Source: Allomuricauda sp. (GTDB lineage: Bacteria; Bacteroidota; Bacteroidia; Flavobacteriales; Flavobacteriaceae). From it: a DNA stretch of 64,000 bases. Below are positions 1-64,000 of this stretch, piece after piece. Every line of letters starts with the position of its first letter. Within the stretch, counting starts at the first letter, position 1. Under the pieces are notes generated by a model. That model searched no databases. It saw only the letters and a program-made list of their open reading frames with translations, and had not been told where the DNA came from. The stretch covers positions 1 through 64,000 of the forward strand of contig NZ_PABT01000020.1 of the NCBI RefSeq assembly GCF_002699205.1, given 5' to 3'. The position numbers were made by a program, and so were the translations under genes.

Positions 1-597
1 ATTTTTCCATTTCGTGGACGGGGAACAATTCTGGTGCTCCAATATAAAATCACATGGATCCAATGGGTCGGTCCCATCTTCCTTTTCCTTTCCGTTGCTT
101 ACGCCGTCGCCGTCACAATCCTCATTTTTCCATTTCGTGGACGGGGAACAATTCTGGTGCTCCAATATAAAATCACATGGATCCAATGGGTCGGTCCCAT
201 CTTCCTTTTCCTTTGCATTACTAACTCCATCGCCGTCACAATCCGCTTTTTTCCATGCCTTGGATGGGGAACAATTCTGGTGCTCCAATATAAAATCACA
301 CGGGTCATCGGGATCCGTTCCATCAATATTTTCTTGTTCGCAAGTAACCCCATCCCCATCACAATCTTCATTTCCATGAACTGTTGCCAATGGATTCCAT
401 AAAGCAGTTATTTCAAAATCAAAAATATGTGAATGGTTGGATTGCCCTTCTTTACCTTCCAAATTGTAAGAAGATGAAGATTCATATAAATCGGCAACAC
501 CAAAGGATGAAGTAAGCCCAGACATCAAAATCAGCACAACAAAGGTGGATTTTTGGACTAGTAGATTCTTTAGTCTCACAAAAGTAATTTTGTCCAT
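1..597 (-). CDS. Partial secreted protein with thrombospondin-type-3-like (DxDGDG) 41-aa tandem repeats; N-terminal part only, runs off the left edge
   Basis: Manual minus-strand translation: MDKITFVRLKNLLVQKSTFVVLILMSGLTSSFGVADLY... (signal-like) ...EDCDGDGVTCEQENIDGTDPDDPCDFILEHQNCSPSKAWKKADCDGDGVSNAKEKEDGTDPLDPCDFILEHQNCSPSTKWKNEDCDGDGVSNGKEKEDGTDPLDPC... Open to the window edge. An in-frame upstream ATG at 625-627 is an alternative start. Absent from the supplied ORF track. Confidence 0.85.
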   Translation of the reverse strand, partial: MDKITFVRLKNLLVQKSTFVVLILMSGLTSSFGVADLYESSSSYNLEGKEGQSNHSHIFDFEITALWNPLATVHGNEDCDGDGVTCEQENIDGTDPDDPCDFILEHQNCSPSKAWKKADCDGDGVSNAKEKEDGTDPLDPCDFILEHQNCSPSTKWKNEDCDGDGVSNGKEKEDGTDPLDPCDFILEHQNCSPSTKWKN

Positions 598-994
598 AAA
601 TGATAAGTTTTGGTCAACTATCACCATGGCAAAAAGTGGTTCTCGTAATTGTAAGAAAATTGGGGTTTTCTTGTTTGTTTTAATGTCTCTGGTCAATATG
701 ACACACATTGACACAATTACGTCACATAGTTAACGTATTTGATTCTAACCTCCTATTTTTATCGATAAAAGGTGATTTCTGCATCATTATTTGCACCATC
801 CATCCGTTTTTATAAATGGATAATATAGTGTAGCATGGCCAGTGTATTTAAAACGGGGGGAAATTACTTTTCTTTTTGATTTTGGCTGGTTTATATTCCA
901 ATTTTTTATCCAATGATATTAACAATCCCTAAACCTTCTTAAAATGGGAGGCGAAACACATATAATTCCCCTATTTTTGCCGAAAATTTTGTTG

Positions 995-2584
995 ATGGAA
1001 TTTGAAAAGGAAATAGCAAGACGACGGACTTTTGGTATTATCTCCCACCCCGATGCTGGAAAAACAACCTTGACCGAAAAATTATTGTTGTTCGGTGGGG
1101 CCATACAAGAGGCGGGGGCTGTAAAAAGTAACAAGATCAAAAAATCGGCCACGAGTGACTTTATGGAAATTGAACGTCAACGTGGTATTTCAGTAGCCAC
1201 TTCGGTATTGGCCTTTATTTATAAAGACAAAAAAATCAACATACTGGACACGCCCGGGCACAAGGATTTCGCCGAGGATACTTTTCGCACATTAACGGCT
1301 GTAGATAGTGTGATTGTTGTAATCGATGTTGCCAAAGGTGTTGAGGAACAGACAGAAAAACTGGTCGAAGTCTGTAGAATGAGGAATATTCCCATGATCG
1401 TTTTCATCAACAAATTGGACCGGGAAGGAAAAGATGCCTTTGACCTCTTGGACGAAGTGGAGCAAAAGTTGGGATTGTCCGTAACCCCATTGAGTTTTCC
1501 CATAGGCATGGGGTACGATTTCAAAGGTATTTACAATATCTACGAAAAAAACATCAACCTGTTTAGTGGCAACAGCAAAAAGAATATCGAAGAGACCATT
1601 GCTTTTGACGACCTGGACAACCCTGAGCTTGAAAAGATCATTGGTACCGATGCCGCCGAAGAACTCCGTGGAAATTTAGAACTTGTTGCGGGTGTTTACC
1701 CTGATTTTGATAAAGAAGCTTACTTGAAAGGGGAGCTACAACCCGTATTTTTTGGTTCCGCATTGAACAATTTTGGTGTTCGTGAACTACTGGATTGTTT
1801 TGTGAACATTGCTCCATCCCCAAGACCTAAAAAGGCCGAGGAGCGTTTGGTAAATGCCAATGAAAAAGATTTTTCCGGATTTGTATTTAAGATACATGCC
1901 AATATGGACCCAAAACATCGTGACCGTTTGGCATTCATCAAAATTGTATCTGGAACTTTTGAAAGAAACACACCTTACTTACATGTTAGACAAGGCAAAA
2001 AGCTAAAATTTTCAAGTCCCAATGCTTTTTTTGCCGAGAAAAAGGAAATTGTTGATATCTCCTATCCCGGAGACATTGTCGGCTTGCACGATACCGGAAA
2101 CTTTAAGATCGGGGATACATTGACCAGTGGTGAAGTATTACATTACAAGGGCATCCCCAGTTTTTCCCCTGAACATTTTAGGTACATCAATAATGCCGAC
2201 CCCATGAAGGCCAAACAATTGTACAAGGGCATCGACCAACTTATGGATGAAGGTGTGGCCCAGTTGTTCACTTTGGAAATGAACGGACGAAAAGTTATAG
2301 GTACGGTTGGGGCTTTGCAATATGAGGTGATACAGTATCGGTTAGAGCACGAATATGGTGCCAAGTGTACATACGAAAACTTTCCTGTCCACAAAGCCTG
2401 CTGGGTAGAGGCAGAGGATGAAAACAACGAAGAATTCAAGGAATTTAAGCGTGTAAAACAAAAGTTTTTGGCAACCGACAAGAGAGGGCAGTTGGTTTTT
2501 TTGGCGGACTCTCCCTTCTCTTTACAGATGACCCAGCAAAAATATCCTACGGTGAAACTGCATTATACTTCTGAGTTCGAGTGA
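995..2584 (+). CDS. prfC: Peptide chain release factor 3
   Basis: Translational GTPase motifs (HPDAGKTTLTEKL, DTPGHKDF, NKLDREG). Start set at the internal MEFEKEIARRRTFGIISHPDAGK. Confidence 0.95.
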   Translation: MEFEKEIARRRTFGIISHPDAGKTTLTEKLLLFGGAIQEAGAVKSNKIKKSATSDFMEIERQRGISVATSVLAFIYKDKKINILDTPGHKDFAEDTFRTLTAVDSVIVVIDVAKGVEEQTEKLVEVCRMRNIPMIVFINKLDREGKDAFDLLDEVEQKLGLSVTPLSFPIGMGYDFKGIYNIYEKNINLFSGNSKKNIEETIAFDDLDNPELEKIIGTDAAEELRGNLELVAGVYPDFDKEAYLKGELQPVFFGSALNNFGVRELLDCFVNIAPSPRPKKAEERLVNANEKDFSGFVFKIHANMDPKHRDRLAFIKIVSGTFERNTPYLHVRQGKKLKFSSPNAFFAEKKEIVDISYPGDIVGLHDTGNFKIGDTLTSGEVLHYKGIPSFSPEHFRYINNADPMKAKQLYKGIDQLMDEGVAQLFTLEMNGRKVIGTVGALQYEVIQYRLEHEYGAKCTYENFPVHKACWVEAEDENNEEFKEFKRVKQKFLATDKRGQLVFLADSPFSLQMTQQKYPTVKLHYTSEFE

Positions 2585-2705
2585 AACCAAGTGTTGGATT
2601 TGTTTTAAAACAACAATCGCACATAGTTGAAAATGAATTAATTACAAGTTTCATATATCTTTTTTTTGTACATTGGATAACATAACCAATTAAATTAAAG
2701 ATATT

Positions 2706-3137
2706 ATGACGACTCCAATAAAACCACCAACTTGGTTCTGGGTGGTAAGCGTTATTGCGCTTTTGTGGAATTTGGTCGGGGTATTTAACTATCTCAACCA
2801 AGCCTTTAACCAAGTGGCCATGTTGGAAAGCCTGAACCAAGCCCAACGCGAGGCTTTCGAGGGCATTCCGGCTTGGGCAACTGCAGCTTTCGCCATCGCC
2901 GTATTTTCCGGAACCATTGCGTGCATAGGTCTTTTGCTCCGTAAAAAATGGGCAAGACCGCTTTTTATGATCTCATTGGTTGCTGCCGTGGCACAATTTG
3001 TCCATTGGTTATTTATATCCAACGCCGTTGATGCATTTGGTTCTTCAACTTACATAATGCCCATCATCGTTATTGTCATCGGACTCTACCTGATTTCATT
3101 TTCCAAAAAAGGTATTCAAAAAAATTGGTTGAACTGA
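2706..3137 (+). CDS. Small integral membrane protein, about 4 TM, function unknown
   Basis: 143-aa ORF with hydrophobic segments (WFWVVSVIALLWNLVGVFNYL..., IMPIIVIVIGLYLISF). Confidence 0.75.
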   Translation: MTTPIKPPTWFWVVSVIALLWNLVGVFNYLNQAFNQVAMLESLNQAQREAFEGIPAWATAAFAIAVFSGTIACIGLLLRKKWARPLFMISLVAAVAQFVHWLFISNAVDAFGSSTYIMPIIVIVIGLYLISFSKKGIQKNWLN

Positions 3138-3150
3138 CAACCAATAAAAA

Positions 3151-3177
3151 AGCCCCGAATTATCGGGGCTTTTTTTA
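3151..3177 (+). terminator. Intrinsic terminator after the membrane protein gene, probably bidirectional with the converging DUF3467 gene
   Basis: AGCCCCGA-ATTA-TCGGGGCT followed by TTTTTT and preceded by an A-run. Confidence 0.9.
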
Positions 3178-3486
3178 TGCTTCTCCAGTAGGTCCAAAAT
3201 TCAATGGAATTGCTGGCTGTTCATAATCTTTAATCGGTCCATGGGTCTTTTCAAACCTGCTTACATTGTCATTTAATGCTTTTAGCAGTTTTTTGGCATG
3301 CTGTGGGGTCAATATAATCCTACTCTTCACTTTTGCTTTTGGTGCCCCTGGCATCAAGCTAATAAAGTCCACCACAAATTCGGATACGGAATGGTTGATT
3401 ATCGCAAGATTGGAATAGGTTCCCTCTGCAGTTTTTTCATCCAACTCTATATTGATCTGTTTCTGTTTTTTCTTTTCTTCAGCCAT
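3175..3486 (-). CDS. DUF3467 domain-containing protein
   Basis: QINIELDEKTAEGTYSNLAIINHSVSEFVVDFISLMPGAPKAKVKSRIILTPQHAKKLLKAL is typical of the family. Confidence 0.85.
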   Translation of the reverse strand: MAEEKKKQKQINIELDEKTAEGTYSNLAIINHSVSEFVVDFISLMPGAPKAKVKSRIILTPQHAKKLLKALNDNVSRFEKTHGPIKDYEQPAIPLNFGPTGEA

Positions 3487-3510
3487 ACTGTTTTAGATAT
3501 CTTAAAAGAA

Positions 3511-3536
3511 AAACCCCGGCCAAAGGGCCAGGGTTT
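3511..3536 (-). terminator. Terminator downstream of rpoC
   Basis: Minus strand AAACCCTGGCC-CTTT-GGCCGGGGTTT followed by a T-rich tract. Confidence 0.75.
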
Positions 3537-3544
3537 GCTTTTAT

Positions 3545-6500
3545 TTAGAATTTAAATTCCTCTTTTCGGGCCATGATTTCATCATATTCCTCTTTGGAAC
3601 CAACGATTATACTGTCATAGTCCCTCATACCGGTACCGGCAGGAATCTTATGTCCTACAATTACATTCTCCTTCAATCCTTCCAAGGTATCAATTTTACC
3701 GCTTACCGCAGCTTCGTTCAATACTTTGGTGGTTTCTTGGAACGATGCAGCCGATATAAATGACTTGGTCTGCAGCGATGCTCTCGTGATACCTTGTAAG
3801 ATCGGCGTTGCGGTTGCAGCCACGGCATCTCTTGCGGTAACCAAGGTCTTATCCTCTCTTCTAAGGATCGAGTTTTCGTCCCTTAGCTCACGTAACGTTA
3901 TAATCTGCCCTGGTTTCAACCTTTCGGAATCACCGGCATCCTCGACAACTTTTTTACCGAAAATCTCATCGTTTTCATTGATAAAGTCATCTTTATGCAC
4001 CAATTGGTTTTCTAGGAAGATGGTGTCCCCTGGATCTTGGATCTTAACTTTACGCATCATCTGTCTTACAACAACCTCAAAGTGTTTGTCGTTGATCTTC
4101 ACACCTTGTAAACGATACACTTCCTGTACTTCGTTCACCAAGTATTGCTGAACGGCAGATGGACCTTTGATCGCCAAGATATCTTCTGGTGTAATGGAAC
4201 CATCGGACAAAGGCATACCTGCTCGTACGTAGTCATTCTCCTGTACCAATATTTGGTTGGACAATTTAACCAAGTACTTCTTGACATCGCCAGTCTTGGA
4301 CTCAATGATAATTTCACGGTTACCACGTTTGATCTTACCGAAGGATACCACACCGTCAATCTCGGATACAACAGCAGGGTTGGATGGGTTACGGGCTTCG
4401 AAAAGCTCGGTCACCCTTGGAAGACCACCGGTAATATCCCCTGCTTTAGCAGATTTACGTGGGATTTTCACCAAGATCTTACCTTCTTTCACCTTTTCAC
4501 CATCATCAATCATAAGGTGGGAACCAACAGGTAAGTTGTAAGAACGCAATGTTTCTCCTTTACCGTTTTTGATCAACAATGTTGGGATTAACTTCTTGTT
4601 CCTTGATTCAGAAATCACCTTCTCTTGGAAACCGGTCTGTTCATCGATTTCAACTTGGTAAGTGACCCCTTGTTCAATATTCTCGTAGGCAATCTGTCCA
4701 GAGAATTCAGAAACAATTACACCGTTATATGGATCCCATTCACAAATCACAGTACCCTTGGTTACCTTTTCACCATCCTTGATGAACAATTGGGAACCGT
4801 AGGGAATGTTGTTTGTACTTAATGTTATTCCTGTTTTTGGATCGACTATCTTAACTTCAGAAGTCCTGGAAATCACAATATTGGTTTTTCCACCTTCATT
4901 GTTTTCTCCTTCAACAACTCGCAAATCTTCAATTTCAGCTACACCGTCGAATTTAGCTTCCAACTTGTTATCCTCAGAAATGTTACCTGCAATACCACCC
5001 ACGTGGAAGGTACGCAAAGTAAGCTGTGTACCTGGTTCCCCAATGGATTGTGCAGCTACAACCCCTACGGCTTCACCTCGTTGTACCATTTTGTTGGTCG
5101 CAAGGTTTCTACCATAACATTTGGCACAAATTCCTTGTGGAGCCTCACAGGTCAATGGAGATCTTACCTCAATTTTCTCGATTGGGGCAGCTTCTACCCG
5201 TTTCACATCGGCTTCATTGATTTCCTGCCCTGCTTTTAGGATAAGTTCTTCGGTCAATGGGTTGTACACATCGTGCAAGGATACCCTACCCAAAATTCTT
5301 TCACCTAAGGTTTCAACAACTTCCTCGTTTTTCTTCAAGGCTTCAACTTCGATACCTCTCAAGGTTCCACAATCCTCACTGTTAACGATAACATCCTGTG
5401 AAACGTCCACCAAACGTCTGGTCAAGTAACCTGCATCCGCTGTTTTCAAGGCGGTATCTGCAAGTCCTTTACGTGCACCGTGAGTGGAAATAAAGTATTC
5501 CAAAATTGACAACCCTTCCTTAAAGTTGGAAAGAATAGGGTTTTCAATAATTTCACCACCACCTGCGGTAGATTTTTTAGGCTTGGCCATCAATCCACGC
5601 ATACCGGTCAACTGACGAATCTGTTCTTTGGAACCCCTTGCTCCAGAATCCAGCATCATATATACTGAGTTGAATCCTTGTTTGTCTTCGCGGATTCGCT
5701 TCATTGCCAATTCGGTCAACATTGCATTTGTGGATGTCCAAACATCAATAACCTGGTTATATCGCTCATTGTTGGTGATAAGTCCCATGTTATAGTTCAT
5801 CATAATACCATCGACCTGCTCATTTGCCTCGCCGATCATATCCTGCTTTTCTTCAGGGATGATAATATCACCCAAACTAAAGGATAGACCACCCTTAAAG
5901 GCAAAATCATATCCCATGGCCTTGATCTTATCCAAGAACTCCGCTGTTGTTGGCACATCGGTAACTGCAAGTATGTCCCCAATGATATTTCGTAGGGCTT
6001 TCTTGTTCAATACCTGGTTGATGAATCCAGCTTGTTCCGGAACAACCGTATTGAACAACACACGACCTACAGTTGTCTCAATAATTTGATAGACCAACTC
6101 GCCTTCTTCGTTAAAGTCTTTGGCTCTTACCTTAATGGCGGCATTAAGCGAAACTTTTTTCTCGTTAAAGGCTATTTCCACTTCCTCTGGAGAATAGAAG
6201 GTAAGTCCTTCACCCAAAACAGGCTCTTCCGGAGTAGATTTTTTCTCTTTGGTCATGTAGTATAGTCCCAATACCATATCCTGTGATGGTACGGTAATCG
6301 GGGAACCATTGGCCGGGTTAAGGATGTTCTGGGAAGCCAACATCAAGAGTTGTGCCTCCAAAATGGCCTCTGGCCCCAATGGCAGGTGAACTGCCATCTG
6401 ATCCCCATCAAAATCCGCATTAAATGCGGTACATGCCAATGGATGCAAACGAATCGCCTTTCCTTCAATAAGTTTTGGCTGGAACGCTTGTATACCCAAT

Positions 6501-7843
6501 CTGTGCAATGTGGGGGCACGGTTCAATAATACCGGATGTCCTTTTAGGACATTTTCAAGAATATCCCATACTACGGGTTCCTTCTTGTCTATAATCTTTT
6601 TGGCCGATTTAACCGTCTTTACGATACCTCTTTCAATCAACTTACGGATGATGAACGGCTTGTAGAGTTCGGCAGCCATATCTTTGGGAAGACCACATTC
6701 ATACAATTTCAATTCCGGTCCAACAACAATCACGGAACGGGCGGAGTAATCCACACGTTTACCCAATAGGTTTTGACGGAAACGACCTTGCTTACCTTTC
6801 AATGAATCGGAAAGGGACTTTAATGGTCTGTTGGATTCTGTTTTTACCGCAGATGCTTTTCTTGTGTTGTCGAAAAGGGAATCCACCGCCTCTTGAAGCA
6901 TACGTTTTTCGTTCCTCAAGATTACTTCTGGCGCTTTGATTTCCATCAAACGCTTCAAACGATTGTTACGGATAATAACCCTTCGGTACAAATCGTTCAA
7001 ATCGGAAGTAGCGAAACGACCACCATCCAATGGCACCAACGGACGCAATTCTGGTGGAATCACGGGAATCACCTTCATGATCATCCACTCAGGGTTGTTT
7101 TCCCTGTTGTTCTGTGATTCACGAAGTGCCTCTACAACCTGAAGGCGTTTAAGGGCTTCGGTCTTACGTTGTTTTGAGGTTTCTGTGTTCGCCTTGTGAC
7201 GTAGTTCGTATGATAATTGTTCCAAATCAATTCTGGACAATAAATCAATCAAACACTCGGCGCCCATTTTGGCGATGAACTTGTTTGGATCGGTGTCTTC
7301 CAAGTATTGGTTCTCGGTAGGAAGAGTCTCCAAAATGTTCAAATATTCCTCTTCGGTCAAGAAATCCATTTTTTTGATTTCCTCACCTTCAGGACCTTTG
7401 GCAATACCAGGTTGGATAACCACATACCTTTCATAGTAAATGATCATATCCAATTTTTTGGAAGGCAGTCCCAAAAGGTATCCTATTTTGTTTGGCAGTG
7501 AACGGAAGTACCAGATGTGCGCCACAGGAACCACGAGGTTAATGTGCCCTACACGGTCTCTACGTACTTTTTTCTCCGTCACTTCAACACCACAACGGTC
7601 ACAAACGATTCCACGGTAACGAATTCTCTTGTATTTACCACAGGCACATTCGTAATCCTTTACAGGACCAAAAATACGCTCGCAGAACAATCCATCACGC
7701 TCAGGTTTGTGCGTTCTATAGTTTATGGTTTCTGGCTTCAACACCTCGCCACGGGACTCGGCCAAGATAGACTCCGGAGAGGCCAATCCAATGGAAATTT
7801 TGTTGAACCTTTTTTGTGCGTTATTATCTTTTATTCTAGCCAT
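3545..7843 (-). CDS. rpoC: DNA-directed RNA polymerase subunit beta'
   Basis: 1432 aa; [12 protein letters not shown] catalytic motif and zinc-binding CxC...CGVEV. Confidence 0.99.
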
Positions 7844-7881
7844 AACAATATGGTGATGATATAATTAATGTATATAGTATT

Positions 7882-10800
7882 CTATTCTTCCAATCTGATA
7901 TCCAAGCCCAAACCTTTAAGTTCGTGCATCAATACGTTGAAAGATTCTGGCAACCCAGGTTCTGGCATGGTCTCACCTTTTACAATGGTCTCATAGGTCT
8001 TGGCCCTTCCGATAACATCATCCGATTTCACGGTCAATATTTCCCTTAGGGTCGATGATGCGCCGTAGGCTTCCAATGCCCAAACTTCCATCTCTCCAAA
8101 ACGCTGACCACCAAACTGTGCCTTACCACCCAATGGTTGCTGGGTAATCAATGAGTATGGTCCTATAGATCTTGCGTGCATCTTATCATCTACCATGTGG
8201 CCTAGTTTCAGCATATAGATGACCCCAACGGTTGCACGTTGGTCGAAACGCTGACCTGTTCCCCCGTCATAAAGGTAGGTATGTCCAAATCTTGGAACAC
8301 CTGCTTTATCGGTAATTTCATTAATCTGATCCAATGAGGCGCCATCGAAAATTGGTGTCGCATATTTTTGACCCAATTTTTGTCCTGCCCAACCCAATAC
8401 GGTTTCGTAGATCTGACCAATGTTCATCCTTGATGGTACACCCAATGGGTTCAATACAATATCCACAGGGGTTCCGTCCTCCAAGAACGGCATATCCTCT
8501 TGACGAACGATACGGGCAACAATACCTTTGTTACCGTGGCGACCTGCCATTTTATCACCTACTTTAAGCTTACGCTTTTTAGCGATATAGACTTTGGCCA
8601 ACTTCATGATACCTGCAGGAAGCTCATCCCCCACGGAGATGGTGAACTTGTCCCTTCTCAGGTTACCTTGAATATCGTTCAATTTGATTTTGTAGTTGTG
8701 CAACAAATCCGCAACCAATGCATTGGTTTTCTCGTCCGTTGTCCAGCTTCCTCCAACCAAGTGGGCAAAATCATCAACGGCGTTCAACATTTTGATGGTG
8801 TATTTCTTTCCTTTTGGAAGTACTTCTTCCCCCAAATCGTTGATTACACCTTGTGATGTTTTTCCACCGATCAAACTGAACAATTTCTCGATCAATTGGT
8901 CTTTCAGTTGTTGGAACTTCACTTCGTAGTCCATCTCCAATCTGGCGATGGCCTCTTTATCTTCGGAACGTTTTCTCTTGTCCTTAATGGAACGTGAGAA
9001 CAATTTCTTATCGATCACTACACCTCTCAAGGATGGAGATGCTTTTAATGAAGCATCCTTAACATCACCTGCTTTATCACCAAAGATAGCTCGCAACAGT
9101 TTCTCTTCAGGAGTTGGGTCGGATTCACCTTTTGGAGTGATTTTACCTATCAATATATCTCCTGGCTTAACTTCTGCACCTATACGGATCATACCGTATT
9201 CATCCAAGTCTTTGGTCGCTTCTTCGGACACGTTGGGGATATCATTGGTCAATTCCTCAGCACCCAATTTGGTATCCCTAACTTCCAGCGAATACTCATC
9301 GACGTGGATAGAGGTAAAGATATCCTCACGAACTACTTTCTCGGAAATCACGATCGCATCCTCAAAGTTGTATCCTTTCCAAGGCATAAAGGCGACCTTC
9401 ATGTTTCTACCCAAAGCCAATTCACCTTTCTCGGTCGCGTAACCTTCACAAAGCACCTGACCTTTTTTCACCTTGTCCCCTTTTCTTACGATCGGTTTCA
9501 AGTTGATACTGGTCCCTTGGTTTGTTTTTCTGAACTTCACCAGTTGGTAGGTCTTTGAGTCATCGTCAAAGCTTACCAAGCGCTCTTCTTCGGTTCTATT
9601 ATATTTTATTGTGATCTTCTGTGCATCCACATATTCCACGACACCATCTCCTTCAGCATTGATCAACACCCTGGAGTCCGTGGCCACCTGTCTTTCCAAA
9701 CCTGTACCTACAATTGGGGATTCTGGTCTCAACAATGGCACTGCTTGGCGCATCATGTTGGACCCCATCAAGGCACGGTTCGCATCATCGTGTTCCAAAA
9801 ACGGAATCAAAGATGCAGATATGGAGGCTATTTGGTTAGGTGCAACATCTGTATACTTAATTTCTCCTGGATCAACAACCGGAAAATCGCCTTCTTCCCG
9901 GGCAATCACTTTTTCGGCTTCGATGGTACCATCTTCTGCCAATGGAATGTTGGCTTGTGCAATCTTCATTCCCTCTTCTTCTTCCGCACTTAAATAGATG
10001 TGGTTCTTAGTATCCACTTTTCCATTTTCAACCTTACGGTAAGGGGTTTCCAAGAAGCCCATATTGTTCACCTTGGCAAATACGGACAATGAGGAAATCA
10101 AACCAATGTTCGGTCCTTCAGGTGTCTCGATCGGACACAATCTTCCGTAATGTGTATAGTGAACGTCACGCACCTCAAAACCGGCTCTTTCACGGGAAAG
10201 ACCACCTGGTCCCAGTGCGGACAATCTTCTTTTGTGTGTAATCTCTGCCAACGGGTTGGTCTGATCCATAAACTGGGACAACTGGTTGGTTCCAAAGAAG
10301 GAGTTGATCACGGACGACAATGTCTTCGCATTGATCAAATCTATTGGAGTAAACACCTCGTTGTCTCGAACGTTCATACGCTCACGGATGGTACGTGCCA
10401 TACGTGCCAAACCTACACCAAACTGTGAGGATAATTGCTCACCTACTGTTCTTACACGACGGTTGGACAAGTGATCAATATCATCAATCTCTGCTTTTGA
10501 GTTGATCAACTCGATCAAATACTTGATGATGGTGATGATATCTTCTTTGGTCAAGACTTGCTTGTCCATTCCAATGTCCAATCCCAATTTCTTGTTCATT
10601 CTGTATCGACCTACTTCACCTAAGTTGTAACGTTGGTCGGAGAAGAACAATTTATCGATAATACCACGAGCTGTTTCCTCATCGGGCGGCTCGGCATTAC
10701 GCAATTGTCGATATATGTGTTCTACCGCTTCTTTTTCAGAATTGGTAGGGTCTTTTTGCAAGGTATTGTGGATAATGGCATAGTCCGATTGTGCATTGTT

Positions 10801-11691
10801 CTCTTTGTGAAGGAGAATGGTCTTCACATCGGCATTGATGATTTCATCGATATGCTCTTTTTCCAAAACGGTGTCACGATCAAGTACAATTTCGTTTCGT
10901 TCGATAGATACCACTTCTCCGGTATCTTCATCCACGAAATCCTCATGCCAAGTATTCAACACCCTAGCAGCCAATTTACGGCCCAATACTTTTTTAAGTC
11001 CGGATTTGGAAACTTTTACTTCTTCTGATAGGTCGAAGATTTCCAAAATATCCTTGTCCCTTTCAAAACCAATGGCTCGGAACAAAGTGGTTACCGGTAA
11101 TTTTTTCTTCCTATCAATGTAGGCATACATCACCGAGTTGATATCGGTGGCGAATTCAATCCAAGATCCTTTAAAAGGAATTACCCTGGCTGAATATAAT
11201 TTTGTTCCATTTGCGTGGAAAGATTGTCCAAAGAAAACCCCTGGAGACCTGTGCAACTGGGAAACCACAACTCTTTCAGCACCGTTGATCACGAAAGTAC
11301 CACTAGGTGTCATGTATGGGATGGTTCCCAAATATACGTCCTGTACGATGGTTTCAAAATCTTCGTGTTCCGGATCGGTACAGTATAATTTTAAACGTGC
11401 CTTTAATGGTACGCTATAGGTAAGTCCACGCTCAATACATTCTTGGATGGAATATCTTGGTGGATCTATGAAGTAATCCAAAAACTCAAGTACAAACTGG
11501 TTTCTGGTGTCTGTGATTGGAAAATTCTCCATGAAGGTGTTGTAGAGACCTTCGTTTCCTCTTTCGTCAGATTTAGTTTCAAGCTGGAAAAAGTCTTGGA
11601 ACGATTTTATCTGAATGTCCAAGAAATCCGGGTATTCCGGTATGTTCTTAGCGGATGCGAAATTAACTCTTTCAATAGTGTTTGTGAACAT
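7882..11691 (-). CDS. rpoB: DNA-directed RNA polymerase subunit beta
   Basis: 1269 aa; [30 protein letters not shown]. Confidence 0.99.
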
Positions 11692-11761
11692 CTATGGACA
11701 AATTTTGATCGTGAATACTAAGTGGGTTCGTGCACGGCTTTATACACTCCTTATATAAATA

Positions 11762-11798
11762 GGCTAAGGTCTAACCAAAAAATGGAAAGACCTTAACC
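11762..11798 (-). promoter_or_regulatory. Intercistronic rplL-rpoB hairpin (candidate processing or attenuation element)
   Basis: Minus strand GGTTAAGGTCT ttCC ATTTTTT GGtt AGACCTTAGCC: 11 bp (one G-U) plus an inner CC/GG, with no U-tract after it. Confidence 0.6.
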
Positions 11799-11819
11799 AA
11801 GTTCTTATGGGAAAAGCGA

Positions 11820-12203
11820 TTATTTAAGCTCAACTTCTGCTCCTGCTTCTTCCAATGATTTTTTGATGCCTTCTGCCTCATCTTTGGCAACACCTTCCTT
11901 AACAGCTTTTGGTGCGCTGTCAACGATTTCTTTAGCGTCTTTTAGTCCAAGACCGGTCAATTCCTTAACCAATTTCACGACTGCCAATTTAGAAGCACCA
12001 GCAGCTTTAAGGATTACATCAAATTCTGATTTTTCCTCAGCAGCTTCACCTTCACCTCCACCGGCGGCGGCACCACCAGCAACGGCCACTGCAGCAGCAG
12101 CTGGCTCAATACCGTATTCTTCTTTCAATATGTCGGCCAACTCATTTACCTCTTTTACTGTAAGGTTTACCAACTGTTCTGCAAAATCTTTTAAATCTGC
12201 CAT
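11820..12203 (-). CDS. rplL: 50S ribosomal protein L7/L12
   Basis: [39 protein letters not shown]..., Ala-rich hinge. Confidence 0.98.
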
Positions 12204-12258
12204 TTTTCTATCGTTTAATAAAAATTTTTAAAAATATACTTAGTTTATTGTGCGCGAA

Positions 12259-12777
12259 TTATTCTTTTTCAGATAAAGTTTTAAGGATACCTGCCAGTTT
12301 ACCACCTCCAGACTTAAGTCCAGAAATAACATTTTTGGCCGGTGATTGCAACAATCCGATGATATCCCCGATGACCTCCTCTTTGGACTTGATATTAACA
12401 AGTGCGTCAAGGTTTTCATCCCCGATGTAAACCGCCTCTTCTATAAAGGCACCTTTCAATACGGGCTTTTCTGATTTTTTCCTAAAGTTCTTGATAAGTT
12501 TCGCAGGTGCATTCCCTGTTTCGGACAACATCAAAGATGTATTTCCCTTCAACACTTCGGAAAGTTCCCCAAATTCCTTATCAGAAGCTTCCATTGCTTT
12601 TGCAAGCAAGGTGTTCTTTACGACCGCTAGTTTAATGTTCGCTTTAAAACACGCTCTTCTTAAATTAGAGGTATCCACAGCATTCAATCCTGATATATCA
12701 GCCAAATAAATATTTGGGTTCTCAGCCAACTGTGCAGTCAAGTCTTCTATTACTGTTGCTTTTTCTTCTCTTGTCAT
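12259..12777 (-). CDS. rplJ: 50S ribosomal protein L10
   Basis: 172 aa; L10 N-terminal motif and synteny. Confidence 0.97.
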   Translation of the reverse strand: MTREEKATVIEDLTAQLAENPNIYLADISGLNAVDTSNLRRACFKANIKLAVVKNTLLAKAMEASDKEFGELSEVLKGNTSLMLSETGNAPAKLIKNFRKKSEKPVLKGAFIEEAVYIGDENLDALVNIKSKEEVIGDIIGLLQSPAKNVISGLKSGGGKLAGILKTLSEKE

Positions 12778-12799
12778 AGTTATAAAATTGAACTACCAG

Positions 12800-13492
12800 T
12801 TATTGAACTGCTTTTGGATCTAATTGAATACTAGGACTCATTGTACTGGATAAGTAAATACTTTTCATGTACACCCCTTTTGCTGCAGAAGGCTTCATTT
12901 TCACCAAGGTGTCTATCAACTCCCTAGCATTTCCCGCAATCTTATCTGCTGAAAAAGAAGCTTTGCCGATTGCAGCGTGTACAATTCCCGTTTTATCCAC
13001 TTTAAAGTCGATCTTACCGGCCTTAACATCGGACACTGCTTTCGCTACATCCATGGTCACCGTTCCGGTTTTTGGATTGGGCATTAAACCTCTAGGTCCC
13101 AAAATTCTACCTAATGGCCCCAGTTTACCCATGACGCTTGGCATGGTGACGATTACATCAACATCGGTCCAACCGCCTTTAATTTTCTCCAAATATTCGT
13201 CCAACCCTACAAAGTCAGCTCCCGCTTCTTTAGCTTCTGCTTCCTTGTCCGGTGTCACCAATGCCAAAACCTTTACGTCTTTACCTGTTCCGTGAGGAAG
13301 TGTAACAACGCCACGCACCATTTGATTGGCTTTTCTTGGATCTACGCCCAAACGAACCGCCAAATCAATGGAAGCATCAAATTTCACATTGGTTATTTCT
13401 TTTACTAAAGCTGATGCCTCTTCCAAAGAATAGAGTTTGTTCTTATCTATTTTGGACTGGGCTTCTTTTTGCTTTTTAGTCAATTTTGCCAT
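12800..13492 (-). CDS. rplA: 50S ribosomal protein L1
   Basis: 230 aa; [18 protein letters not shown]. Confidence 0.98.
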
Positions 13493-13514
13493 TTAATTAC
13501 TGCTTTTTAAGATT

Positions 13515-13952
13515 TTAAAAAGGTCTTGGTCCGGCTATTTTCAGTCCCATAGATCTTGCAGTACCCGCAACCATACTCATTGCAGACTCCACGGTAAAAG
13601 CATTAAGATCCACCATTTTGTCTTCGGCGATTGCTTTTACTTGATCCCAGGTCACTGAACCGTTTTTAACCCTGTTAGGTTCGCCAGATCCTTTTTTAAT
13701 CTTAGCTGCTTCCATCAATTGAACTGCCGCGGGTGGTGTTTTTACAACAAAATCGAAAGATTTATCCTTGTAAACGGTGATAACAACAGGCAGTACTTTG
13801 CCTTGTTTGTCCTGTGTACGCGCATTAAATTGCTTACAGAACTCCATGATGTTAACACCAGCAGCACCTAAGGCGGGTCCAACCGGTGGCGATGGATTCG
13901 CAGCACCTCCCCTAACTTGTAATTTAACTACCTTATCTACTTCTTTTGCCAT
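13515..13952 (-). CDS. rplK: 50S ribosomal protein L11
   Basis: 145 aa; [26 protein letters not shown]. Confidence 0.98.
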
Positions 13953-14102
13953 TGTTTCTAATTAAATTTAAAGTGTGTCAATTGGAAGCAACACAGCTTT
14001 ATATATATGTAACAGCTCTTTTTAAAGACTTTAGTTTTCAGACATGAGATTTAAGAAATGAAATGAACAACTTCAAATGCAATCCCTTCTACCTCACTTC
14101 CA

Positions 14103-14654
14103 TTATACTTTTTCAACTTGCATATAACTGAGTTCCAATGGTGTTTTTCTTCCGAAAATCTTAACCATAACCTCCAGCTTACGCTTTTCTTCATTGATTT
14201 TTTCAACAGTTCCGTTAAAACCATTGAAAGGTCCATCAATCACCTTGACCGTTTCTCCCAGTACAAATGGAATGGCCACATTGTCCGTATTGACAGCCAG
14301 CTCATCCACTTTACCGAGCATACGGTTTACTTCGGACTTTCGCAAAGGAATTGGATCTCCTCCTTTTACTTCTCCCAAAAATCCAATTACATTGGTAATG
14401 GAACGAATGATGTGTACCATTTCACCACCAAGATTGGCTTTGATCATGATATATCCTGGAAAGTAAACACGTTCTTTGTTTATTTTCTTCCCATTTCTAA
14501 TCTGAACAACTTTTTCGGTAGGTACCAGAACCTCTTCAAGATAGTCGCCAAATCCTGCGCGCTCTACCTCGCTCTCTATATAGCCCTTGATCTTATTCTC
14601 TTGACCACTGACTGCCCTAACCACATACCATTTTTTCTCCAGAACCTCAGACAT
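14103..14654 (-). CDS. nusG: Transcription termination/antitermination factor NusG
   Basis: WYVVRAVSGQENKIKGYIE..., KOW region VIDGPFNGFNGTVEKI. Confidence 0.97.
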   Translation of the reverse strand: MSEVLEKKWYVVRAVSGQENKIKGYIESEVERAGFGDYLEEVLVPTEKVVQIRNGKKINKERVYFPGYIMIKANLGGEMVHIIRSITNVIGFLGEVKGGDPIPLRKSEVNRMLGKVDELAVNTDNVAIPFVLGETVKVIDGPFNGFNGTVEKINEEKRKLEVMVKIFGRKTPLELSYMQVEKV

Positions 14655-14666
14655 ATCAACCGATCT

Positions 14667-14855
14667 TTATCCTATTAATTTTTCAAAATACAATCTGATC
14701 AAGTTACTGAACAAGGAATCCACTCCCCACGTTGCCAAAGCAAATAAAATGGAGAAAACCGCTACAATAACCATTAGATTGGAAGCTTTGCTTCTTTCCA
14801 ACCAAGTAACATTGTTTTTAAGTTCTTCTAATGATTCCTTTATATAAGTGACCAT
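14667..14855 (-). CDS. secE: Preprotein translocase subunit SecE
   Basis: MVTYIKESLEELKNNVTWLERSKASNLMVIVAVFSILFAL. Start corrected to the internal ATG because the longer ORF runs into tRNA-Trp. Confidence 0.93.
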   Translation of the reverse strand: MVTYIKESLEELKNNVTWLERSKASNLMVIVAVFSILFALATWGVDSLFSNLIRLYFEKLIG

Positions 14856-14876
14856 GATTTTTATGTATTTTGCTTG

Positions 14877-14949
14877 CACGGGAGGAGAGACTCGAACTCC
14901 CGACACCTGGTTTTGGAGACCAGTGCTCTACCAACTGAGCTACACCCGT
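14877..14949 (-). tRNA. tRNA-Trp (CCA)
   Basis: Cloverleaf on minus strand: ACGGGTG TA GCTC...GAGC A CTGGT CTCCAAA ACCAG GTGTC GGGAG TTCGAGT CTCTC CTCCCGT G; anticodon CCA. Confidence 0.95.
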
Positions 14950-15018
14950 TTATAATTACACTGAAAGGTATCCCGAGAAAATCGGGACACCCTTAAGTGC
15001 AACTTTATTCTAAAATGA

Positions 15019-16206
15019 TTAATCCAAAATCTCAGTAACCTGACCAGCACCTACGGTTCTACCACCCTCACGGATAGCGAAACGCAAACCTACGTTACAA
15101 GCTACAGGCTGAATAAGATCAACAGTAATTGTCAAGTTATCACCAGGCATTACCATTTCAACTCCGTCAGGCAAGTTAATGTTACCTGTTACATCCGTTG
15201 TTCTCAAGTAGAACTGTGGACGGTAGTTGTTGTGGAATGGTGTATGACGACCACCTTCTTCTTTTTTAAGGATATAAACCTCTGCCTTAAATTTGGCGTG
15301 AGGAGTTACAGAACCAGGCTTACAGATAACCATACCTCTTTTAATGTCCGATTTCTCGATACCTCTCAAAAGAAGACCTACGTTATCACCAGCTTCACCT
15401 CTATCCAAAATCTTACGGAACATTTCAACTCCGGTAATGGTAGAAGTCAATTTCTCAGCACCCATACCGATAATATCCACAGGATCACCAGTATTGGCAA
15501 CTCCAGTTTCGATACGACCAGTAGCAACGGTTCCACGACCTGTAATTGTGAAAACATCTTCAATTGGCATTAGGAAATCTTTGTCAACTTCACGCTCAGG
15601 CTCCTCGATCCACTCATCAACAGCTTTCATCAATTCCATAACACTGTCAACCCATTTTTGCTCACCGTTCAAAGCACCAAGTGCAGAACCGGCAATAACA
15701 GGACCATTGTCACCATCATATTCGTAGAAAGAAAGCAATTCCCTTACCTCCATTTCAACAAGCTCCAAAAGCTCCTCATCATCCACCATGTCAACTTTGT
15801 TCAAGAAAACAACGATACGTGGAATTCCAACCTGACGTCCCAATAGGATGTGCTCACGAGTCTGTGGCATTGGACCATCTGTAGCAGCTACAACCAAGAT
15901 AGCTCCGTCCATCTGAGCAGCACCGGTAACCATATTCTTCACGTAATCCGCGTGACCAGGACAGTCAACGTGAGCGTAGTGACGTTTTTCTGTTTGGTAC
16001 TCAACGTGTGAAGTGTTGATTGTAATACCTCTTTCTTTTTCTTCAGGAGCATTGTCAATAGAATCAAAGCTTCTTGTTTCAGACAAACCTGCGTTGGCCA
16101 ATACACTGGTAATAGCAGCGGTCAATGTAGTTTTACCGTGATCCACGTGTCCAATGGTACCAATATTTAAGTGCGGTTTGGAACGATCAAAAGTTTCCTT
16201 TGCCAT
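15019..16206 (-). CDS. tuf: Elongation factor Tu
   Basis: 395 aa; [27 protein letters not shown]. Confidence 0.99.
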
Positions 16207-16253
16207 TTTAAATAATTTTAATCTTAGTTTATATTAGTGTACAAATCGTTTTG

Positions 16254-16325
16254 AGCCAATGACGGGATTTGAACCCGTGACCTCTTCCTTACCAAGGAAA
16301 CGCTCTACCCCTGAGCTACACCGGC
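16254..16325 (-). tRNA. tRNA-Thr (GGT)
   Basis: GCCGGTG TA GCTC...; anticodon loop TTGGTAA; acceptor CATTGGC. Confidence 0.96.
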
Positions 16326-16414
16326 CTATGGGTTATCAGGTTTAGAGTTTAAAGTTACAAGTCTAGCTCGTCAAAACTTCAACCTTCTTCTTGAAATCAA
16401 TATTTCAAGTTTAG

Positions 16415-16487
16415 AGCGGGAGACCGGGTTCGAACCGGCGACATTCAGCTTGGAAGGCTGACGCTCTACCAACTGAGCTACTCCCGC
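16415..16487 (-). tRNA. tRNA-Gly (TCC)
   Basis: GCGGGAG TA GCTC...; loop CTTCCAA; acceptor CTCCCGC. Confidence 0.96.
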
Positions 16488-16568
16488 ATTTTTTTTCTGG
16501 ATTTTCATCCAAAAGATTCCATTATTTCAATAAACCTTCTTCCCAGTTGTTCCGCCGAACAACTTTTG

Positions 16569-16651
16569 TGGGGGGAGCAGGATTCGAACCTGCGAAGGTA
16601 AAAACCAACAGATTTACAGTCTGTCCTCGTTGGCCGCTTGAGTATCCCCCC
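16569..16651 (-). tRNA. tRNA-Tyr (GTA)
   Basis: GGGGGGATACTCAAGCGG...CAGA CTGTAAA TCTG...long variable arm...TCCCCCC A; class II tRNA. Confidence 0.96.
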
Positions 16652-16674
16652 GCCTTAATTTTCAGTAACTTACG

Positions 16675-16748
16675 AGCCGATAGAGGGACTCGAACCCACG
16701 ACCTGCTGATTACAAATCAGCTGCTCTAGCCAGCTGAGCTATATCGGC
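16675..16748 (-). tRNA. tRNA-Thr (TGT)
   Basis: GCCGATA TA GCTC...GCTGA TTTGTAA TCAGC...; acceptor TATCGGC. Confidence 0.96.
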
Positions 16749-16770
16749 ATTTCACCGCTTTTTATTCACT

Positions 16771-16797
16771 AAAAAAGCCCGCTATTTCTAACGGACT
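16771..16797 (-). terminator. Intrinsic terminator between hpf and tRNA-Thr
   Basis: Minus strand AGTCCGTT-AGAAAT-AGCGGGCT followed by TTTTTT; 8 bp with G-U pairs. Confidence 0.75.
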
Positions 16798-16798
16798 G

Positions 16799-16827
16799 CA
16801 AATGTATATATTTATTTTTTTAATCAA
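16799..16827 (-). promoter_or_regulatory. Putative Bacteroidota housekeeping promoter for the tRNA-tuf operon
   Basis: Minus strand TTG-N18-TACATTTG, matching the TTG / TAnnTTTG consensus described for Bacteroidota. Confidence 0.65.
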
Positions 16828-16849
16828 AACAAATTTTGAAAAATTTTCA

Positions 16850-17152
16850 TCAAGCTTTCGCTCTAAGTTTTTCCTTCTTTTTGACCAACTGCCTTTCCAA
16901 GGAACTGCAGGCCGAATCCACGGCCTCCTCAAATGTTTTACATTGTTTTTTTACCATAATTTTATCCCCAGGAACAAAAACCATGATTTCCACTATCTTA
17001 TTTTCTTTTGCACTCGTGTTCTCCACTTTTAAATATACATCGGATTCAATGACCCTGTCATAGAACAATTCCATCTTGTCCATTCGTTTTTGGACAAAGT
17101 CGATGAGTTTTCCATCAGCGGTAAAATTTACCGATTGTGCGTTTACTTTCAT
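16850..17152 (-). CDS. hpf: Ribosome hibernation promoting factor (HPF/RaiA family)
   Basis: MKVNAQSVNFTADGKLIDFVQKRMDKMELFYDRVIESDVYLKVEN. Confidence 0.9.
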   Translation of the reverse strand: MKVNAQSVNFTADGKLIDFVQKRMDKMELFYDRVIESDVYLKVENTSAKENKIVEIMVFVPGDKIMVKKQCKTFEEAVDSACSSLERQLVKKKEKLRAKA

Positions 17153-17206
17153 AAGACGTAGTTTTTAGTACTGTCTGCGACAGTGAAGTTAAACAATACA
17201 AGAATG

Positions 17207-18097
17207 TTATTTCTTGTTTCTGGGATGGGCCTTTTGATGCACTTTCTTCAGTTCAGCGATACTGTTGTGCGTGTACACTTGAGTGGAAGCCAAACTGGAA
17301 TGACCCAATAATTCCTTTACGGAATTTAAATCTGCCCCCCGGTTAAGCAAGTGTGTTGCAAAGGTATGTCTGAGTATGTGCGGACTCTTTTTTACCTTGG
17401 GAGACACCAAACTAAAATACCTATTTATAGTTCGATAAACAAGCGTTTCGTAAATTTTAAGACCTTCTTTTGTTAAAAATAGATAAGGTAAATCCAATCC
17501 GTTCTCCAGTTCCGAACGCCTGTTCATATAGTTTCTGATTTGCTCTATGGTCGAGGGCAACAGGGGCAGGATGCGTTCTTTGTTCCTTTTACCGAGCACT
17601 TTTAGAACTTGACCTGTAAGATCGACATCCTCAATTTTTAGATTGACCAATTCAGCCCTTCGCATTCCCGTGGCGTACAATAGTTCAATGATCAGTTTAT
17701 CCCGTACACCTTCAAAATCATCATTAAAAGGAATTTCGGACAAGATGGTTTCCATCTCGGATTCAGAAAATGGAACCTCAACCTTTTTGCGGGTCTTGAG
17801 TGCCCTGTGTTTCAACAAGGGTGACACCTTTATGTCTCCGATTTTCAATAAAAATTTATAATACGCCTGTAAAGAAGATATCTTCCTATTGATGGTCCTG
17901 TTGGAAATTCCTTGATCGGACAGGGCAACGATCCAATTTCGTATCAGTGGATAAGACACCTCCACAATGTTATGCGCCCCATGGCTTTCCTTGCAGAAGT
18001 CGGTAAAAGCCGCTATATCCCTCTCATACGCCTTTATGGTATGCTCGGAGTAGTTTTTTTCCAGCCTTAAATAAGATATAAAAGCAGATACGGACAT
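17207..18097 (-). CDS. xerC: Tyrosine recombinase XerC/XerD
   Basis: ATGMRRAEL, HILRHTFATHLLNRGADLNSVKELLGHSSLASTQVYTH: catalytic R, H-x-x-R, H, Y all present. Confidence 0.93.
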   Translation of the reverse strand: MSVSAFISYLRLEKNYSEHTIKAYERDIAAFTDFCKESHGAHNIVEVSYPLIRNWIVALSDQGISNRTINRKISSLQAYYKFLLKIGDIKVSPLLKHRALKTRKKVEVPFSESEMETILSEIPFNDDFEGVRDKLIIELLYATGMRRAELVNLKIEDVDLTGQVLKVLGKRNKERILPLLPSTIEQIRNYMNRRSELENGLDLPYLFLTKEGLKIYETLVYRTINRYFSLVSPKVKKSPHILRHTFATHLLNRGADLNSVKELLGHSSLASTQVYTHNSIAELKKVHQKAHPRNKK

Positions 18098-18141
18098 ATA
18101 TCAAAGGTAGTTATTACTATCGGGCTATGGGCAAAACGAAA

Positions 18142-18169
18142 AATCCCGTTCCAATATTGGAACGGGATT
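18142..18169 (-). terminator. Terminator downstream of rpsU
   Basis: AATCCCGTTCCAA-TA-TTGGAACGGGATT perfect 13-bp stem; T-rich tail on minus strand. Confidence 0.85.
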
Positions 18170-18195
18170 GATATATTTTTATAAGAGCGATAGCC

Positions 18196-18390
18196 TTATA
18201 CTTCCTCTCGGTCTCTTAAACCTTGAATGTATTGCGCTTTTTGAATTTGCGCTCTACGCTGCACAGAAGGCTTGGTAAACTGCTGTCTTGTTCTTAACTG
18301 ACGCATGGTACCTGTTCTATCGAACTTACGTTTGAAACGCTTTAAAGCTCTATCGATGTTTTCTCCTTCTTTTACTGGTATGATCAACAT
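18196..18390 (-). CDS. rpsU: 30S ribosomal protein S21
   Basis: MLIIPVKEGENIDRALKRFKRKFDRTGTMRQLRTRQQFTKPSVQRR. Confidence 0.97.
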   Translation of the reverse strand: MLIIPVKEGENIDRALKRFKRKFDRTGTMRQLRTRQQFTKPSVQRRAQIQKAQYIQGLRDREEV

Positions 18391-18482
18391 AGGCTACAAC
18401 CTCCTTTCTTTAAAATTTTGGTGTGCAAATATACAAATGATATTCAATGAGTAAAGAAATATTTTATTTTTTTGATAATTAA

Positions 18483-19652
18483 CTATATCATAGGTTTCTT
18501 ATACTCTTTTTTATCCACGATGATCTTCGCCAAAATTTCCTTCAAGATTTCTGAGGTACCCCCTCCAATCGGTCCCAATCTACTGTCCCGGCTCAATCTT
18601 GCCATGGGATAATCTTCCATATAGCCATAGCCACCCAAAAACTGAAGGCAATTATAGATGACTTCATCTGCCATTTTTGTGGATTTAAGTTTAGAGATCG
18701 TCGCTTCCTTAACCACATAAGCACCCTTATCCATTTGCGCTACGGTCGCATAATTAAATTGTTTGCACAACAACATATCCGAATAAAGGTCCACCAGCCT
18801 ATGCCGCAAAGCTTGAAATTGGTCAATACTTTTGCCAAAGGCCTTTCGTTCCGACATATATTGCAATGCATAATCCAGAGCGTACTCCGCCCTTGCATGG
18901 GCATTTACCCCCATTACCAAACGTTCAAGGGAAAATGCCTCCATTATGTATCCAAAACCAGCATTTTCTTCACCCAATAAATTGGAAGCAGGAACTTCAA
19001 CATTATCAAAGGCCAATTCTGCAGTATCGGAGGCACGCCAGCCCAATTTGTCCAACTTATTGGAGGAAACACCCTTGGCATTCCTGTCCATTATGAACAT
19101 ACTGATTCCTTTATAACCCGCATCAACATCCGTCTTTGCCGCCAATATGATATAGTCCCCATAAACCCCATTGGTGATAAATGTTTTGGAACCGTTCACA
19201 ATATATACGTCACCTTTCTTTTCCGCCGTGGTCCGCATTGCGGCAACATCACTGCCACCAAAGGGTTCGGAAACCCCTAAACTTCCAATTTTGCTACCAA
19301 GAACACTAGGCTCTAAATAAGCCCGTTTCTGTTCATCATTGGCCAACCTATTTAAATAAGTCATGGCCAAGTATTGATGTGCCCACATGGCAGCGGCAAA
19401 ACCTCCGGAATTGATCTTTTGCAATTCTTCCAGAAAAATAACGGTATAAAAAAGATCCAAATCCAATCCAGAATAAGCCTCTGGGGTCATTAGTCCAAAA
19501 TACCCCATCTTACCGAACTTGTTCCAAATATCCCTGTCAATCTTACCTGAAGCCTCCCATTTTTCAATGTTGGGAACAACTTCTTTTTGCAAAAAATCCT
19601 TTAAACTCTCACGAAATAAATTATGCTCTTCCGTGAAGTACATATCAGTCAT
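18483..19652 (-). CDS. Acyl-CoA dehydrogenase
   Basis: 389 aa; ERLVMGVNAHARAEYALDYALQYMSERKAFGKSIDQFQA; VSEPFGGSDVA. Confidence 0.95.
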   Translation of the reverse strand: MTDMYFTEEHNLFRESLKDFLQKEVVPNIEKWEASGKIDRDIWNKFGKMGYFGLMTPEAYSGLDLDLFYTVIFLEELQKINSGGFAAAMWAHQYLAMTYLNRLANDEQKRAYLEPSVLGSKIGSLGVSEPFGGSDVAAMRTTAEKKGDVYIVNGSKTFITNGVYGDYIILAAKTDVDAGYKGISMFIMDRNAKGVSSNKLDKLGWRASDTAELAFDNVEVPASNLLGEENAGFGYIMEAFSLERLVMGVNAHARAEYALDYALQYMSERKAFGKSIDQFQALRHRLVDLYSDMLLCKQFNYATVAQMDKGAYVVKEATISKLKSTKMADEVIYNCLQFLGGYGYMEDYPMARLSRDSRLGPIGGGTSEILKEILAKIIVDKKEYKKPMI

Positions 19653-19662
19653 ACCACCTATT

Positions 19663-20517
19663 TTATAAGGACAAATATAAGGCTATTCTATCTAGTTTTT
19701 CCGTAGGAAATCCGTCCACATGAATCAAATCTTGAATTGATTCGAACGAACCATTCCCCTCCCTGTACCCAACAATATTATAAGCCAGAGACTTACTGAT
19801 GTACACTAGTTGGGACAGCTCATCAACACCTGCCTTGTTGATATTGATCTTTTTCACTGATGGAACATCTGAAACCTGAAACTTGAGCAATACCTTTTTC
19901 GCCACTTCAGGTTTTAATCCGTACACATCGTACAACTGTTCGTCCACCAAGAAACCTCCCAACCTGTCCCTAAATTTTATTATCCGATTGGACAAGGTTT
20001 TTCCTATCCCATAGATCTCCATCAAATCATCCGCAGTAGCAACATTCAAATCCCTGACCTCTATTTCCTTTTTAAAATTGGGTACCTTCTTTTTGGAATT
20101 GTTATTTCTTCCCACCCAGTCGGGAAACTTAAAGTAAGGCGAAAGATTGTGCAACAATGAATCCGATATTTGGGTGACGCTTTGGAACTCTCGGGCAGAG
20201 TTTACAAACTTTCCCCGATTCCGAAAAGCAAACAACCTATCCAACTCAACGGTGGACAGACCCAAAGTGTAGCCTTTGTAATCGGTGATATAGTTAGGAT
20301 TAAAAGGATATATTTTGTTCGATGTTTTGGGCGGAAGGTTTTTAATACTATCTATCCTACTTTGTGCTATGGTGTTCAATACTAGGTTCGGTTCCCTTTC
20401 AACAGGATTGGCTTTCACATAATAATACCCGCCCTGCAAACAAACCATCAACAACAATAAAAAGAAAATCCCACTTCGTTCTTGTTTGTTGAACCTGAAG
20501 TGGGATTTAAAATTCAT
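19663..20517 (-). CDS. Helix-hairpin-helix (ComEA-like) domain protein with N-terminal TM
   Basis: Repeated HhH segments: LNVATADDLMEIYGIGKTLSNRIIKFRDRLGGF, ININKAGVDELSQLVYISKSLAYNIVGYREGNG. Confidence 0.85.
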   Translation of the reverse strand: MNFKSHFRFNKQERSGIFFLLLLMVCLQGGYYYVKANPVEREPNLVLNTIAQSRIDSIKNLPPKTSNKIYPFNPNYITDYKGYTLGLSTVELDRLFAFRNRGKFVNSAREFQSVTQISDSLLHNLSPYFKFPDWVGRNNNSKKKVPNFKKEIEVRDLNVATADDLMEIYGIGKTLSNRIIKFRDRLGGFLVDEQLYDVYGLKPEVAKKVLLKFQVSDVPSVKKININKAGVDELSQLVYISKSLAYNIVGYREGNGSFESIQDLIHVDGFPTEKLDRIALYLSL

Positions 20518-20531
20518 CTTGGATACGACTA

Positions 20532-22154
20532 TTACATTTTATCCGCCATATCTTCGGCGCCATCTTCCAATGCAACTTCCTTTTTATTGATGGCGTCCAT
20601 GTATTTATTCAATTCTTTTCGAACTACCGGAGTCAATAAGACAACACCAATTATATTGGGAACGACCATGGCAAAAATCATGGCATCCGAGAAATCAATT
20701 ACGGAACCAAGACTGATGGAAGCTCCGACAACCACAAAGATCAAGAACAATACTTTATAGGCCAGATCACTTTTTTTGCTTTTACCGAAAAGAAACATCC
20801 AACCTTGCATTCCATAGTAAGACCAAGAAATCATAGTGGAGAAGGCAAACAATATTACGGCGATGGTCAATACCACCGAGAAGTGGGGAATAACCGTATC
20901 AAAAGCGGTTGCCGTAATCTCCACACCTTCGGTGATCTCAGTACCGTACTGCAAGAAACCAGCGTCGTAATTGGTAATAATGATGACCAAGGCGGTCATG
21001 GTACATATGACAACGGTGTCCACAAAAGGCTCCAAAAGGGCCACAATACCTTCACTGGCAGGATACTTGGTACGTACTGCAGAGTGAGCGATTGCCGCGG
21101 ACCCTACACCTGCCTCGTTGGAGAAAGCTCCCCTACGGACACCTTGTATCATTACACCTATAAGCCCTCCCGCTATTCCGAGGCCTGAAAAAGCACCTTC
21201 AAATATCAATCCGAACGCATCGTCAATGGAAGAAAAATTGGCTCCCAAGATTATCAATGCGGCCAACACATAGATACCTGCCATAAAGGGTACAACCTTT
21301 TCGGTAACGGAAGCAATTCTTTTAATACCTCCAATGATTACGACAGCTACCAATATGGCCATCACGATACCAAAGTACAATCCGGCATTGGCATTTTCAA
21401 AACCGAACAATTCCACAAACTGGGCAGCTGCCTGGTTGGCTTGGAACATGTTTCCCCCACCAAAAGAACCACCGATCACAAAAATGGCAAACAGTACGGC
21501 AAGTACTTTTCCCAATCCTTTGGCGTTTTTCTCCTTAAGACCTTTGGTAAGATAGTACATGGGACCACCGTACACGGTTCCGTCCTCACCAACATCCCTA
21601 TATTTAACACCCAAGGTACATTCCGCAAATTTTGAGGCCATACCTAGAATACCTGCCAAAATCATCCAAAAAGTGGCTCCAGGTCCGCCAATGGACAATG
21701 CAACGGCCACCCCTGCAATATTACCCAAACCAACTGTGGCAGAAAGCGCCGCCGTAAGTGCCTGAAAGTGTGACACCTCACCATGGGCCGATTCGTCCCT
21801 AATGGTATCGGGCAAATCATGTTCTTCCGGAATATCACCATATAAATGATCTACTCCATGTTTTTCAATATCCTCGTACTTTCCTTGAACAACTTTTATC
21901 GCAGTCCAGAAACCAGTGATATTGATGAGCTTAAAATAAATGGTAAAGTACAGTGCACCACCTATCAAGACTATTAAAACCCAAGGAATCTGAAATTTTT
22001 CCGAAAATGGAATCTCGTAGAATACGGCATCCACGAACCAACTGGTATATTTGGAAAATACCGCATCAATTTTTTCCGATGTACTCTCCTCCTGAGCAAA
22101 AGAAAGTGCTGGTAACATTAAACTTAAAAAGGAAAGAAGTCTATACTTCATCAT
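20532..22154 (-). CDS. Alanine/glycine:cation symporter family protein (AGCS)
   Basis: ALTAALSATVGLGNIAGVAVALSIGGPGATFWMILAGILGMASKFAECTLGVKYR. Confidence 0.95.
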   Translation of the reverse strand: MMKYRLLSFLSLMLPALSFAQEESTSEKIDAVFSKYTSWFVDAVFYEIPFSEKFQIPWVLIVLIGGALYFTIYFKLINITGFWTAIKVVQGKYEDIEKHGVDHLYGDIPEEHDLPDTIRDESAHGEVSHFQALTAALSATVGLGNIAGVAVALSIGGPGATFWMILAGILGMASKFAECTLGVKYRDVGEDGTVYGGPMYYLTKGLKEKNAKGLGKVLAVLFAIFVIGGSFGGGNMFQANQAAAQFVELFGFENANAGLYFGIVMAILVAVVIIGGIKRIASVTEKVVPFMAGIYVLAALIILGANFSSIDDAFGLIFEGAFSGLGIAGGLIGVMIQGVRRGAFSNEAGVGSAAIAHSAVRTKYPASEGIVALLEPFVDTVVICTMTALVIIITNYDAGFLQYGTEITEGVEITATAFDTVIPHFSVVLTIAVILFAFSTMISWSYYGMQGWMFLFGKSKKSDLAYKVLFLIFVVVGASISLGSVIDFSDAMIFAMVVPNIIGVVLLTPVVRKELNKYMDAINKKEVALEDGAEDMADKM

Positions 22155-22235
22155 AATGTATTGGTTATGTTAGTTTGTTGTAAAGCCCCCAATATCATAA
22201 AAAAAATGTTCGCAAAAAAATTATCGGGTGTTAAA

Positions 22236-23243
22236 CTAGCCTATCCTAAACATTTGGTTAAGCTTCTTGATCTGCTCCGGTCTGCCCAAAACTATCACCT
22301 TGCTCTTTGGCTGTAACGTCATATCAGCTTCCGGATTTATGGTATATTTTCCATCCGGATCAATATAGCCTATTATCGTACAACCCGTTTTTTTTCTCAA
22401 ATCCAGATCACGTAGGGAATGGCAATCCATCTGATTTGTAAAATCCTCTATCTCAACTTCTTCAAGATTCGTGGTATGCTCTCCTTCGATGGACAGTTGA
22501 TCTAAAAAGGTGATCAAATCTGGCATTACAACCAATGATGCCATGTGATCCCCGCCTATTTTATCCGGCATAATAACTTTATTGGCTCCCGCAAATTCCA
22601 ACTTTTTCACAGAAGTGATCTGCGATGCCCTACTGATAATAAATAGATTCTTGTTGAGCTGTCTTGCTGAAAGTACAATAAAAAGATTGGCCGCATCATC
22701 AGGGACTGCCGTAATCAAATATTGGGCACGATCGATACCAGCTTGCATCAATACCTCATCCTCATTGGCATCTCCCTCCACAAATAAAATATCATCCTCA
22801 TGTCTATCAATAATTTCCCTATCCCTTTCAATAACAACAAAGGGCTTCTTGTAGGCAATCAATTTCTCTGCTGCCTGCATACCATTTCTACCAAAACCAC
22901 AGACCACAACATGGTCGGAAAGATTATCTATTTGTCTTTTCACTTTTTTCTTCTTTAGTAGTTCCAGCGAATTTCTACCCAAAATATATTCGGATACCAC
23001 CGAAATGGCAAAACCAAATATAAATACACTGAGGACGATTAAAAATACGGTAAAAATCTTTGCATCGGCATCCAGGGGCCTTACTTCCGAAAAACCCACG
23101 GTGGTCACCGTAATAATTGTCATATAAATGGCCTCGACCCATGTAAAATCTGATAGCAATTTATAGCCGACCACCCCAAACAATAGTACCACAACCATAA
23201 GGGAAATGGCCAATACTATTTTGGAGCGTATCAATCTAATCAT
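22236..23243 (-). CDS. 2-TM potassium channel with RCK (TrkA-N/TrkA-C) domains
   Basis: TIITVTTVGFSEVRPL pore; VVVCGFGRNGMQAAEKL Rossmann; TrkA-C tail. Confidence 0.92.
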   Translation of the reverse strand: MIRLIRSKIVLAISLMVVVLLFGVVGYKLLSDFTWVEAIYMTIITVTTVGFSEVRPLDADAKIFTVFLIVLSVFIFGFAISVVSEYILGRNSLELLKKKKVKRQIDNLSDHVVVCGFGRNGMQAAEKLIAYKKPFVVIERDREIIDRHEDDILFVEGDANEDEVLMQAGIDRAQYLITAVPDDAANLFIVLSARQLNKNLFIISRASQITSVKKLEFAGANKVIMPDKIGGDHMASLVVMPDLITFLDQLSIEGEHTTNLEEVEIEDFTNQMDCHSLRDLDLRKKTGCTIIGYIDPDGKYTINPEADMTLQPKSKVIVLGRPEQIKKLNQMFRIG

Positions 23244-23245
23244 GA

Positions 23246-23473
23246 TCAGAGGTCAAATACTGTGGTTCTTTTTGTGTAAATCAAGTCTTTAATCCGAAGC
23301 CAGAATGCCATAAAAAGATAGAGGGCAAAACCAAAACCTAAAGTGACAAAAGTTAGGTAAATAAAACTTGTGCGCACCACACGGGCACGAATACCAAGCC
23401 TTTCGGCGATTCGCCCACAGACTTCAAAGCCTCTTTTTTGGAAATAATAAAGGGTATTATAAAATAAAGACAT
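23246..23473 (-). CDS. PspC domain-containing protein
   Basis: VCGRIAERLGIRARVVRTSFIYLTFVTLGFGFALYLFMAFWL. Confidence 0.85.
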   Translation of the reverse strand: MSLFYNTLYYFQKRGFEVCGRIAERLGIRARVVRTSFIYLTFVTLGFGFALYLFMAFWLRIKDLIYTKRTTVFDL

Positions 23474-23481
23474 GGTTAAAA

Positions 23482-24762
23482 TTATGTATTTCTATTCAAT
23501 AAATGCGAACCTATTGCACATTGCATGCATTTATTTTTGGAACAGTAATTATTGTAAAGCTCCAACAATGCCTGACTTTCCATGGCGTTTTGCGTTTTTG
23601 AACCTATTTTTTCAAAGTTTTTTATGATGGAATTATCCTCTTTGTCCAATTGTGAAACCAATCCGATCAATTCTTCGTCCCAATCCTTGCCAACATATTT
23701 TGAATAGCAAAATTTAAGCGGCAAGATGGTATTGATGATGATAAGATCTATAAATTTTTTGGACAGTATCTTTGTCCGTTTTTTGGAGACCTTACCAAAA
23801 GTATAGCTGTTTTCCCAGTACGGTCCCGCAGCAACCGAAAAAGCCCGGTACATATCTTCCAAACTGTTCAATGCCATCAAATTTGAAAAAATATTGTGTC
23901 CATCAACATATAGCTTTACCAGCTGCGAAACCCTAATAGTGGGAAAATTTAATGGTCTCAATCCATAAAATGCCGGTTTTGATTCATTTTCGGCCAACTC
24001 AAATTTATGGACCAGATATTCATACTCTTTTTTGAGTTTTAAATAATACTCATCCGTACAATCTTGTACTTTTAAAAGTCCAAAATGACCGAAAAGCAAT
24101 GCTTCCAACTGGTGAGGTTCGTTGCTTGTTTTTCTTACCAGGGAAAAATCCAACTGTTTCGCCCGATCCAAAAAGTATGGGCCATTTACCTTTGATCCAA
24201 AATTTTTGGCCAAAAGCACAAAAAGTACTGCTTCCCAATCGTTTTTGGATGTTTCCAACAACTCCAGGATCAATTTTGATTTATGCTCCAACCGTTCAAT
24301 GTATAAACGATGGAGCCAATTTTCGACCAAAAAGGAATCGACCTCCTTTAAATCTTTTTCACAGTTGATAAAACTCGTATTGGAAGTTTCCATCAACCGA
24401 TGATATCCATTCATAAGATCATTGGAAACATATTGTTTGACTTCCAAGGTCGGGATCTGGGAACCATCTTTCCTAAAAACGGCAATGTCATCCTCCCATA
24501 CCACGTGGAGAATGACATTGTCATAATTTTTATCTGTTTCGTGATGATGGACGTACCAATCAGAGGACTTTATGTGCATCTCCACATTACCGGCCCACAA
24601 TTGACCATCTATTTCAATTTTTGCATTGAAAAAGTCGGGGCCTTCCAATCTATTTTGGATTCCGGGCGCTTTAATACTGATAGTGTCTCCATTACCGGTG
24701 CACAGCAGTTTTGTTGGAAGTTTGTTTTGCTTCCAAATAAAATAAAGTAGGTCTTCTCGCAT
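23482..24762 (-). CDS. DUF2851 family protein
   Basis: MREDLLYFIWKQNKL...LEGPDFFNAKIEIDGQLWAGNVEMHIKSSDWYVHHHETDKNYDNVILHVVWEDD. Confidence 0.85.
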   Translation of the reverse strand: MREDLLYFIWKQNKLPTKLLCTGNGDTISIKAPGIQNRLEGPDFFNAKIEIDGQLWAGNVEMHIKSSDWYVHHHETDKNYDNVILHVVWEDDIAVFRKDGSQIPTLEVKQYVSNDLMNGYHRLMETSNTSFINCEKDLKEVDSFLVENWLHRLYIERLEHKSKLILELLETSKNDWEAVLFVLLAKNFGSKVNGPYFLDRAKQLDFSLVRKTSNEPHQLEALLFGHFGLLKVQDCTDEYYLKLKKEYEYLVHKFELAENESKPAFYGLRPLNFPTIRVSQLVKLYVDGHNIFSNLMALNSLEDMYRAFSVAAGPYWENSYTFGKVSKKRTKILSKKFIDLIIINTILPLKFCYSKYVGKDWDEELIGLVSQLDKEDNSIIKNFEKIGSKTQNAMESQALLELYNNYCSKNKCMQCAIGSHLLNRNT

Positions 24763-24783
24763 TGATTTGGGATAAATGAAAAG

Positions 24784-25095
24784 CTACTCTTCTATTTCGC
24801 CTTCCCAGTCCATAAAGCCTCCTATTAAGTTATATGCATTTTGAACCCCTATACTATTCAATATGGCACAGGCCTGTCCACTTCGGTTCCCCGATCTGCA
24901 GTAAACATAGAAGTTTTTGGATTTATCCAGTTTTTCCAGTTCGTCCAAAAATTCTTGGCCCATATAAATATCTATATTGATGGCTCCCGGGATATATCCC
25001 TCTTCCACTTCTTCTGGGGTCCGCACATCCAAAATAACGGCGTTGTCATCCTTTTTTAGTTGTTCCGCCCACTCTTCTTGTGATAAATCTGACAT
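24784..25095 (-). CDS. Rhodanese-like domain protein
   Basis: VILDVRTPEEVEEGYIPGAINID...YVYCRSGNRSGQA. Confidence 0.93.
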   Translation of the reverse strand: MSDLSQEEWAEQLKKDDNAVILDVRTPEEVEEGYIPGAINIDIYMGQEFLDELEKLDKSKNFYVYCRSGNRSGQACAILNSIGVQNAYNLIGGFMDWEGEIEE

Positions 25096-25125
25096 TTTTC
25101 TCTATTTAAATTGATACAAAAATAA

Positions 25126-25150
25126 AAATCCGAAGCATTACTCCGGATTT
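25126..25150 (-). terminator. Terminator downstream of the thioredoxin-family gene
   Basis: Minus strand AAATCCG...CGGATTT followed by TTTATTTTTG. Confidence 0.6.
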
Positions 25151-25175
25151 CCAGTCATTTATTTTAGGTGCTGCT

Positions 25176-25811
25176 TTATCTTATACCGCATCCTATCGCT
25201 TTTGTCGTTTCTGGATTGATTTCTTTACCTGCCAACATGGCATCCACAGCATTTTCAACATATTTTTCATCTACCTGCGAAGCGTCTTGGTAATTATCAT
25301 CAATGGCCCCAATATATTTCACCACATTTCCTTTTGCTGTTTTTTGCAACAAGAAAACATGTGGGGTACGGGTAGCTCCATATTGTGGATATATTTTTTG
25401 TCCCTCATCAAACAAGTAAGGGAAAGTAAACCCTTTTTCTTTGGCCCTTTCTTTCATTTTGGCAAAACTATCTCCAGGCTTGGCACTGGGATTGTTCGGC
25501 ATTATGGCCACAACGGGCACACCTTGTGGTTTGTACTTGGCATCCAAAGCAATTATCCTATCTTCATAAGCTTGGGCATAGGGACAGGTATTACAGGTAA
25601 AAATGACCAAAAAGCCCTTGGCATTATCAAAATCTGATAAGGAAACCATGGTACCATCTACGTTTTTTAAAGAAAAATCTGTGGCTACGTCACCAATTCC
25701 ATAACCTTCTTCAATATCATTGTGCTCATCCGCTGCCTTGACCCCCATGGCAAAGGATGCCACAAAAAGTAACATTAGAGCGGTTCCGATAAAAATCTTT
25801 GTTTTTTTCAT
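25176..25811 (-). CDS. Thioredoxin/peroxiredoxin-like secreted protein
   Basis: Signal peptide; FLVIFTCNTCPYAQAYEDRI. Confidence 0.88.
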   Translation of the reverse strand: MKKTKIFIGTALMLLFVASFAMGVKAADEHNDIEEGYGIGDVATDFSLKNVDGTMVSLSDFDNAKGFLVIFTCNTCPYAQAYEDRIIALDAKYKPQGVPVVAIMPNNPSAKPGDSFAKMKERAKEKGFTFPYLFDEGQKIYPQYGATRTPHVFLLQKTAKGNVVKYIGAIDDNYQDASQVDEKYVENAVDAMLAGKEINPETTKAIGCGIR

Positions 25812-26392
25812 AGTGAGTTATTTTTTATGAATTTGTCCAATTCTTCAGTTAGTTCATCATACGTAAAGCTCCTTTCATAAAAAGATCGTTTGTCCTTATT
25901 ATATACTAAGGTAGCCGGAATACCTCCGCCCCACTCTTCGGATACCTTCGGTATCCAATCGTTTTGTTTGGGGTCGTCCAATATAACAACGGTGGACTGG
26001 ATTCCCTTTTTCTCCACATAGGGTTCCAATCGGGTCTTCCACATATTGGGCATATCCAGATTCACCAAGATCACCTCCACATTGTTGTCCTTTTGCTCAG
26101 CATACACTTTTTCAAAATAGGGCATCTCCTCAATGCATGGCTGGCACCAAGTCGCCCAAAAGTTTATGATATAAGTTTTGCCGTCTTCCTTGTGCAACAT
26201 GGGCTCCAACCCATCAAAATCATAGACCGGGAACTTCACATCGGAATTTTCATCGGTTTCAAGGGCAACCTCTTCTTTTTCAGTGGTTTCCAAAACCTCC
26301 CCGTCTTTCTTCGCCTTTCCGGTACAACTAACAAAAAGGATAGTCAGGAGCCCCAAAACAAATAACTTATTCATTGTCTGCATTTTACACAC
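25808..26392 (-). CDS. TlpA-type thiol:disulfide lipoprotein; the MNKLFVLG start is more likely than the annotated one
   Basis: Lipobox LFVSC; INFWATWCQPCIEEMPYFEKVY. Confidence 0.9.
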   Translation of the reverse strand: MCKMQTMNKLFVLGLLTILFVSCTGKAKKDGEVLETTEKEEVALETDENSDVKFPVYDFDGLEPMLHKEDGKTYIINFWATWCQPCIEEMPYFEKVYAEQKDNNVEVILVNLDMPNMWKTRLEPYVEKKGIQSTVVILDDPKQNDWIPKVSEEWGGGIPATLVYNKDKRSFYERSFTYDELTEELDKFIKNNSL

Positions 26393-26454
26393 ATCTAAAA
26401 TACATATTGAAACTCATTTTTTTATCATTTAACAAAAATTTATCGGTTGGAGGT

Positions 26455-26486
26455 TTGGTCTAAAATCAAAATCCATCATACATTTG
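26455..26486 (+). promoter_or_regulatory. Putative promoter of the marR-nitroreductase genes
   Basis: TTG-N21-TACATTTG upstream of the marR ATG at 26509. Confidence 0.6.
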
Positions 26487-26508
26487 TATATACAATTATT
26501 GTTGATAC

Positions 26509-26955
26509 ATGAATGTTGAAGAAACTATAAGATCCTCTAAGAAAATCCCATTGGGGCAAAGAACCTTGATCCATATGCAGCTGGTCCAGAATAAAATCGA
26601 CGATATTACGGCCAATGCCCTAAAACCATTTGAAGTTTCCATGCAACAATTCAATGTTCTACGAATTTTAAGGGGACAAAAGGGGAATCCGGCCAATCTC
26701 TCCACCATCAACGAAAGAATGGTGACCAAAATGAGCAATACGACCCGATTGGTGGACAAACTTATAAAGAAAGGGTTTGTAAACCGTTGTGTATGCCCAT
26801 CGAACAGGCGCAAGGTGGAAATAGTTATCACTGACTCAGGACTTGAGGCCCTATCCCAAATGGACAAGGCACTGGGCAAAGCACACGACATCATTTTAAA
26901 AAACTTCGACAAAAAAGACTTGGAACAATTAAATCAGTTACTAGACAAATTTTAA
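26509..26955 (+). CDS. MarR family transcriptional regulator
   Basis: winged-helix pattern QQFNVLRILRGQKGNPANLSTINERMVTKMSNTTRLVDKLIKKGFVNR. Confidence 0.92.
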   Translation: MNVEETIRSSKKIPLGQRTLIHMQLVQNKIDDITANALKPFEVSMQQFNVLRILRGQKGNPANLSTINERMVTKMSNTTRLVDKLIKKGFVNRCVCPSNRRKVEIVITDSGLEALSQMDKALGKAHDIILKNFDKKDLEQLNQLLDKF

Positions 26956-26963
26956 AATCAAAA

Positions 26964-27596
26964 ATGAATACAGTTTTAGAACATAGAACCTGGCGCTATG
27001 CTACCAAAAAATTCGATGCCACCAAAAAAGTGTCGGACAAAGATTTGGAAACCCTTTTGGAAGCTACACGATTAAGTGCCTCTTCCTACGGATTACAGCC
27101 CTATCATATTTTTGTGATATCGGATCAAGAAACCAAGGAAAAACTAAAACCTGTTTCTTGGGGACAATCCCAAATAACCGATGCCTCACATATCATCGTA
27201 TTTGCCAATGCCGCCGATTTTGGCGAAGAATTGGTCGACGATTTCGTGGAAAACGTTAGCAATACAAGAAATATTCCCTTGGATGGACTAAAAGGATACT
27301 CCGATTTTTTGAAATCAAAACTTATGGGCCTCCCAAAAGACACCAAGAGCAACTGGACGGCAAGACAGGCCTATATAGCTTTTGGAAACTTGATGCAAGC
27401 AGCGGCCGAACTAAAAATAGACACTTGCCCCATTGAAGGGTTTGAATCCGATAAGTACAATGAGATACTCGGACTATCGGACAAAAACTTGAGCGCTGTT
27501 GTTGTTTTGGCCGTCGGTTACCGTTCCGAAGAGGACGAAACCCAGCATTTGCCCAAAGTAAGAAAATCAAAAGAAGAATTATTTACCCTTATATAA
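26964..27596 (+). CDS. Nitroreductase family NAD(P)H-dependent oxidoreductase
   Basis: RYATKKFDATKKVSDKDLETLLEATRLSASSYGLQPYHIFV. Confidence 0.93.
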   Translation: MNTVLEHRTWRYATKKFDATKKVSDKDLETLLEATRLSASSYGLQPYHIFVISDQETKEKLKPVSWGQSQITDASHIIVFANAADFGEELVDDFVENVSNTRNIPLDGLKGYSDFLKSKLMGLPKDTKSNWTARQAYIAFGNLMQAAAELKIDTCPIEGFESDKYNEILGLSDKNLSAVVVLAVGYRSEEDETQHLPKVRKSKEELFTLI

Positions 27597-27638
27597 ATTT
27601 TAAATCTCAACATTAAGAAAACAGAAATCAACACGATT

Positions 27639-28211
27639 ATGAAAAAGACAATTCTCAGTTTAGCATTGGTGGCCCTTGTTGGAGCTACCGCGGTTGCAAA
27701 CCCGATCGTAAAAGAAACGAAAAAAGTAAAGACCTCAGAGAGCACTATCACCTGGAAAGGTTACAAAGTTGGAGGGTCACACACAGGTACCATTGAACTA
27801 AAATCCGGGACATTGGAATTTGATGGCGAAAAATTGATAGGGGGCGAGTTTGTTGTGGATATGACAACCATAACCGTTACCGATCTTGAGGGAGACTATA
27901 AAAACAAACTTGAGGGACACCTTAAATCCGATGATTTTTTTGGATCTGCATCCCACCCAACGGCCAAATTGGTTTTCACTAAAGTAAAATCAACCGGGAA
28001 AAACGCTTACGAAGTAACAGGCGACCTGACCATTAAGGGCATCACAAAACCCGTGACTTTCGATTTGTCCGTCTATGGTGATAAAGCAACGGCCTCGTTA
28101 AAAATTGACAGAACTGAATACGACGTAAAATATGGGTCGGGAATTATTGGCACGGCCAAGGATAAATTGATCTATGATGAATTTGATTTGGTAGTTGATC
28201 TACAGATGTAG
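27639..28211 (+). CDS. YceI family periplasmic protein
   Basis: Signal peptide; ITWKGYKVGGSHTGTIELKSG...LTIKGITKPVTFDL. Confidence 0.93.
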   Translation: MKKTILSLALVALVGATAVANPIVKETKKVKTSESTITWKGYKVGGSHTGTIELKSGTLEFDGEKLIGGEFVVDMTTITVTDLEGDYKNKLEGHLKSDDFFGSASHPTAKLVFTKVKSTGKNAYEVTGDLTIKGITKPVTFDLSVYGDKATASLKIDRTEYDVKYGSGIIGTAKDKLIYDEFDLVVDLQM

Positions 28212-28232
28212 TCAACTCCGGTTTAGTGTGTG

Positions 28233-28268
28233 AAAATCCCGCTCGAAAAAAATTTGGGCGGGATTTTT
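28233..28268 (+). terminator. Terminator downstream of yceI
   Basis: AAAATCCCGCTC...GGGCGGGATTTTT. Confidence 0.85.
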
Positions 28269-28287
28269 AATTTTAAACAAAACATTG

Positions 28288-28318
28288 TTGTCCTGTTAAA
28301 AATTCCTCCCTATATTTG
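28288..28318 (+). promoter_or_regulatory. Putative trp operon promoter
   Basis: TTG (28288-28290)-N20-TATATTTG (28311-28318). Confidence 0.75.
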
Positions 28319-28323
28319 AACCA

Positions 28324-28380
28324 ATGATTAACAGAAGAGTAAATATCTGGTGGTGGAATAACTTACGTCAAACGTCGTGA
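28324..28380 (+). CDS. trpL: trp leader peptide MINRRVNIWWWNNLRQTS
   Basis: ATG ATT AAC AGA AGA GTA AAT ATC TGG TGG TGG AAT AAC TTA CGT CAA ACG TCG TGA directly upstream of trpE. Confidence 0.9.
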   Translation: MINRRVNIWWWNNLRQTS

Positions 28381-28403
28381 GCTAGTCCCCATTATAACCA
28401 TAT

Positions 28404-28434
28404 AAAAGGCTTGTCATCACGACAGGCCTTTTTT
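28404..28434 (+). terminator. trp attenuator terminator
   Basis: AAAAGGCTTGTC-ATCAC-GACAGGCCTTTTTT: 12 bp with one G-U, then a U-tract, 20 nt before the trpE ATG. Confidence 0.92.
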
Positions 28435-28453
28435 AATTTATATAAGTACCAAA

Positions 28454-29851
28454 ATGAGTTACACGCTAGATACGCATTACAAAAAAATCCTTGCGGACAC
28501 CATTACCCCCGTGAGTGTTTACCTCAAAATCCGGGACAAGTTCCCAAACAGTATTCTTTTGGAAAGTAGCGACTACCATGCAAACGACAACAGTTTTTCA
28601 TACATCTGCTGCAATCCGATAGCCTCTATCAAGGTAGAGAACGAAACCATTGAGCAACAGTTTCCCGATGGGACCAAGGAAGTAATCGATATTACTCCCG
28701 ATATCGATGTAACCGAAGTGATACACAACTTCAGCAAACAATTTAAAACCACACAGAACGGTTTCAAATTTATATATAGCGGACTTTTTGGCTATATGGC
28801 CTACGATGCCGTTCGCTATTTTGAAGATGTGAAGGTTTCCAAGAAAGATGATTCCGTAAACATTCCGGACATTTATTATGCCGTTTACCAGAACATTATC
28901 GCCATCAACCATTTTAAAAATGAAGCCTATCTGTTCGCACATTGCTATAATTCCGAAAGCAACGTGGATGAGATAGAGCAGCTTTTTAATGTACGTACAT
29001 TTTCTTCCTATAACTTTACTAAAGAAGGACAACCAGAATCCAACCTTAAGGACGAAGATTATAAAGAACAAGTAGAATTGGCCAAAAAGCATTGTCAACG
29101 AGGGGACGTGTTCCAGTTGGTGCTCTCCAGAAGGTTCAAACAAAAATTCAAGGGAGATGAATTCAATGTATATCGTGCACTGCGTTCCATCAACCCCTCC
29201 CCTTACCTCTTCTATTTTGATTACGGCAACTTTAAAATATTTGGCAGCTCCCCCGAAGCACAGCTGATCGTGAAAGATGGGAAAGCGGAAATCCATCCCA
29301 TAGCTGGAACGTACAAACGTACTGGAAACGATGAAAAAGATGCCGAATTGGCCAAAAAATTGGCACAGGACAAAAAAGAGAACAGCGAACACGTGATGCT
29401 GGTGGACTTGGCACGAAACGACCTAAGTAGAAACGGAAACACGGTAAATGTGGACACGTATAGGGAAGTGCAATACTTTTCACACGTTATCCACTTGGTA
29501 TCCAAAGTAACTGGGCAAAAGAAAGAAGATAGTACCACCATGAAAGTGGTCGCCGATACGTTCCCGGCCGGAACTCTGAGCGGAGCACCCAAGCACATGG
29601 CCATGCAACTGATAGAAAAGTATGAAAAAACAAGTAGATCGTTCTACGGAGGGGCAATTGGATTTATGGATTTTGAAGGCAACTTCAACCATGCCATTAT
29701 GATCCGGACTTTCTTGAGCAAGGACCATGAACTATTTTACCAAGCTGGTGCTGGCCTAGTTGCCGCCTCCGACCCAAACGACGAACTCCAAGAAACATAC
29801 AACAAATTGGGCGCACTCAACAAAGCGCTGGAAATTGCCGAAACAATCTAA
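28454..29851 (+). CDS. trpE: Anthranilate synthase component I
   Basis: 465 aa; chorismate-binding motif GTYKRTGNDEKDAELAKKLAQDKKENSEHVMLVDLARND. Confidence 0.96.
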   Translation: MSYTLDTHYKKILADTITPVSVYLKIRDKFPNSILLESSDYHANDNSFSYICCNPIASIKVENETIEQQFPDGTKEVIDITPDIDVTEVIHNFSKQFKTTQNGFKFIYSGLFGYMAYDAVRYFEDVKVSKKDDSVNIPDIYYAVYQNIIAINHFKNEAYLFAHCYNSESNVDEIEQLFNVRTFSSYNFTKEGQPESNLKDEDYKEQVELAKKHCQRGDVFQLVLSRRFKQKFKGDEFNVYRALRSINPSPYLFYFDYGNFKIFGSSPEAQLIVKDGKAEIHPIAGTYKRTGNDEKDAELAKKLAQDKKENSEHVMLVDLARNDLSRNGNTVNVDTYREVQYFSHVIHLVSKVTGQKKEDSTTMKVVADTFPAGTLSGAPKHMAMQLIEKYEKTSRSFYGGAIGFMDFEGNFNHAIMIRTFLSKDHELFYQAGAGLVAASDPNDELQETYNKLGALNKALEIAETI

Positions 29852-29853
29852 CC

Positions 29854-30423
29854 ATGGGAAAGAAGATTTTAATGATAAACAACTATGATAGTTTCACCTA
29901 TAACTTGGTTCACTATCTGGAAGATTTGGATTGCGAGGTAACCGTCAAACGGAACGACCAACTTACCTTGGACGACGTTGAACCCTTTGAATATATCGTT
30001 TTGTCCCCCGGGCCAGGAATCCCTGATGAGGCTGGACTTCTAAAAGACATTATCAAAACCTACGCTCCTACCAAACGAATTTTTGGGGTTTGTTTGGGAT
30101 TGCAGGCCATAGGTGAAGTTTTTGGGGGCACTTTGATCAATCTCGACCAAGTATATCACGGGGTGGACACTACAATTACCGTTACCAAAGATGACCCAAT
30201 TTATAAGGACATGCCTACAAAGCTTCAAGTAGGGCGATACCATTCATGGGTAGTGGATGAGGATTTACCCGATACATTGGAAACCACCGCAGTGGATGAA
30301 AACGGACAAGTCATGTCCCTCAGACATAAAGAATATGACGTGACCGCCGTACAGTTTCACCCAGAATCCGTGCTGACGCCCGAGGGTAAACAAATGTTGA
30401 AAAATTGGCTTAATAGAAAATAG
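29854..30423 (+). CDS. trpG: Anthranilate synthase component II (glutamine amidotransferase)
   Basis: NYDSFTYNLVHYLE, SPGPGIPDEAG, GVCLGLQAIGE, VQFHPESVLTPEG. Confidence 0.96.
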   Translation: MGKKILMINNYDSFTYNLVHYLEDLDCEVTVKRNDQLTLDDVEPFEYIVLSPGPGIPDEAGLLKDIIKTYAPTKRIFGVCLGLQAIGEVFGGTLINLDQVYHGVDTTITVTKDDPIYKDMPTKLQVGRYHSWVVDEDLPDTLETTAVDENGQVMSLRHKEYDVTAVQFHPESVLTPEGKQMLKNWLNRK

Positions 30424-30487
30424 AACAGACATATGAGAATTGAGAATTCTCTATAACCTAACATCTAATCTCTCACATCTAAGAAAA

Positions 30488-31483
30488 ATGAAAGAGACAT
30501 TAAATAAATTGATCAATCACGAAATCCTCCCTAAGGAAGAAGCCAAACAAATTTTGGTGAATATCGCCAAGGGAGATTATAACACTTCACAAATCGCTGC
30601 ATTTTTAACAGTTTACATGATGCGAAGTGTAACCATTGAAGAACTGGAAGGCTTTAGGGATGCCCTATTGGAACTATGTTTGGCCATTGATCTTGCCGAA
30701 TATAATCCTATTGACCTCTGCGGAACCGGAGGGGACGGAAAGGACACTTTCAATATCTCCACACTGGCCTCATTTGTAACTGCCGGGGCCGGAATCCATG
30801 TGACCAAACATGGAAATTATGGCGTTTCCTCCAAATGTGGCAGTAGCAATGTGATGGAGTTCTTGGGCATCAAATTTAGTAACGATGCCGATTTCCTAAA
30901 GAAAACCATTGAAGAAGCGGGAATCTGTGTGTTGCACGCCCCACTCTTTCACCCTGCTATGAAAAACGTGGCCCCCATTCGAAGGGAACTGGCCGTAAAA
31001 ACTTTTTTCAATATGTTGGGACCTATGGTAAATCCAGCATTTCCAAAAAATCAAATGGTAGGGGTGTTCAATCTGGAATTGGCTAGAATGTATGGGTATC
31101 TTTATCAAAATACAGACAAAAATTTCACCATATTAAATGCTTTGGACGGGTATGATGAAATTTCGTTGACCGGAGATACAAAAACCATTTCCAACAATAC
31201 CGAAGCTATGTTGACACCAAAGGATTTTGGAGTGGAAAAAGTTTCCCAACAAGAAATAGTAGGTGGTGAAGATGTGGCCGAATCCGCCCAAATATTCATG
31301 AGTATTTTGCAAGGAAAAGGTACCGAAGCGCAGAACAATGTAGTTTGTGCCAATGCAGGGGTCGCCATTGCCACAGTACAAGGCATCACACCCAAAGAAG
31401 GCTTTGAAAAGGCAAAAGAATCTTTATTTAGTGGCAAAGGTTTGCAAGCGTTACGAAAATTACAGGATTTGAGCAGAAACTAG
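30488..31483 (+). CDS. trpD: Anthranilate phosphoribosyltransferase
   Basis: DLCGTGGDGKDTFNIST, KHGNYGVSSKCGSSNVMEFLG. Start set at MKETLNKLI. Confidence 0.96.
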   Translation: MKETLNKLINHEILPKEEAKQILVNIAKGDYNTSQIAAFLTVYMMRSVTIEELEGFRDALLELCLAIDLAEYNPIDLCGTGGDGKDTFNISTLASFVTAGAGIHVTKHGNYGVSSKCGSSNVMEFLGIKFSNDADFLKKTIEEAGICVLHAPLFHPAMKNVAPIRRELAVKTFFNMLGPMVNPAFPKNQMVGVFNLELARMYGYLYQNTDKNFTILNALDGYDEISLTGDTKTISNNTEAMLTPKDFGVEKVSQQEIVGGEDVAESAQIFMSILQGKGTEAQNNVVCANAGVAIATVQGITPKEGFEKAKESLFSGKGLQALRKLQDLSRN

Positions 31484-31496
31484 TGTCTCCCCTGGT

Positions 31497-31530
31497 ACAG
31501 AAAGATTCTTCACCATGTTCAGAATAACAA
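31497..31530. repeat. Relic of a dispersed REP-like repeat in the trpD-trpC gap
   Basis: ACAGAAAGATTCTTCACCATGTTCAGAATAACA; reverse complement TGTTATTCTGAACATGGTGAAGAATCT resembles repeats I recall from Bacteroidota intergenic regions. Confidence 0.5.
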
Positions 31531-31534
31531 GAAA

Positions 31535-32320
31535 ATGAATATACTAGACAAAATAGTCGCCGATAAACGCAAAGAGGTCGATTTAAAAAAATCACTGATT
31601 ACCCTTCCCCAATTGGAATCCTCGGTAATGATGGAACGCACCTCGGTTTCTTTGGCAGAAATGCTGCGAAAGAGCAACTCGGGGGTCATTGCAGAGCATA
31701 AACGTCGTTCTCCTTCAAAATCGGTTATTAACCAAAATCTGAGTGTACAGGATGTTGCCAAAGGTTACGCCGATGCTGGTGCCTGTGGCATATCGGTGCT
31801 TACGGATGGCAAATTTTTCGGTGGCTCCTTGGATGATCTGGTCCTAGCACGAGCAGCTACGAATATTCCCATTTTGCGAAAAGAATTCATCATAGATGAA
31901 TATCAAATCGTGGAAGCCAAAGCCTATGGCGCCGATGTAATTTTGTTGATTGCCGCCATTTTATCCAACAAAGAAATCAAAAGCCTGTCCGAATTGGCCA
32001 AAGGACTGGGATTGGATGTGCTGCTCGAAGTACACAACGAGGAGGAACTTGAAAAATCCCTAATGCCCAGTTTGGATATGTTGGGAGTGAACAACCGTAA
32101 CCTAAAAACATTTGATGTTGATTTGAACACCAGCAAATCCCTTTCCGTGAAAATACCCGATGATTTTGTGAAAGTTTCCGAGAGCGGCATAAGTTCTGTG
32201 GAAGCTATAAGAGATTTGAAAGAATACGGCTATCAAGGTTTTTTGATCGGGGAAAATTTTATGAAAACGGACAATCCGGGAGTAAGTGCTTCCGGATTCA
32301 TTAAAAAATTAGAAGCGTGA
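31535..32320 (+). CDS. trpC: Indole-3-glycerol phosphate synthase
   Basis: IAEHKRRSPSKSVIN...ISVLTDGKFFGGSLDDL...LRKEFIIDEYQI. Confidence 0.96.
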   Translation: MNILDKIVADKRKEVDLKKSLITLPQLESSVMMERTSVSLAEMLRKSNSGVIAEHKRRSPSKSVINQNLSVQDVAKGYADAGACGISVLTDGKFFGGSLDDLVLARAATNIPILRKEFIIDEYQIVEAKAYGADVILLIAAILSNKEIKSLSELAKGLGLDVLLEVHNEEELEKSLMPSLDMLGVNNRNLKTFDVDLNTSKSLSVKIPDDFVKVSESGISSVEAIRDLKEYGYQGFLIGENFMKTDNPGVSASGFIKKLEA

Positions 32321-32979
32321 AACTAAAGGTCTGCGGCATGAACCATAATCCCACCGAGGTTGCTCAATTACAACCCGATTATTTGGGCTTTATATTCTGG
32401 GAACCGTCCTCTAGATATTTTTCTGGAGCAATGCCGGAATTACCCAACTCCATTAAAAAAGTGGGGGTTTTTGTGGATGCACCTTTGGATGAAGTATTGG
32501 CGAAAGTCGATTATTATCAATTAGATGCCGTACAACTCCATGGAAATGAAAGTGCTGAGTATTGTAAATCATTGCGTCACCCCGAACTGGTTTCGGGGTC
32601 GCACACGAGTGAGATGCTGAATCAGGTTCAGCATGACGAATTAGACATCATCAAAGTATTTTCCATCAAAGATGATTTTGATTTTGATGTTTTAAAAGAT
32701 TATGAAGAAGTCTGTGATTATTTTCTGTTCGACACCAAAGGAAAACTTCCCGGTGGCAATGGCTATACGTTTGATTGGTCCGTTTTGGAAAAATATCCCT
32801 CCGACAAACCCTACTTTTTAAGTGGAGGAATCGGTCTGGACTCAAAAGAAGAATTAAAGACGTTTATTGAAAGTCCTACATCAAAACATTGCCATGCAAT
32901 CGACGTGAACAGTAAATTTGAAATTGAACCTGGACTAAAAAATATTGAACATTTAAAAACATTGAAAGCGTTGCTCTAA
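32317..32979 (+). CDS. trpF: Phosphoribosylanthranilate isomerase, with an in-frame repeat-encoded insertion
   Basis: [27 protein letters not shown]...AVQLHGNE...[22 protein letters not shown] start overlaps the trpC stop. Confidence 0.94.
32575..32638. repeat. REP-like double-hairpin palindromic element inserted in trpF
   Basis: CGTCA/TGACG termini; internal hairpins CCCCGAA-CTGGT-TTCGGGG and ATGCTGAA-TCAGG-TTCAGCAT; encodes [22 protein letters not shown]. Confidence 0.85.
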
Positions 32980-33007
32980 GCAGCCCAAAATATTAAATCG
33001 AAAACCA

Positions 33008-34192
33008 ATGAAGAGCTATCATGCAGATGAACGGGGGTATTATGGTGAGTTTGGAGGGGCTTTTATTCCCGAAATGCTCTACCCCAATTGTGAAGAGCTA
33101 CGGCAGAACTATCTACGTATTATGCAGGAACCATCCTTTAAGGATGAGTTTCATCAATTGCTGAAGGATTATGTGGGAAGGCCAACTCCCCTTTATTTTG
33201 CCAAACGCCTATCCGAAAAATACAATACCAAAATTTATCTCAAAAGAGAAGACCTGTGCCATACCGGTGCCCATAAAGTGAACAACACCATCGGGCAAAT
33301 TCTGATGGCCAAAAAGTTGGGCAAAAATCGAATTATCGCAGAAACAGGAGCGGGTCAACATGGAGTGGCCACCGCTACCGTTTGCGCCCTTATGGGGATT
33401 GAGTGCGTGGTTTATATGGGAGAAATAGATATTGCCCGCCAAGCACCAAACGTTGCCCGGATGAAAATGTTGGGTGCAGAGGTGAGACCGGCCACATCTG
33501 GCAGTAAAACCTTGAAAGATGCCACCAACGAAGCTATCCGTGATTGGATCAACAATCCTGTGGACACGCATTACATTATCGGTTCCGTGGTTGGTCCACA
33601 TCCCTACCCGGATATGGTCGCTAGGTTCCAATCGGTGATTTCCGAGGAAATCAAAAACCAGCTTCAAGAAAAAGAAGGACGGGAAAATCCAGATTATGTG
33701 GTGGCCTGTGTTGGAGGAGGAAGTAATGCCGCCGGTGCTTTCTATCATTATTTGGATACTCCGGAAGTGGGGATTATTGCCGTGGAAGCGGCCGGAAAAG
33801 GTATTCATTCCGGTGAAAGTGCAGCTACCTCCGCTTTGGGAAAAATAGGCATTATCCATGGAAGCAAAACATTGTTGATGCAGACCCAAGATGGTCAGAT
33901 TACGGAGCCCTACTCTATTTCGGCAGGTTTGGATTATCCCGGCGTTGGCCCCATGCATGCACATTTGTACGCATCGGGCAGAGGCGAATTTATTTCCATT
34001 ACGGATGATGACGCCATGAATGCAGGTATGGAACTCTGTAAACTAGAAGGAATCATTCCTGCCATTGAATCCTCCCATGCCTTGGCCATTTTTGAGGACA
34101 GGAAATTCAATCCAGATGATGTGGTAGTGATCAACCTATCCGGACGTGGCGACAAGGATTTACAGAACTATATTGATTATTTTAAATTATAG
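33008..34192 (+). CDS. trpB: Tryptophan synthase beta chain
   Basis: 394 aa; [32 protein letters not shown]. Confidence 0.98.
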
Positions 34193-34257
34193 ATGTCAGC
34201 TATCAGATTTAAGACCCCAGTCTCTATTCTCATGTCTCACATCTCAAATCTTGTTTT

Positions 34258-35019
34258 ATGAACAGAATCAAACAAAAACTACAGGAGGATAAAAAAATCC
34301 TTTCCATATACTTTACAGCCGGATATCCCCATTTGGATGACACAATAAAAATTATCCAGGATCTGGAAAAAAACGGTGTGGACCTTATAGAAATTGGCTT
34401 GCCATTCAGCGATCCATTGGCCGATGGCCCCACCATTCAGGCGAGTTCCACCGCAGCCCTAAAAAACGGGATGAACACGGCCTTGCTTTTTGAGCAATTA
34501 AAAGATATTCGAAAAACAGTTTCCATTCCATTGATTTTGATGGGATATTTTAACCCCGTGCTCCAATATGGCGTGGAGGAATTTTGTGCCAAATGTGAAG
34601 AAATAGGTATTGATGGCATCATTCTCCCGGATTTGCCCTTGGATGTTTATCAAGAAGAGTACGAAGTTATTTTCAAAAAACATGGGCTGATCAACGTCTT
34701 TTTGATCACTCCACAAACCAGTGATGAACGTATCAAAGATATTGACAGTGCTTCCGATGGATTTATCTACATGGTGAGTTCAGCAAGTACTACTGGGGCA
34801 AAACAAGGTTTTGGCAAGGAACAATCAGACTATTTTGACCGCATTGCCGATATGAACCTGAACAACCCACAAATAGTTGGTTTCGGCATTAGCAATGCAG
34901 AAACTTTTGGCCAAGCGACCCAAAAAGCCAAAGGTGCCATCATCGGTTCCGCCTTCATCAAACATTTAACAGAAAATGGAGTCAATGGTATTGGTGACTT
35001 TGTGAAGCAAATTCGTTAA
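34258..35019 (+). CDS. trpA: Tryptophan synthase alpha chain
   Basis: IEIGLPFSDPLADGPTIQASS, LPDLP, GFGISNAE. Confidence 0.97.
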   Translation: MNRIKQKLQEDKKILSIYFTAGYPHLDDTIKIIQDLEKNGVDLIEIGLPFSDPLADGPTIQASSTAALKNGMNTALLFEQLKDIRKTVSIPLILMGYFNPVLQYGVEEFCAKCEEIGIDGIILPDLPLDVYQEEYEVIFKKHGLINVFLITPQTSDERIKDIDSASDGFIYMVSSASTTGAKQGFGKEQSDYFDRIADMNLNNPQIVGFGISNAETFGQATQKAKGAIIGSAFIKHLTENGVNGIGDFVKQIR

Positions 35020-35053
35020 ATTTCAACTTTTAAAATCAATACTGATTTGTCCC

Positions 35054-36550
35054 ATGAAAAAAATACCATCCTTAGTTTCCCTATTTCTGACTTTTTCTCT
35101 TTTTGCACAAGATGATGTGGCCGTTAAATCACAAGTGGCCGACGCCATTAACGAGATTCGGGAGTTTATTGCCATTCCCAACGATGCATTGGATGCCGCG
35201 GACATTGACCGTAACATCATGTGGTTAAAACGTAAATTTGGTGACAGAGGCTTCAACACTGCCGTTTTGGAAACAGAAGGTCTTCCCTTATTTTTTGCCG
35301 CTACCCCTGTCAGTAGTGAAAAACCTACGGTGCTTATTTATATGCATTTTGATGGACAATCCGTGGATCCATCCAAATGGGACCAACCCAACCCCTACCA
35401 AGTGGTTTTGAAAGCCCCCAAAGATGGTGGTTTTGAAACCGTTTCCTTTGATGAATTGGATGATGACATCAATTATGATTGGCGTTTGTTCGGTCGATCC
35501 ACTTCGGATGATAAATCCCCCATTGTGATGCTTTTGAACACTATGGATCTATTAAAGAAAGATGGTAAAGAAATTCCGTTCAACGTTAAGGTCATTTTGG
35601 ACAGTGAAGAAGAAAAAAGCAGCAAACCACTACCTGCGGCGGTCAAACAGTATCGTGAACTATTGGAAGCAGATTTTTTAATGATCGTTGATGGCCCTGT
35701 TCACGCTTCAGAAAATCCAACGGTGGTCTATGGGTGTCGGGGAATCACCACACTGACCCTTACCACTTACGGCCCCATCAAACCTCAACACAGTGGACAT
35801 TATGGCAATTATGCGCCAAACCCCGGATTTCAATTGGCACAACTATTGGCCACTATGAAAGATGCAGAGGGCAGAGTGACCATTCCTGGCTATTACGATG
35901 GCATAACCATTGACAAAAACATCGATTCCATTTTAAAAAGTGTTCCTGATAGTGATGAGGACATTGCGGAGAAACTGCAATTTAAAACAGCTGAAAAGGT
36001 AGGTGGTTATTATCAAGAAGCTTTACAATACCCATCCTTGAATATTCGTGGATTGAGTTCAGGTTGGGTGGGTGACAAGGCACGGACCATTGTTCCGGAG
36101 AGTGCCACTGCCGAACTCGACCTCAGATTGGTAGTTGAAAGTGATGGAACCCGCCTTAAAAATCTGGTAAAAGATCATATCAGCAAGCAGGGATACAAAG
36201 TATTGGACCACGTACCTTCCAAAGAAGAGCGTATGCAGTTTGATAAAATTGTTACTGTTAAGGAAGGCAGTGTCACCGATGCTTTCCGTACCGAATTGGA
36301 CAATCCTTATGGCGAGTTTATTGTGAACACTTTGAGCAAGAGTTTTGGTAAAGAGGTCATTCAGATACGCACCATGGGGGGCACCGTACCAATTTCACCC
36401 TTTATCAACGAGTTGAAGATTCCCGCATTTATTGTGCCCGTGGTAAACCCGGACAACAACCAGCACAGTCCCAATGAAAATATCAAAATTGGTCAGTTGG
36501 CCTATGGCATCAAAGCCTTTTATGGGATTCTTTCTTCGGAAATGAATTAA
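35054..36550 (+). CDS. M20/M25/M40 family metallopeptidase, secreted
   Basis: Signal peptide; VLIYMHFDGQSVDPSKW, GRSTSDDKSPIV, LDSEEEKSS. Confidence 0.92.
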   Translation: MKKIPSLVSLFLTFSLFAQDDVAVKSQVADAINEIREFIAIPNDALDAADIDRNIMWLKRKFGDRGFNTAVLETEGLPLFFAATPVSSEKPTVLIYMHFDGQSVDPSKWDQPNPYQVVLKAPKDGGFETVSFDELDDDINYDWRLFGRSTSDDKSPIVMLLNTMDLLKKDGKEIPFNVKVILDSEEEKSSKPLPAAVKQYRELLEADFLMIVDGPVHASENPTVVYGCRGITTLTLTTYGPIKPQHSGHYGNYAPNPGFQLAQLLATMKDAEGRVTIPGYYDGITIDKNIDSILKSVPDSDEDIAEKLQFKTAEKVGGYYQEALQYPSLNIRGLSSGWVGDKARTIVPESATAELDLRLVVESDGTRLKNLVKDHISKQGYKVLDHVPSKEERMQFDKIVTVKEGSVTDAFRTELDNPYGEFIVNTLSKSFGKEVIQIRTMGGTVPISPFINELKIPAFIVPVVNPDNNQHSPNENIKIGQLAYGIKAFYGILSSEMN

Positions 36551-37236
36551 AAAAACTCCCGATACTGCATTACCCTGAAATCAAGTGTATTGAATTCAGG
36601 GTTTTTACTTTTTAAATCTTTGTAGGCTTGCAAACTGCCCACGGCGCGGTTGGCAGCTCCCGAAGGGGCGATCAATGATACGGTTCTAACGATTCTAGAC
36701 TTCTCGATTCCGTCCGAAGTGACAGGCAATTTCAACTGATGGATTCTTGGCACTTCATTGGAAACCACTTCGAGTTTTAGGCCATGCTCTTTCAACTGCC
36801 TACGAAAAAAGTATTCTGGACCATTCTTACTATTGCCACCAGTGAACAAAAGTGTTTCAATATTGGGATATTTTTTCAGATAACCCACCAAATCCCGAAG
36901 AACCACATTTTGCATCCCTAAATCCGAGGCATCGATTTTTTCGCGCTCGGCACTTTGGACAATATCGCAGACCCCGATTTTCTTTTCAATCAAAAATCGC
37001 TTTCGTTGTTCCACTGCTTCGCTAGTGGTTTCGTATTTCAATCCTAAATCAAAGATTTGGTCCAAAATCGGCCAAAGCATACCATTGCAACTACCATAGC
37101 AGAAATCTACATCTTGCGGCTTTAGCTTTCCAGTGGTAAACCTAGGAGGTGGCAAAGTACCCACAATCAGCTTAGTGGCCCGGGACAACAAGAAAGGCTC
37201 GTACGGATGTATGTGCTTAAACAGTCTTGCCCCCAA
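36547..37236 (-). CDS. Uracil-DNA glycosylase superfamily protein (Mug/DID-like)
   Basis: TKLIVGTLPPPRF...FCYGSCNGMLWPILDQIF...IGVCDIV. Confidence 0.7.
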   Translation of the reverse strand: MGARLFKHIHPYEPFLLSRATKLIVGTLPPPRFTTGKLKPQDVDFCYGSCNGMLWPILDQIFDLGLKYETTSEAVEQRKRFLIEKKIGVCDIVQSAEREKIDASDLGMQNVVLRDLVGYLKKYPNIETLLFTGGNSKNGPEYFFRRQLKEHGLKLEVVSNEVPRIHQLKLPVTSDGIEKSRIVRTVSLIAPSGAANRAVGSLQAYKDLKSKNPEFNTLDFRVMQYREFF

Positions 37237-37247
37237 ACCTTTTTTTC

Positions 37248-39794
37248 TTACGCTGAGTTTCTACTCGCATTAATGTTTCCATACAAGGAGCGCGTCACGA
37301 TTTTTTCGTACAGTTCCTTGTATTCGGAATTTTGGGTAATGTGGTACAGGGCGTTTTGTTGGATCACCAATAATGGCAATACAATCTTTTCCCTGATTTT
37401 CACCGACTCCCTGGAAACGGCTTCGTCCTCCATCAATATTTTAAGACCGGAAATCTGCAACAACATTTTTTTGGACAATTGGAATTCATCGTGCAAAATG
37501 CTCCAGAAATCTCCAAATTCCGGGTCTTCCTTCATGTAACTGGTCAAATCAAAATTGGTTTTGGCCAAGGACATCATACTGTTCAGCATCAACGCTTTAA
37601 AGAACGGGACTTCTTTGTAGAGCTTTTTCACCTCGTTGAACCTTCCTTCATCCTTTAATTGCTTAATGGCGGAACCCAGTCCAAAATACCCTGGAACGTT
37701 CTGCTTTAACTGACTCCATGACCCAACAAAGGAAATGGCACGAAGGTCGGACAATGTCAACTTTTTTTTGTCGCCCCGCTTTCCGGGCCTACTACCAATA
37801 TTTGCTTTGGTATAGTATTTTAAAGTACTCCTGTTCTCGAGGTATGGGATAAACTTCTCGTGCCGTTTTAACGCATCGTATTTTTCAAAACTGAGTTCAG
37901 AGAGCTCCTCTATCAGTTTGCGTTGTGCGGCCGAAATGGTATGCTCCTTTCCAAATAAATTATTGCTGAGCCCCGCAGTGAGCAACTGCTCGGAATTATG
38001 GATAAACTGTTCCTTGGTTCCGTAGGTACTGGTAATGGTCTGCCCCTGAATAGTGAGCTGTATCTCATGGTTGGCCACATCCTTGGTTTGCGCGGCATAG
38101 AATTTATGGGTTTTCCCACCACCACGTGCTGGCGGTCCTCCCCTACCATCAAAGAAAATTGCACTAATACCATTTTTTTTGCAGACTTTGCTCAAGGTCT
38201 CCTTGGTTTTGAGAATGGACCAATTGGCCTTTAAATAACCACCGTCTTTGGTGCCATCGGAGAAACCGAGCATTATGGTCTGGATGTCCCTTCTTCGCTC
38301 CAAGTGCTCTCTATATTGTGGAATATCGAACAAGGTCTGCATAACTTCTGCAGAGGCATCCATGCCGTCCATGGTTTCAAAAAGTGGAATGATATCAAAA
38401 GTGATTTCCTTTTCGTCCCAACCACACCATCTGAACAATCCAAACACGAACAAGACGGAGAAAATATCCTCCGAATTGCTGATGATGTAACGATTGCAAC
38501 CATCTTCTCCATTGGTAGCTTGAATTGCTTTTAGGTTTTGAATATTGGCGATAGTGTCCTTTACTATATCATCATCAAAGTCCTTCGGAGTTAATTTGAA
38601 ATCTTCCTTGAGCAACAATTTCACCAAGTCTTTTTCCTTAAGTTCCTCTATACTTTCCTTGATGGCCCCCTGCTTTTTCAGCACGGTTTCCACCACCAAT
38701 TTGTGCTTGCTGTGATCTTGACGGATGTCCAAAGTGGCAAAATGCGTTTTGAAGATATGTACCTTATCGATAAACCGATCCAATTCTTCCAAGTAGAGCC
38801 CGTAGTAATCGGCTACCAATCTTTCCCGTACGGCACTCAAGTGGGCAATGATCTCATCATAGGAAACAAGTGTCTTGGAATCGAACATCGCTTGATACAA
38901 TTTATTGCTGAGCTTATTGAGGTCTTCCTCCATTCCTTTAAAAGTCAACTTTTTGCGAAGGTTCTTCAATTCGTTGTAATAACATTTCATCAAGGTCAAC
39001 CTCAATTCATCCGCCACTTGTTTGGTGATGTCAGCTGTTACAAATGGGTTTCCATCCCTATCGCCACCGGGCCAAAATCCAAGTTTTATAAGATTGTAAT
39101 TCTCAAACTTGTCGTCCCTGATATTGCTTTTAACGTATTGGTACAACTCACCAACAGCATCATAATAAGTATTTCTGAGGATGTAAATGATATTTTTTGC
39201 TTCATCCAAAGGGGTCGGTTTTTTGGCATTGACCAAAGAAGTCAATCCCAATTGCTGAAGGGTTACATCTATATCGTGGATTCTATCTTCATCAATAAGT
39301 GACCGTAGTTCCGCAATGATATCCAAAACAGCCGGAGTGTAAAACTGTGTAGGGTGGGCGGTCAACACAATACGCGCACTGAAGGTGGAAAGCTTTTTGG
39401 AGACCTTGTCCCAATTCTTGGTACGGTTTACCAATTCAAAATAATCCTTGATGGTCAACGAACTACTGTATTCCTGTAGTTTTGGAAAGGCCGAATCCTC
39501 CACACTATCGTACAGTACAACCTGACGTTCCACGTATTGCACGATTCTGAACATAAAGTCCAATCGTTCCCGTTCGTCCTGAATATCCACAAAGTTGGTA
39601 AAGAACACCTCCAAAATCTCTTGGGGTTCCTTGCCTGCCTTGAGCCCTTTCTCACACTGTTCCAGCAATAGCGGGATAAGAATCCCCACGTTTTCCACAT
39701 TATTGTAGGGCAAACTGAGAAAAAGACTGTTATAGATATTAAACTTATTGGTTACCGATTTTTTAAACTCTTCCAACCGTTTGGTCTGCTGCAT
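37248..39794 (-). CDS. ppc: Phosphoenolpyruvate carboxylase
   Basis: 848 aa; TAHPTQ, GFWPGGDRDGNPFV, FDGRGGPPARGGG, GSRPGKRG. Confidence 0.97.
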   Translation of the reverse strand: MQQTKRLEEFKKSVTNKFNIYNSLFLSLPYNNVENVGILIPLLLEQCEKGLKAGKEPQEILEVFFTNFVDIQDERERLDFMFRIVQYVERQVVLYDSVEDSAFPKLQEYSSSLTIKDYFELVNRTKNWDKVSKKLSTFSARIVLTAHPTQFYTPAVLDIIAELRSLIDEDRIHDIDVTLQQLGLTSLVNAKKPTPLDEAKNIIYILRNTYYDAVGELYQYVKSNIRDDKFENYNLIKLGFWPGGDRDGNPFVTADITKQVADELRLTLMKCYYNELKNLRKKLTFKGMEEDLNKLSNKLYQAMFDSKTLVSYDEIIAHLSAVRERLVADYYGLYLEELDRFIDKVHIFKTHFATLDIRQDHSKHKLVVETVLKKQGAIKESIEELKEKDLVKLLLKEDFKLTPKDFDDDIVKDTIANIQNLKAIQATNGEDGCNRYIISNSEDIFSVLFVFGLFRWCGWDEKEITFDIIPLFETMDGMDASAEVMQTLFDIPQYREHLERRRDIQTIMLGFSDGTKDGGYLKANWSILKTKETLSKVCKKNGISAIFFDGRGGPPARGGGKTHKFYAAQTKDVANHEIQLTIQGQTITSTYGTKEQFIHNSEQLLTAGLSNNLFGKEHTISAAQRKLIEELSELSFEKYDALKRHEKFIPYLENRSTLKYYTKANIGSRPGKRGDKKKLTLSDLRAISFVGSWSQLKQNVPGYFGLGSAIKQLKDEGRFNEVKKLYKEVPFFKALMLNSMMSLAKTNFDLTSYMKEDPEFGDFWSILHDEFQLSKKMLLQISGLKILMEDEAVSRESVKIREKIVLPLLVIQQNALYHITQNSEYKELYEKIVTRSLYGNINASRNSA

Positions 39795-39965
39795 GGATTT
39801 CTTTTATGTTAGTGAAAAAAATAGTCAAACACTCAAAGGTCGTGAATAAAGTGTAACCTCTGGGTTAATTTTAAGCGTATCACAATTTAAGGCATGGGCT
39901 CTTTAATCGTAACAACATGCTTTATAGATATAACTTAAAGATTACTTTGGATTTTACCAAAGTTT

Positions 39966-40727
39966 TTATCGGATGAACACAGGTTCATTTTTCTTTACTG
40001 TGTGTTCCTCACTGTACAGATATCCGTCGTAGTCAAAATTCTTGATGTCGTCCAATGTTTCGGCGCCCGTATCCAAAATATAGCGGACCATCGATCCACG
40101 TGCTTTTTTGGCGTAAAAACTGATTATCTTCAACTTATCGTTTTTCCAATCCTTAAATATTGGGGCGACCACAGGCACCTTTAGATTTTTATCATCCACA
40201 GCGTTGAAGTATTCGTTACTGGCCAGGTTTACAAACAATTCGTCATCTTCCAGTTCGTTGTTCAAGGATTCCGTGATTTGGTCCTTCCAAAACTCGTAAA
40301 GGTTCTTTTTACGGCCCACTTTTAATTGCGTACCCATTTCCAATCGATACGGTTGAATCAGGTCCAAAGGTCTCAACACCCCGTAAAGACCGGATAGGAT
40401 CCTTAATGTATCCTGCAATCGGTCCAACTTGTCTTCTGGTATCGTATAGGCGTCCAAACCTTGGTACACGTCCCCATTAAAGGCATATACGGCCGGCCGG
40501 GCATTGTCAGCTGTAAACGGAAGTTCAAAGTTTTGATTGCGCTCCCAGTTCAAATTGGCCAATTTATCGGAAATTGACATCAGTTCGGATAGTGCCTTGG
40601 GCTTCTTTTTTTTCAATACGGAGTTTAACTTTTCCGCTTGTTCCAAAAATTGGGGCTGGCTATATTTTGATGTGGGCAAAGCCGTTTCAAAATCGAGTGA
40701 CTTGGCCGGAGAGATCACAATTTTCAT
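39966..40727 (-). CDS. yaaA: Peroxide stress protein YaaA
   Basis: [27 protein letters not shown]; start set at this Met. Confidence 0.92.
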
Positions 40728-40816
40728 ATGGTTCTGTTTTTTAGTAAAAATAATGATGATTTTACTTATTTGGAAAAGTACGCCAATGGTGTTTTCGATT
40801 TTAAGATCGAAGAAAA

Positions 40817-41848
40817 CTATGATTCGTGATGTTTGGCATAACCATGCCATTTTTCGATACAATTCGCCATATCTTCGGGCAGATCGGAATCAAAACGCAT
40901 AAACTCACCGGTCACAGGATGTTCGAAGCCCAGCGTTTTGGCATGCAACGCTTGTCTGGGCAATATTTTAAAGGCATTTTCCACAAACTGTTTATACTTG
41001 GTGAACGTGGTCCCCTTTAGAATTTTATCGCCACCATAGCGTTCATCGTTGAACAAGGTATGGCCAATATATTTCATGTGGACCCGAATTTGGTGTGTCC
41101 TTCCTGTTTCCAACCTACAGGAAATAAGGGTAACATACCCAAAACGCTCCAATACTTTGTAATGGGTAACGGCTTCTTTGCCTTCGTCCCCTTCCGGGAA
41201 AACCATCATTTGCAGACGGTTTTTGGGATTCCTTGCAATATGCCCTTCCACGGTTCCCTCGTCTTCGTCCACATTGCCCCAAACCAAGGCCACATACTCC
41301 CGTTCGCTACTCTTATCAAAAAACTGTTGGGCCAAATGTGTCATGGCCGACTCTGTCTTGGCAATTACCAACAATCCAGATGTATCCTTATCGATACGGT
41401 GCACCAGTCCGGGTCTGTTGGAACTATTGTTGGGCAAGTTCTCAAAATGGTAGACCAATGCATTGATCAATGTCCCCGAGTAATTTCCATGTCCGGGGTG
41501 AACGACCATGCCGGCCGGTTTGTTTACCACCAAAAGCGCATCGTCCTCATAAACAATATCCAAGGGAATATTTTCCGGTGTCAACAAAAACTCGTAAGGT
41601 GGATGCTCGAACATTACCTTCACCTCATCCCCGGCCTTTACCTTGTAATTTTGTTTTACAATGGAACCGTTCACCCAAATATGGCCCTTTTTGGCCGCTT
41701 GTTGAATCTTGTTTCGGGTTGCGTTCTCAATAAAATTCATCAAGAACTTATCCACCCGCAACGGCTCCTGTCCTTTGGAGGCAACAAAGCCATGGTGCTC
41801 ATACAGATCATCCTGTGGCAATTCATCTTGATTGTCAGAAGTATTCAT
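40817..41848 (-). CDS. rluD: RluA/RluD family 23S rRNA pseudouridine synthase
   Basis: S4 domain then [32 protein letters not shown]. Confidence 0.93.
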
Positions 41849-41850
41849 AT

Positions 41851-42447
41851 CTATTGGGAATCTGCCTTTACCCTAGCACTTCCGGGAATGGTACCGTTTC
41901 CGCAAATCAGCTCCACTTTGGAGGTTTTGGGCAACCGATCTCCTGGTTTTATATATTTCCCTTTGAATTTTATATTGTAGACCATGTCCTTGCCCAACTC
42001 ATCAATGTAGGTCACGCGCTCCACATCCAAACCAACAGCCCTCAGCATGGATGTTGCATTACGCTGGGTAACCTGGATAATATCCGGCACACTGACTTTT
42101 TTGTACCCGGAAGGATTGACCGTAAAATATATTTTACGGTTGGCCTTTACCTTATTGCCCGCAGGTGGATTTTGCTCCAAAATGGAAAATCTCGGGTAAT
42201 CGGGGTTATAGTTGGAAGAGTCCAATACTTGATATCTAAGTCCGGCTTCCTCGACCGCCTTTCTCATCTCCATTACCGACATTTTGGAGAAATCCGGAAC
42301 TTCTACGAATTCACCGTGATTGGTCGTGCTCTTGAGCCATTGCAAGGCAACGAATACCAAAACTATGATAGCCACAGCAGCCAATCCCAGTTGAATCAAA
42401 AAGGTCTTGCTTTTTAAAAAGTTGAAAAAATTCTTCATGTATCTCAC
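41851..42447 (-). CDS. PASTA domain-containing protein
   Basis: N-terminal TM; VPDFSKMSVMEMRKAVEEAGLRYQVLDSS..., VPDIIQVTQRNATSMLRAVGLDVERV. Confidence 0.9.
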   Translation of the reverse strand: MRYMKNFFNFLKSKTFLIQLGLAAVAIIVLVFVALQWLKSTTNHGEFVEVPDFSKMSVMEMRKAVEEAGLRYQVLDSSNYNPDYPRFSILEQNPPAGNKVKANRKIYFTVNPSGYKKVSVPDIIQVTQRNATSMLRAVGLDVERVTYIDELGKDMVYNIKFKGKYIKPGDRLPKTSKVELICGNGTIPGSARVKADSQ

Positions 42448-42517
42448 CTTTACGGAGCAAATATAGGAAAGCCAACCCTTTTTTCTTTATTTTGCCTCTG
42501 CGTTATTTTACAAGTCA

Positions 42518-43492
42518 ATGAAAAAGAACATTGCCATTATTATGGGCGGCTATTCCAGCGAGCACCATATTTCCATCAAAAGTGGAAATGTGGTTTATAA
42601 ATATCTGGATGCAGAGAAATACAATGCGTATAGAATTGTGATCACCAAAGAGAAGTGGTTTTATCTAGATGATGAAAATCAAGAACTTCCCTTGGACAAA
42701 TCGGATTTCAGTATCACCATTGATGGAAGGACAATCCATTTTGATTGTGTTTTCAATGCCATTCATGGAACACCTGGGGAAGATGGTTTAATGCAAGCCT
42801 ACTTTGAACTATTGGGTATTCCACAAACTTCTTGCGACCATTACGAAGCCGCACTTACCTTTAACAAACGGGACCTATTGAGTGCGTTAAAACCCTATGG
42901 GGTCCCCTGCGCCAAGTCCTATTTTTTGAACAAAGGACAATCGGTTGATGAAAATGCGATTGTGGACAAAGTAGGACTACCTTGCTTTGTTAAGGCCAAT
43001 AGGGCCGGTAGTAGCTACGGAGTGGCCAAAGTGCACAAAAAAGAGGATCTGAATGCCGCTATAGCCAATGCTTTCAAGGAAGACAGTCAAATCATCATTG
43101 AATCTTTTTTGGATGGTACAGAAGTTTCGGTGGGGGTCATCACCCATAATAAAGAAGTAACCGTATTGCCGGTCACCGAAATCATATCTGAAAACGATTT
43201 CTTTGATTTTGAGGCCAAATACATGGGAAAATCCCAAGAGATAACACCGGCCCGGATTTCCAAAACACAGGAATCCAAAGTAAAAGAAATGGCAAAGTAC
43301 ATTTATAAAGTTCTGGGTCTGAAAGGATACACAAGAAGTGAGTTTATTTTTATTGGCGATGAACCCCATCTTCTGGAGATAAACACCACCCCCGGCCTTA
43401 CGGAAGAAAGCCTTTTGCCACAACAGGCCAATAAAGCAGGAATTTCACTTGGGGAACTTTTTGACTCCGCCATTGTTGAAGCTTTACGATAG
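42518..43492 (+). CDS. ddl: D-alanine--D-alanine ligase
   Basis: IHGTPGEDGLMQAYFELLGIPQTSCD; LEINTTPGLTEESLLPQQA. Confidence 0.95.
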   Translation: MKKNIAIIMGGYSSEHHISIKSGNVVYKYLDAEKYNAYRIVITKEKWFYLDDENQELPLDKSDFSITIDGRTIHFDCVFNAIHGTPGEDGLMQAYFELLGIPQTSCDHYEAALTFNKRDLLSALKPYGVPCAKSYFLNKGQSVDENAIVDKVGLPCFVKANRAGSSYGVAKVHKKEDLNAAIANAFKEDSQIIIESFLDGTEVSVGVITHNKEVTVLPVTEIISENDFFDFEAKYMGKSQEITPARISKTQESKVKEMAKYIYKVLGLKGYTRSEFIFIGDEPHLLEINTTPGLTEESLLPQQANKAGISLGELFDSAIVEALR

Positions 43493-43525
43493 AAACCGTA
43501 TTTTTAAAAAACTTTATTCCACAAC

Positions 43526-43984
43526 ATGAGACGTGCATTGTTCCCCGGATCCTTTGATCCACTTACTTTAGGCCATTATGATATTATTCAAAGAGGCGTG
43601 ACCCTGTTCGATGAACTTGTTATCGCCATTGGGATCAATGCGGACAAACAGTATATGTTTTCTTTGGAGGATCGTATCAACTTCATCAAAGAAGCTTTTA
43701 TAGATGAACCCAAGATTAAAGTAACCACCTATACGGGAATGACGGTGGACTTTTGCAAAAAAATCGAGGCCAATTTTATTTTAAGGGGATTGCGCAATCC
43801 TGCCGACTTTGAGTTTGAAAAAGCGATTGCACATACCAATCGTAAACTTTCCGAGATAGAAACCGTTTTTCTATTGACCTCATCGGGCAAGTCCTATATA
43901 AGTTCTTCGATTGTGCGGGACGTTATCAGGAATGGTGGGGACTACACCGGATTGGTTCCAGATACCGTTGTGGTAAAGAAATAA
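43526..43984 (+). CDS. coaD: Pantetheine-phosphate adenylyltransferase
   Basis: RRALFPGSFDPLTLGHYDIIQRG; YISSSIVRDV. Confidence 0.97.
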   Translation: MRRALFPGSFDPLTLGHYDIIQRGVTLFDELVIAIGINADKQYMFSLEDRINFIKEAFIDEPKIKVTTYTGMTVDFCKKIEANFILRGLRNPADFEFEKAIAHTNRKLSEIETVFLLTSSGKSYISSSIVRDVIRNGGDYTGLVPDTVVVKK

Positions 43985-44191
43985 AAACTGTAAAACTGTC
44001 GGTTTTCCAACTGGAGAACTTGAGTCCAATTGTTTTATTTCATATATTTTGGAACAGATAACCAAACCTAATTAAATGGATACCACATTTATTAGATCTT
44101 TCACAACAATATATCGCATTAAATTTCACAATAATCGTACCTTAGTAAGAAATTTCTTAGTGACATAACGTTTTTAAACATTCCCCCAGTT

Positions 44192-46021
44192 TTGAAAGCA
44201 GTTGAGAGAATCGACCAATCCTATTTATTAAAACAGTTGCCAAAAGCAACAGCACTTATATGCAACAAAGGAACCCTGCTCGACGCATCCTATTCTTGGT
44301 TGGATATTTTTGGTCTACCCCCACAAAATGAAAACACCGATATCAAAGTAGCTGCCTTTTTCCCAGAAATTTCGGACCTAAATCAAAGAATCGAAGAGCA
44401 CAAGTCATTTTTTATACAGCATAAAATAGAAAGCTCCAAGGGAGAAATCCGCCATTTAAAAAGTTATTTTGCACCGTGGTTCGACAAAAAGGAAAATGTG
44501 ATCGGGACAATAATCCAGACCGACGACATTACTTCGGAAGTTAAAAAAGAAGAAGAGATAAAATGGCTCAACAACATCATAGAAACCAAAGTCGAAGTAT
44601 CCAAGACAGGATGGTGGGAATATAATGTTGAAACGGAAGAACTTACATGGTGCAAGGAAACAAAACGAATTCACCAAGTACCAGATTGCTTTGAGCCCAC
44701 CACCATAGAAGCCATCAACTTTTACAAGGCAGGATATTGCCAAAACAAGGTTTCCATGCTTTTCCACAAGGCCATTGTCAACCATAAACCCTACGATGCC
44801 AAGGTCATGTTGGTGACATTTACTGGTGAGGAGCGATGGGTTCGAATCACAGGGGAACCCATCATCGAAAATGGAAAAGCCGTTAAAGTCTACGGAACCA
44901 TCAAGGACATTCATGATCAGTTCGTGGCAGAAACCAAGGTGAAAGAGAACCAACTGCTGCTTTCAACATTGATGGATGGCCTACCATTGAACCTGTTTGT
45001 AAAAGACTTGGAGTCCAGAAACGTTATGGTCAACAAAAGTGTCTGCAATTACTTCAACAAGAGTGTTGATGAAATTATCGGCAAAAATGACTTTGAACTT
45101 TATGACAAGGAGATGGCACAGGTCTTTAGGGAAGAAGATCTACAGGTAATGAAACACCTCACCCCAATGTTGGGCAAAGAGACCGTGAGTAAGCTCCATG
45201 GAAAATCGACCTATTTCCTGACATCAAAAATCCCATATTTCGATTTGGATGGAAAGGTATGTGGCCTCATCGGGATGAGCTTGGACATTACCGCCCTAAA
45301 AAGGAAGGAAGAGCAATTGCGGAACTTGATCAGTGTAACATCCAGACAAAACCAAAAGCTTATCAGTTTTGCACATATTGTCTCACATAATTTAAGGTCA
45401 CATTCTGCCAATTTTTCCATGCTTCTCGAATTTTTAAAGTCAGAAAAGGACATGGAAGAACGCAAACGTATCATCCAAATGCTTACCCGGGCATCGAACA
45501 ACCTTTTGGAAACCATGGAAAACCTAAACCAAGTGGTGGACATCAATACCAAGGATTCGGAGACCAAAAAAAACCTCAACCTAAAGAATAGTATAACAAA
45601 GGTATTACATAACCTTACTGCCCTTTTGGAGAAAAATGATTCCAAGATCCTAAACAACGTTGCAGAGGACATCGAGGTCAATTGTGTGCCGGCTTATATG
45701 GACAGCATTATTCTAAATCTTATTTCCAATGCGATAAAATATAAAAGTCCAAATAGACCCCCCTTGATCACAATAAATGCCATTAAATCCAAGAAAAGGA
45801 CCATGTTGAGCATTTCGGACAATGGAATGGGAATCGACTTGAACAAATACGGTGACAAAATTTTCGGGATGTACAAAACATTCCACAACAGAAAAGATGC
45901 CAAAGGCTTTGGTCTTTACTTGATAAAGAACCAAATTGAAGCCATGGGCGGAAGTATAACAGTGCAGAGTGAAGTTGACAAAGGCACTACATTTAATGTG
46001 TATTTTAATGAAGAAAGTTAG
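44192..46021 (+). CDS. PAS domain-containing sensor histidine kinase (TTG start)
   Basis: PAS-like segments; H-box FAHIVSHNLRSHSANFSMLLEFL; N/G boxes NLISNAIKYKSP, ISDNGMGIDLNKYGDKIFGMYKTFHNRKDAKGFGLYL. Confidence 0.93.
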   Translation: MKAVERIDQSYLLKQLPKATALICNKGTLLDASYSWLDIFGLPPQNENTDIKVAAFFPEISDLNQRIEEHKSFFIQHKIESSKGEIRHLKSYFAPWFDKKENVIGTIIQTDDITSEVKKEEEIKWLNNIIETKVEVSKTGWWEYNVETEELTWCKETKRIHQVPDCFEPTTIEAINFYKAGYCQNKVSMLFHKAIVNHKPYDAKVMLVTFTGEERWVRITGEPIIENGKAVKVYGTIKDIHDQFVAETKVKENQLLLSTLMDGLPLNLFVKDLESRNVMVNKSVCNYFNKSVDEIIGKNDFELYDKEMAQVFREEDLQVMKHLTPMLGKETVSKLHGKSTYFLTSKIPYFDLDGKVCGLIGMSLDITALKRKEEQLRNLISVTSRQNQKLISFAHIVSHNLRSHSANFSMLLEFLKSEKDMEERKRIIQMLTRASNNLLETMENLNQVVDINTKDSETKKNLNLKNSITKVLHNLTALLEKNDSKILNNVAEDIEVNCVPAYMDSIILNLISNAIKYKSPNRPPLITINAIKSKKRTMLSISDNGMGIDLNKYGDKIFGMYKTFHNRKDAKGFGLYLIKNQIEAMGGSITVQSEVDKGTTFNVYFNEES

Positions 46022-46421
46022 TTGTATTTTTATTGTGGATGATGACCCCATTTCTGTATTTGGCATCAAAAAAATGTTGAAGTCCGTAGCTATCTGTAAC
46101 GATATACAGATTTTCCAGAATGGACATGAGGCTTACGAGGCCATGAAAGATAGACAGGCTAAAGGCAAAGTTATCCCGGAGGTTATATTTTTGGATATAA
46201 ACATGCCCATTATGGATGGCTGGGACTTTCTGGATAAATTCATTTCCATGGACATAAAAAGACATATTGTCATAAACCTGATCACTTCCTCCATAGATCC
46301 TTTGGATTATGAAAAATGGAGAAATTTTAAAGATAAGTGCCCACATCTACTGAACTTTAAGAACAAGCCCATTTTTAAAATTGAGGCCAATGATCTTGGT
46401 TGCATGGATATAGCCTCTTAA
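46008..46421 (+). CDS. Single-domain response regulator (receiver)
   Basis: MKKVSCIFIVDDDPISVFGIKKMLK...EVIFLDINMPIMDGWDFL; overlaps the kinase end. Confidence 0.9.
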   Translation: MKKVSCIFIVDDDPISVFGIKKMLKSVAICNDIQIFQNGHEAYEAMKDRQAKGKVIPEVIFLDINMPIMDGWDFLDKFISMDIKRHIVINLITSSIDPLDYEKWRNFKDKCPHLLNFKNKPIFKIEANDLGCMDIAS

Positions 46422-46491
46422 ATTATAATATTCCGTATTTTTGGTACTGTCAGGCACATGTTTTTGTGTAAACTAAAGTTCCAGAGATATT

Positions 46492-48264
46492 TTGAAGTAC
46501 ATTGTTTTTTTTACGGCCATAATTCTTTTCTTGTCCTGTGAGTCCGAAACACAGGACGAAAAGCCCTCGTATCCTATACAATATGAACTATCGGACGGGA
46601 AGGAAACAGCAACCTATCAGCAAACCATTGATTATTACATAACCCTCGCCCGTGAGTTCCCTGAAATAAACATGCATACCATAGGCGAGACCGATAGTGG
46701 TTATCCATTGCACACGGTGACATTCAATCCTGATGGAGATTTCAACTATGAAAATATCCGTAAGGAAAAATCCATCATTCTTATAAACAATGGCATCCAC
46801 CCAGGTGAAAGCGATGGTATAGATGCCACCATGATGCTTTATAGGGACTTGGCCACTGGCAAAGTGGATATGCCCAAAAACACCGTGTTGGTCACCATCC
46901 CCATTTACAACATAGGAGGTGCGCTCAATAGAAATTCCACTACGCGCACCAATCAAAATGGCCCTTTGGAATATGGTTTTAGGGGAAATGCACGTAATTA
47001 CGACCTGAATAGGGACTTCATCAAAATGGACACCCAAAACGCCAAGACCTTCGCCCAAATTTTTCACATGGTGAAGCCTGATGTCTTTGTGGACAACCAT
47101 GTGAGCAATGGGGCAGATTACCAATATACCTTGACCCACCTCTTTACCCAGCACAATAAATTGGGAGGTAAATTGGGAGCGTACCTGCACGATACCCTAA
47201 TGCCCAGCCTTGAAAATTCCTTGGCCGAAAAGGAATGGGACATTACCCCGTATGTCAATGTATTCAATGTACCTCCAGAGATGGGTTTCAGCCAATTTAT
47301 GGACCATCCGAGGTATTCCACCGGCTACACAACACTTTGGAGCACTTTGGGCCTCATGGTGGAAACCCACATGCTAAAACCATACAAACAACGTGTGGAG
47401 GGAACCTATGACCTTATGAAGAGCCTCATTGAGGTGGTTGAGGTGGAACATGAAAACATTAAATCCCTTCGAAAAGAAACCTTGGAAAAAAACCTAGATC
47501 TGTCCGAGTATTACTTTAACTGGCAAGTGGACACCACCCAAAGCTCCACACTCAACTTTAAGGGCTACGAAGCAGAAAAAATCACAAGCGAGGTAACCGG
47601 GCTCCCAAGACTTAAATATAACCGGGACAAGCCGTTCACCAAGGAAGTAGTTTATCAAGATTATTTTTATCCCGCAGATACCGTGGAAGTCCCCGATGCC
47701 TACATCGTAAAAAAAAGCTGGAAAAAAGTAATTGAACGATTGGACGCCAATAAAATCCAATATTCACCCATAAAAAAAGATACCGTCATATCCGTAGAAG
47801 TGTACAAAATAGTGGATTACGACACTCGGAACACCCCTTACGAAGGTCATTACCCCCACTATAACACCAAAGTGGAGAAAAGCATGAAAGAAGTTCATTT
47901 TACCGAAGGCGATCTATTGGTTCCAACCCGTCAAACGGGCATTAGGTACCTCATGGAAACATTGGAGCCCCAAGGCACCGATTCATTCTTCAATTGGAAC
48001 TTTTTTGATACCGTACTGCAGCGAAAAGAGGGCTTCTCCCCTTATGTCTTTGAAGATATTGCACTAGAAATGTTGCAAAAAGACACTGTGTTGTTGCGGG
48101 AATTTGAGGCAAAAAAAGAAGCTGATCTCAATTTTGCCAATAATTGGTACGCACAATTAAATTGGATTTTTGAGCGCTCCGAGCATTTTGAAGAAGCCTA
48201 CCTTACCTACCCCATATACAGGATAGCAAAAAATAGTGATGCTTCTGGGTTGCTTTCTAATTAA
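46492..48264 (+). CDS. M14 family zinc carboxypeptidase lipoprotein (TTG start)
   Basis: LFLSCESE lipobox; NNGIHPGESDGIDATMML; RDFIKMDTQNAK. Confidence 0.88.
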   Translation: MKYIVFFTAIILFLSCESETQDEKPSYPIQYELSDGKETATYQQTIDYYITLAREFPEINMHTIGETDSGYPLHTVTFNPDGDFNYENIRKEKSIILINNGIHPGESDGIDATMMLYRDLATGKVDMPKNTVLVTIPIYNIGGALNRNSTTRTNQNGPLEYGFRGNARNYDLNRDFIKMDTQNAKTFAQIFHMVKPDVFVDNHVSNGADYQYTLTHLFTQHNKLGGKLGAYLHDTLMPSLENSLAEKEWDITPYVNVFNVPPEMGFSQFMDHPRYSTGYTTLWSTLGLMVETHMLKPYKQRVEGTYDLMKSLIEVVEVEHENIKSLRKETLEKNLDLSEYYFNWQVDTTQSSTLNFKGYEAEKITSEVTGLPRLKYNRDKPFTKEVVYQDYFYPADTVEVPDAYIVKKSWKKVIERLDANKIQYSPIKKDTVISVEVYKIVDYDTRNTPYEGHYPHYNTKVEKSMKEVHFTEGDLLVPTRQTGIRYLMETLEPQGTDSFFNWNFFDTVLQRKEGFSPYVFEDIALEMLQKDTVLLREFEAKKEADLNFANNWYAQLNWIFERSEHFEEAYLTYPIYRIAKNSDASGLLSN

Positions 48265-48856
48265 ATGGCCAATCCTCGAACAAAATCTTAATGTTATGGT
48301 AAGAGTTCTTTAAAGCCTTTTTGGTCTTTTTGGGGCCTTTCCATTTCACCTTTTTAATTCCTTCCGCCTTTTCGGCCACCAATTTCCCTTTATAATCGGT
48401 TGACATAACAAACCAATGGGTTTGCTTCAATCGATATTCCCCGTTTCTTTTGAATACATGAAAAGTAGTATGAAGAAATCGTTCAATTTTAAGGTTTTTC
48501 ACCCCGGTCTCCTCCTCCACTTCACGAATCGCGGCATTCTCAATGGACTCCCCTTTGTCCACTTTTCCCTTGGGCAAGTCCCATTTTCCATTTCTAAAAA
48601 TAAAGAGAACCTTACCCTTTTCATTTATCACAAATCCCCCACCAGCAACCACTACTGGAATCTTGTGCATAAAAAGTTTTAGAATTTCCTGTTCATCAGG
48701 ATGGTACAAGTATGCTTTTTTCAACTTCTTTTTGGACAAAAGCCGAATAGCCTCAACAATAGAATCACCATCCAAGGAAAACAAACTACCATTGGAATCT
48801 TCGGGTCTCTTATTTGTTAAAATCAGTGGAGACTCATTAACAAAAACTTCATACAT
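48257..48856 (-). CDS. NUDIX hydrolase
   Basis: GKVDKGESIENAAIREVEEETGV Nudix box. Confidence 0.93.
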   Translation of the reverse strand: MYEVFVNESPLILTNKRPEDSNGSLFSLDGDSIVEAIRLLSKKKLKKAYLYHPDEQEILKLFMHKIPVVVAGGGFVINEKGKVLFIFRNGKWDLPKGKVDKGESIENAAIREVEEETGVKNLKIERFLHTTFHVFKRNGEYRLKQTHWFVMSTDYKGKLVAEKAEGIKKVKWKGPKKTKKALKNSYHNIKILFEDWPFN

Positions 48857-48863
48857 TTGCGCA

Positions 48864-49502
48864 ATGGTTTTAGATAAGGGAATCGCAAAAAAAACAGCCG
48901 AGCTGTTATTACAAATTAATGCAATTAAGTTGGAACCTGAAAATCCTTTTACGTGGGCCTCAGGTTGGAAATCTCCAATTTATTGCGACAATAGGATTAT
49001 GCTTTCCTACCCAATGATCAGAAATTTTGTGCGGGAGGAAATCGCAAAACAGGTGGAGAAGCTCTACGGAAAGCCCGACGTGATCGCCGGAGTTGCAACA
49101 GGGGCCATTGGAATTGGCATTTTGGTCGCCGAGGCACTGGGGCTCCCTTTCGTATATGTAAGACCAAAACCGAAAGAACACGGTAGGCAAAACCAGATTG
49201 AAGGCTATTTTGAAGCCGGGCAAAGCGTAGTGGTCATCGAAGACCTGATCAGTACTGGAAAGAGCAGCCTAAATGCCGTACAGGCCCTAAAGGAACAACA
49301 AGCGGACATTAAGGGGATGATCGCCATTTTTACCTACGGCTTTCCCGTCTCCATAGAAAATTTTGAAAAAGAAGGCGTTGAACTGCACACCCTGTCCGAT
49401 TACGAAAACCTTATTGAACAGGCCTCGGACACCAACTACATAAAAGAATCCCAATTACAGACATTATTAGAGTGGAGATCTAATCCACAAGAATGGAAAT
49501 AA
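48864..49502 (+). CDS. pyrE: Orotate phosphoribosyltransferase
   Basis: KLEPENPFTWASGWKSPIYCDNR; VVVIEDLISTGKSSLNAV. Start corrected from the longer ORF. Confidence 0.95.
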   Translation: MVLDKGIAKKTAELLLQINAIKLEPENPFTWASGWKSPIYCDNRIMLSYPMIRNFVREEIAKQVEKLYGKPDVIAGVATGAIGIGILVAEALGLPFVYVRPKPKEHGRQNQIEGYFEAGQSVVVIEDLISTGKSSLNAVQALKEQQADIKGMIAIFTYGFPVSIENFEKEGVELHTLSDYENLIEQASDTNYIKESQLQTLLEWRSNPQEWK

Positions 49503-49511
49503 AATAGTACA

Positions 49512-49910
49512 ATGCACATTGAATCCTCTAAAAAGAAAGTAGCTAAAAGCGACAAAGAAGTTTTTGATTTCTTGACCGACATCAAAAACTTTGAAACATT
49601 AATGCCCGACAATATCGACAAATTTGAAGTGTTGGACGAAAACACCTTCAAGTTCGCTCTAAAGGGCATGCCCGAAATTGTACTCAGACTCAAGGAACAG
49701 GTTCCCCACGACAAAGTGATTCTGGGAGCGGCAAGCGACAAACTACCTTTTACATTAACCGCGGATATTACCTCATTGGGAGAAAATGAGAGTGAGGTGG
49801 GATTGAGTTTTGAAGGAGAGTTCAACGCCATGATGGCCATGATGATCAAAGCACCGATAACCAATTTTATCGGAACGCTATCCAATAATTTGGACAAAAT
49901 AGGTCAATAA
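49512..49910 (+). CDS. SRPBCC-like family protein
   Basis: 132 aa; FDFLTDIKNFETLMPDNIDKFEV; position after pyrE. Confidence 0.75.
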   Translation: MHIESSKKKVAKSDKEVFDFLTDIKNFETLMPDNIDKFEVLDENTFKFALKGMPEIVLRLKEQVPHDKVILGAASDKLPFTLTADITSLGENESEVGLSFEGEFNAMMAMMIKAPITNFIGTLSNNLDKIGQ

Positions 49911-50647
49911 AGCAAGGTAACCTCCTTTAAGTCAAACTCCTTAAATATGCTATCTTCCAATTCGAGCACCAATTTGCCCGATGGTGATACCCTACGGATA
50001 TACCCCATGAACATTTCACCTTTAGGATCGGTAAAAGTGGATGGTTTATCTTTTCTAAAAAGCATTTTTTCGTAGGCAGGCAAAAGTTGGGCGACCGTTT
50101 TTGTTTCAATATCCTCCAAATGAAGTACGATGCGCTCCAAAATCCTTTGGAGGATCTCATCCAGATCAAAATGCCGTCCCGTTATCCCTTTTAGGGAAGA
50201 TACCCTTTCCAATCCAGCAAAGTCGGTTTGGTTCACATTTAGGCCAATACCGATAATAGAATGATCCACCAAAGCGCCTTTTAAGACATTTTCAATTAAA
50301 ATACCACAAATTTTAATGGAACCTGACATAATGTCGTTGGGCCATTTTACCTTGATATTGGGTACAGAAAGTTCACTTAAAGCATCACAGATCGCCAAGG
50401 ATATTGCAATGTTCAAAACAAATTGGTGCCGAACACCCATCGAATCAAATCTTTTCAACACACTGAACGTAAGGTTTTTACCACCCTCTGACTGCCAAAC
50501 AGTCCCCATCTGCCCCCTTCCTTTTAGCTGATTTTCGGCAACAACAACGGTGTAATCCAATGGATTTTCCGAGCGCAACAAATCCCTTAAATACAAATTT
50601 GTGGAGTCCGTGGCATCAAGTTTGAGTATTTGAAAATGTTTTCCCAA
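49904..50647 (-). CDS. birA: Biotin--[acetyl-CoA-carboxylase] ligase (TTG start)
   Basis: LDATDSTNLYLRDLL; AENQLKGRGQMGTVWQSEGGKNLTFS; KWPNDIM. Confidence 0.93.
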   Translation of the reverse strand: MGKHFQILKLDATDSTNLYLRDLLRSENPLDYTVVVAENQLKGRGQMGTVWQSEGGKNLTFSVLKRFDSMGVRHQFVLNIAISLAICDALSELSVPNIKVKWPNDIMSGSIKICGILIENVLKGALVDHSIIGIGLNVNQTDFAGLERVSSLKGITGRHFDLDEILQRILERIVLHLEDIETKTVAQLLPAYEKMLFRKDKPSTFTDPKGEMFMGYIRRVSPSGKLVLELEDSIFKEFDLKEVTLLY

Positions 50648-50730
50648 TAGAGCAAGCCTTTATGATTTGTTAAAAACTAGGGCTAAGAAAACAAAAAAAA
50701 CATAACTTTGTAAAAAACTAAAATTTTTGA

Positions 50731-51108
50731 ATGCAGAAAACAAAAGCTAGCGCAGATGAATTGATTGCCTTGATATTAGAAGGAATAGAAGACGTTAAAG
50801 GAGTTGATATCAATCTACTCGACCTTAGGGGAATCGAAAATACAGTTTGCGACTACTTTATCATCTGCAACGGTACTTCCAACACACATGTAAACGCAAT
50901 TGTCTCCTCCATCCAAAAAAAGGTCAGCAAGACCCTACACGACAAGCCATGGCATGTCGAAGGTTCTGAAAATGCCGAATGGGTGCTGATGGATTATGTT
51001 AATGTCGTAGTCCATGTATTTCAAAAACACATTAGGGAATTCTATGACATTGAAGGACTTTGGGGAGACGCCAAGGTTACTATGGTAGAAAGCAGTTACA
51101 ATTCTTAA
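50731..51108 (+). CDS. rsfS: Ribosome silencing factor
   Basis: DYFIICNGTSNTHVNAI; ENAEWVLMDYVNVVVHVFQKHIREFYDIEGLWGDA. Confidence 0.96.
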   Translation: MQKTKASADELIALILEGIEDVKGVDINLLDLRGIENTVCDYFIICNGTSNTHVNAIVSSIQKKVSKTLHDKPWHVEGSENAEWVLMDYVNVVVHVFQKHIREFYDIEGLWGDAKVTMVESSYNS

Positions 51109-51114
51109 GAAAAA

Positions 51115-53064
51115 ATGGCAAAAGAAAACAATCCAAATAATACCCCGAAAAAACCACGCTTTAGCTCGTGGTGGATATATGGTGTGGTAATCGCCTTGAT
51201 CATTGGCTTCCAGTTTTTTGGTGGAAGCAGTTTTTCAAGTACGGAAAAAACCACAACATCAGAATTACAGGAATTTTTGCGCAACGGCGATATTTCCAAA
51301 ATTGTTATCATTACAAACACACGTCAAGCCAAGGTATTCCTCACCGAGGAAGCTTTGAAAAAAGACGTACACAAAGGTGTAGCCGAAAAACCGCTATTGC
51401 CTTCCTCTGGGTTGGTTCCCCAATATATCCTTGATTATGGTGACCTACAGATTTTCCAAAATGAAATCACCGAGATCAAAAAAGAGAACAATCTGGATAC
51501 CATTGTGGAGTTTGACACGGAGTCCAACGTAATCGGCGAAATATTTTTGACGTTACTTCCTTTTGCGCTCATCATTGGTATATGGATATACCTTATGCGC
51601 AGGATGTCGGGCGGTGCCGGAGGCGGTGCAGGTGGTCAAATTTTCAACATCGGAAAATCCAAGGCCAAACTGTTCGACGAAAAAACGGACACACGTACAT
51701 CCTTTAAAGATGTTGCTGGTCTTGAAGGGGCAAAAGAAGAAGTACAAGAAATCGTTGAGTTCCTAAAAAACCCTGACAAATACACATCCTTAGGTGGTAA
51801 AATACCCAAAGGTGCCCTATTGGTAGGTCCTCCAGGAACAGGAAAGACCCTATTGGCAAAAGCGGTCGCAGGAGAAGCCAAAGTCCCGTTTTTCTCATTA
51901 TCGGGTTCCGATTTTGTGGAAATGTTCGTGGGTGTAGGTGCATCAAGGGTCCGTGATTTGTTCAAACAAGCAAAGGATAAATCCCCTGCCATTATTTTTA
52001 TCGATGAAATCGATGCCATTGGACGTGCGAGGGGCAAAAACAACTTTACAGGTTCCAATGATGAAAGGGAAAACACCCTGAATCAATTGTTGACCGAAAT
52101 GGACGGTTTTGGTACCAATACCAATGTAATAGTACTTGCGGCCACCAACCGTGCCGATGTCTTGGACAAAGCATTGATGCGTGCAGGACGTTTTGACCGC
52201 CAGATCTATGTGGACCTTCCCGATCTGAACGAAAGGAAAGAAATCTTTGAAGTACACCTTAGACCCATAAAAACAGCGGAAACCTTGGATTTGGACTTTT
52301 TGGCCAAGCAGACCCCAGGTTTCTCGGGAGCAGACATTGCAAATGTTTGTAACGAAGCGGCCCTAATCGCTGCCCGTAAAGAGAAAAAAGCGGTGACCAA
52401 ACAAGATTTCTTGGATGCTGTGGATAGAATCGTTGGTGGTCTGGAAAAGAAAAACAAGATCATCACCCCTGATGAAAAGAAGACCATTGCGTTCCACGAA
52501 GCAGGACACGCTACGGTAAGCTGGATGCTGGAACATGCCGCCCCTTTGGTAAAAGTTACGATTGTTCCCCGTGGACAATCCCTGGGAGCCGCTTGGTATC
52601 TTCCGGAAGAACGCTTGATCGTCCGTCCAGAGCAAATGTTGGACGAAATGTGTGCGACCATGGGTGGTAGAGCTGCCGAGAAAGTGATATTCGATAAGAT
52701 ATCCACAGGTGCGTTGAGCGATTTGGAGAAAGTAACCAAACAGGCCCGTGCCATGGTAACTATATACGGCCTCAATGATGAACTAGGGAACATTACCTAT
52801 TACGATTCATCCGGCCAAAACGAATATGGGTTCACTAAACCCTACAGTGAACAAACGGCCCAAAAAATCGATCAGGAGATATCCAAAATGATAGAAGAGC
52901 AATACCAGCGAGCCATTAAGCTTTTAGAAGCCAACAAGGACAAACTTACCGAACTGGCCGAAAGACTTTTGGATAAAGAGGTTATCTTTAAAGACGATTT
53001 GGAAAAGATTTTTGGCCGACGGCCGTTTGAAAAAGAAGAGGAAGAACTTGAACCTACCAAATAA
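51115..53064 (+). CDS. ftsH: ATP-dependent zinc metalloprotease FtsH
   Basis: [30 protein letters not shown]; 649 aa. Confidence 0.98.
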
Positions 53065-53132
53065 AAATTATTTGGATAAAAGTTCCATCAAAAGAATTTC
53101 ATTGATCCAGTAGAAAAGAACAAGTGCCATAA

Positions 53133-53741
53133 ATGGGAGTTTTTAAAAAACTTTTCGGGGGAGGAAAAAAGGTTCCAAAAGAAACTACGGAAACCCGTGG
53201 TGACCACATGCCCGATCTAAAAATTCCCGTTGATGAGAAGTTCACCATCTACTTCAAAAAAAACGGGGGGAAATTTATTTATTGCGAAGACTTTGCCGAA
53301 GTTTCGGAAGCACTGAAAAACATTATTTCCGAAAACGATTGGCAAAACCATCTTTTCTATTCGTTGGATCCAAGACTTGAAACCCGTTTTGCTTCGGAAA
53401 ATATAGATTTTACCAATAACCGCAACGAAAGTGATATTTTCTTCACTACATGTGAACACTTAGTGGCCCATAATGGTTCCATTTTGGTCTGTTCCAATCA
53501 GATCAAAGAAAAAAAATTGGACGAACTACCCTCCAATCTGGTGGTTTTTGCCACTACGAGCCAATTAGTGGACTCCATCAGTGAAGCCTTGAAAATTATC
53601 AAAGAACGATATCAGAAAAACATTCCGAACAATATTACCACACTAAAGCACTTTCAACCCACTGCCGAAAACAAGGATGATTTTCTTTCCTACGGAAGTG
53701 CCTCAAAAAATGTATATCTTTTACTCCTAGAAGATTTCTAA
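53133..53741 (+). CDS. LUD domain-containing protein
   Basis: ESDIFFTTCEHLVAHNGSILVCSNQIKEKKLDELPSNLVVFATTSQLV. Confidence 0.78.
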   Translation: MGVFKKLFGGGKKVPKETTETRGDHMPDLKIPVDEKFTIYFKKNGGKFIYCEDFAEVSEALKNIISENDWQNHLFYSLDPRLETRFASENIDFTNNRNESDIFFTTCEHLVAHNGSILVCSNQIKEKKLDELPSNLVVFATTSQLVDSISEALKIIKERYQKNIPNNITTLKHFQPTAENKDDFLSYGSASKNVYLLLLEDF

Positions 53742-53745
53742 ATAC

Positions 53746-54549
53746 ATGAGAGAAATTTTAAGACGCTCCATAACAGGGGTAATTTATGTGGTACTTCTGC
53801 TGAGTGCAGTTTTTTTGAGTTCGGACGCTTTCGACTTTCTTTTCATGGCATTTGGCCTGGCATGCCTATACGAATTCAAGCAAATTGTAAAACTCAAAGG
53901 ATACTATGTGTTTGTGGCCTATTTGGCCCTGTGGTGGATTTTCATTTATTTGACCAATGATGCCACAGCAATAAATTTGTTGATGATATGTACCATAACG
54001 GTGAATTTGGCATTGCTGTTTTTCCTTTTTTCAAAAAAAACAAGGCACTTTACCAACTTCCAAAAATCCATCATTGCCCTTTTCTATATTGGGGGTGGGT
54101 GCATTTTTTTGACCATGATCCCTTATAACCAAGATAGTTTTGCAAAATTTTTGATCATGGGAATCTTTATTTTGATATGGGTAAACGACACTTTTGCCTA
54201 TTTGGTGGGAAGAACTTTGGGGCGAACAAAACTTTTTCCTTCAGTTTCACCAAAAAAAACCATTGAAGGTTCTGTCGGAGGTCTTATTTTTGCATTGTTG
54301 GCCGCATATTTTTTATCGTGGCAGGAAACAAGGCTTTCCTTGACAGAATGGATGTTAATGGCCTGTTTAATTGTGGTCGCAGGAAGTTTGGGCGATCTAT
54401 TGGAATCTAAATTCAAACGAATGGCCGGAGTTAAGGATAGCGGGGCTATTCTACCCGGACATGGCGGAATTTGGGACCGATTGGATAGCTTGGTATTTGC
54501 TGCACCTTTTGCGTATTTGATTTTAAATATATTCTCCTATGTTTCATAA
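53746..54549 (+). CDS. cdsA: Phosphatidate cytidylyltransferase
   Basis: NDTFAYLVGRTLGRTKLFPSVSPKKTIEGSVGGL; GDLLESKFKRMAGVKDSGAILPGHGGIWDRLDSL. Confidence 0.96.
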   Translation: MREILRRSITGVIYVVLLLSAVFLSSDAFDFLFMAFGLACLYEFKQIVKLKGYYVFVAYLALWWIFIYLTNDATAINLLMICTITVNLALLFFLFSKKTRHFTNFQKSIIALFYIGGGCIFLTMIPYNQDSFAKFLIMGIFILIWVNDTFAYLVGRTLGRTKLFPSVSPKKTIEGSVGGLIFALLAAYFLSWQETRLSLTEWMLMACLIVVAGSLGDLLESKFKRMAGVKDSGAILPGHGGIWDRLDSLVFAAPFAYLILNIFSYVS

Positions 54550-55204
54550 AGAGGGGCAAAAAATTATAATAACCACTTTTTTTATTGTGGTTGCAATAGT
54601 TCTGGCCGCACAATATTATATTGATGTGGAATGGGTACGGTATGCGGTACAGATCGGTGCACTTCTGGTATTGATAGCCATCCTACAGTTTTTTAGAAAC
54701 CCAAAGAGATTGGTAACTCCCAATTTCAATGAAATATTGGCACCTGCGGACGGAAAAATAGTGGTCATCGAGGAAGTTGAGGAAACGGAGTATTTTAAGG
54801 CCAAAAGAAAGCAGGTATCCATATTTATGTCCCCCACCAATGTGCATGTGACCCGATATCCCGCTAGTGGCACCGTAACCTATTCCAAATATCATCCCGG
54901 GAAATATTTGGTGGCCTGGCATCCAAAATCCAGTACGGAAAATGAACGCACCACTATAATTCTCCACACACCGAAATTTGGTGAAATTGGATACCGGCAA
55001 ATAGCTGGTGCAATGGCACGAAGAATTGTAAATTATGCGGAAGAGGGTGAACAAGTGACCCAAGGGGAAGATGCAGGTTTTATTAAATTTGGTTCTCGGG
55101 TGGATCTATTGTTGCCCCTTGACTGTGACATTACCGTTGAATTGAATCAAAAAGTAGTAGGTGCACGTACCTGCATTGCTTCTGTAAGACCTTTGGATGA
55201 TTAG
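54539..55204 (+). CDS. psd: Phosphatidylserine decarboxylase
   Basis: ILAPADGKIVVIEEV; FMSPTNVHVTRYPASG; FIKFGSRVDLLLP. Confidence 0.94.
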   Translation: MFHKEGQKIIITTFFIVVAIVLAAQYYIDVEWVRYAVQIGALLVLIAILQFFRNPKRLVTPNFNEILAPADGKIVVIEEVEETEYFKAKRKQVSIFMSPTNVHVTRYPASGTVTYSKYHPGKYLVAWHPKSSTENERTTIILHTPKFGEIGYRQIAGAMARRIVNYAEEGEQVTQGEDAGFIKFGSRVDLLLPLDCDITVELNQKVVGARTCIASVRPLDD

Positions 55205-55460
55205 TGACGATCTACATAAAAGATTTAACGACGCCGTTAACTTTGTTAACGACTACACAGACCCGTTACCGGCCGATTTGTTGCTGAAATTGTATGCATA
55301 TTTTAAAATAGCCAATAAGAATTTCGACAATCCAGGGAGCAGAACACCACTTATCAATGCATTTAAGGCAAATGCCCTCTTCCAGGCTAAACAAATAAGT
55401 GTCGAGGAAGCTATGGAAAAATACATTGCACTGGTGGAGAAAGAAATAAAAACACTCTAG
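55197..55460 (+). CDS. Acyl-CoA-binding protein (ACBP)
   Basis: LHKRFNDAVNFVNDYTDPLPADLLLKLYAYFKIANKNFDNPGSR. Confidence 0.82.
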   Translation: MISDDLHKRFNDAVNFVNDYTDPLPADLLLKLYAYFKIANKNFDNPGSRTPLINAFKANALFQAKQISVEEAMEKYIALVEKEIKTL

Positions 55461-56725
55461 GACGCCAAATCAGGTGTCGCGAAAGACTTTTCAAAATAGG
55501 TAAAGTAAATCCCACCAAAAATGGTGATCAAAAAATATAGGGCCACGATAAAACTTCCCATTGAAAGGTAACTATCCATTCCAAACCAGTCATTCGTAAA
55601 ATAAATTAGGGTCAATCCCCCTATTCCACGAACCACTTCAATCCAAACTGCATACTTTTTACCATCCATTAAAGTGGTGTACCCGTATATTCCGATAAAA
55701 ATAAAAGCTCCGAACAACAACAAGCCATCAAAGCCGATTTCTGAGTAATTCGAGAACATAAACAGCATCAAAAAAGTGGTCACACTCAACTGAAAGAGCG
55801 AATAAGCTTTAAGTGAAGTAGAAGCTTCGGGCTGATACTTCCTGAAATTATACACATTCTCAATGATGGTGACGGGATATTTCTCGACCACGTCTTTTGG
55901 CCGCCAACCTGTGGGCATGAACCATATCCGTACCTTGTCCCAATAATTTTTGGTTCTCCATGCATCTTGCACCAATCGCCATAAATGTTGAAAATTGATG
56001 ATGATGGGATTCCACGTGTTTGCAGGTTTAAGCACACCGTATTGTGGCGGAACCTCATCCAATTCCTCCTGAAACGTGCCGAACATTCTGTCCCAAACGC
56101 AAAAAATCTGTCCAAGGTTCTTATCAATATACTCAGGATTAATGGCATGGTGGACCCGATGCTGCGAAGGGGTTACGATCACATATTCCAAAATCCCCAT
56201 TTTACCGATATGTTGGGTATGGTACCAAAATTGGGCAAATAGATGTATCGGCGCCAATATGGCTATAACTTTATTTGGCACCCCTAAAAGCGCTGCAGGA
56301 ATCAATAAAAGTGCATAATACCCCAATAAATTCGATATAGGTTGACGCAGTGCACAGGCCAAGTTGAATTCTTCGCTACTGTGGTGGATCACATGCTGAT
56401 TCCAGAAAAAATTAATCCGATGACTCAATCGGTGGTTCCAATAGCCGGCAAAATCCAAAGCAATAAACGCCACTACCCAAACAAGCCAAGTTGCCTTGAT
56501 CTCAACCAACGCCAAATGATCCAACAAAAATGGATAACTGACCAAAATAAGTACAAGTCCCAGAGAATCCTTCACCACGTTGGTCAACCCAGAGCTTAAA
56601 CTGCTCACGGTATCCATTAAATTGTGCTTTTGGTCTTTTACAAAATGCCCGTAAAGTATTTCTATGAGCACCAGACCAATAAAAAAAGGTGTGGCATATA
56701 ACAACGCCGTTGCATACGATTCCAT
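55457..56725 (-). CDS. Sterol desaturase / fatty acid hydroxylase family protein
   Basis: His clusters NHRLSHRINFFWNQHVIHHSSEEFN; QHRVHHAINPEYIDKNLGQIFCVWDRMFGTF. Confidence 0.93.
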   Translation of the reverse strand: MESYATALLYATPFFIGLVLIEILYGHFVKDQKHNLMDTVSSLSSGLTNVVKDSLGLVLILVSYPFLLDHLALVEIKATWLVWVVAFIALDFAGYWNHRLSHRINFFWNQHVIHHSSEEFNLACALRQPISNLLGYYALLLIPAALLGVPNKVIAILAPIHLFAQFWYHTQHIGKMGILEYVIVTPSQHRVHHAINPEYIDKNLGQIFCVWDRMFGTFQEELDEVPPQYGVLKPANTWNPIIINFQHLWRLVQDAWRTKNYWDKVRIWFMPTGWRPKDVVEKYPVTIIENVYNFRKYQPEASTSLKAYSLFQLSVTTFLMLFMFSNYSEIGFDGLLLFGAFIFIGIYGYTTLMDGKKYAVWIEVVRGIGGLTLIYFTNDWFGMDSYLSMGSFIVALYFLITIFGGIYFTYFEKSFATPDLAS

Positions 56726-56777
56726 TCCAATAATTTAAATTTTGTTCGATGCAAGAATGAGATTATGTGCCCTTAAG

Positions 56778-57617
56778 TTACTCTAAATTTTTAAATAACT
56801 GAATATCGTTGGCATCTGTTAAATCTGGAATATGTTCCGAACGGGGAATACAAAGTACACTTTTGAGATGTTCGCTTACCAAAATAGCCACCGCTTTGGG
56901 CAGTTCCTTTTCATCGCGTTCGGGGTCGATCGGGCAATTTTTCAAATAAGGATATATTGCCTCCCCCGAAAAACTAAAAATGTTCATGCTAACCCGGAGC
57001 TCACCGGATTCATCCCTATACTTGGGAACATCCCTTAAATCGGGTTTTTCAATTATTTCCCGTAAAAAGCCTTCAGAAGAAATATTCATAACAGCAAACT
57101 TTGCTATGCGCTCCTCTGTATACTCAAATCCCGAGCTTCCGTAACTGATCAACGCATGGGGAGCGGTTCGTTCCCTTCGCAGATCTTTTAAAGCACCAAC
57201 AGAATAGAGGTTGTCCCCGTTACAGACCGTGAATGTCGTCTGCTTCAATTCAGGATATTGATCTAAACATTGTTGCAGTGCATCCGCCGTACCCAATGGT
57301 TTTGATCTCCCCGCAGGGACATTTTGAACAGCCAGAAACACTTCAAGTCCAGAAGGAAGTCCCCCGTCCTTCAATTTTTGAAATGCTTGGTTTTCGGCAC
57401 TGGTAATCAAATAAAGCCGGGTATAGCCCGCTTCTACCGCATTCTGGACCAAATAGTACAGAAACGGTTTGCCGTACTTTCCAACGGGAATCAAACTTTT
57501 ATGGGGGATATTGTCCATGATGCCCTTATGGCCATCCTTGACTTTTAAACTTCTTTTCATTCGCGAAGACGCTCCGCCCACCATAATGATCAAACTCGTA
57601 TTCTCCATTGCGATCAA
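56778..57617 (-). CDS. Sugar-phosphate nucleotidyltransferase family protein
   Basis: LIIMVGGASSRMKRSLK...HKSLIPVGKYGKPFLYYLVQNAVEAGY; FTVCNGDNLY. ATG at 57608 is likely the true start. Confidence 0.82.
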   Translation of the reverse strand: MIAMENTSLIIMVGGASSRMKRSLKVKDGHKGIMDNIPHKSLIPVGKYGKPFLYYLVQNAVEAGYTRLYLITSAENQAFQKLKDGGLPSGLEVFLAVQNVPAGRSKPLGTADALQQCLDQYPELKQTTFTVCNGDNLYSVGALKDLRRERTAPHALISYGSSGFEYTEERIAKFAVMNISSEGFLREIIEKPDLRDVPKYRDESGELRVSMNIFSFSGEAIYPYLKNCPIDPERDEKELPKAVAILVSEHLKSVLCIPRSEHIPDLTDANDIQLFKNLE

Positions 57618-58666
57618 CTTGTTAATTCAACGGCATAAACCGCCTTTGCCCCCTTGTTCAAAAAGGCTTTTCTCACCTCATTTTCGGTAGCATCACCTAC
57701 CATGGCCACCATACAACCACCACCTCCGGAACCAATGATTTTAGTTCCAATAGCACCGGCACCCCTGGCTGCGTCCATCATCTCTATCATTTCATCCGGG
57801 GTATTTTTGATGAATTTTTGAAGAATGGTCTGATGTTGGTTCATTAAATCACCTAATTTGTGAAGATTCGGGGCTACCTTTAAAAGTTCATCCTTTGCTT
57901 CCAAGGTGATGTGATAATTATAAATGGTGGAATACCAATATCCTTGAAACTGTACCGGAACAAGACCCACATATTTTTCATAATCCTCCAATCGCACTTG
58001 CTCCAATACCAACTCGGGATGTTTTGCCTTGACGGCATCCACAGCTTTATTTGCATACACCCGGGCATTTTTCAAAACCTCCAAAGTTTTTTTGGGTACC
58101 CCCGACTCGGCCACCAAAAGTTTTCCCAACTTGGCGTTCAGACGACTACTTTCTCCGTTTTTGGTATCAATATAAATGAGCCCTTTTTGTGCGATGGTAT
58201 ATTGATCCATCAATCCACCGGGCTGATCAAAGAACAAAACTTCGGCCTCATACGCCCATCGGCCTATCTGATAATCCGAGATGGTTTCGGACCTGCCTTG
58301 CGTGGCCACCAAAAAACGAATCCAGGCTACCACCAAGGCTGAAGAACTTGACAATCCGGCATTGACGGGGATATTTCCAGAAATTTCTACATCATAACCT
58401 TGATCAAGTTGGAATCCCTGTTTCTTTACAACGGCCATAGCGGACCGAAAATAATCATCAGGTTGAACTTGCTCTAAGCCATCATCCAATGAGATGGACA
58501 ATTCTTGTTGTAGGTCCAAAAGTCGCAGAACATATTTCTTATCTGAATTTTGGGTCGCTTTTAAGTTAATGTACCGATCAATGGTTCCTGCAATGACCGG
58601 AAGTCCCAAATAGTCTTGGTGATCACCATAAAAACAGATTCGGGCCGGAACTTTTATCTCAATCAT
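57614..58666 (-). CDS. GHMP-family (galactokinase-like) sugar kinase
   Basis: VPARICFYGDHQDYLGLPVIAG; NAGLSSSSALVVAW; IIGSGGGGCMVAM. Confidence 0.88.
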   Translation of the reverse strand: MIEIKVPARICFYGDHQDYLGLPVIAGTIDRYINLKATQNSDKKYVLRLLDLQQELSISLDDGLEQVQPDDYFRSAMAVVKKQGFQLDQGYDVEISGNIPVNAGLSSSSALVVAWIRFLVATQGRSETISDYQIGRWAYEAEVLFFDQPGGLMDQYTIAQKGLIYIDTKNGESSRLNAKLGKLLVAESGVPKKTLEVLKNARVYANKAVDAVKAKHPELVLEQVRLEDYEKYVGLVPVQFQGYWYSTIYNYHITLEAKDELLKVAPNLHKLGDLMNQHQTILQKFIKNTPDEMIEMMDAARGAGAIGTKIIGSGGGGCMVAMVGDATENEVRKAFLNKGAKAVYAVELTS

Positions 58667-58679
58667 TGGCGTAGTCTAC

Positions 58680-60068
58680 TTAGCTTATAATTTGCAATGG
58701 GGCTGTTTCTTTCCAATTGCCCCTGGTAAAATCCGGGAAAGGTTGCGGTGATCCCCCACTGGCTACCGAACGCTCACTTAATGGAGAGACAGCACTCCAT
58801 AGGCATCCTTCGTACACATTTTGGTCCAAGGGCAGCCCTTTTTGCAGGCATTCGACAATGCGGTACACCATAATCCCATCCATACCCCCATGTCCACTAC
58901 CTTTGGCCGCTTCATTCAATCTCTTGTACAATGGGTGATCATATTTTTCATAAAGTTTTTCGAGTTGTTCTCCTTGCACCCAGGAATGATGATCTTTGGT
59001 GATTCCTTCCACGCCCCCTTCCAGGGCAACACGTGTCGGAAAACCAGCCAAAACCCCTTTGGTTCCTTGTACCAGGTTCAACCGGGAATAAGGTCTAGGA
59101 CTGGTTTCATCCCATTGAACCATAATGGTCTTCCCAAAAACTGTTTTTATAATGGATGTATTTAGATCTCCCCCTTTAAAATCGAGTTGGTTCCATTTAT
59201 GGTCTGCTGGGTAATTTTTTTCTGCGTAAAGGTCACGCCCTCTTGCCGGAGTGGAGAAAGAGACCAAGCTGCCAAAGGTATCCTCCTGTCTGGCCAAACT
59301 CATGTATTGGGCAACAGGACCCAGGCCATGTGTCGGGTACAGGTTTCCGTTTCGATTGGCATAATGATGGGTTCTCCACGATCCCGTACCTCGCTCCTGT
59401 TCTTCCATTTGCCATCGCAATTCGTGAATATAGGCTGCTTCGCCGTGCAAGATCTCACCAATCATGCCTTCCCGACACATATTAAGGAACATCAACTCAT
59501 CCCTGCTATAGTTCACGTTTTCCAACATCATGCAGTGTTTTTGGGTGCGTTCGCTCGTATCCACAATATCCCACATATCTTGAATAGTGGTAGCGATGGG
59601 CACCTCTACGAAAGCATGGGCTCCGTGTTCCATGGCACCAATGGCCATCGGGGCATGATTTGCCCAGTTGGTGGCTATAAAAACCACATCGGGGCGGACT
59701 TCGTTGAGCATGGTCCTCCACTTTTCCTCATCACCCCAGTATTGAGCGATATTTTTGTGCCTGTTCGGGCCACTGGCTTCTTGCACCCATCGGGTCTTTT
59801 CCTTTACCAAATCCTCATAAAGGTCACATATAGCGACCACTTCGGTTCCTTCCAAAGCGGCAAAAAATTTGGCATGTGTTCCTCCCCTGGCCCCTACTCC
59901 TATGAATGCCGCTCGGACCCGGTCTAATTTAGGCGCTGCAAATCCGCCCATATAAATTGAAGAAAGTGGTCTTTCCGAATTGGCTTTTAAATAGCTTGGG
60001 GCAATGGTGACCGCTGCTGCGGTCAATGAAGTTTTTTGGATAAAACTTCTTCTGTTGAGGTTTTTCAT
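58680..60068 (-). CDS. Gfo/Idh/MocA family oxidoreductase, GH109-like, Tat-type signal
   Basis: NRRSFIQKTSLTAAA; RAAFIGVGARGGTHAKFFAALEGTEVVAICDLYED; VEVPIATTIQDMW. Confidence 0.88.
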   Translation of the reverse strand: MKNLNRRSFIQKTSLTAAAVTIAPSYLKANSERPLSSIYMGGFAAPKLDRVRAAFIGVGARGGTHAKFFAALEGTEVVAICDLYEDLVKEKTRWVQEASGPNRHKNIAQYWGDEEKWRTMLNEVRPDVVFIATNWANHAPMAIGAMEHGAHAFVEVPIATTIQDMWDIVDTSERTQKHCMMLENVNYSRDELMFLNMCREGMIGEILHGEAAYIHELRWQMEEQERGTGSWRTHHYANRNGNLYPTHGLGPVAQYMSLARQEDTFGSLVSFSTPARGRDLYAEKNYPADHKWNQLDFKGGDLNTSIIKTVFGKTIMVQWDETSPRPYSRLNLVQGTKGVLAGFPTRVALEGGVEGITKDHHSWVQGEQLEKLYEKYDHPLYKRLNEAAKGSGHGGMDGIMVYRIVECLQKGLPLDQNVYEGCLWSAVSPLSERSVASGGSPQPFPDFTRGNWKETAPLQIIS

Positions 60069-60118
60069 AGGTGATTAAAGCATTGGTTTATCTGTTCCAA
60101 AGTATAAAAAAAAGGAAA

Positions 60119-60196
60119 GGGGCTGTCCTAAAAGCTTGTTTTTGTCAACCTGAACCTGTTTAGGATGACGTTATACACTACTTTTTAGACAGCCTC
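60119..60196. repeat. MITE/REP-like palindromic element
   Basis: Terminal inverted repeats GGGGCTGTCCTAAAA / TTTTAGACAGCCTC; inner GTCA-a-CCTGAA-cctg-TTTAGG-a-TGAC hairpin. Confidence 0.75.
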
Positions 60197-60228
60197 TCTC
60201 AATCTATCTGATGTATATAATACTTATA

Positions 60229-62853
60229 CTATTTCAAACTTGCCAAGCTTTTTTCCAAGGTCTCTATTTTCGCCTCGGCATCGGCAGCTTTTTTACGTTC
60301 CATGGCCACAACTTGCTCCGGGGCATTGTTCACAAAACGTTCATTGCCCAGTTTCTTTTCCACAGATTTCAAAAAACCTTTGGTATAGTTGAGTTCTTCC
60401 GTGATCTTGGCAATTTCTGCCTCCACATCTATGGCCCCACTGATTGGAATAAAATATTCGTTGCTCTTCACCCTAAAAGTGAGGGCTCTATCCAAACTGG
60501 AATCAACAACCTCCATTTTTGAGAGGTTTCCCAATTTTAATATGATGGCATCCATTTGTTTACCAATACCTTCGGTATTCAATACAAAAAGTTCCAAGGC
60601 ATCTTTTTGGGGTATGTTTTTCTCCTTTCTAATGGTCCGTATCCCGGATATCACCTCAGAAGCAAATTCAAAATCAGCTATCAATACGGAATCCACTTCT
60701 TTTACTTCCGGCCATCGGGACACTATTAACGCATCCTCTGGGGAGCGTTCGGCGATATGTTGCCAAACTTCTTCCGTAAGGAAGGGCATAAACGGGTGAA
60801 GCAGTTTTAGGTTTTCTTCAAAAAGACCCAGTACTTCATTATATGTGGTTTTGTCAATTGGTTTCTGATACTCAGGTTTTACAATTTCCAACAACCATGA
60901 ACAGAAATCGTCCCACACCAATTTATAGGTAGCCATTAGAGCATCGGAAATTCGGTATTTGGAAAAATGATCTTCAATTTCCACCAAAGTTTGGTTGAAT
61001 TTCGCCCTGTACCACTCAATTCCTTTTTGTGCGGCCTCTGGCTGTGGAATATCGGCCACCTCCCATCCTTTCACCAATCGGAATGCGTTCCATATTTTAT
61101 TGGCAAAATTGGCTCCTTGTTGGCAAAGGGCTTCATCGAACAATAGATCGTTTCCTGCAGCAGAGCTCAACAAAAGTCCCACACGGACACCGTCGGCTCC
61201 AAAATTTTCTATCAATTTTAGGGCATCGGGCGAATTACCGAGAGATTTGGACATTTTTCTACGTTGCTTATCACGGACCAATCCCGTCAAGTACACATTT
61301 TCAAACGGTCTTTTTCCTCTAAATTCATACCCTGCCATGATCATACGGGCTACCCAAAAGAACAAAATATCGGGTCCTGTGACCAAATCACTGGTAGGGT
61401 AGTAATAATTCACCTCTTCATTGTCCGGTTCCAATATACCCCCGAAAACACTGATGGGCCATAACCAAGATGAAAACCAGGTATCCAACACATCGGGGTC
61501 TTGACGTAGATCGGAGGCTTGGATATTCGGATTTTTGGCTTTTGCCAGTTTCAATGCTTCTTCCAGAGATTCTGCAACTACATAATCCTCTTTGCCATCT
61601 CCATAATAATAGGCCGGGATTTGTTGTCCCCACCACAATTGTCGGGAAATGTTCCAATCCCTGATGTTTTCCATCCAATGGCGATAGGTATTCTCAAACT
61701 TGGAAGGATATAGTTTTACATCCTTTGTTTTCAAAACGCCTTCAATAGCAGGTTTTGCCAAGTTTTCCATTTTCAGGAACCATTGATCTGAGAGTCTTGG
61801 TTCAATAACTGCTTTTGTTCGTTCGGAGGTGCCCACTTTGTTGATATGCTGTTCTGTTTTCACCAAATAGCCCTTCTCCTCCAATTCCTTCGCGATTTCT
61901 TCACGGACCACGAACCGATCTTTTCCTTCATAGTGGAGACCAAAAGAATTAAGGGTCGCATCTTCATTAAAAATATCAATCACTTCGAGATTGTGCTTAT
62001 CCCCAAGGTTTTTATCGTTCTCATCGTGGGCCGGGGTCACTTTGAGACATCCTGTACCAAATTCAACGTCCACATATTCATCCTCTATAATAGGAATTAC
62101 CCTTCCACAAATAGGTACAATGGCCTTCTTGCCCCTTAAATGGTGGTATCTTTCATCGTTTGGATTGATACAAATGGCGGTATCCCCCAAGATAGTCTCT
62201 GGTCGTGTTGTGGCGATGGTCACTTTTTCATCCGATCCTTCAATGGGATAGGACAAATAATACAATTTACCCTGACGCTCCTCATAGATTACCTCTTCAT
62301 CGGAAAGTGTGGTTTTGGCTTCAGGGTCCCAATTCACCATTCGGTACCCTCTATAAATCAAACCTTTATTGTACAGATCCACAAAAACTTTGATTACCGA
62401 GGCTGACATATCGTCATCCATGGTGAACTTGGTACGTTCCCAGTCGCAGGAACAGCCCAGTTTTTTTAACTGCTGCAAAATGACCCCTCCATACTCGTTG
62501 GTCCAATCCCATGCATGTTTCAGGAATTCCTCGCGGGACAACTTTGACTTGTCGATACCGTCAGCCTTCAGCTTGGCTACAACTTTGGCCTCAGTGGCAA
62601 TGGAGGCGTGATCCATTCCTGGTACCCAACAGGCATTTTTTCCCAAAAGCCTTGCCCTTCGGATAAGAACATCTTGAATGGTATTGTTGAGCATATGCCC
62701 CATATGAAGTACCCCGGTGACATTGGGTGGGGGTATTACTATGGTATATGGCTCCCTTTCATCTGGTTTAGAGCTAAAAAAATCATGCTCGGACCAGTAG
62801 GCATACCAGTGTTCTTCAACCCTTTTTGGGTCATATTTTGATGGAATCTCCAT
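60229..62853 (-). CDS. valS: Valyl-tRNA synthetase
   Basis: 874 aa; [29 protein letters not shown]-terminal coiled coil. Confidence 0.98.
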
Positions 62854-63048
62854 TTTTCGGTACAGTTTTTGTTTAATTGGACTGTGATTGGCTTTTTTGA
62901 AGGAACTAAATGTTAATTTTTCACTATTCTTCGCATGAGAACCAATCTTGAAATACGAAACAAAAATAAGTAACGTTATTCTATAACAAAAGAATTTTGG
63001 ATGCAGGTATCAAAACATCTACATTTGAAATTCACCCAAAAACCAAAA

Positions 63049-63435
63049 ATGATGAAAAAAACTGTACTCATGTTGTTTGTAGGGCTTTTATCCTTAGGGG
63101 TATATGCTCAGGAAACTGCTAAAATCGAATTTAAGAGCGAGACCATTGATTACGGAGAAATTGATAAAGGTAGTGATGGTGTCCGTGTCTTTGAATTTAC
63201 CAATACCGGTAATGCGCCCTTGGTGATCAGCAACGTTAGATCGACCTGCGGATGTACTATTCCCAAAAAGCCCGAAGAGCCCATTATGCCAGGCAAGACG
63301 GGTAAAATAGAAGTAAAGTACGACACGAACAGGGTCGGCCCGATACGCAAGGCCATTACGGTCACCTCCAACGCGGATACGCCCACCAAAGTTTTAAAAA
63401 TCAAGGGGACCGTAAAGAATCCAGGAGCTAAATAA
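63049..63435 (+). CDS. DUF1573 domain-containing secreted protein
   Basis: Signal peptide; FEFTNTGNAPLVISNVRSTCGCTIPKKPEEPIMPGKTGKIEVKYDTNRVGPIRKAITV. Confidence 0.92.
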   Translation: MMKKTVLMLFVGLLSLGVYAQETAKIEFKSETIDYGEIDKGSDGVRVFEFTNTGNAPLVISNVRSTCGCTIPKKPEEPIMPGKTGKIEVKYDTNRVGPIRKAITVTSNADTPTKVLKIKGTVKNPGAK

Positions 63436-63459
63436 TAAGAAGAAGAAAATTATACTTTT

Positions 63460-63495
63460 AGGTCCCAACATCCACTTGGATTTTGGGACCTTTGT
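63460..63495. terminator. Bidirectional terminator between converging genes
   Basis: AGGTCCCAAcATCC...GGATtTTGGGACCT with flanking T/A runs. Confidence 0.8.
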
Positions 63496-63497
63496 TT

Positions 63498-64000
63498 TTA
63501 ATCGTCATCAAAGACCTTTTTGAGAACAAAAGAGAACAACAGATCTTGATCATACCTTTCGATAAGCAATTTGATGCGCTTTCCTTCTTTATCGTTGATC
63601 ATTTTAAGGATTTCCTGTAGCTTATATTGGTGAACCCTTTTTCCGTTAACGGCCAAAATAACATCTCCCTCGCGCAAACCTGCTTCTGCCGCGGGACTTC
63701 CTGCACGAATAGCGGAAACCACTATTTCGGGCACCAAGCTTATCTTTGTTCTGTTCTCCATTAAAATTTTGACATTCCCGAATGAATTTTCCCCCTCCCC
63801 TTTGATAATTCCATTGACATCCGCAATACTTTCGGCAATGTAGCGAAGTCCGTTATGCTGTAGATCTATACCTGCCAGGTTATATTGAAAGGGTTCTTTG
63901 AAATTTCCGTTCTTTTTTAATGTAACCAGTCCCCTACCATAATCAAAGACCATATTGAATCGTTTGAGTACCTCTCCTCCCAAACTGCCGTTCCGATCTC
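63498..64000 (-). CDS. Partial retropepsin-like aspartyl protease / PDZ domain protein; C-terminal part only, runs off the right edge
   Basis: Open upstream frame DRNGSLGGEVLKRFNMVFDYGRGLVTL then PDZ VVSAIRAGSPAAEAGLREGDVILAVNGKRVHQYKL. The TTG at 63983 is unlikely to be the start. Confidence 0.85.
   Translation of the reverse strand, partial: DRNGSLGGEVLKRFNMVFDYGRGLVTLKKNGNFKEPFQYNLAGIDLQHNGLRYIAESIADVNGIIKGEGENSFGNVKILMENRTKISLVPEIVVSAIRAGSPAAEAGLREGDVILAVNGKRVHQYKLQEILKMINDKEGKRIKLLIERYDQDLLFSFVLKKVFDDD

Follow-up and report, generated by a model that had tools for sequence, protein, structure and literature searches.

A Bacteroid-trp leader in Allomuricauda as a probable ribosome-mediated attenuator of trp transcription

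The trp operon in the 64,000-nucleotide stretch of Allomuricauda sp. DNA analyzed here (the window) is preceded by a member of the Bacteroid-trp RNA family. Comparison across relatives together with RNA folding supports the view, held here at a probability of about 0.92, that this element is a classical ribosome-mediated transcription attenuator. Such a mechanism had been proposed from the sequence in a preliminary description and is very likely right. The attenuator family itself is already known; what is added is covariation, an antiterminator missing from the Rfam model, the terminator loop and 3′ arm as the target of that antiterminator, and a predicted near-leaderless start. The family entered the literature in 2010 as a probable cis-regulator, and the comparison now supplies it with a complete, testable mechanism. 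The features are as follows.

28287–28290, forward strand: −33-like element (GTTG), a weak match; relatives have a conserved TTTG about 20–23 nt before the −7 box.
28311–28318, forward strand: −7 box TATATTTG (Bacteroidota sigma-A consensus TAHHTTTG), from sequence, relatives and PMC6847099.
28323–28324, forward strand: predicted transcription start, 0–1 nt before the leader ATG, placed by F. johnsoniae spacing.
28324–28380, forward strand: open reading frame of the trp leader peptide MINRRVNIWWWNNLRQTS, with its stop codon.
28348–28356, forward strand: three tandem Trp codons (TGG TGG TGG), putative ribosome stall site.
28350–28392, forward strand: 1:2 pause or anti-antiterminator hairpin, from folding, the Rfam structure and covariation.
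28374–28380, forward strand: region 2 (GTCGTGA), 5′ strand of the antiterminator, holding the UGA stop; conserved core UCGUGA.
28404–28434, forward strand: intrinsic terminator, with a 12-pair stem (28404–28432), a loop (28416–28420) and a T run to 28434; from folding, and kept in all parsed loci.
28417–28423, forward strand: region 3 (TCACGAC), antiterminator partner of region 2; complementarity kept through sequence changes in relatives.
28454–29851, forward strand: trpE, the first controlled gene (NCBIfam TIGR00564, E 4.8e-133).
29854–35019, forward strand: trpG, trpD, trpC, trpF, trpB and trpA, each with an NCBIfam match.

The gene order downstream of the leader is trpEGDCFBA, and sequence comparison of TrpE places Flagellimonas, Allomuricauda and Muricauda as the closest relatives. 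Positions 28304–28415 match Rfam RF01692 (Bacteroid-trp) over the full model (1–131), scoring 64.4 bits where the cut-off is 49. A match to the same model was found in 210 of 301 Flavobacteriaceae genomes, and in 31 of 297 genomes taken across Bacteroidota. The element shares with Bacteroid-trp the covariance-model family, the phylum (Bacteroidota), the position before trp genes, a short open reading frame with tandem Trp codons, a hairpin and an intrinsic terminator. It differs from the RF01692 model, which has the 1:2 hairpin and ends at the 5′ arm of the terminator, without the terminator 3′ arm and the 2:3 antiterminator. Weak Rfam matches, among them RsaE and Thr_leader, were dismissed, with scores far below cut-off. 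The motif was first reported as a probable cis-regulator (Weinberg et al., 2010; PMC2864571). In Flavobacterium psychrophilum, Bacteroid-trp has been described as an E. coli-like trp leader (PMC6414381), and hints of attenuation by leader peptides have been reported upstream of amino-acid operons (PMC9723704). The preliminary description had listed the open reading frame, the Trp codons, the terminator and the pairing, all of which stand, and had missed the Rfam family and the promoter box at 28311–28318.

The small open reading frame with three consecutive Trp codons is present as described. The comparative set comprised 203 parsed loci, with WWW in 196 and WW in 7, counts that are partly built in because the parser required TGGTGG. 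Independent support therefore comes from genomes without an Rfam match: a WW(W) leader with a terminator was found in 11 of the 11 whose region upstream of trpE was readable. Twenty genomes of the family lack an Rfam match, and 14 of them have trpC. The first Trp codon is the ninth codon of the leader in 184 of the 203 loci, and the leader was found at all 79 nearest named trpE loci having upstream sequence. First-order Markov copies of the window held a mean of 0.27 small WWW reading frames, and a terminator followed one in 0 of 100 copies; the arrangement of leader reading frame, WWW and terminator is not due to chance. Alignment of the regions upstream of trpE had been suggested as a check, with loss of the Trp codons or helices in relatives counting against attenuation. 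No such loss appeared: the Trp codons are kept across the 203 parsed loci and the helices are conserved as well.

These data also bear on whether tryptophan might be sensed without translation of the leader, by a TRAP-type protein, a T-box or TrpR at the promoter, the small reading frame being incidental. A terminator before trpE fits all three alike. However, the conserved Trp codons, the reading frame and the spacing from the Trp codons to region 2 argue against translation-independent sensing, and no Rfam T-box match reached the gathering threshold in the window. Searches of the genome returned no match for TRAP (PF02081), which was detected in the B. subtilis control, and none for TrpR (PF01371). 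Sensing of this kind is extremely improbable.

The ribosome-mediated attenuator requires mutually exclusive helices, and the first of these is the 1:2 pause hairpin. By folding and by the Rfam structure, its upper stem pairs 28362–28367 with 28376–28381, and the Trp codons are paired in its lower stem. Among leaders of the AAY-TTR type, the 28362:28381 pair is C-G in 77, U-A in 19 and A-U in 1, with no mismatches. The pair is not linked by coding: position 28362 is a synonymous third base, in an Asn codon, and 28381 lies immediately downstream of the stop. On the TrpE tree each position changes six times, and five of five independent supported changes agree, a sample of five pairs in which p<0.05 is unreachable. 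Covariation between a synonymous codon base and a base just beyond the stop makes the case for the pause hairpin unusually clean. The preliminary account of the alternative helices held for the 2:3 pairing and the terminator; it had overlooked the 1:2 hairpin and its pairing of the Trp codons.

The strong terminator and the pairing of GTCGTGA with TCACGAC are both present in the window, the latter with 7 of 7 Watson–Crick pairs. As had been noted, the upstream half includes the UGA stop codon of the leader, and the downstream half spans loop and 3′ arm of the terminator; it takes in 28417–28420 of the loop and then 28421–28423, the three bases with which the 3′ arm opens. Folding of 28318–28450, also proposed earlier, gave −35.5 kcal/mol (z = −4.5 against shuffles). 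The core UCGUGA:UCACGA is nearly invariant within the Flavobacteriaceae. Leaders from a different family of the class combine a UAA stop with U in the loop (UGA to UAA, loop C to U); this covariation was set aside as proof of the antiterminator because it reflects too few independent changes. Divergent leaders keep the complementarity with new letters, as in GGATTCAG/CTGAATCC (locus L226) and GCGATGA/TCATCGC (L228), and in L217 the sequence TCGCGA is complementary to itself. Over 12 loci, counted as if unrelated, the combined p value for such complementarity was 1e-10. Two divergent loci, L216 and L116, show loop pairing no better than chance. L116 comes from another family of the order; by eye, its stretch CAAAGTCTT could pair with AAGACTTTG, the 5′ arm of the terminator, an E. 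coli-like layout.

Whether the 2:3 helix is needed at all was also weighed. A leader-peptide attenuator could work through the 1:2 hairpin alone or through coupling to RNA polymerase, with GTCGTGA/TCACGAC a by-product of the terminator's conservation. Little covariation within the core of the 2:3 helix in the Flavobacteriaceae would agree with this, as would equilibrium energies, at which the terminator outweighs that helix. Two points argue instead for the 2:3 helix: L217, L226 and L228 retain the complementarity although their letters are entirely changed, and the conserved loop bases take no part in the terminator stem. An attenuator lacking the 2:3 pairing is very improbable.

The geometry of the leader agrees with the Yanofsky-type logic of stalling and release that had been proposed. 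The first Trp codon lies 27–31 nt from region 2 in 202 loci, and the stop codon mostly falls between 12 nt before and 7 nt after the region 2 core. Folding was carried out with ribosome masks that assume E. coli footprints. At the decisive transcript length, where the RNA reaches the apical 3′ arm of the terminator, 200 of 202 loci fold into the antiterminator when the ribosome mask covers the Trp codons, and 1 of 202 does so when the mask lies at the stop. Any such upstream pairing was seen in 201 of 202 real linkers versus about 18 of 202 shuffled linkers. With no ribosome, the window folds into the 1:2 hairpin. Covariation, mask folding and kept complementarity together support three exclusive helices (1:2, 2:3 and 3:4) selected by ribosome position; the Trp codons, the helices, their exclusivity and their geometry emerge from comparison and modeled folding. 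At equilibrium the finished terminator is favored, with −16.4 kcal/mol against about −14 kcal/mol for the antiterminator, and the choice between them must therefore be made kinetically. At two loci of another family (L199 and L211) the leader reads beyond region 2 and stops 27–30 nt after the core, which may reflect a frameshift or a different layout.

The proposed mechanism would run as follows. When charged tRNA-Trp is ample, the ribosome would reach the leader stop and cover region 2 (28374–28380), allowing the terminator to form. When charged tRNA-Trp is scarce, the ribosome would stall on the three Trp codons and cover region 1 (28362–28367), leaving region 2 free to pair with the emerging terminator loop and the first 3′-arm bases (28417–28423) and to stop the terminator from closing; trpEGDCFBA would then be transcribed. 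Without translation, region 2 would be hidden in the 1:2 hairpin and transcription would end. From this arrangement we infer that the operon responds to tryptophan and that the loop is captured before the 3′ arm. The loop bases would leave the polymerase just before the terminator-closing bases, which would give region 2 a head start.

The element resembles the E. coli trpL attenuator in its tandem Trp codons, the stop near region 2, the 1:2 pause, the 2:3 antiterminator, the 3:4 terminator and the same stalling and release logic. In E. coli, the trp antiterminator occupies the 5′ arm of the terminator; the one described here pairs with the loop and the start of the 3′ arm. A 5′-arm target is a feature of E. 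coli and not of the mechanism as such; among the loci compared, only the divergent L116 is 5′-arm-like, by eye. The present leader also differs in that no Shine-Dalgarno site and no TrpR were found. The ribosomes of Bacteroidota do without Shine-Dalgarno sites, and to our knowledge transcription-translation coupling in this phylum has been little studied.

Judged by its promoter sequence, the leader peptide gene appears to begin right at the 5′ terminus of the RNA. A −7 box lies upstream of the leader in 194 of 203 loci, versus about 10 in shuffles, and in 192 of 195 loci the Trp codons share the frame of the first ATG downstream of the box. The sequence TATATTTG agrees with the flavobacterial −7 consensus, and in F. 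johnsoniae transcription starts 4–5 nt after the box (PMC6847099). The gap from box to leader ATG is 5 nt here, so a 5′ UTR of 0–1 nt is predicted, with the transcript starting at the ATG or 1 nt before it. Across 195 loci this spacing falls into two classes, 4–8 nt in 94 (exactly 5 in 62) and mostly 14–24 nt in the rest. A gap of 4–8 nt was also seen at 65 of the 70 parsed named relatives; near-leaderless spacing is common to about half of the family, and the spacing states have switched at least 10 times on the tree. Upstream, an inverted repeat with a T run at 28234–28266 of the window follows a YceI-like gene and resembles that gene's own terminator, so trp transcription should begin from the box at 28311.

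The true start might instead lie upstream of the TATATTTG box, in which case the transcript would not be leaderless; the attenuator reading would otherwise be unaffected. The start used here is predicted, and leaderless mRNAs make up only 5.5% in F. psychrophilum (PMC9723704). The frequency of the box among the loci, its two spacing classes and the rightly spaced, conserved −33 element nevertheless make an upstream start rather unlikely. A near-leaderless start for the attenuator would have precedents in Sinorhizobium meliloti (PMC7298713) and Streptomyces lividans (PMC8079986), where trp transcripts begin with the ATG of the leader; in S. lividans the encoded peptide, like the present one, has 18 amino acids with WWW. 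The idea of a leaderless trp leader is therefore not new. Those two leaders belong to other phyla and have no evident sequence relation to this one, and their start is mapped whereas here it is predicted. Within the Bacteroid-trp literature, neither the loop and 3′-arm target of the antiterminator nor the near-leaderless promoter spacing is described in the passages of PMC2864571 and PMC6414381 covered here.

On balance, though with some reserve, a broader view is favored: that across Bacteroidota region 2 of Bacteroid-trp captures the emerging loop and then the first 3′-arm bases, not the 5′ arm beforehand, and that many marine flavobacteria read the leader peptide from leaderless RNA. If true, translation from a leaderless RNA would link the first ribosome to the polymerase with no Shine-Dalgarno site involved.

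Two further observations concern insertions at trp loci. In eight close relatives (L118, L124, L127, L129, L132, L134, L151 and L168) the leader at first seemed absent. This was rejected, since the leader is present and separated from trpE by a small gene that lies after the attenuator terminator, at about 1160–1460 in each locus. The inserted gene is GIY-YIG nuclease-like, as judged by eye, with short TTTCCGCGAAGGCGGAAA-like palindromes at its flanks, and is apparently truncated in L168. By its position between terminator and trpE, it would come under trp control. In the window itself, trpF (32578–32640) carries an in-frame insert, RHPELVSGS...MLNQVQHDE in TrpF, composed of two DNA palindromes; the second has 18 copies in the genome (at most 2 mismatches), and its reversed control has 0.
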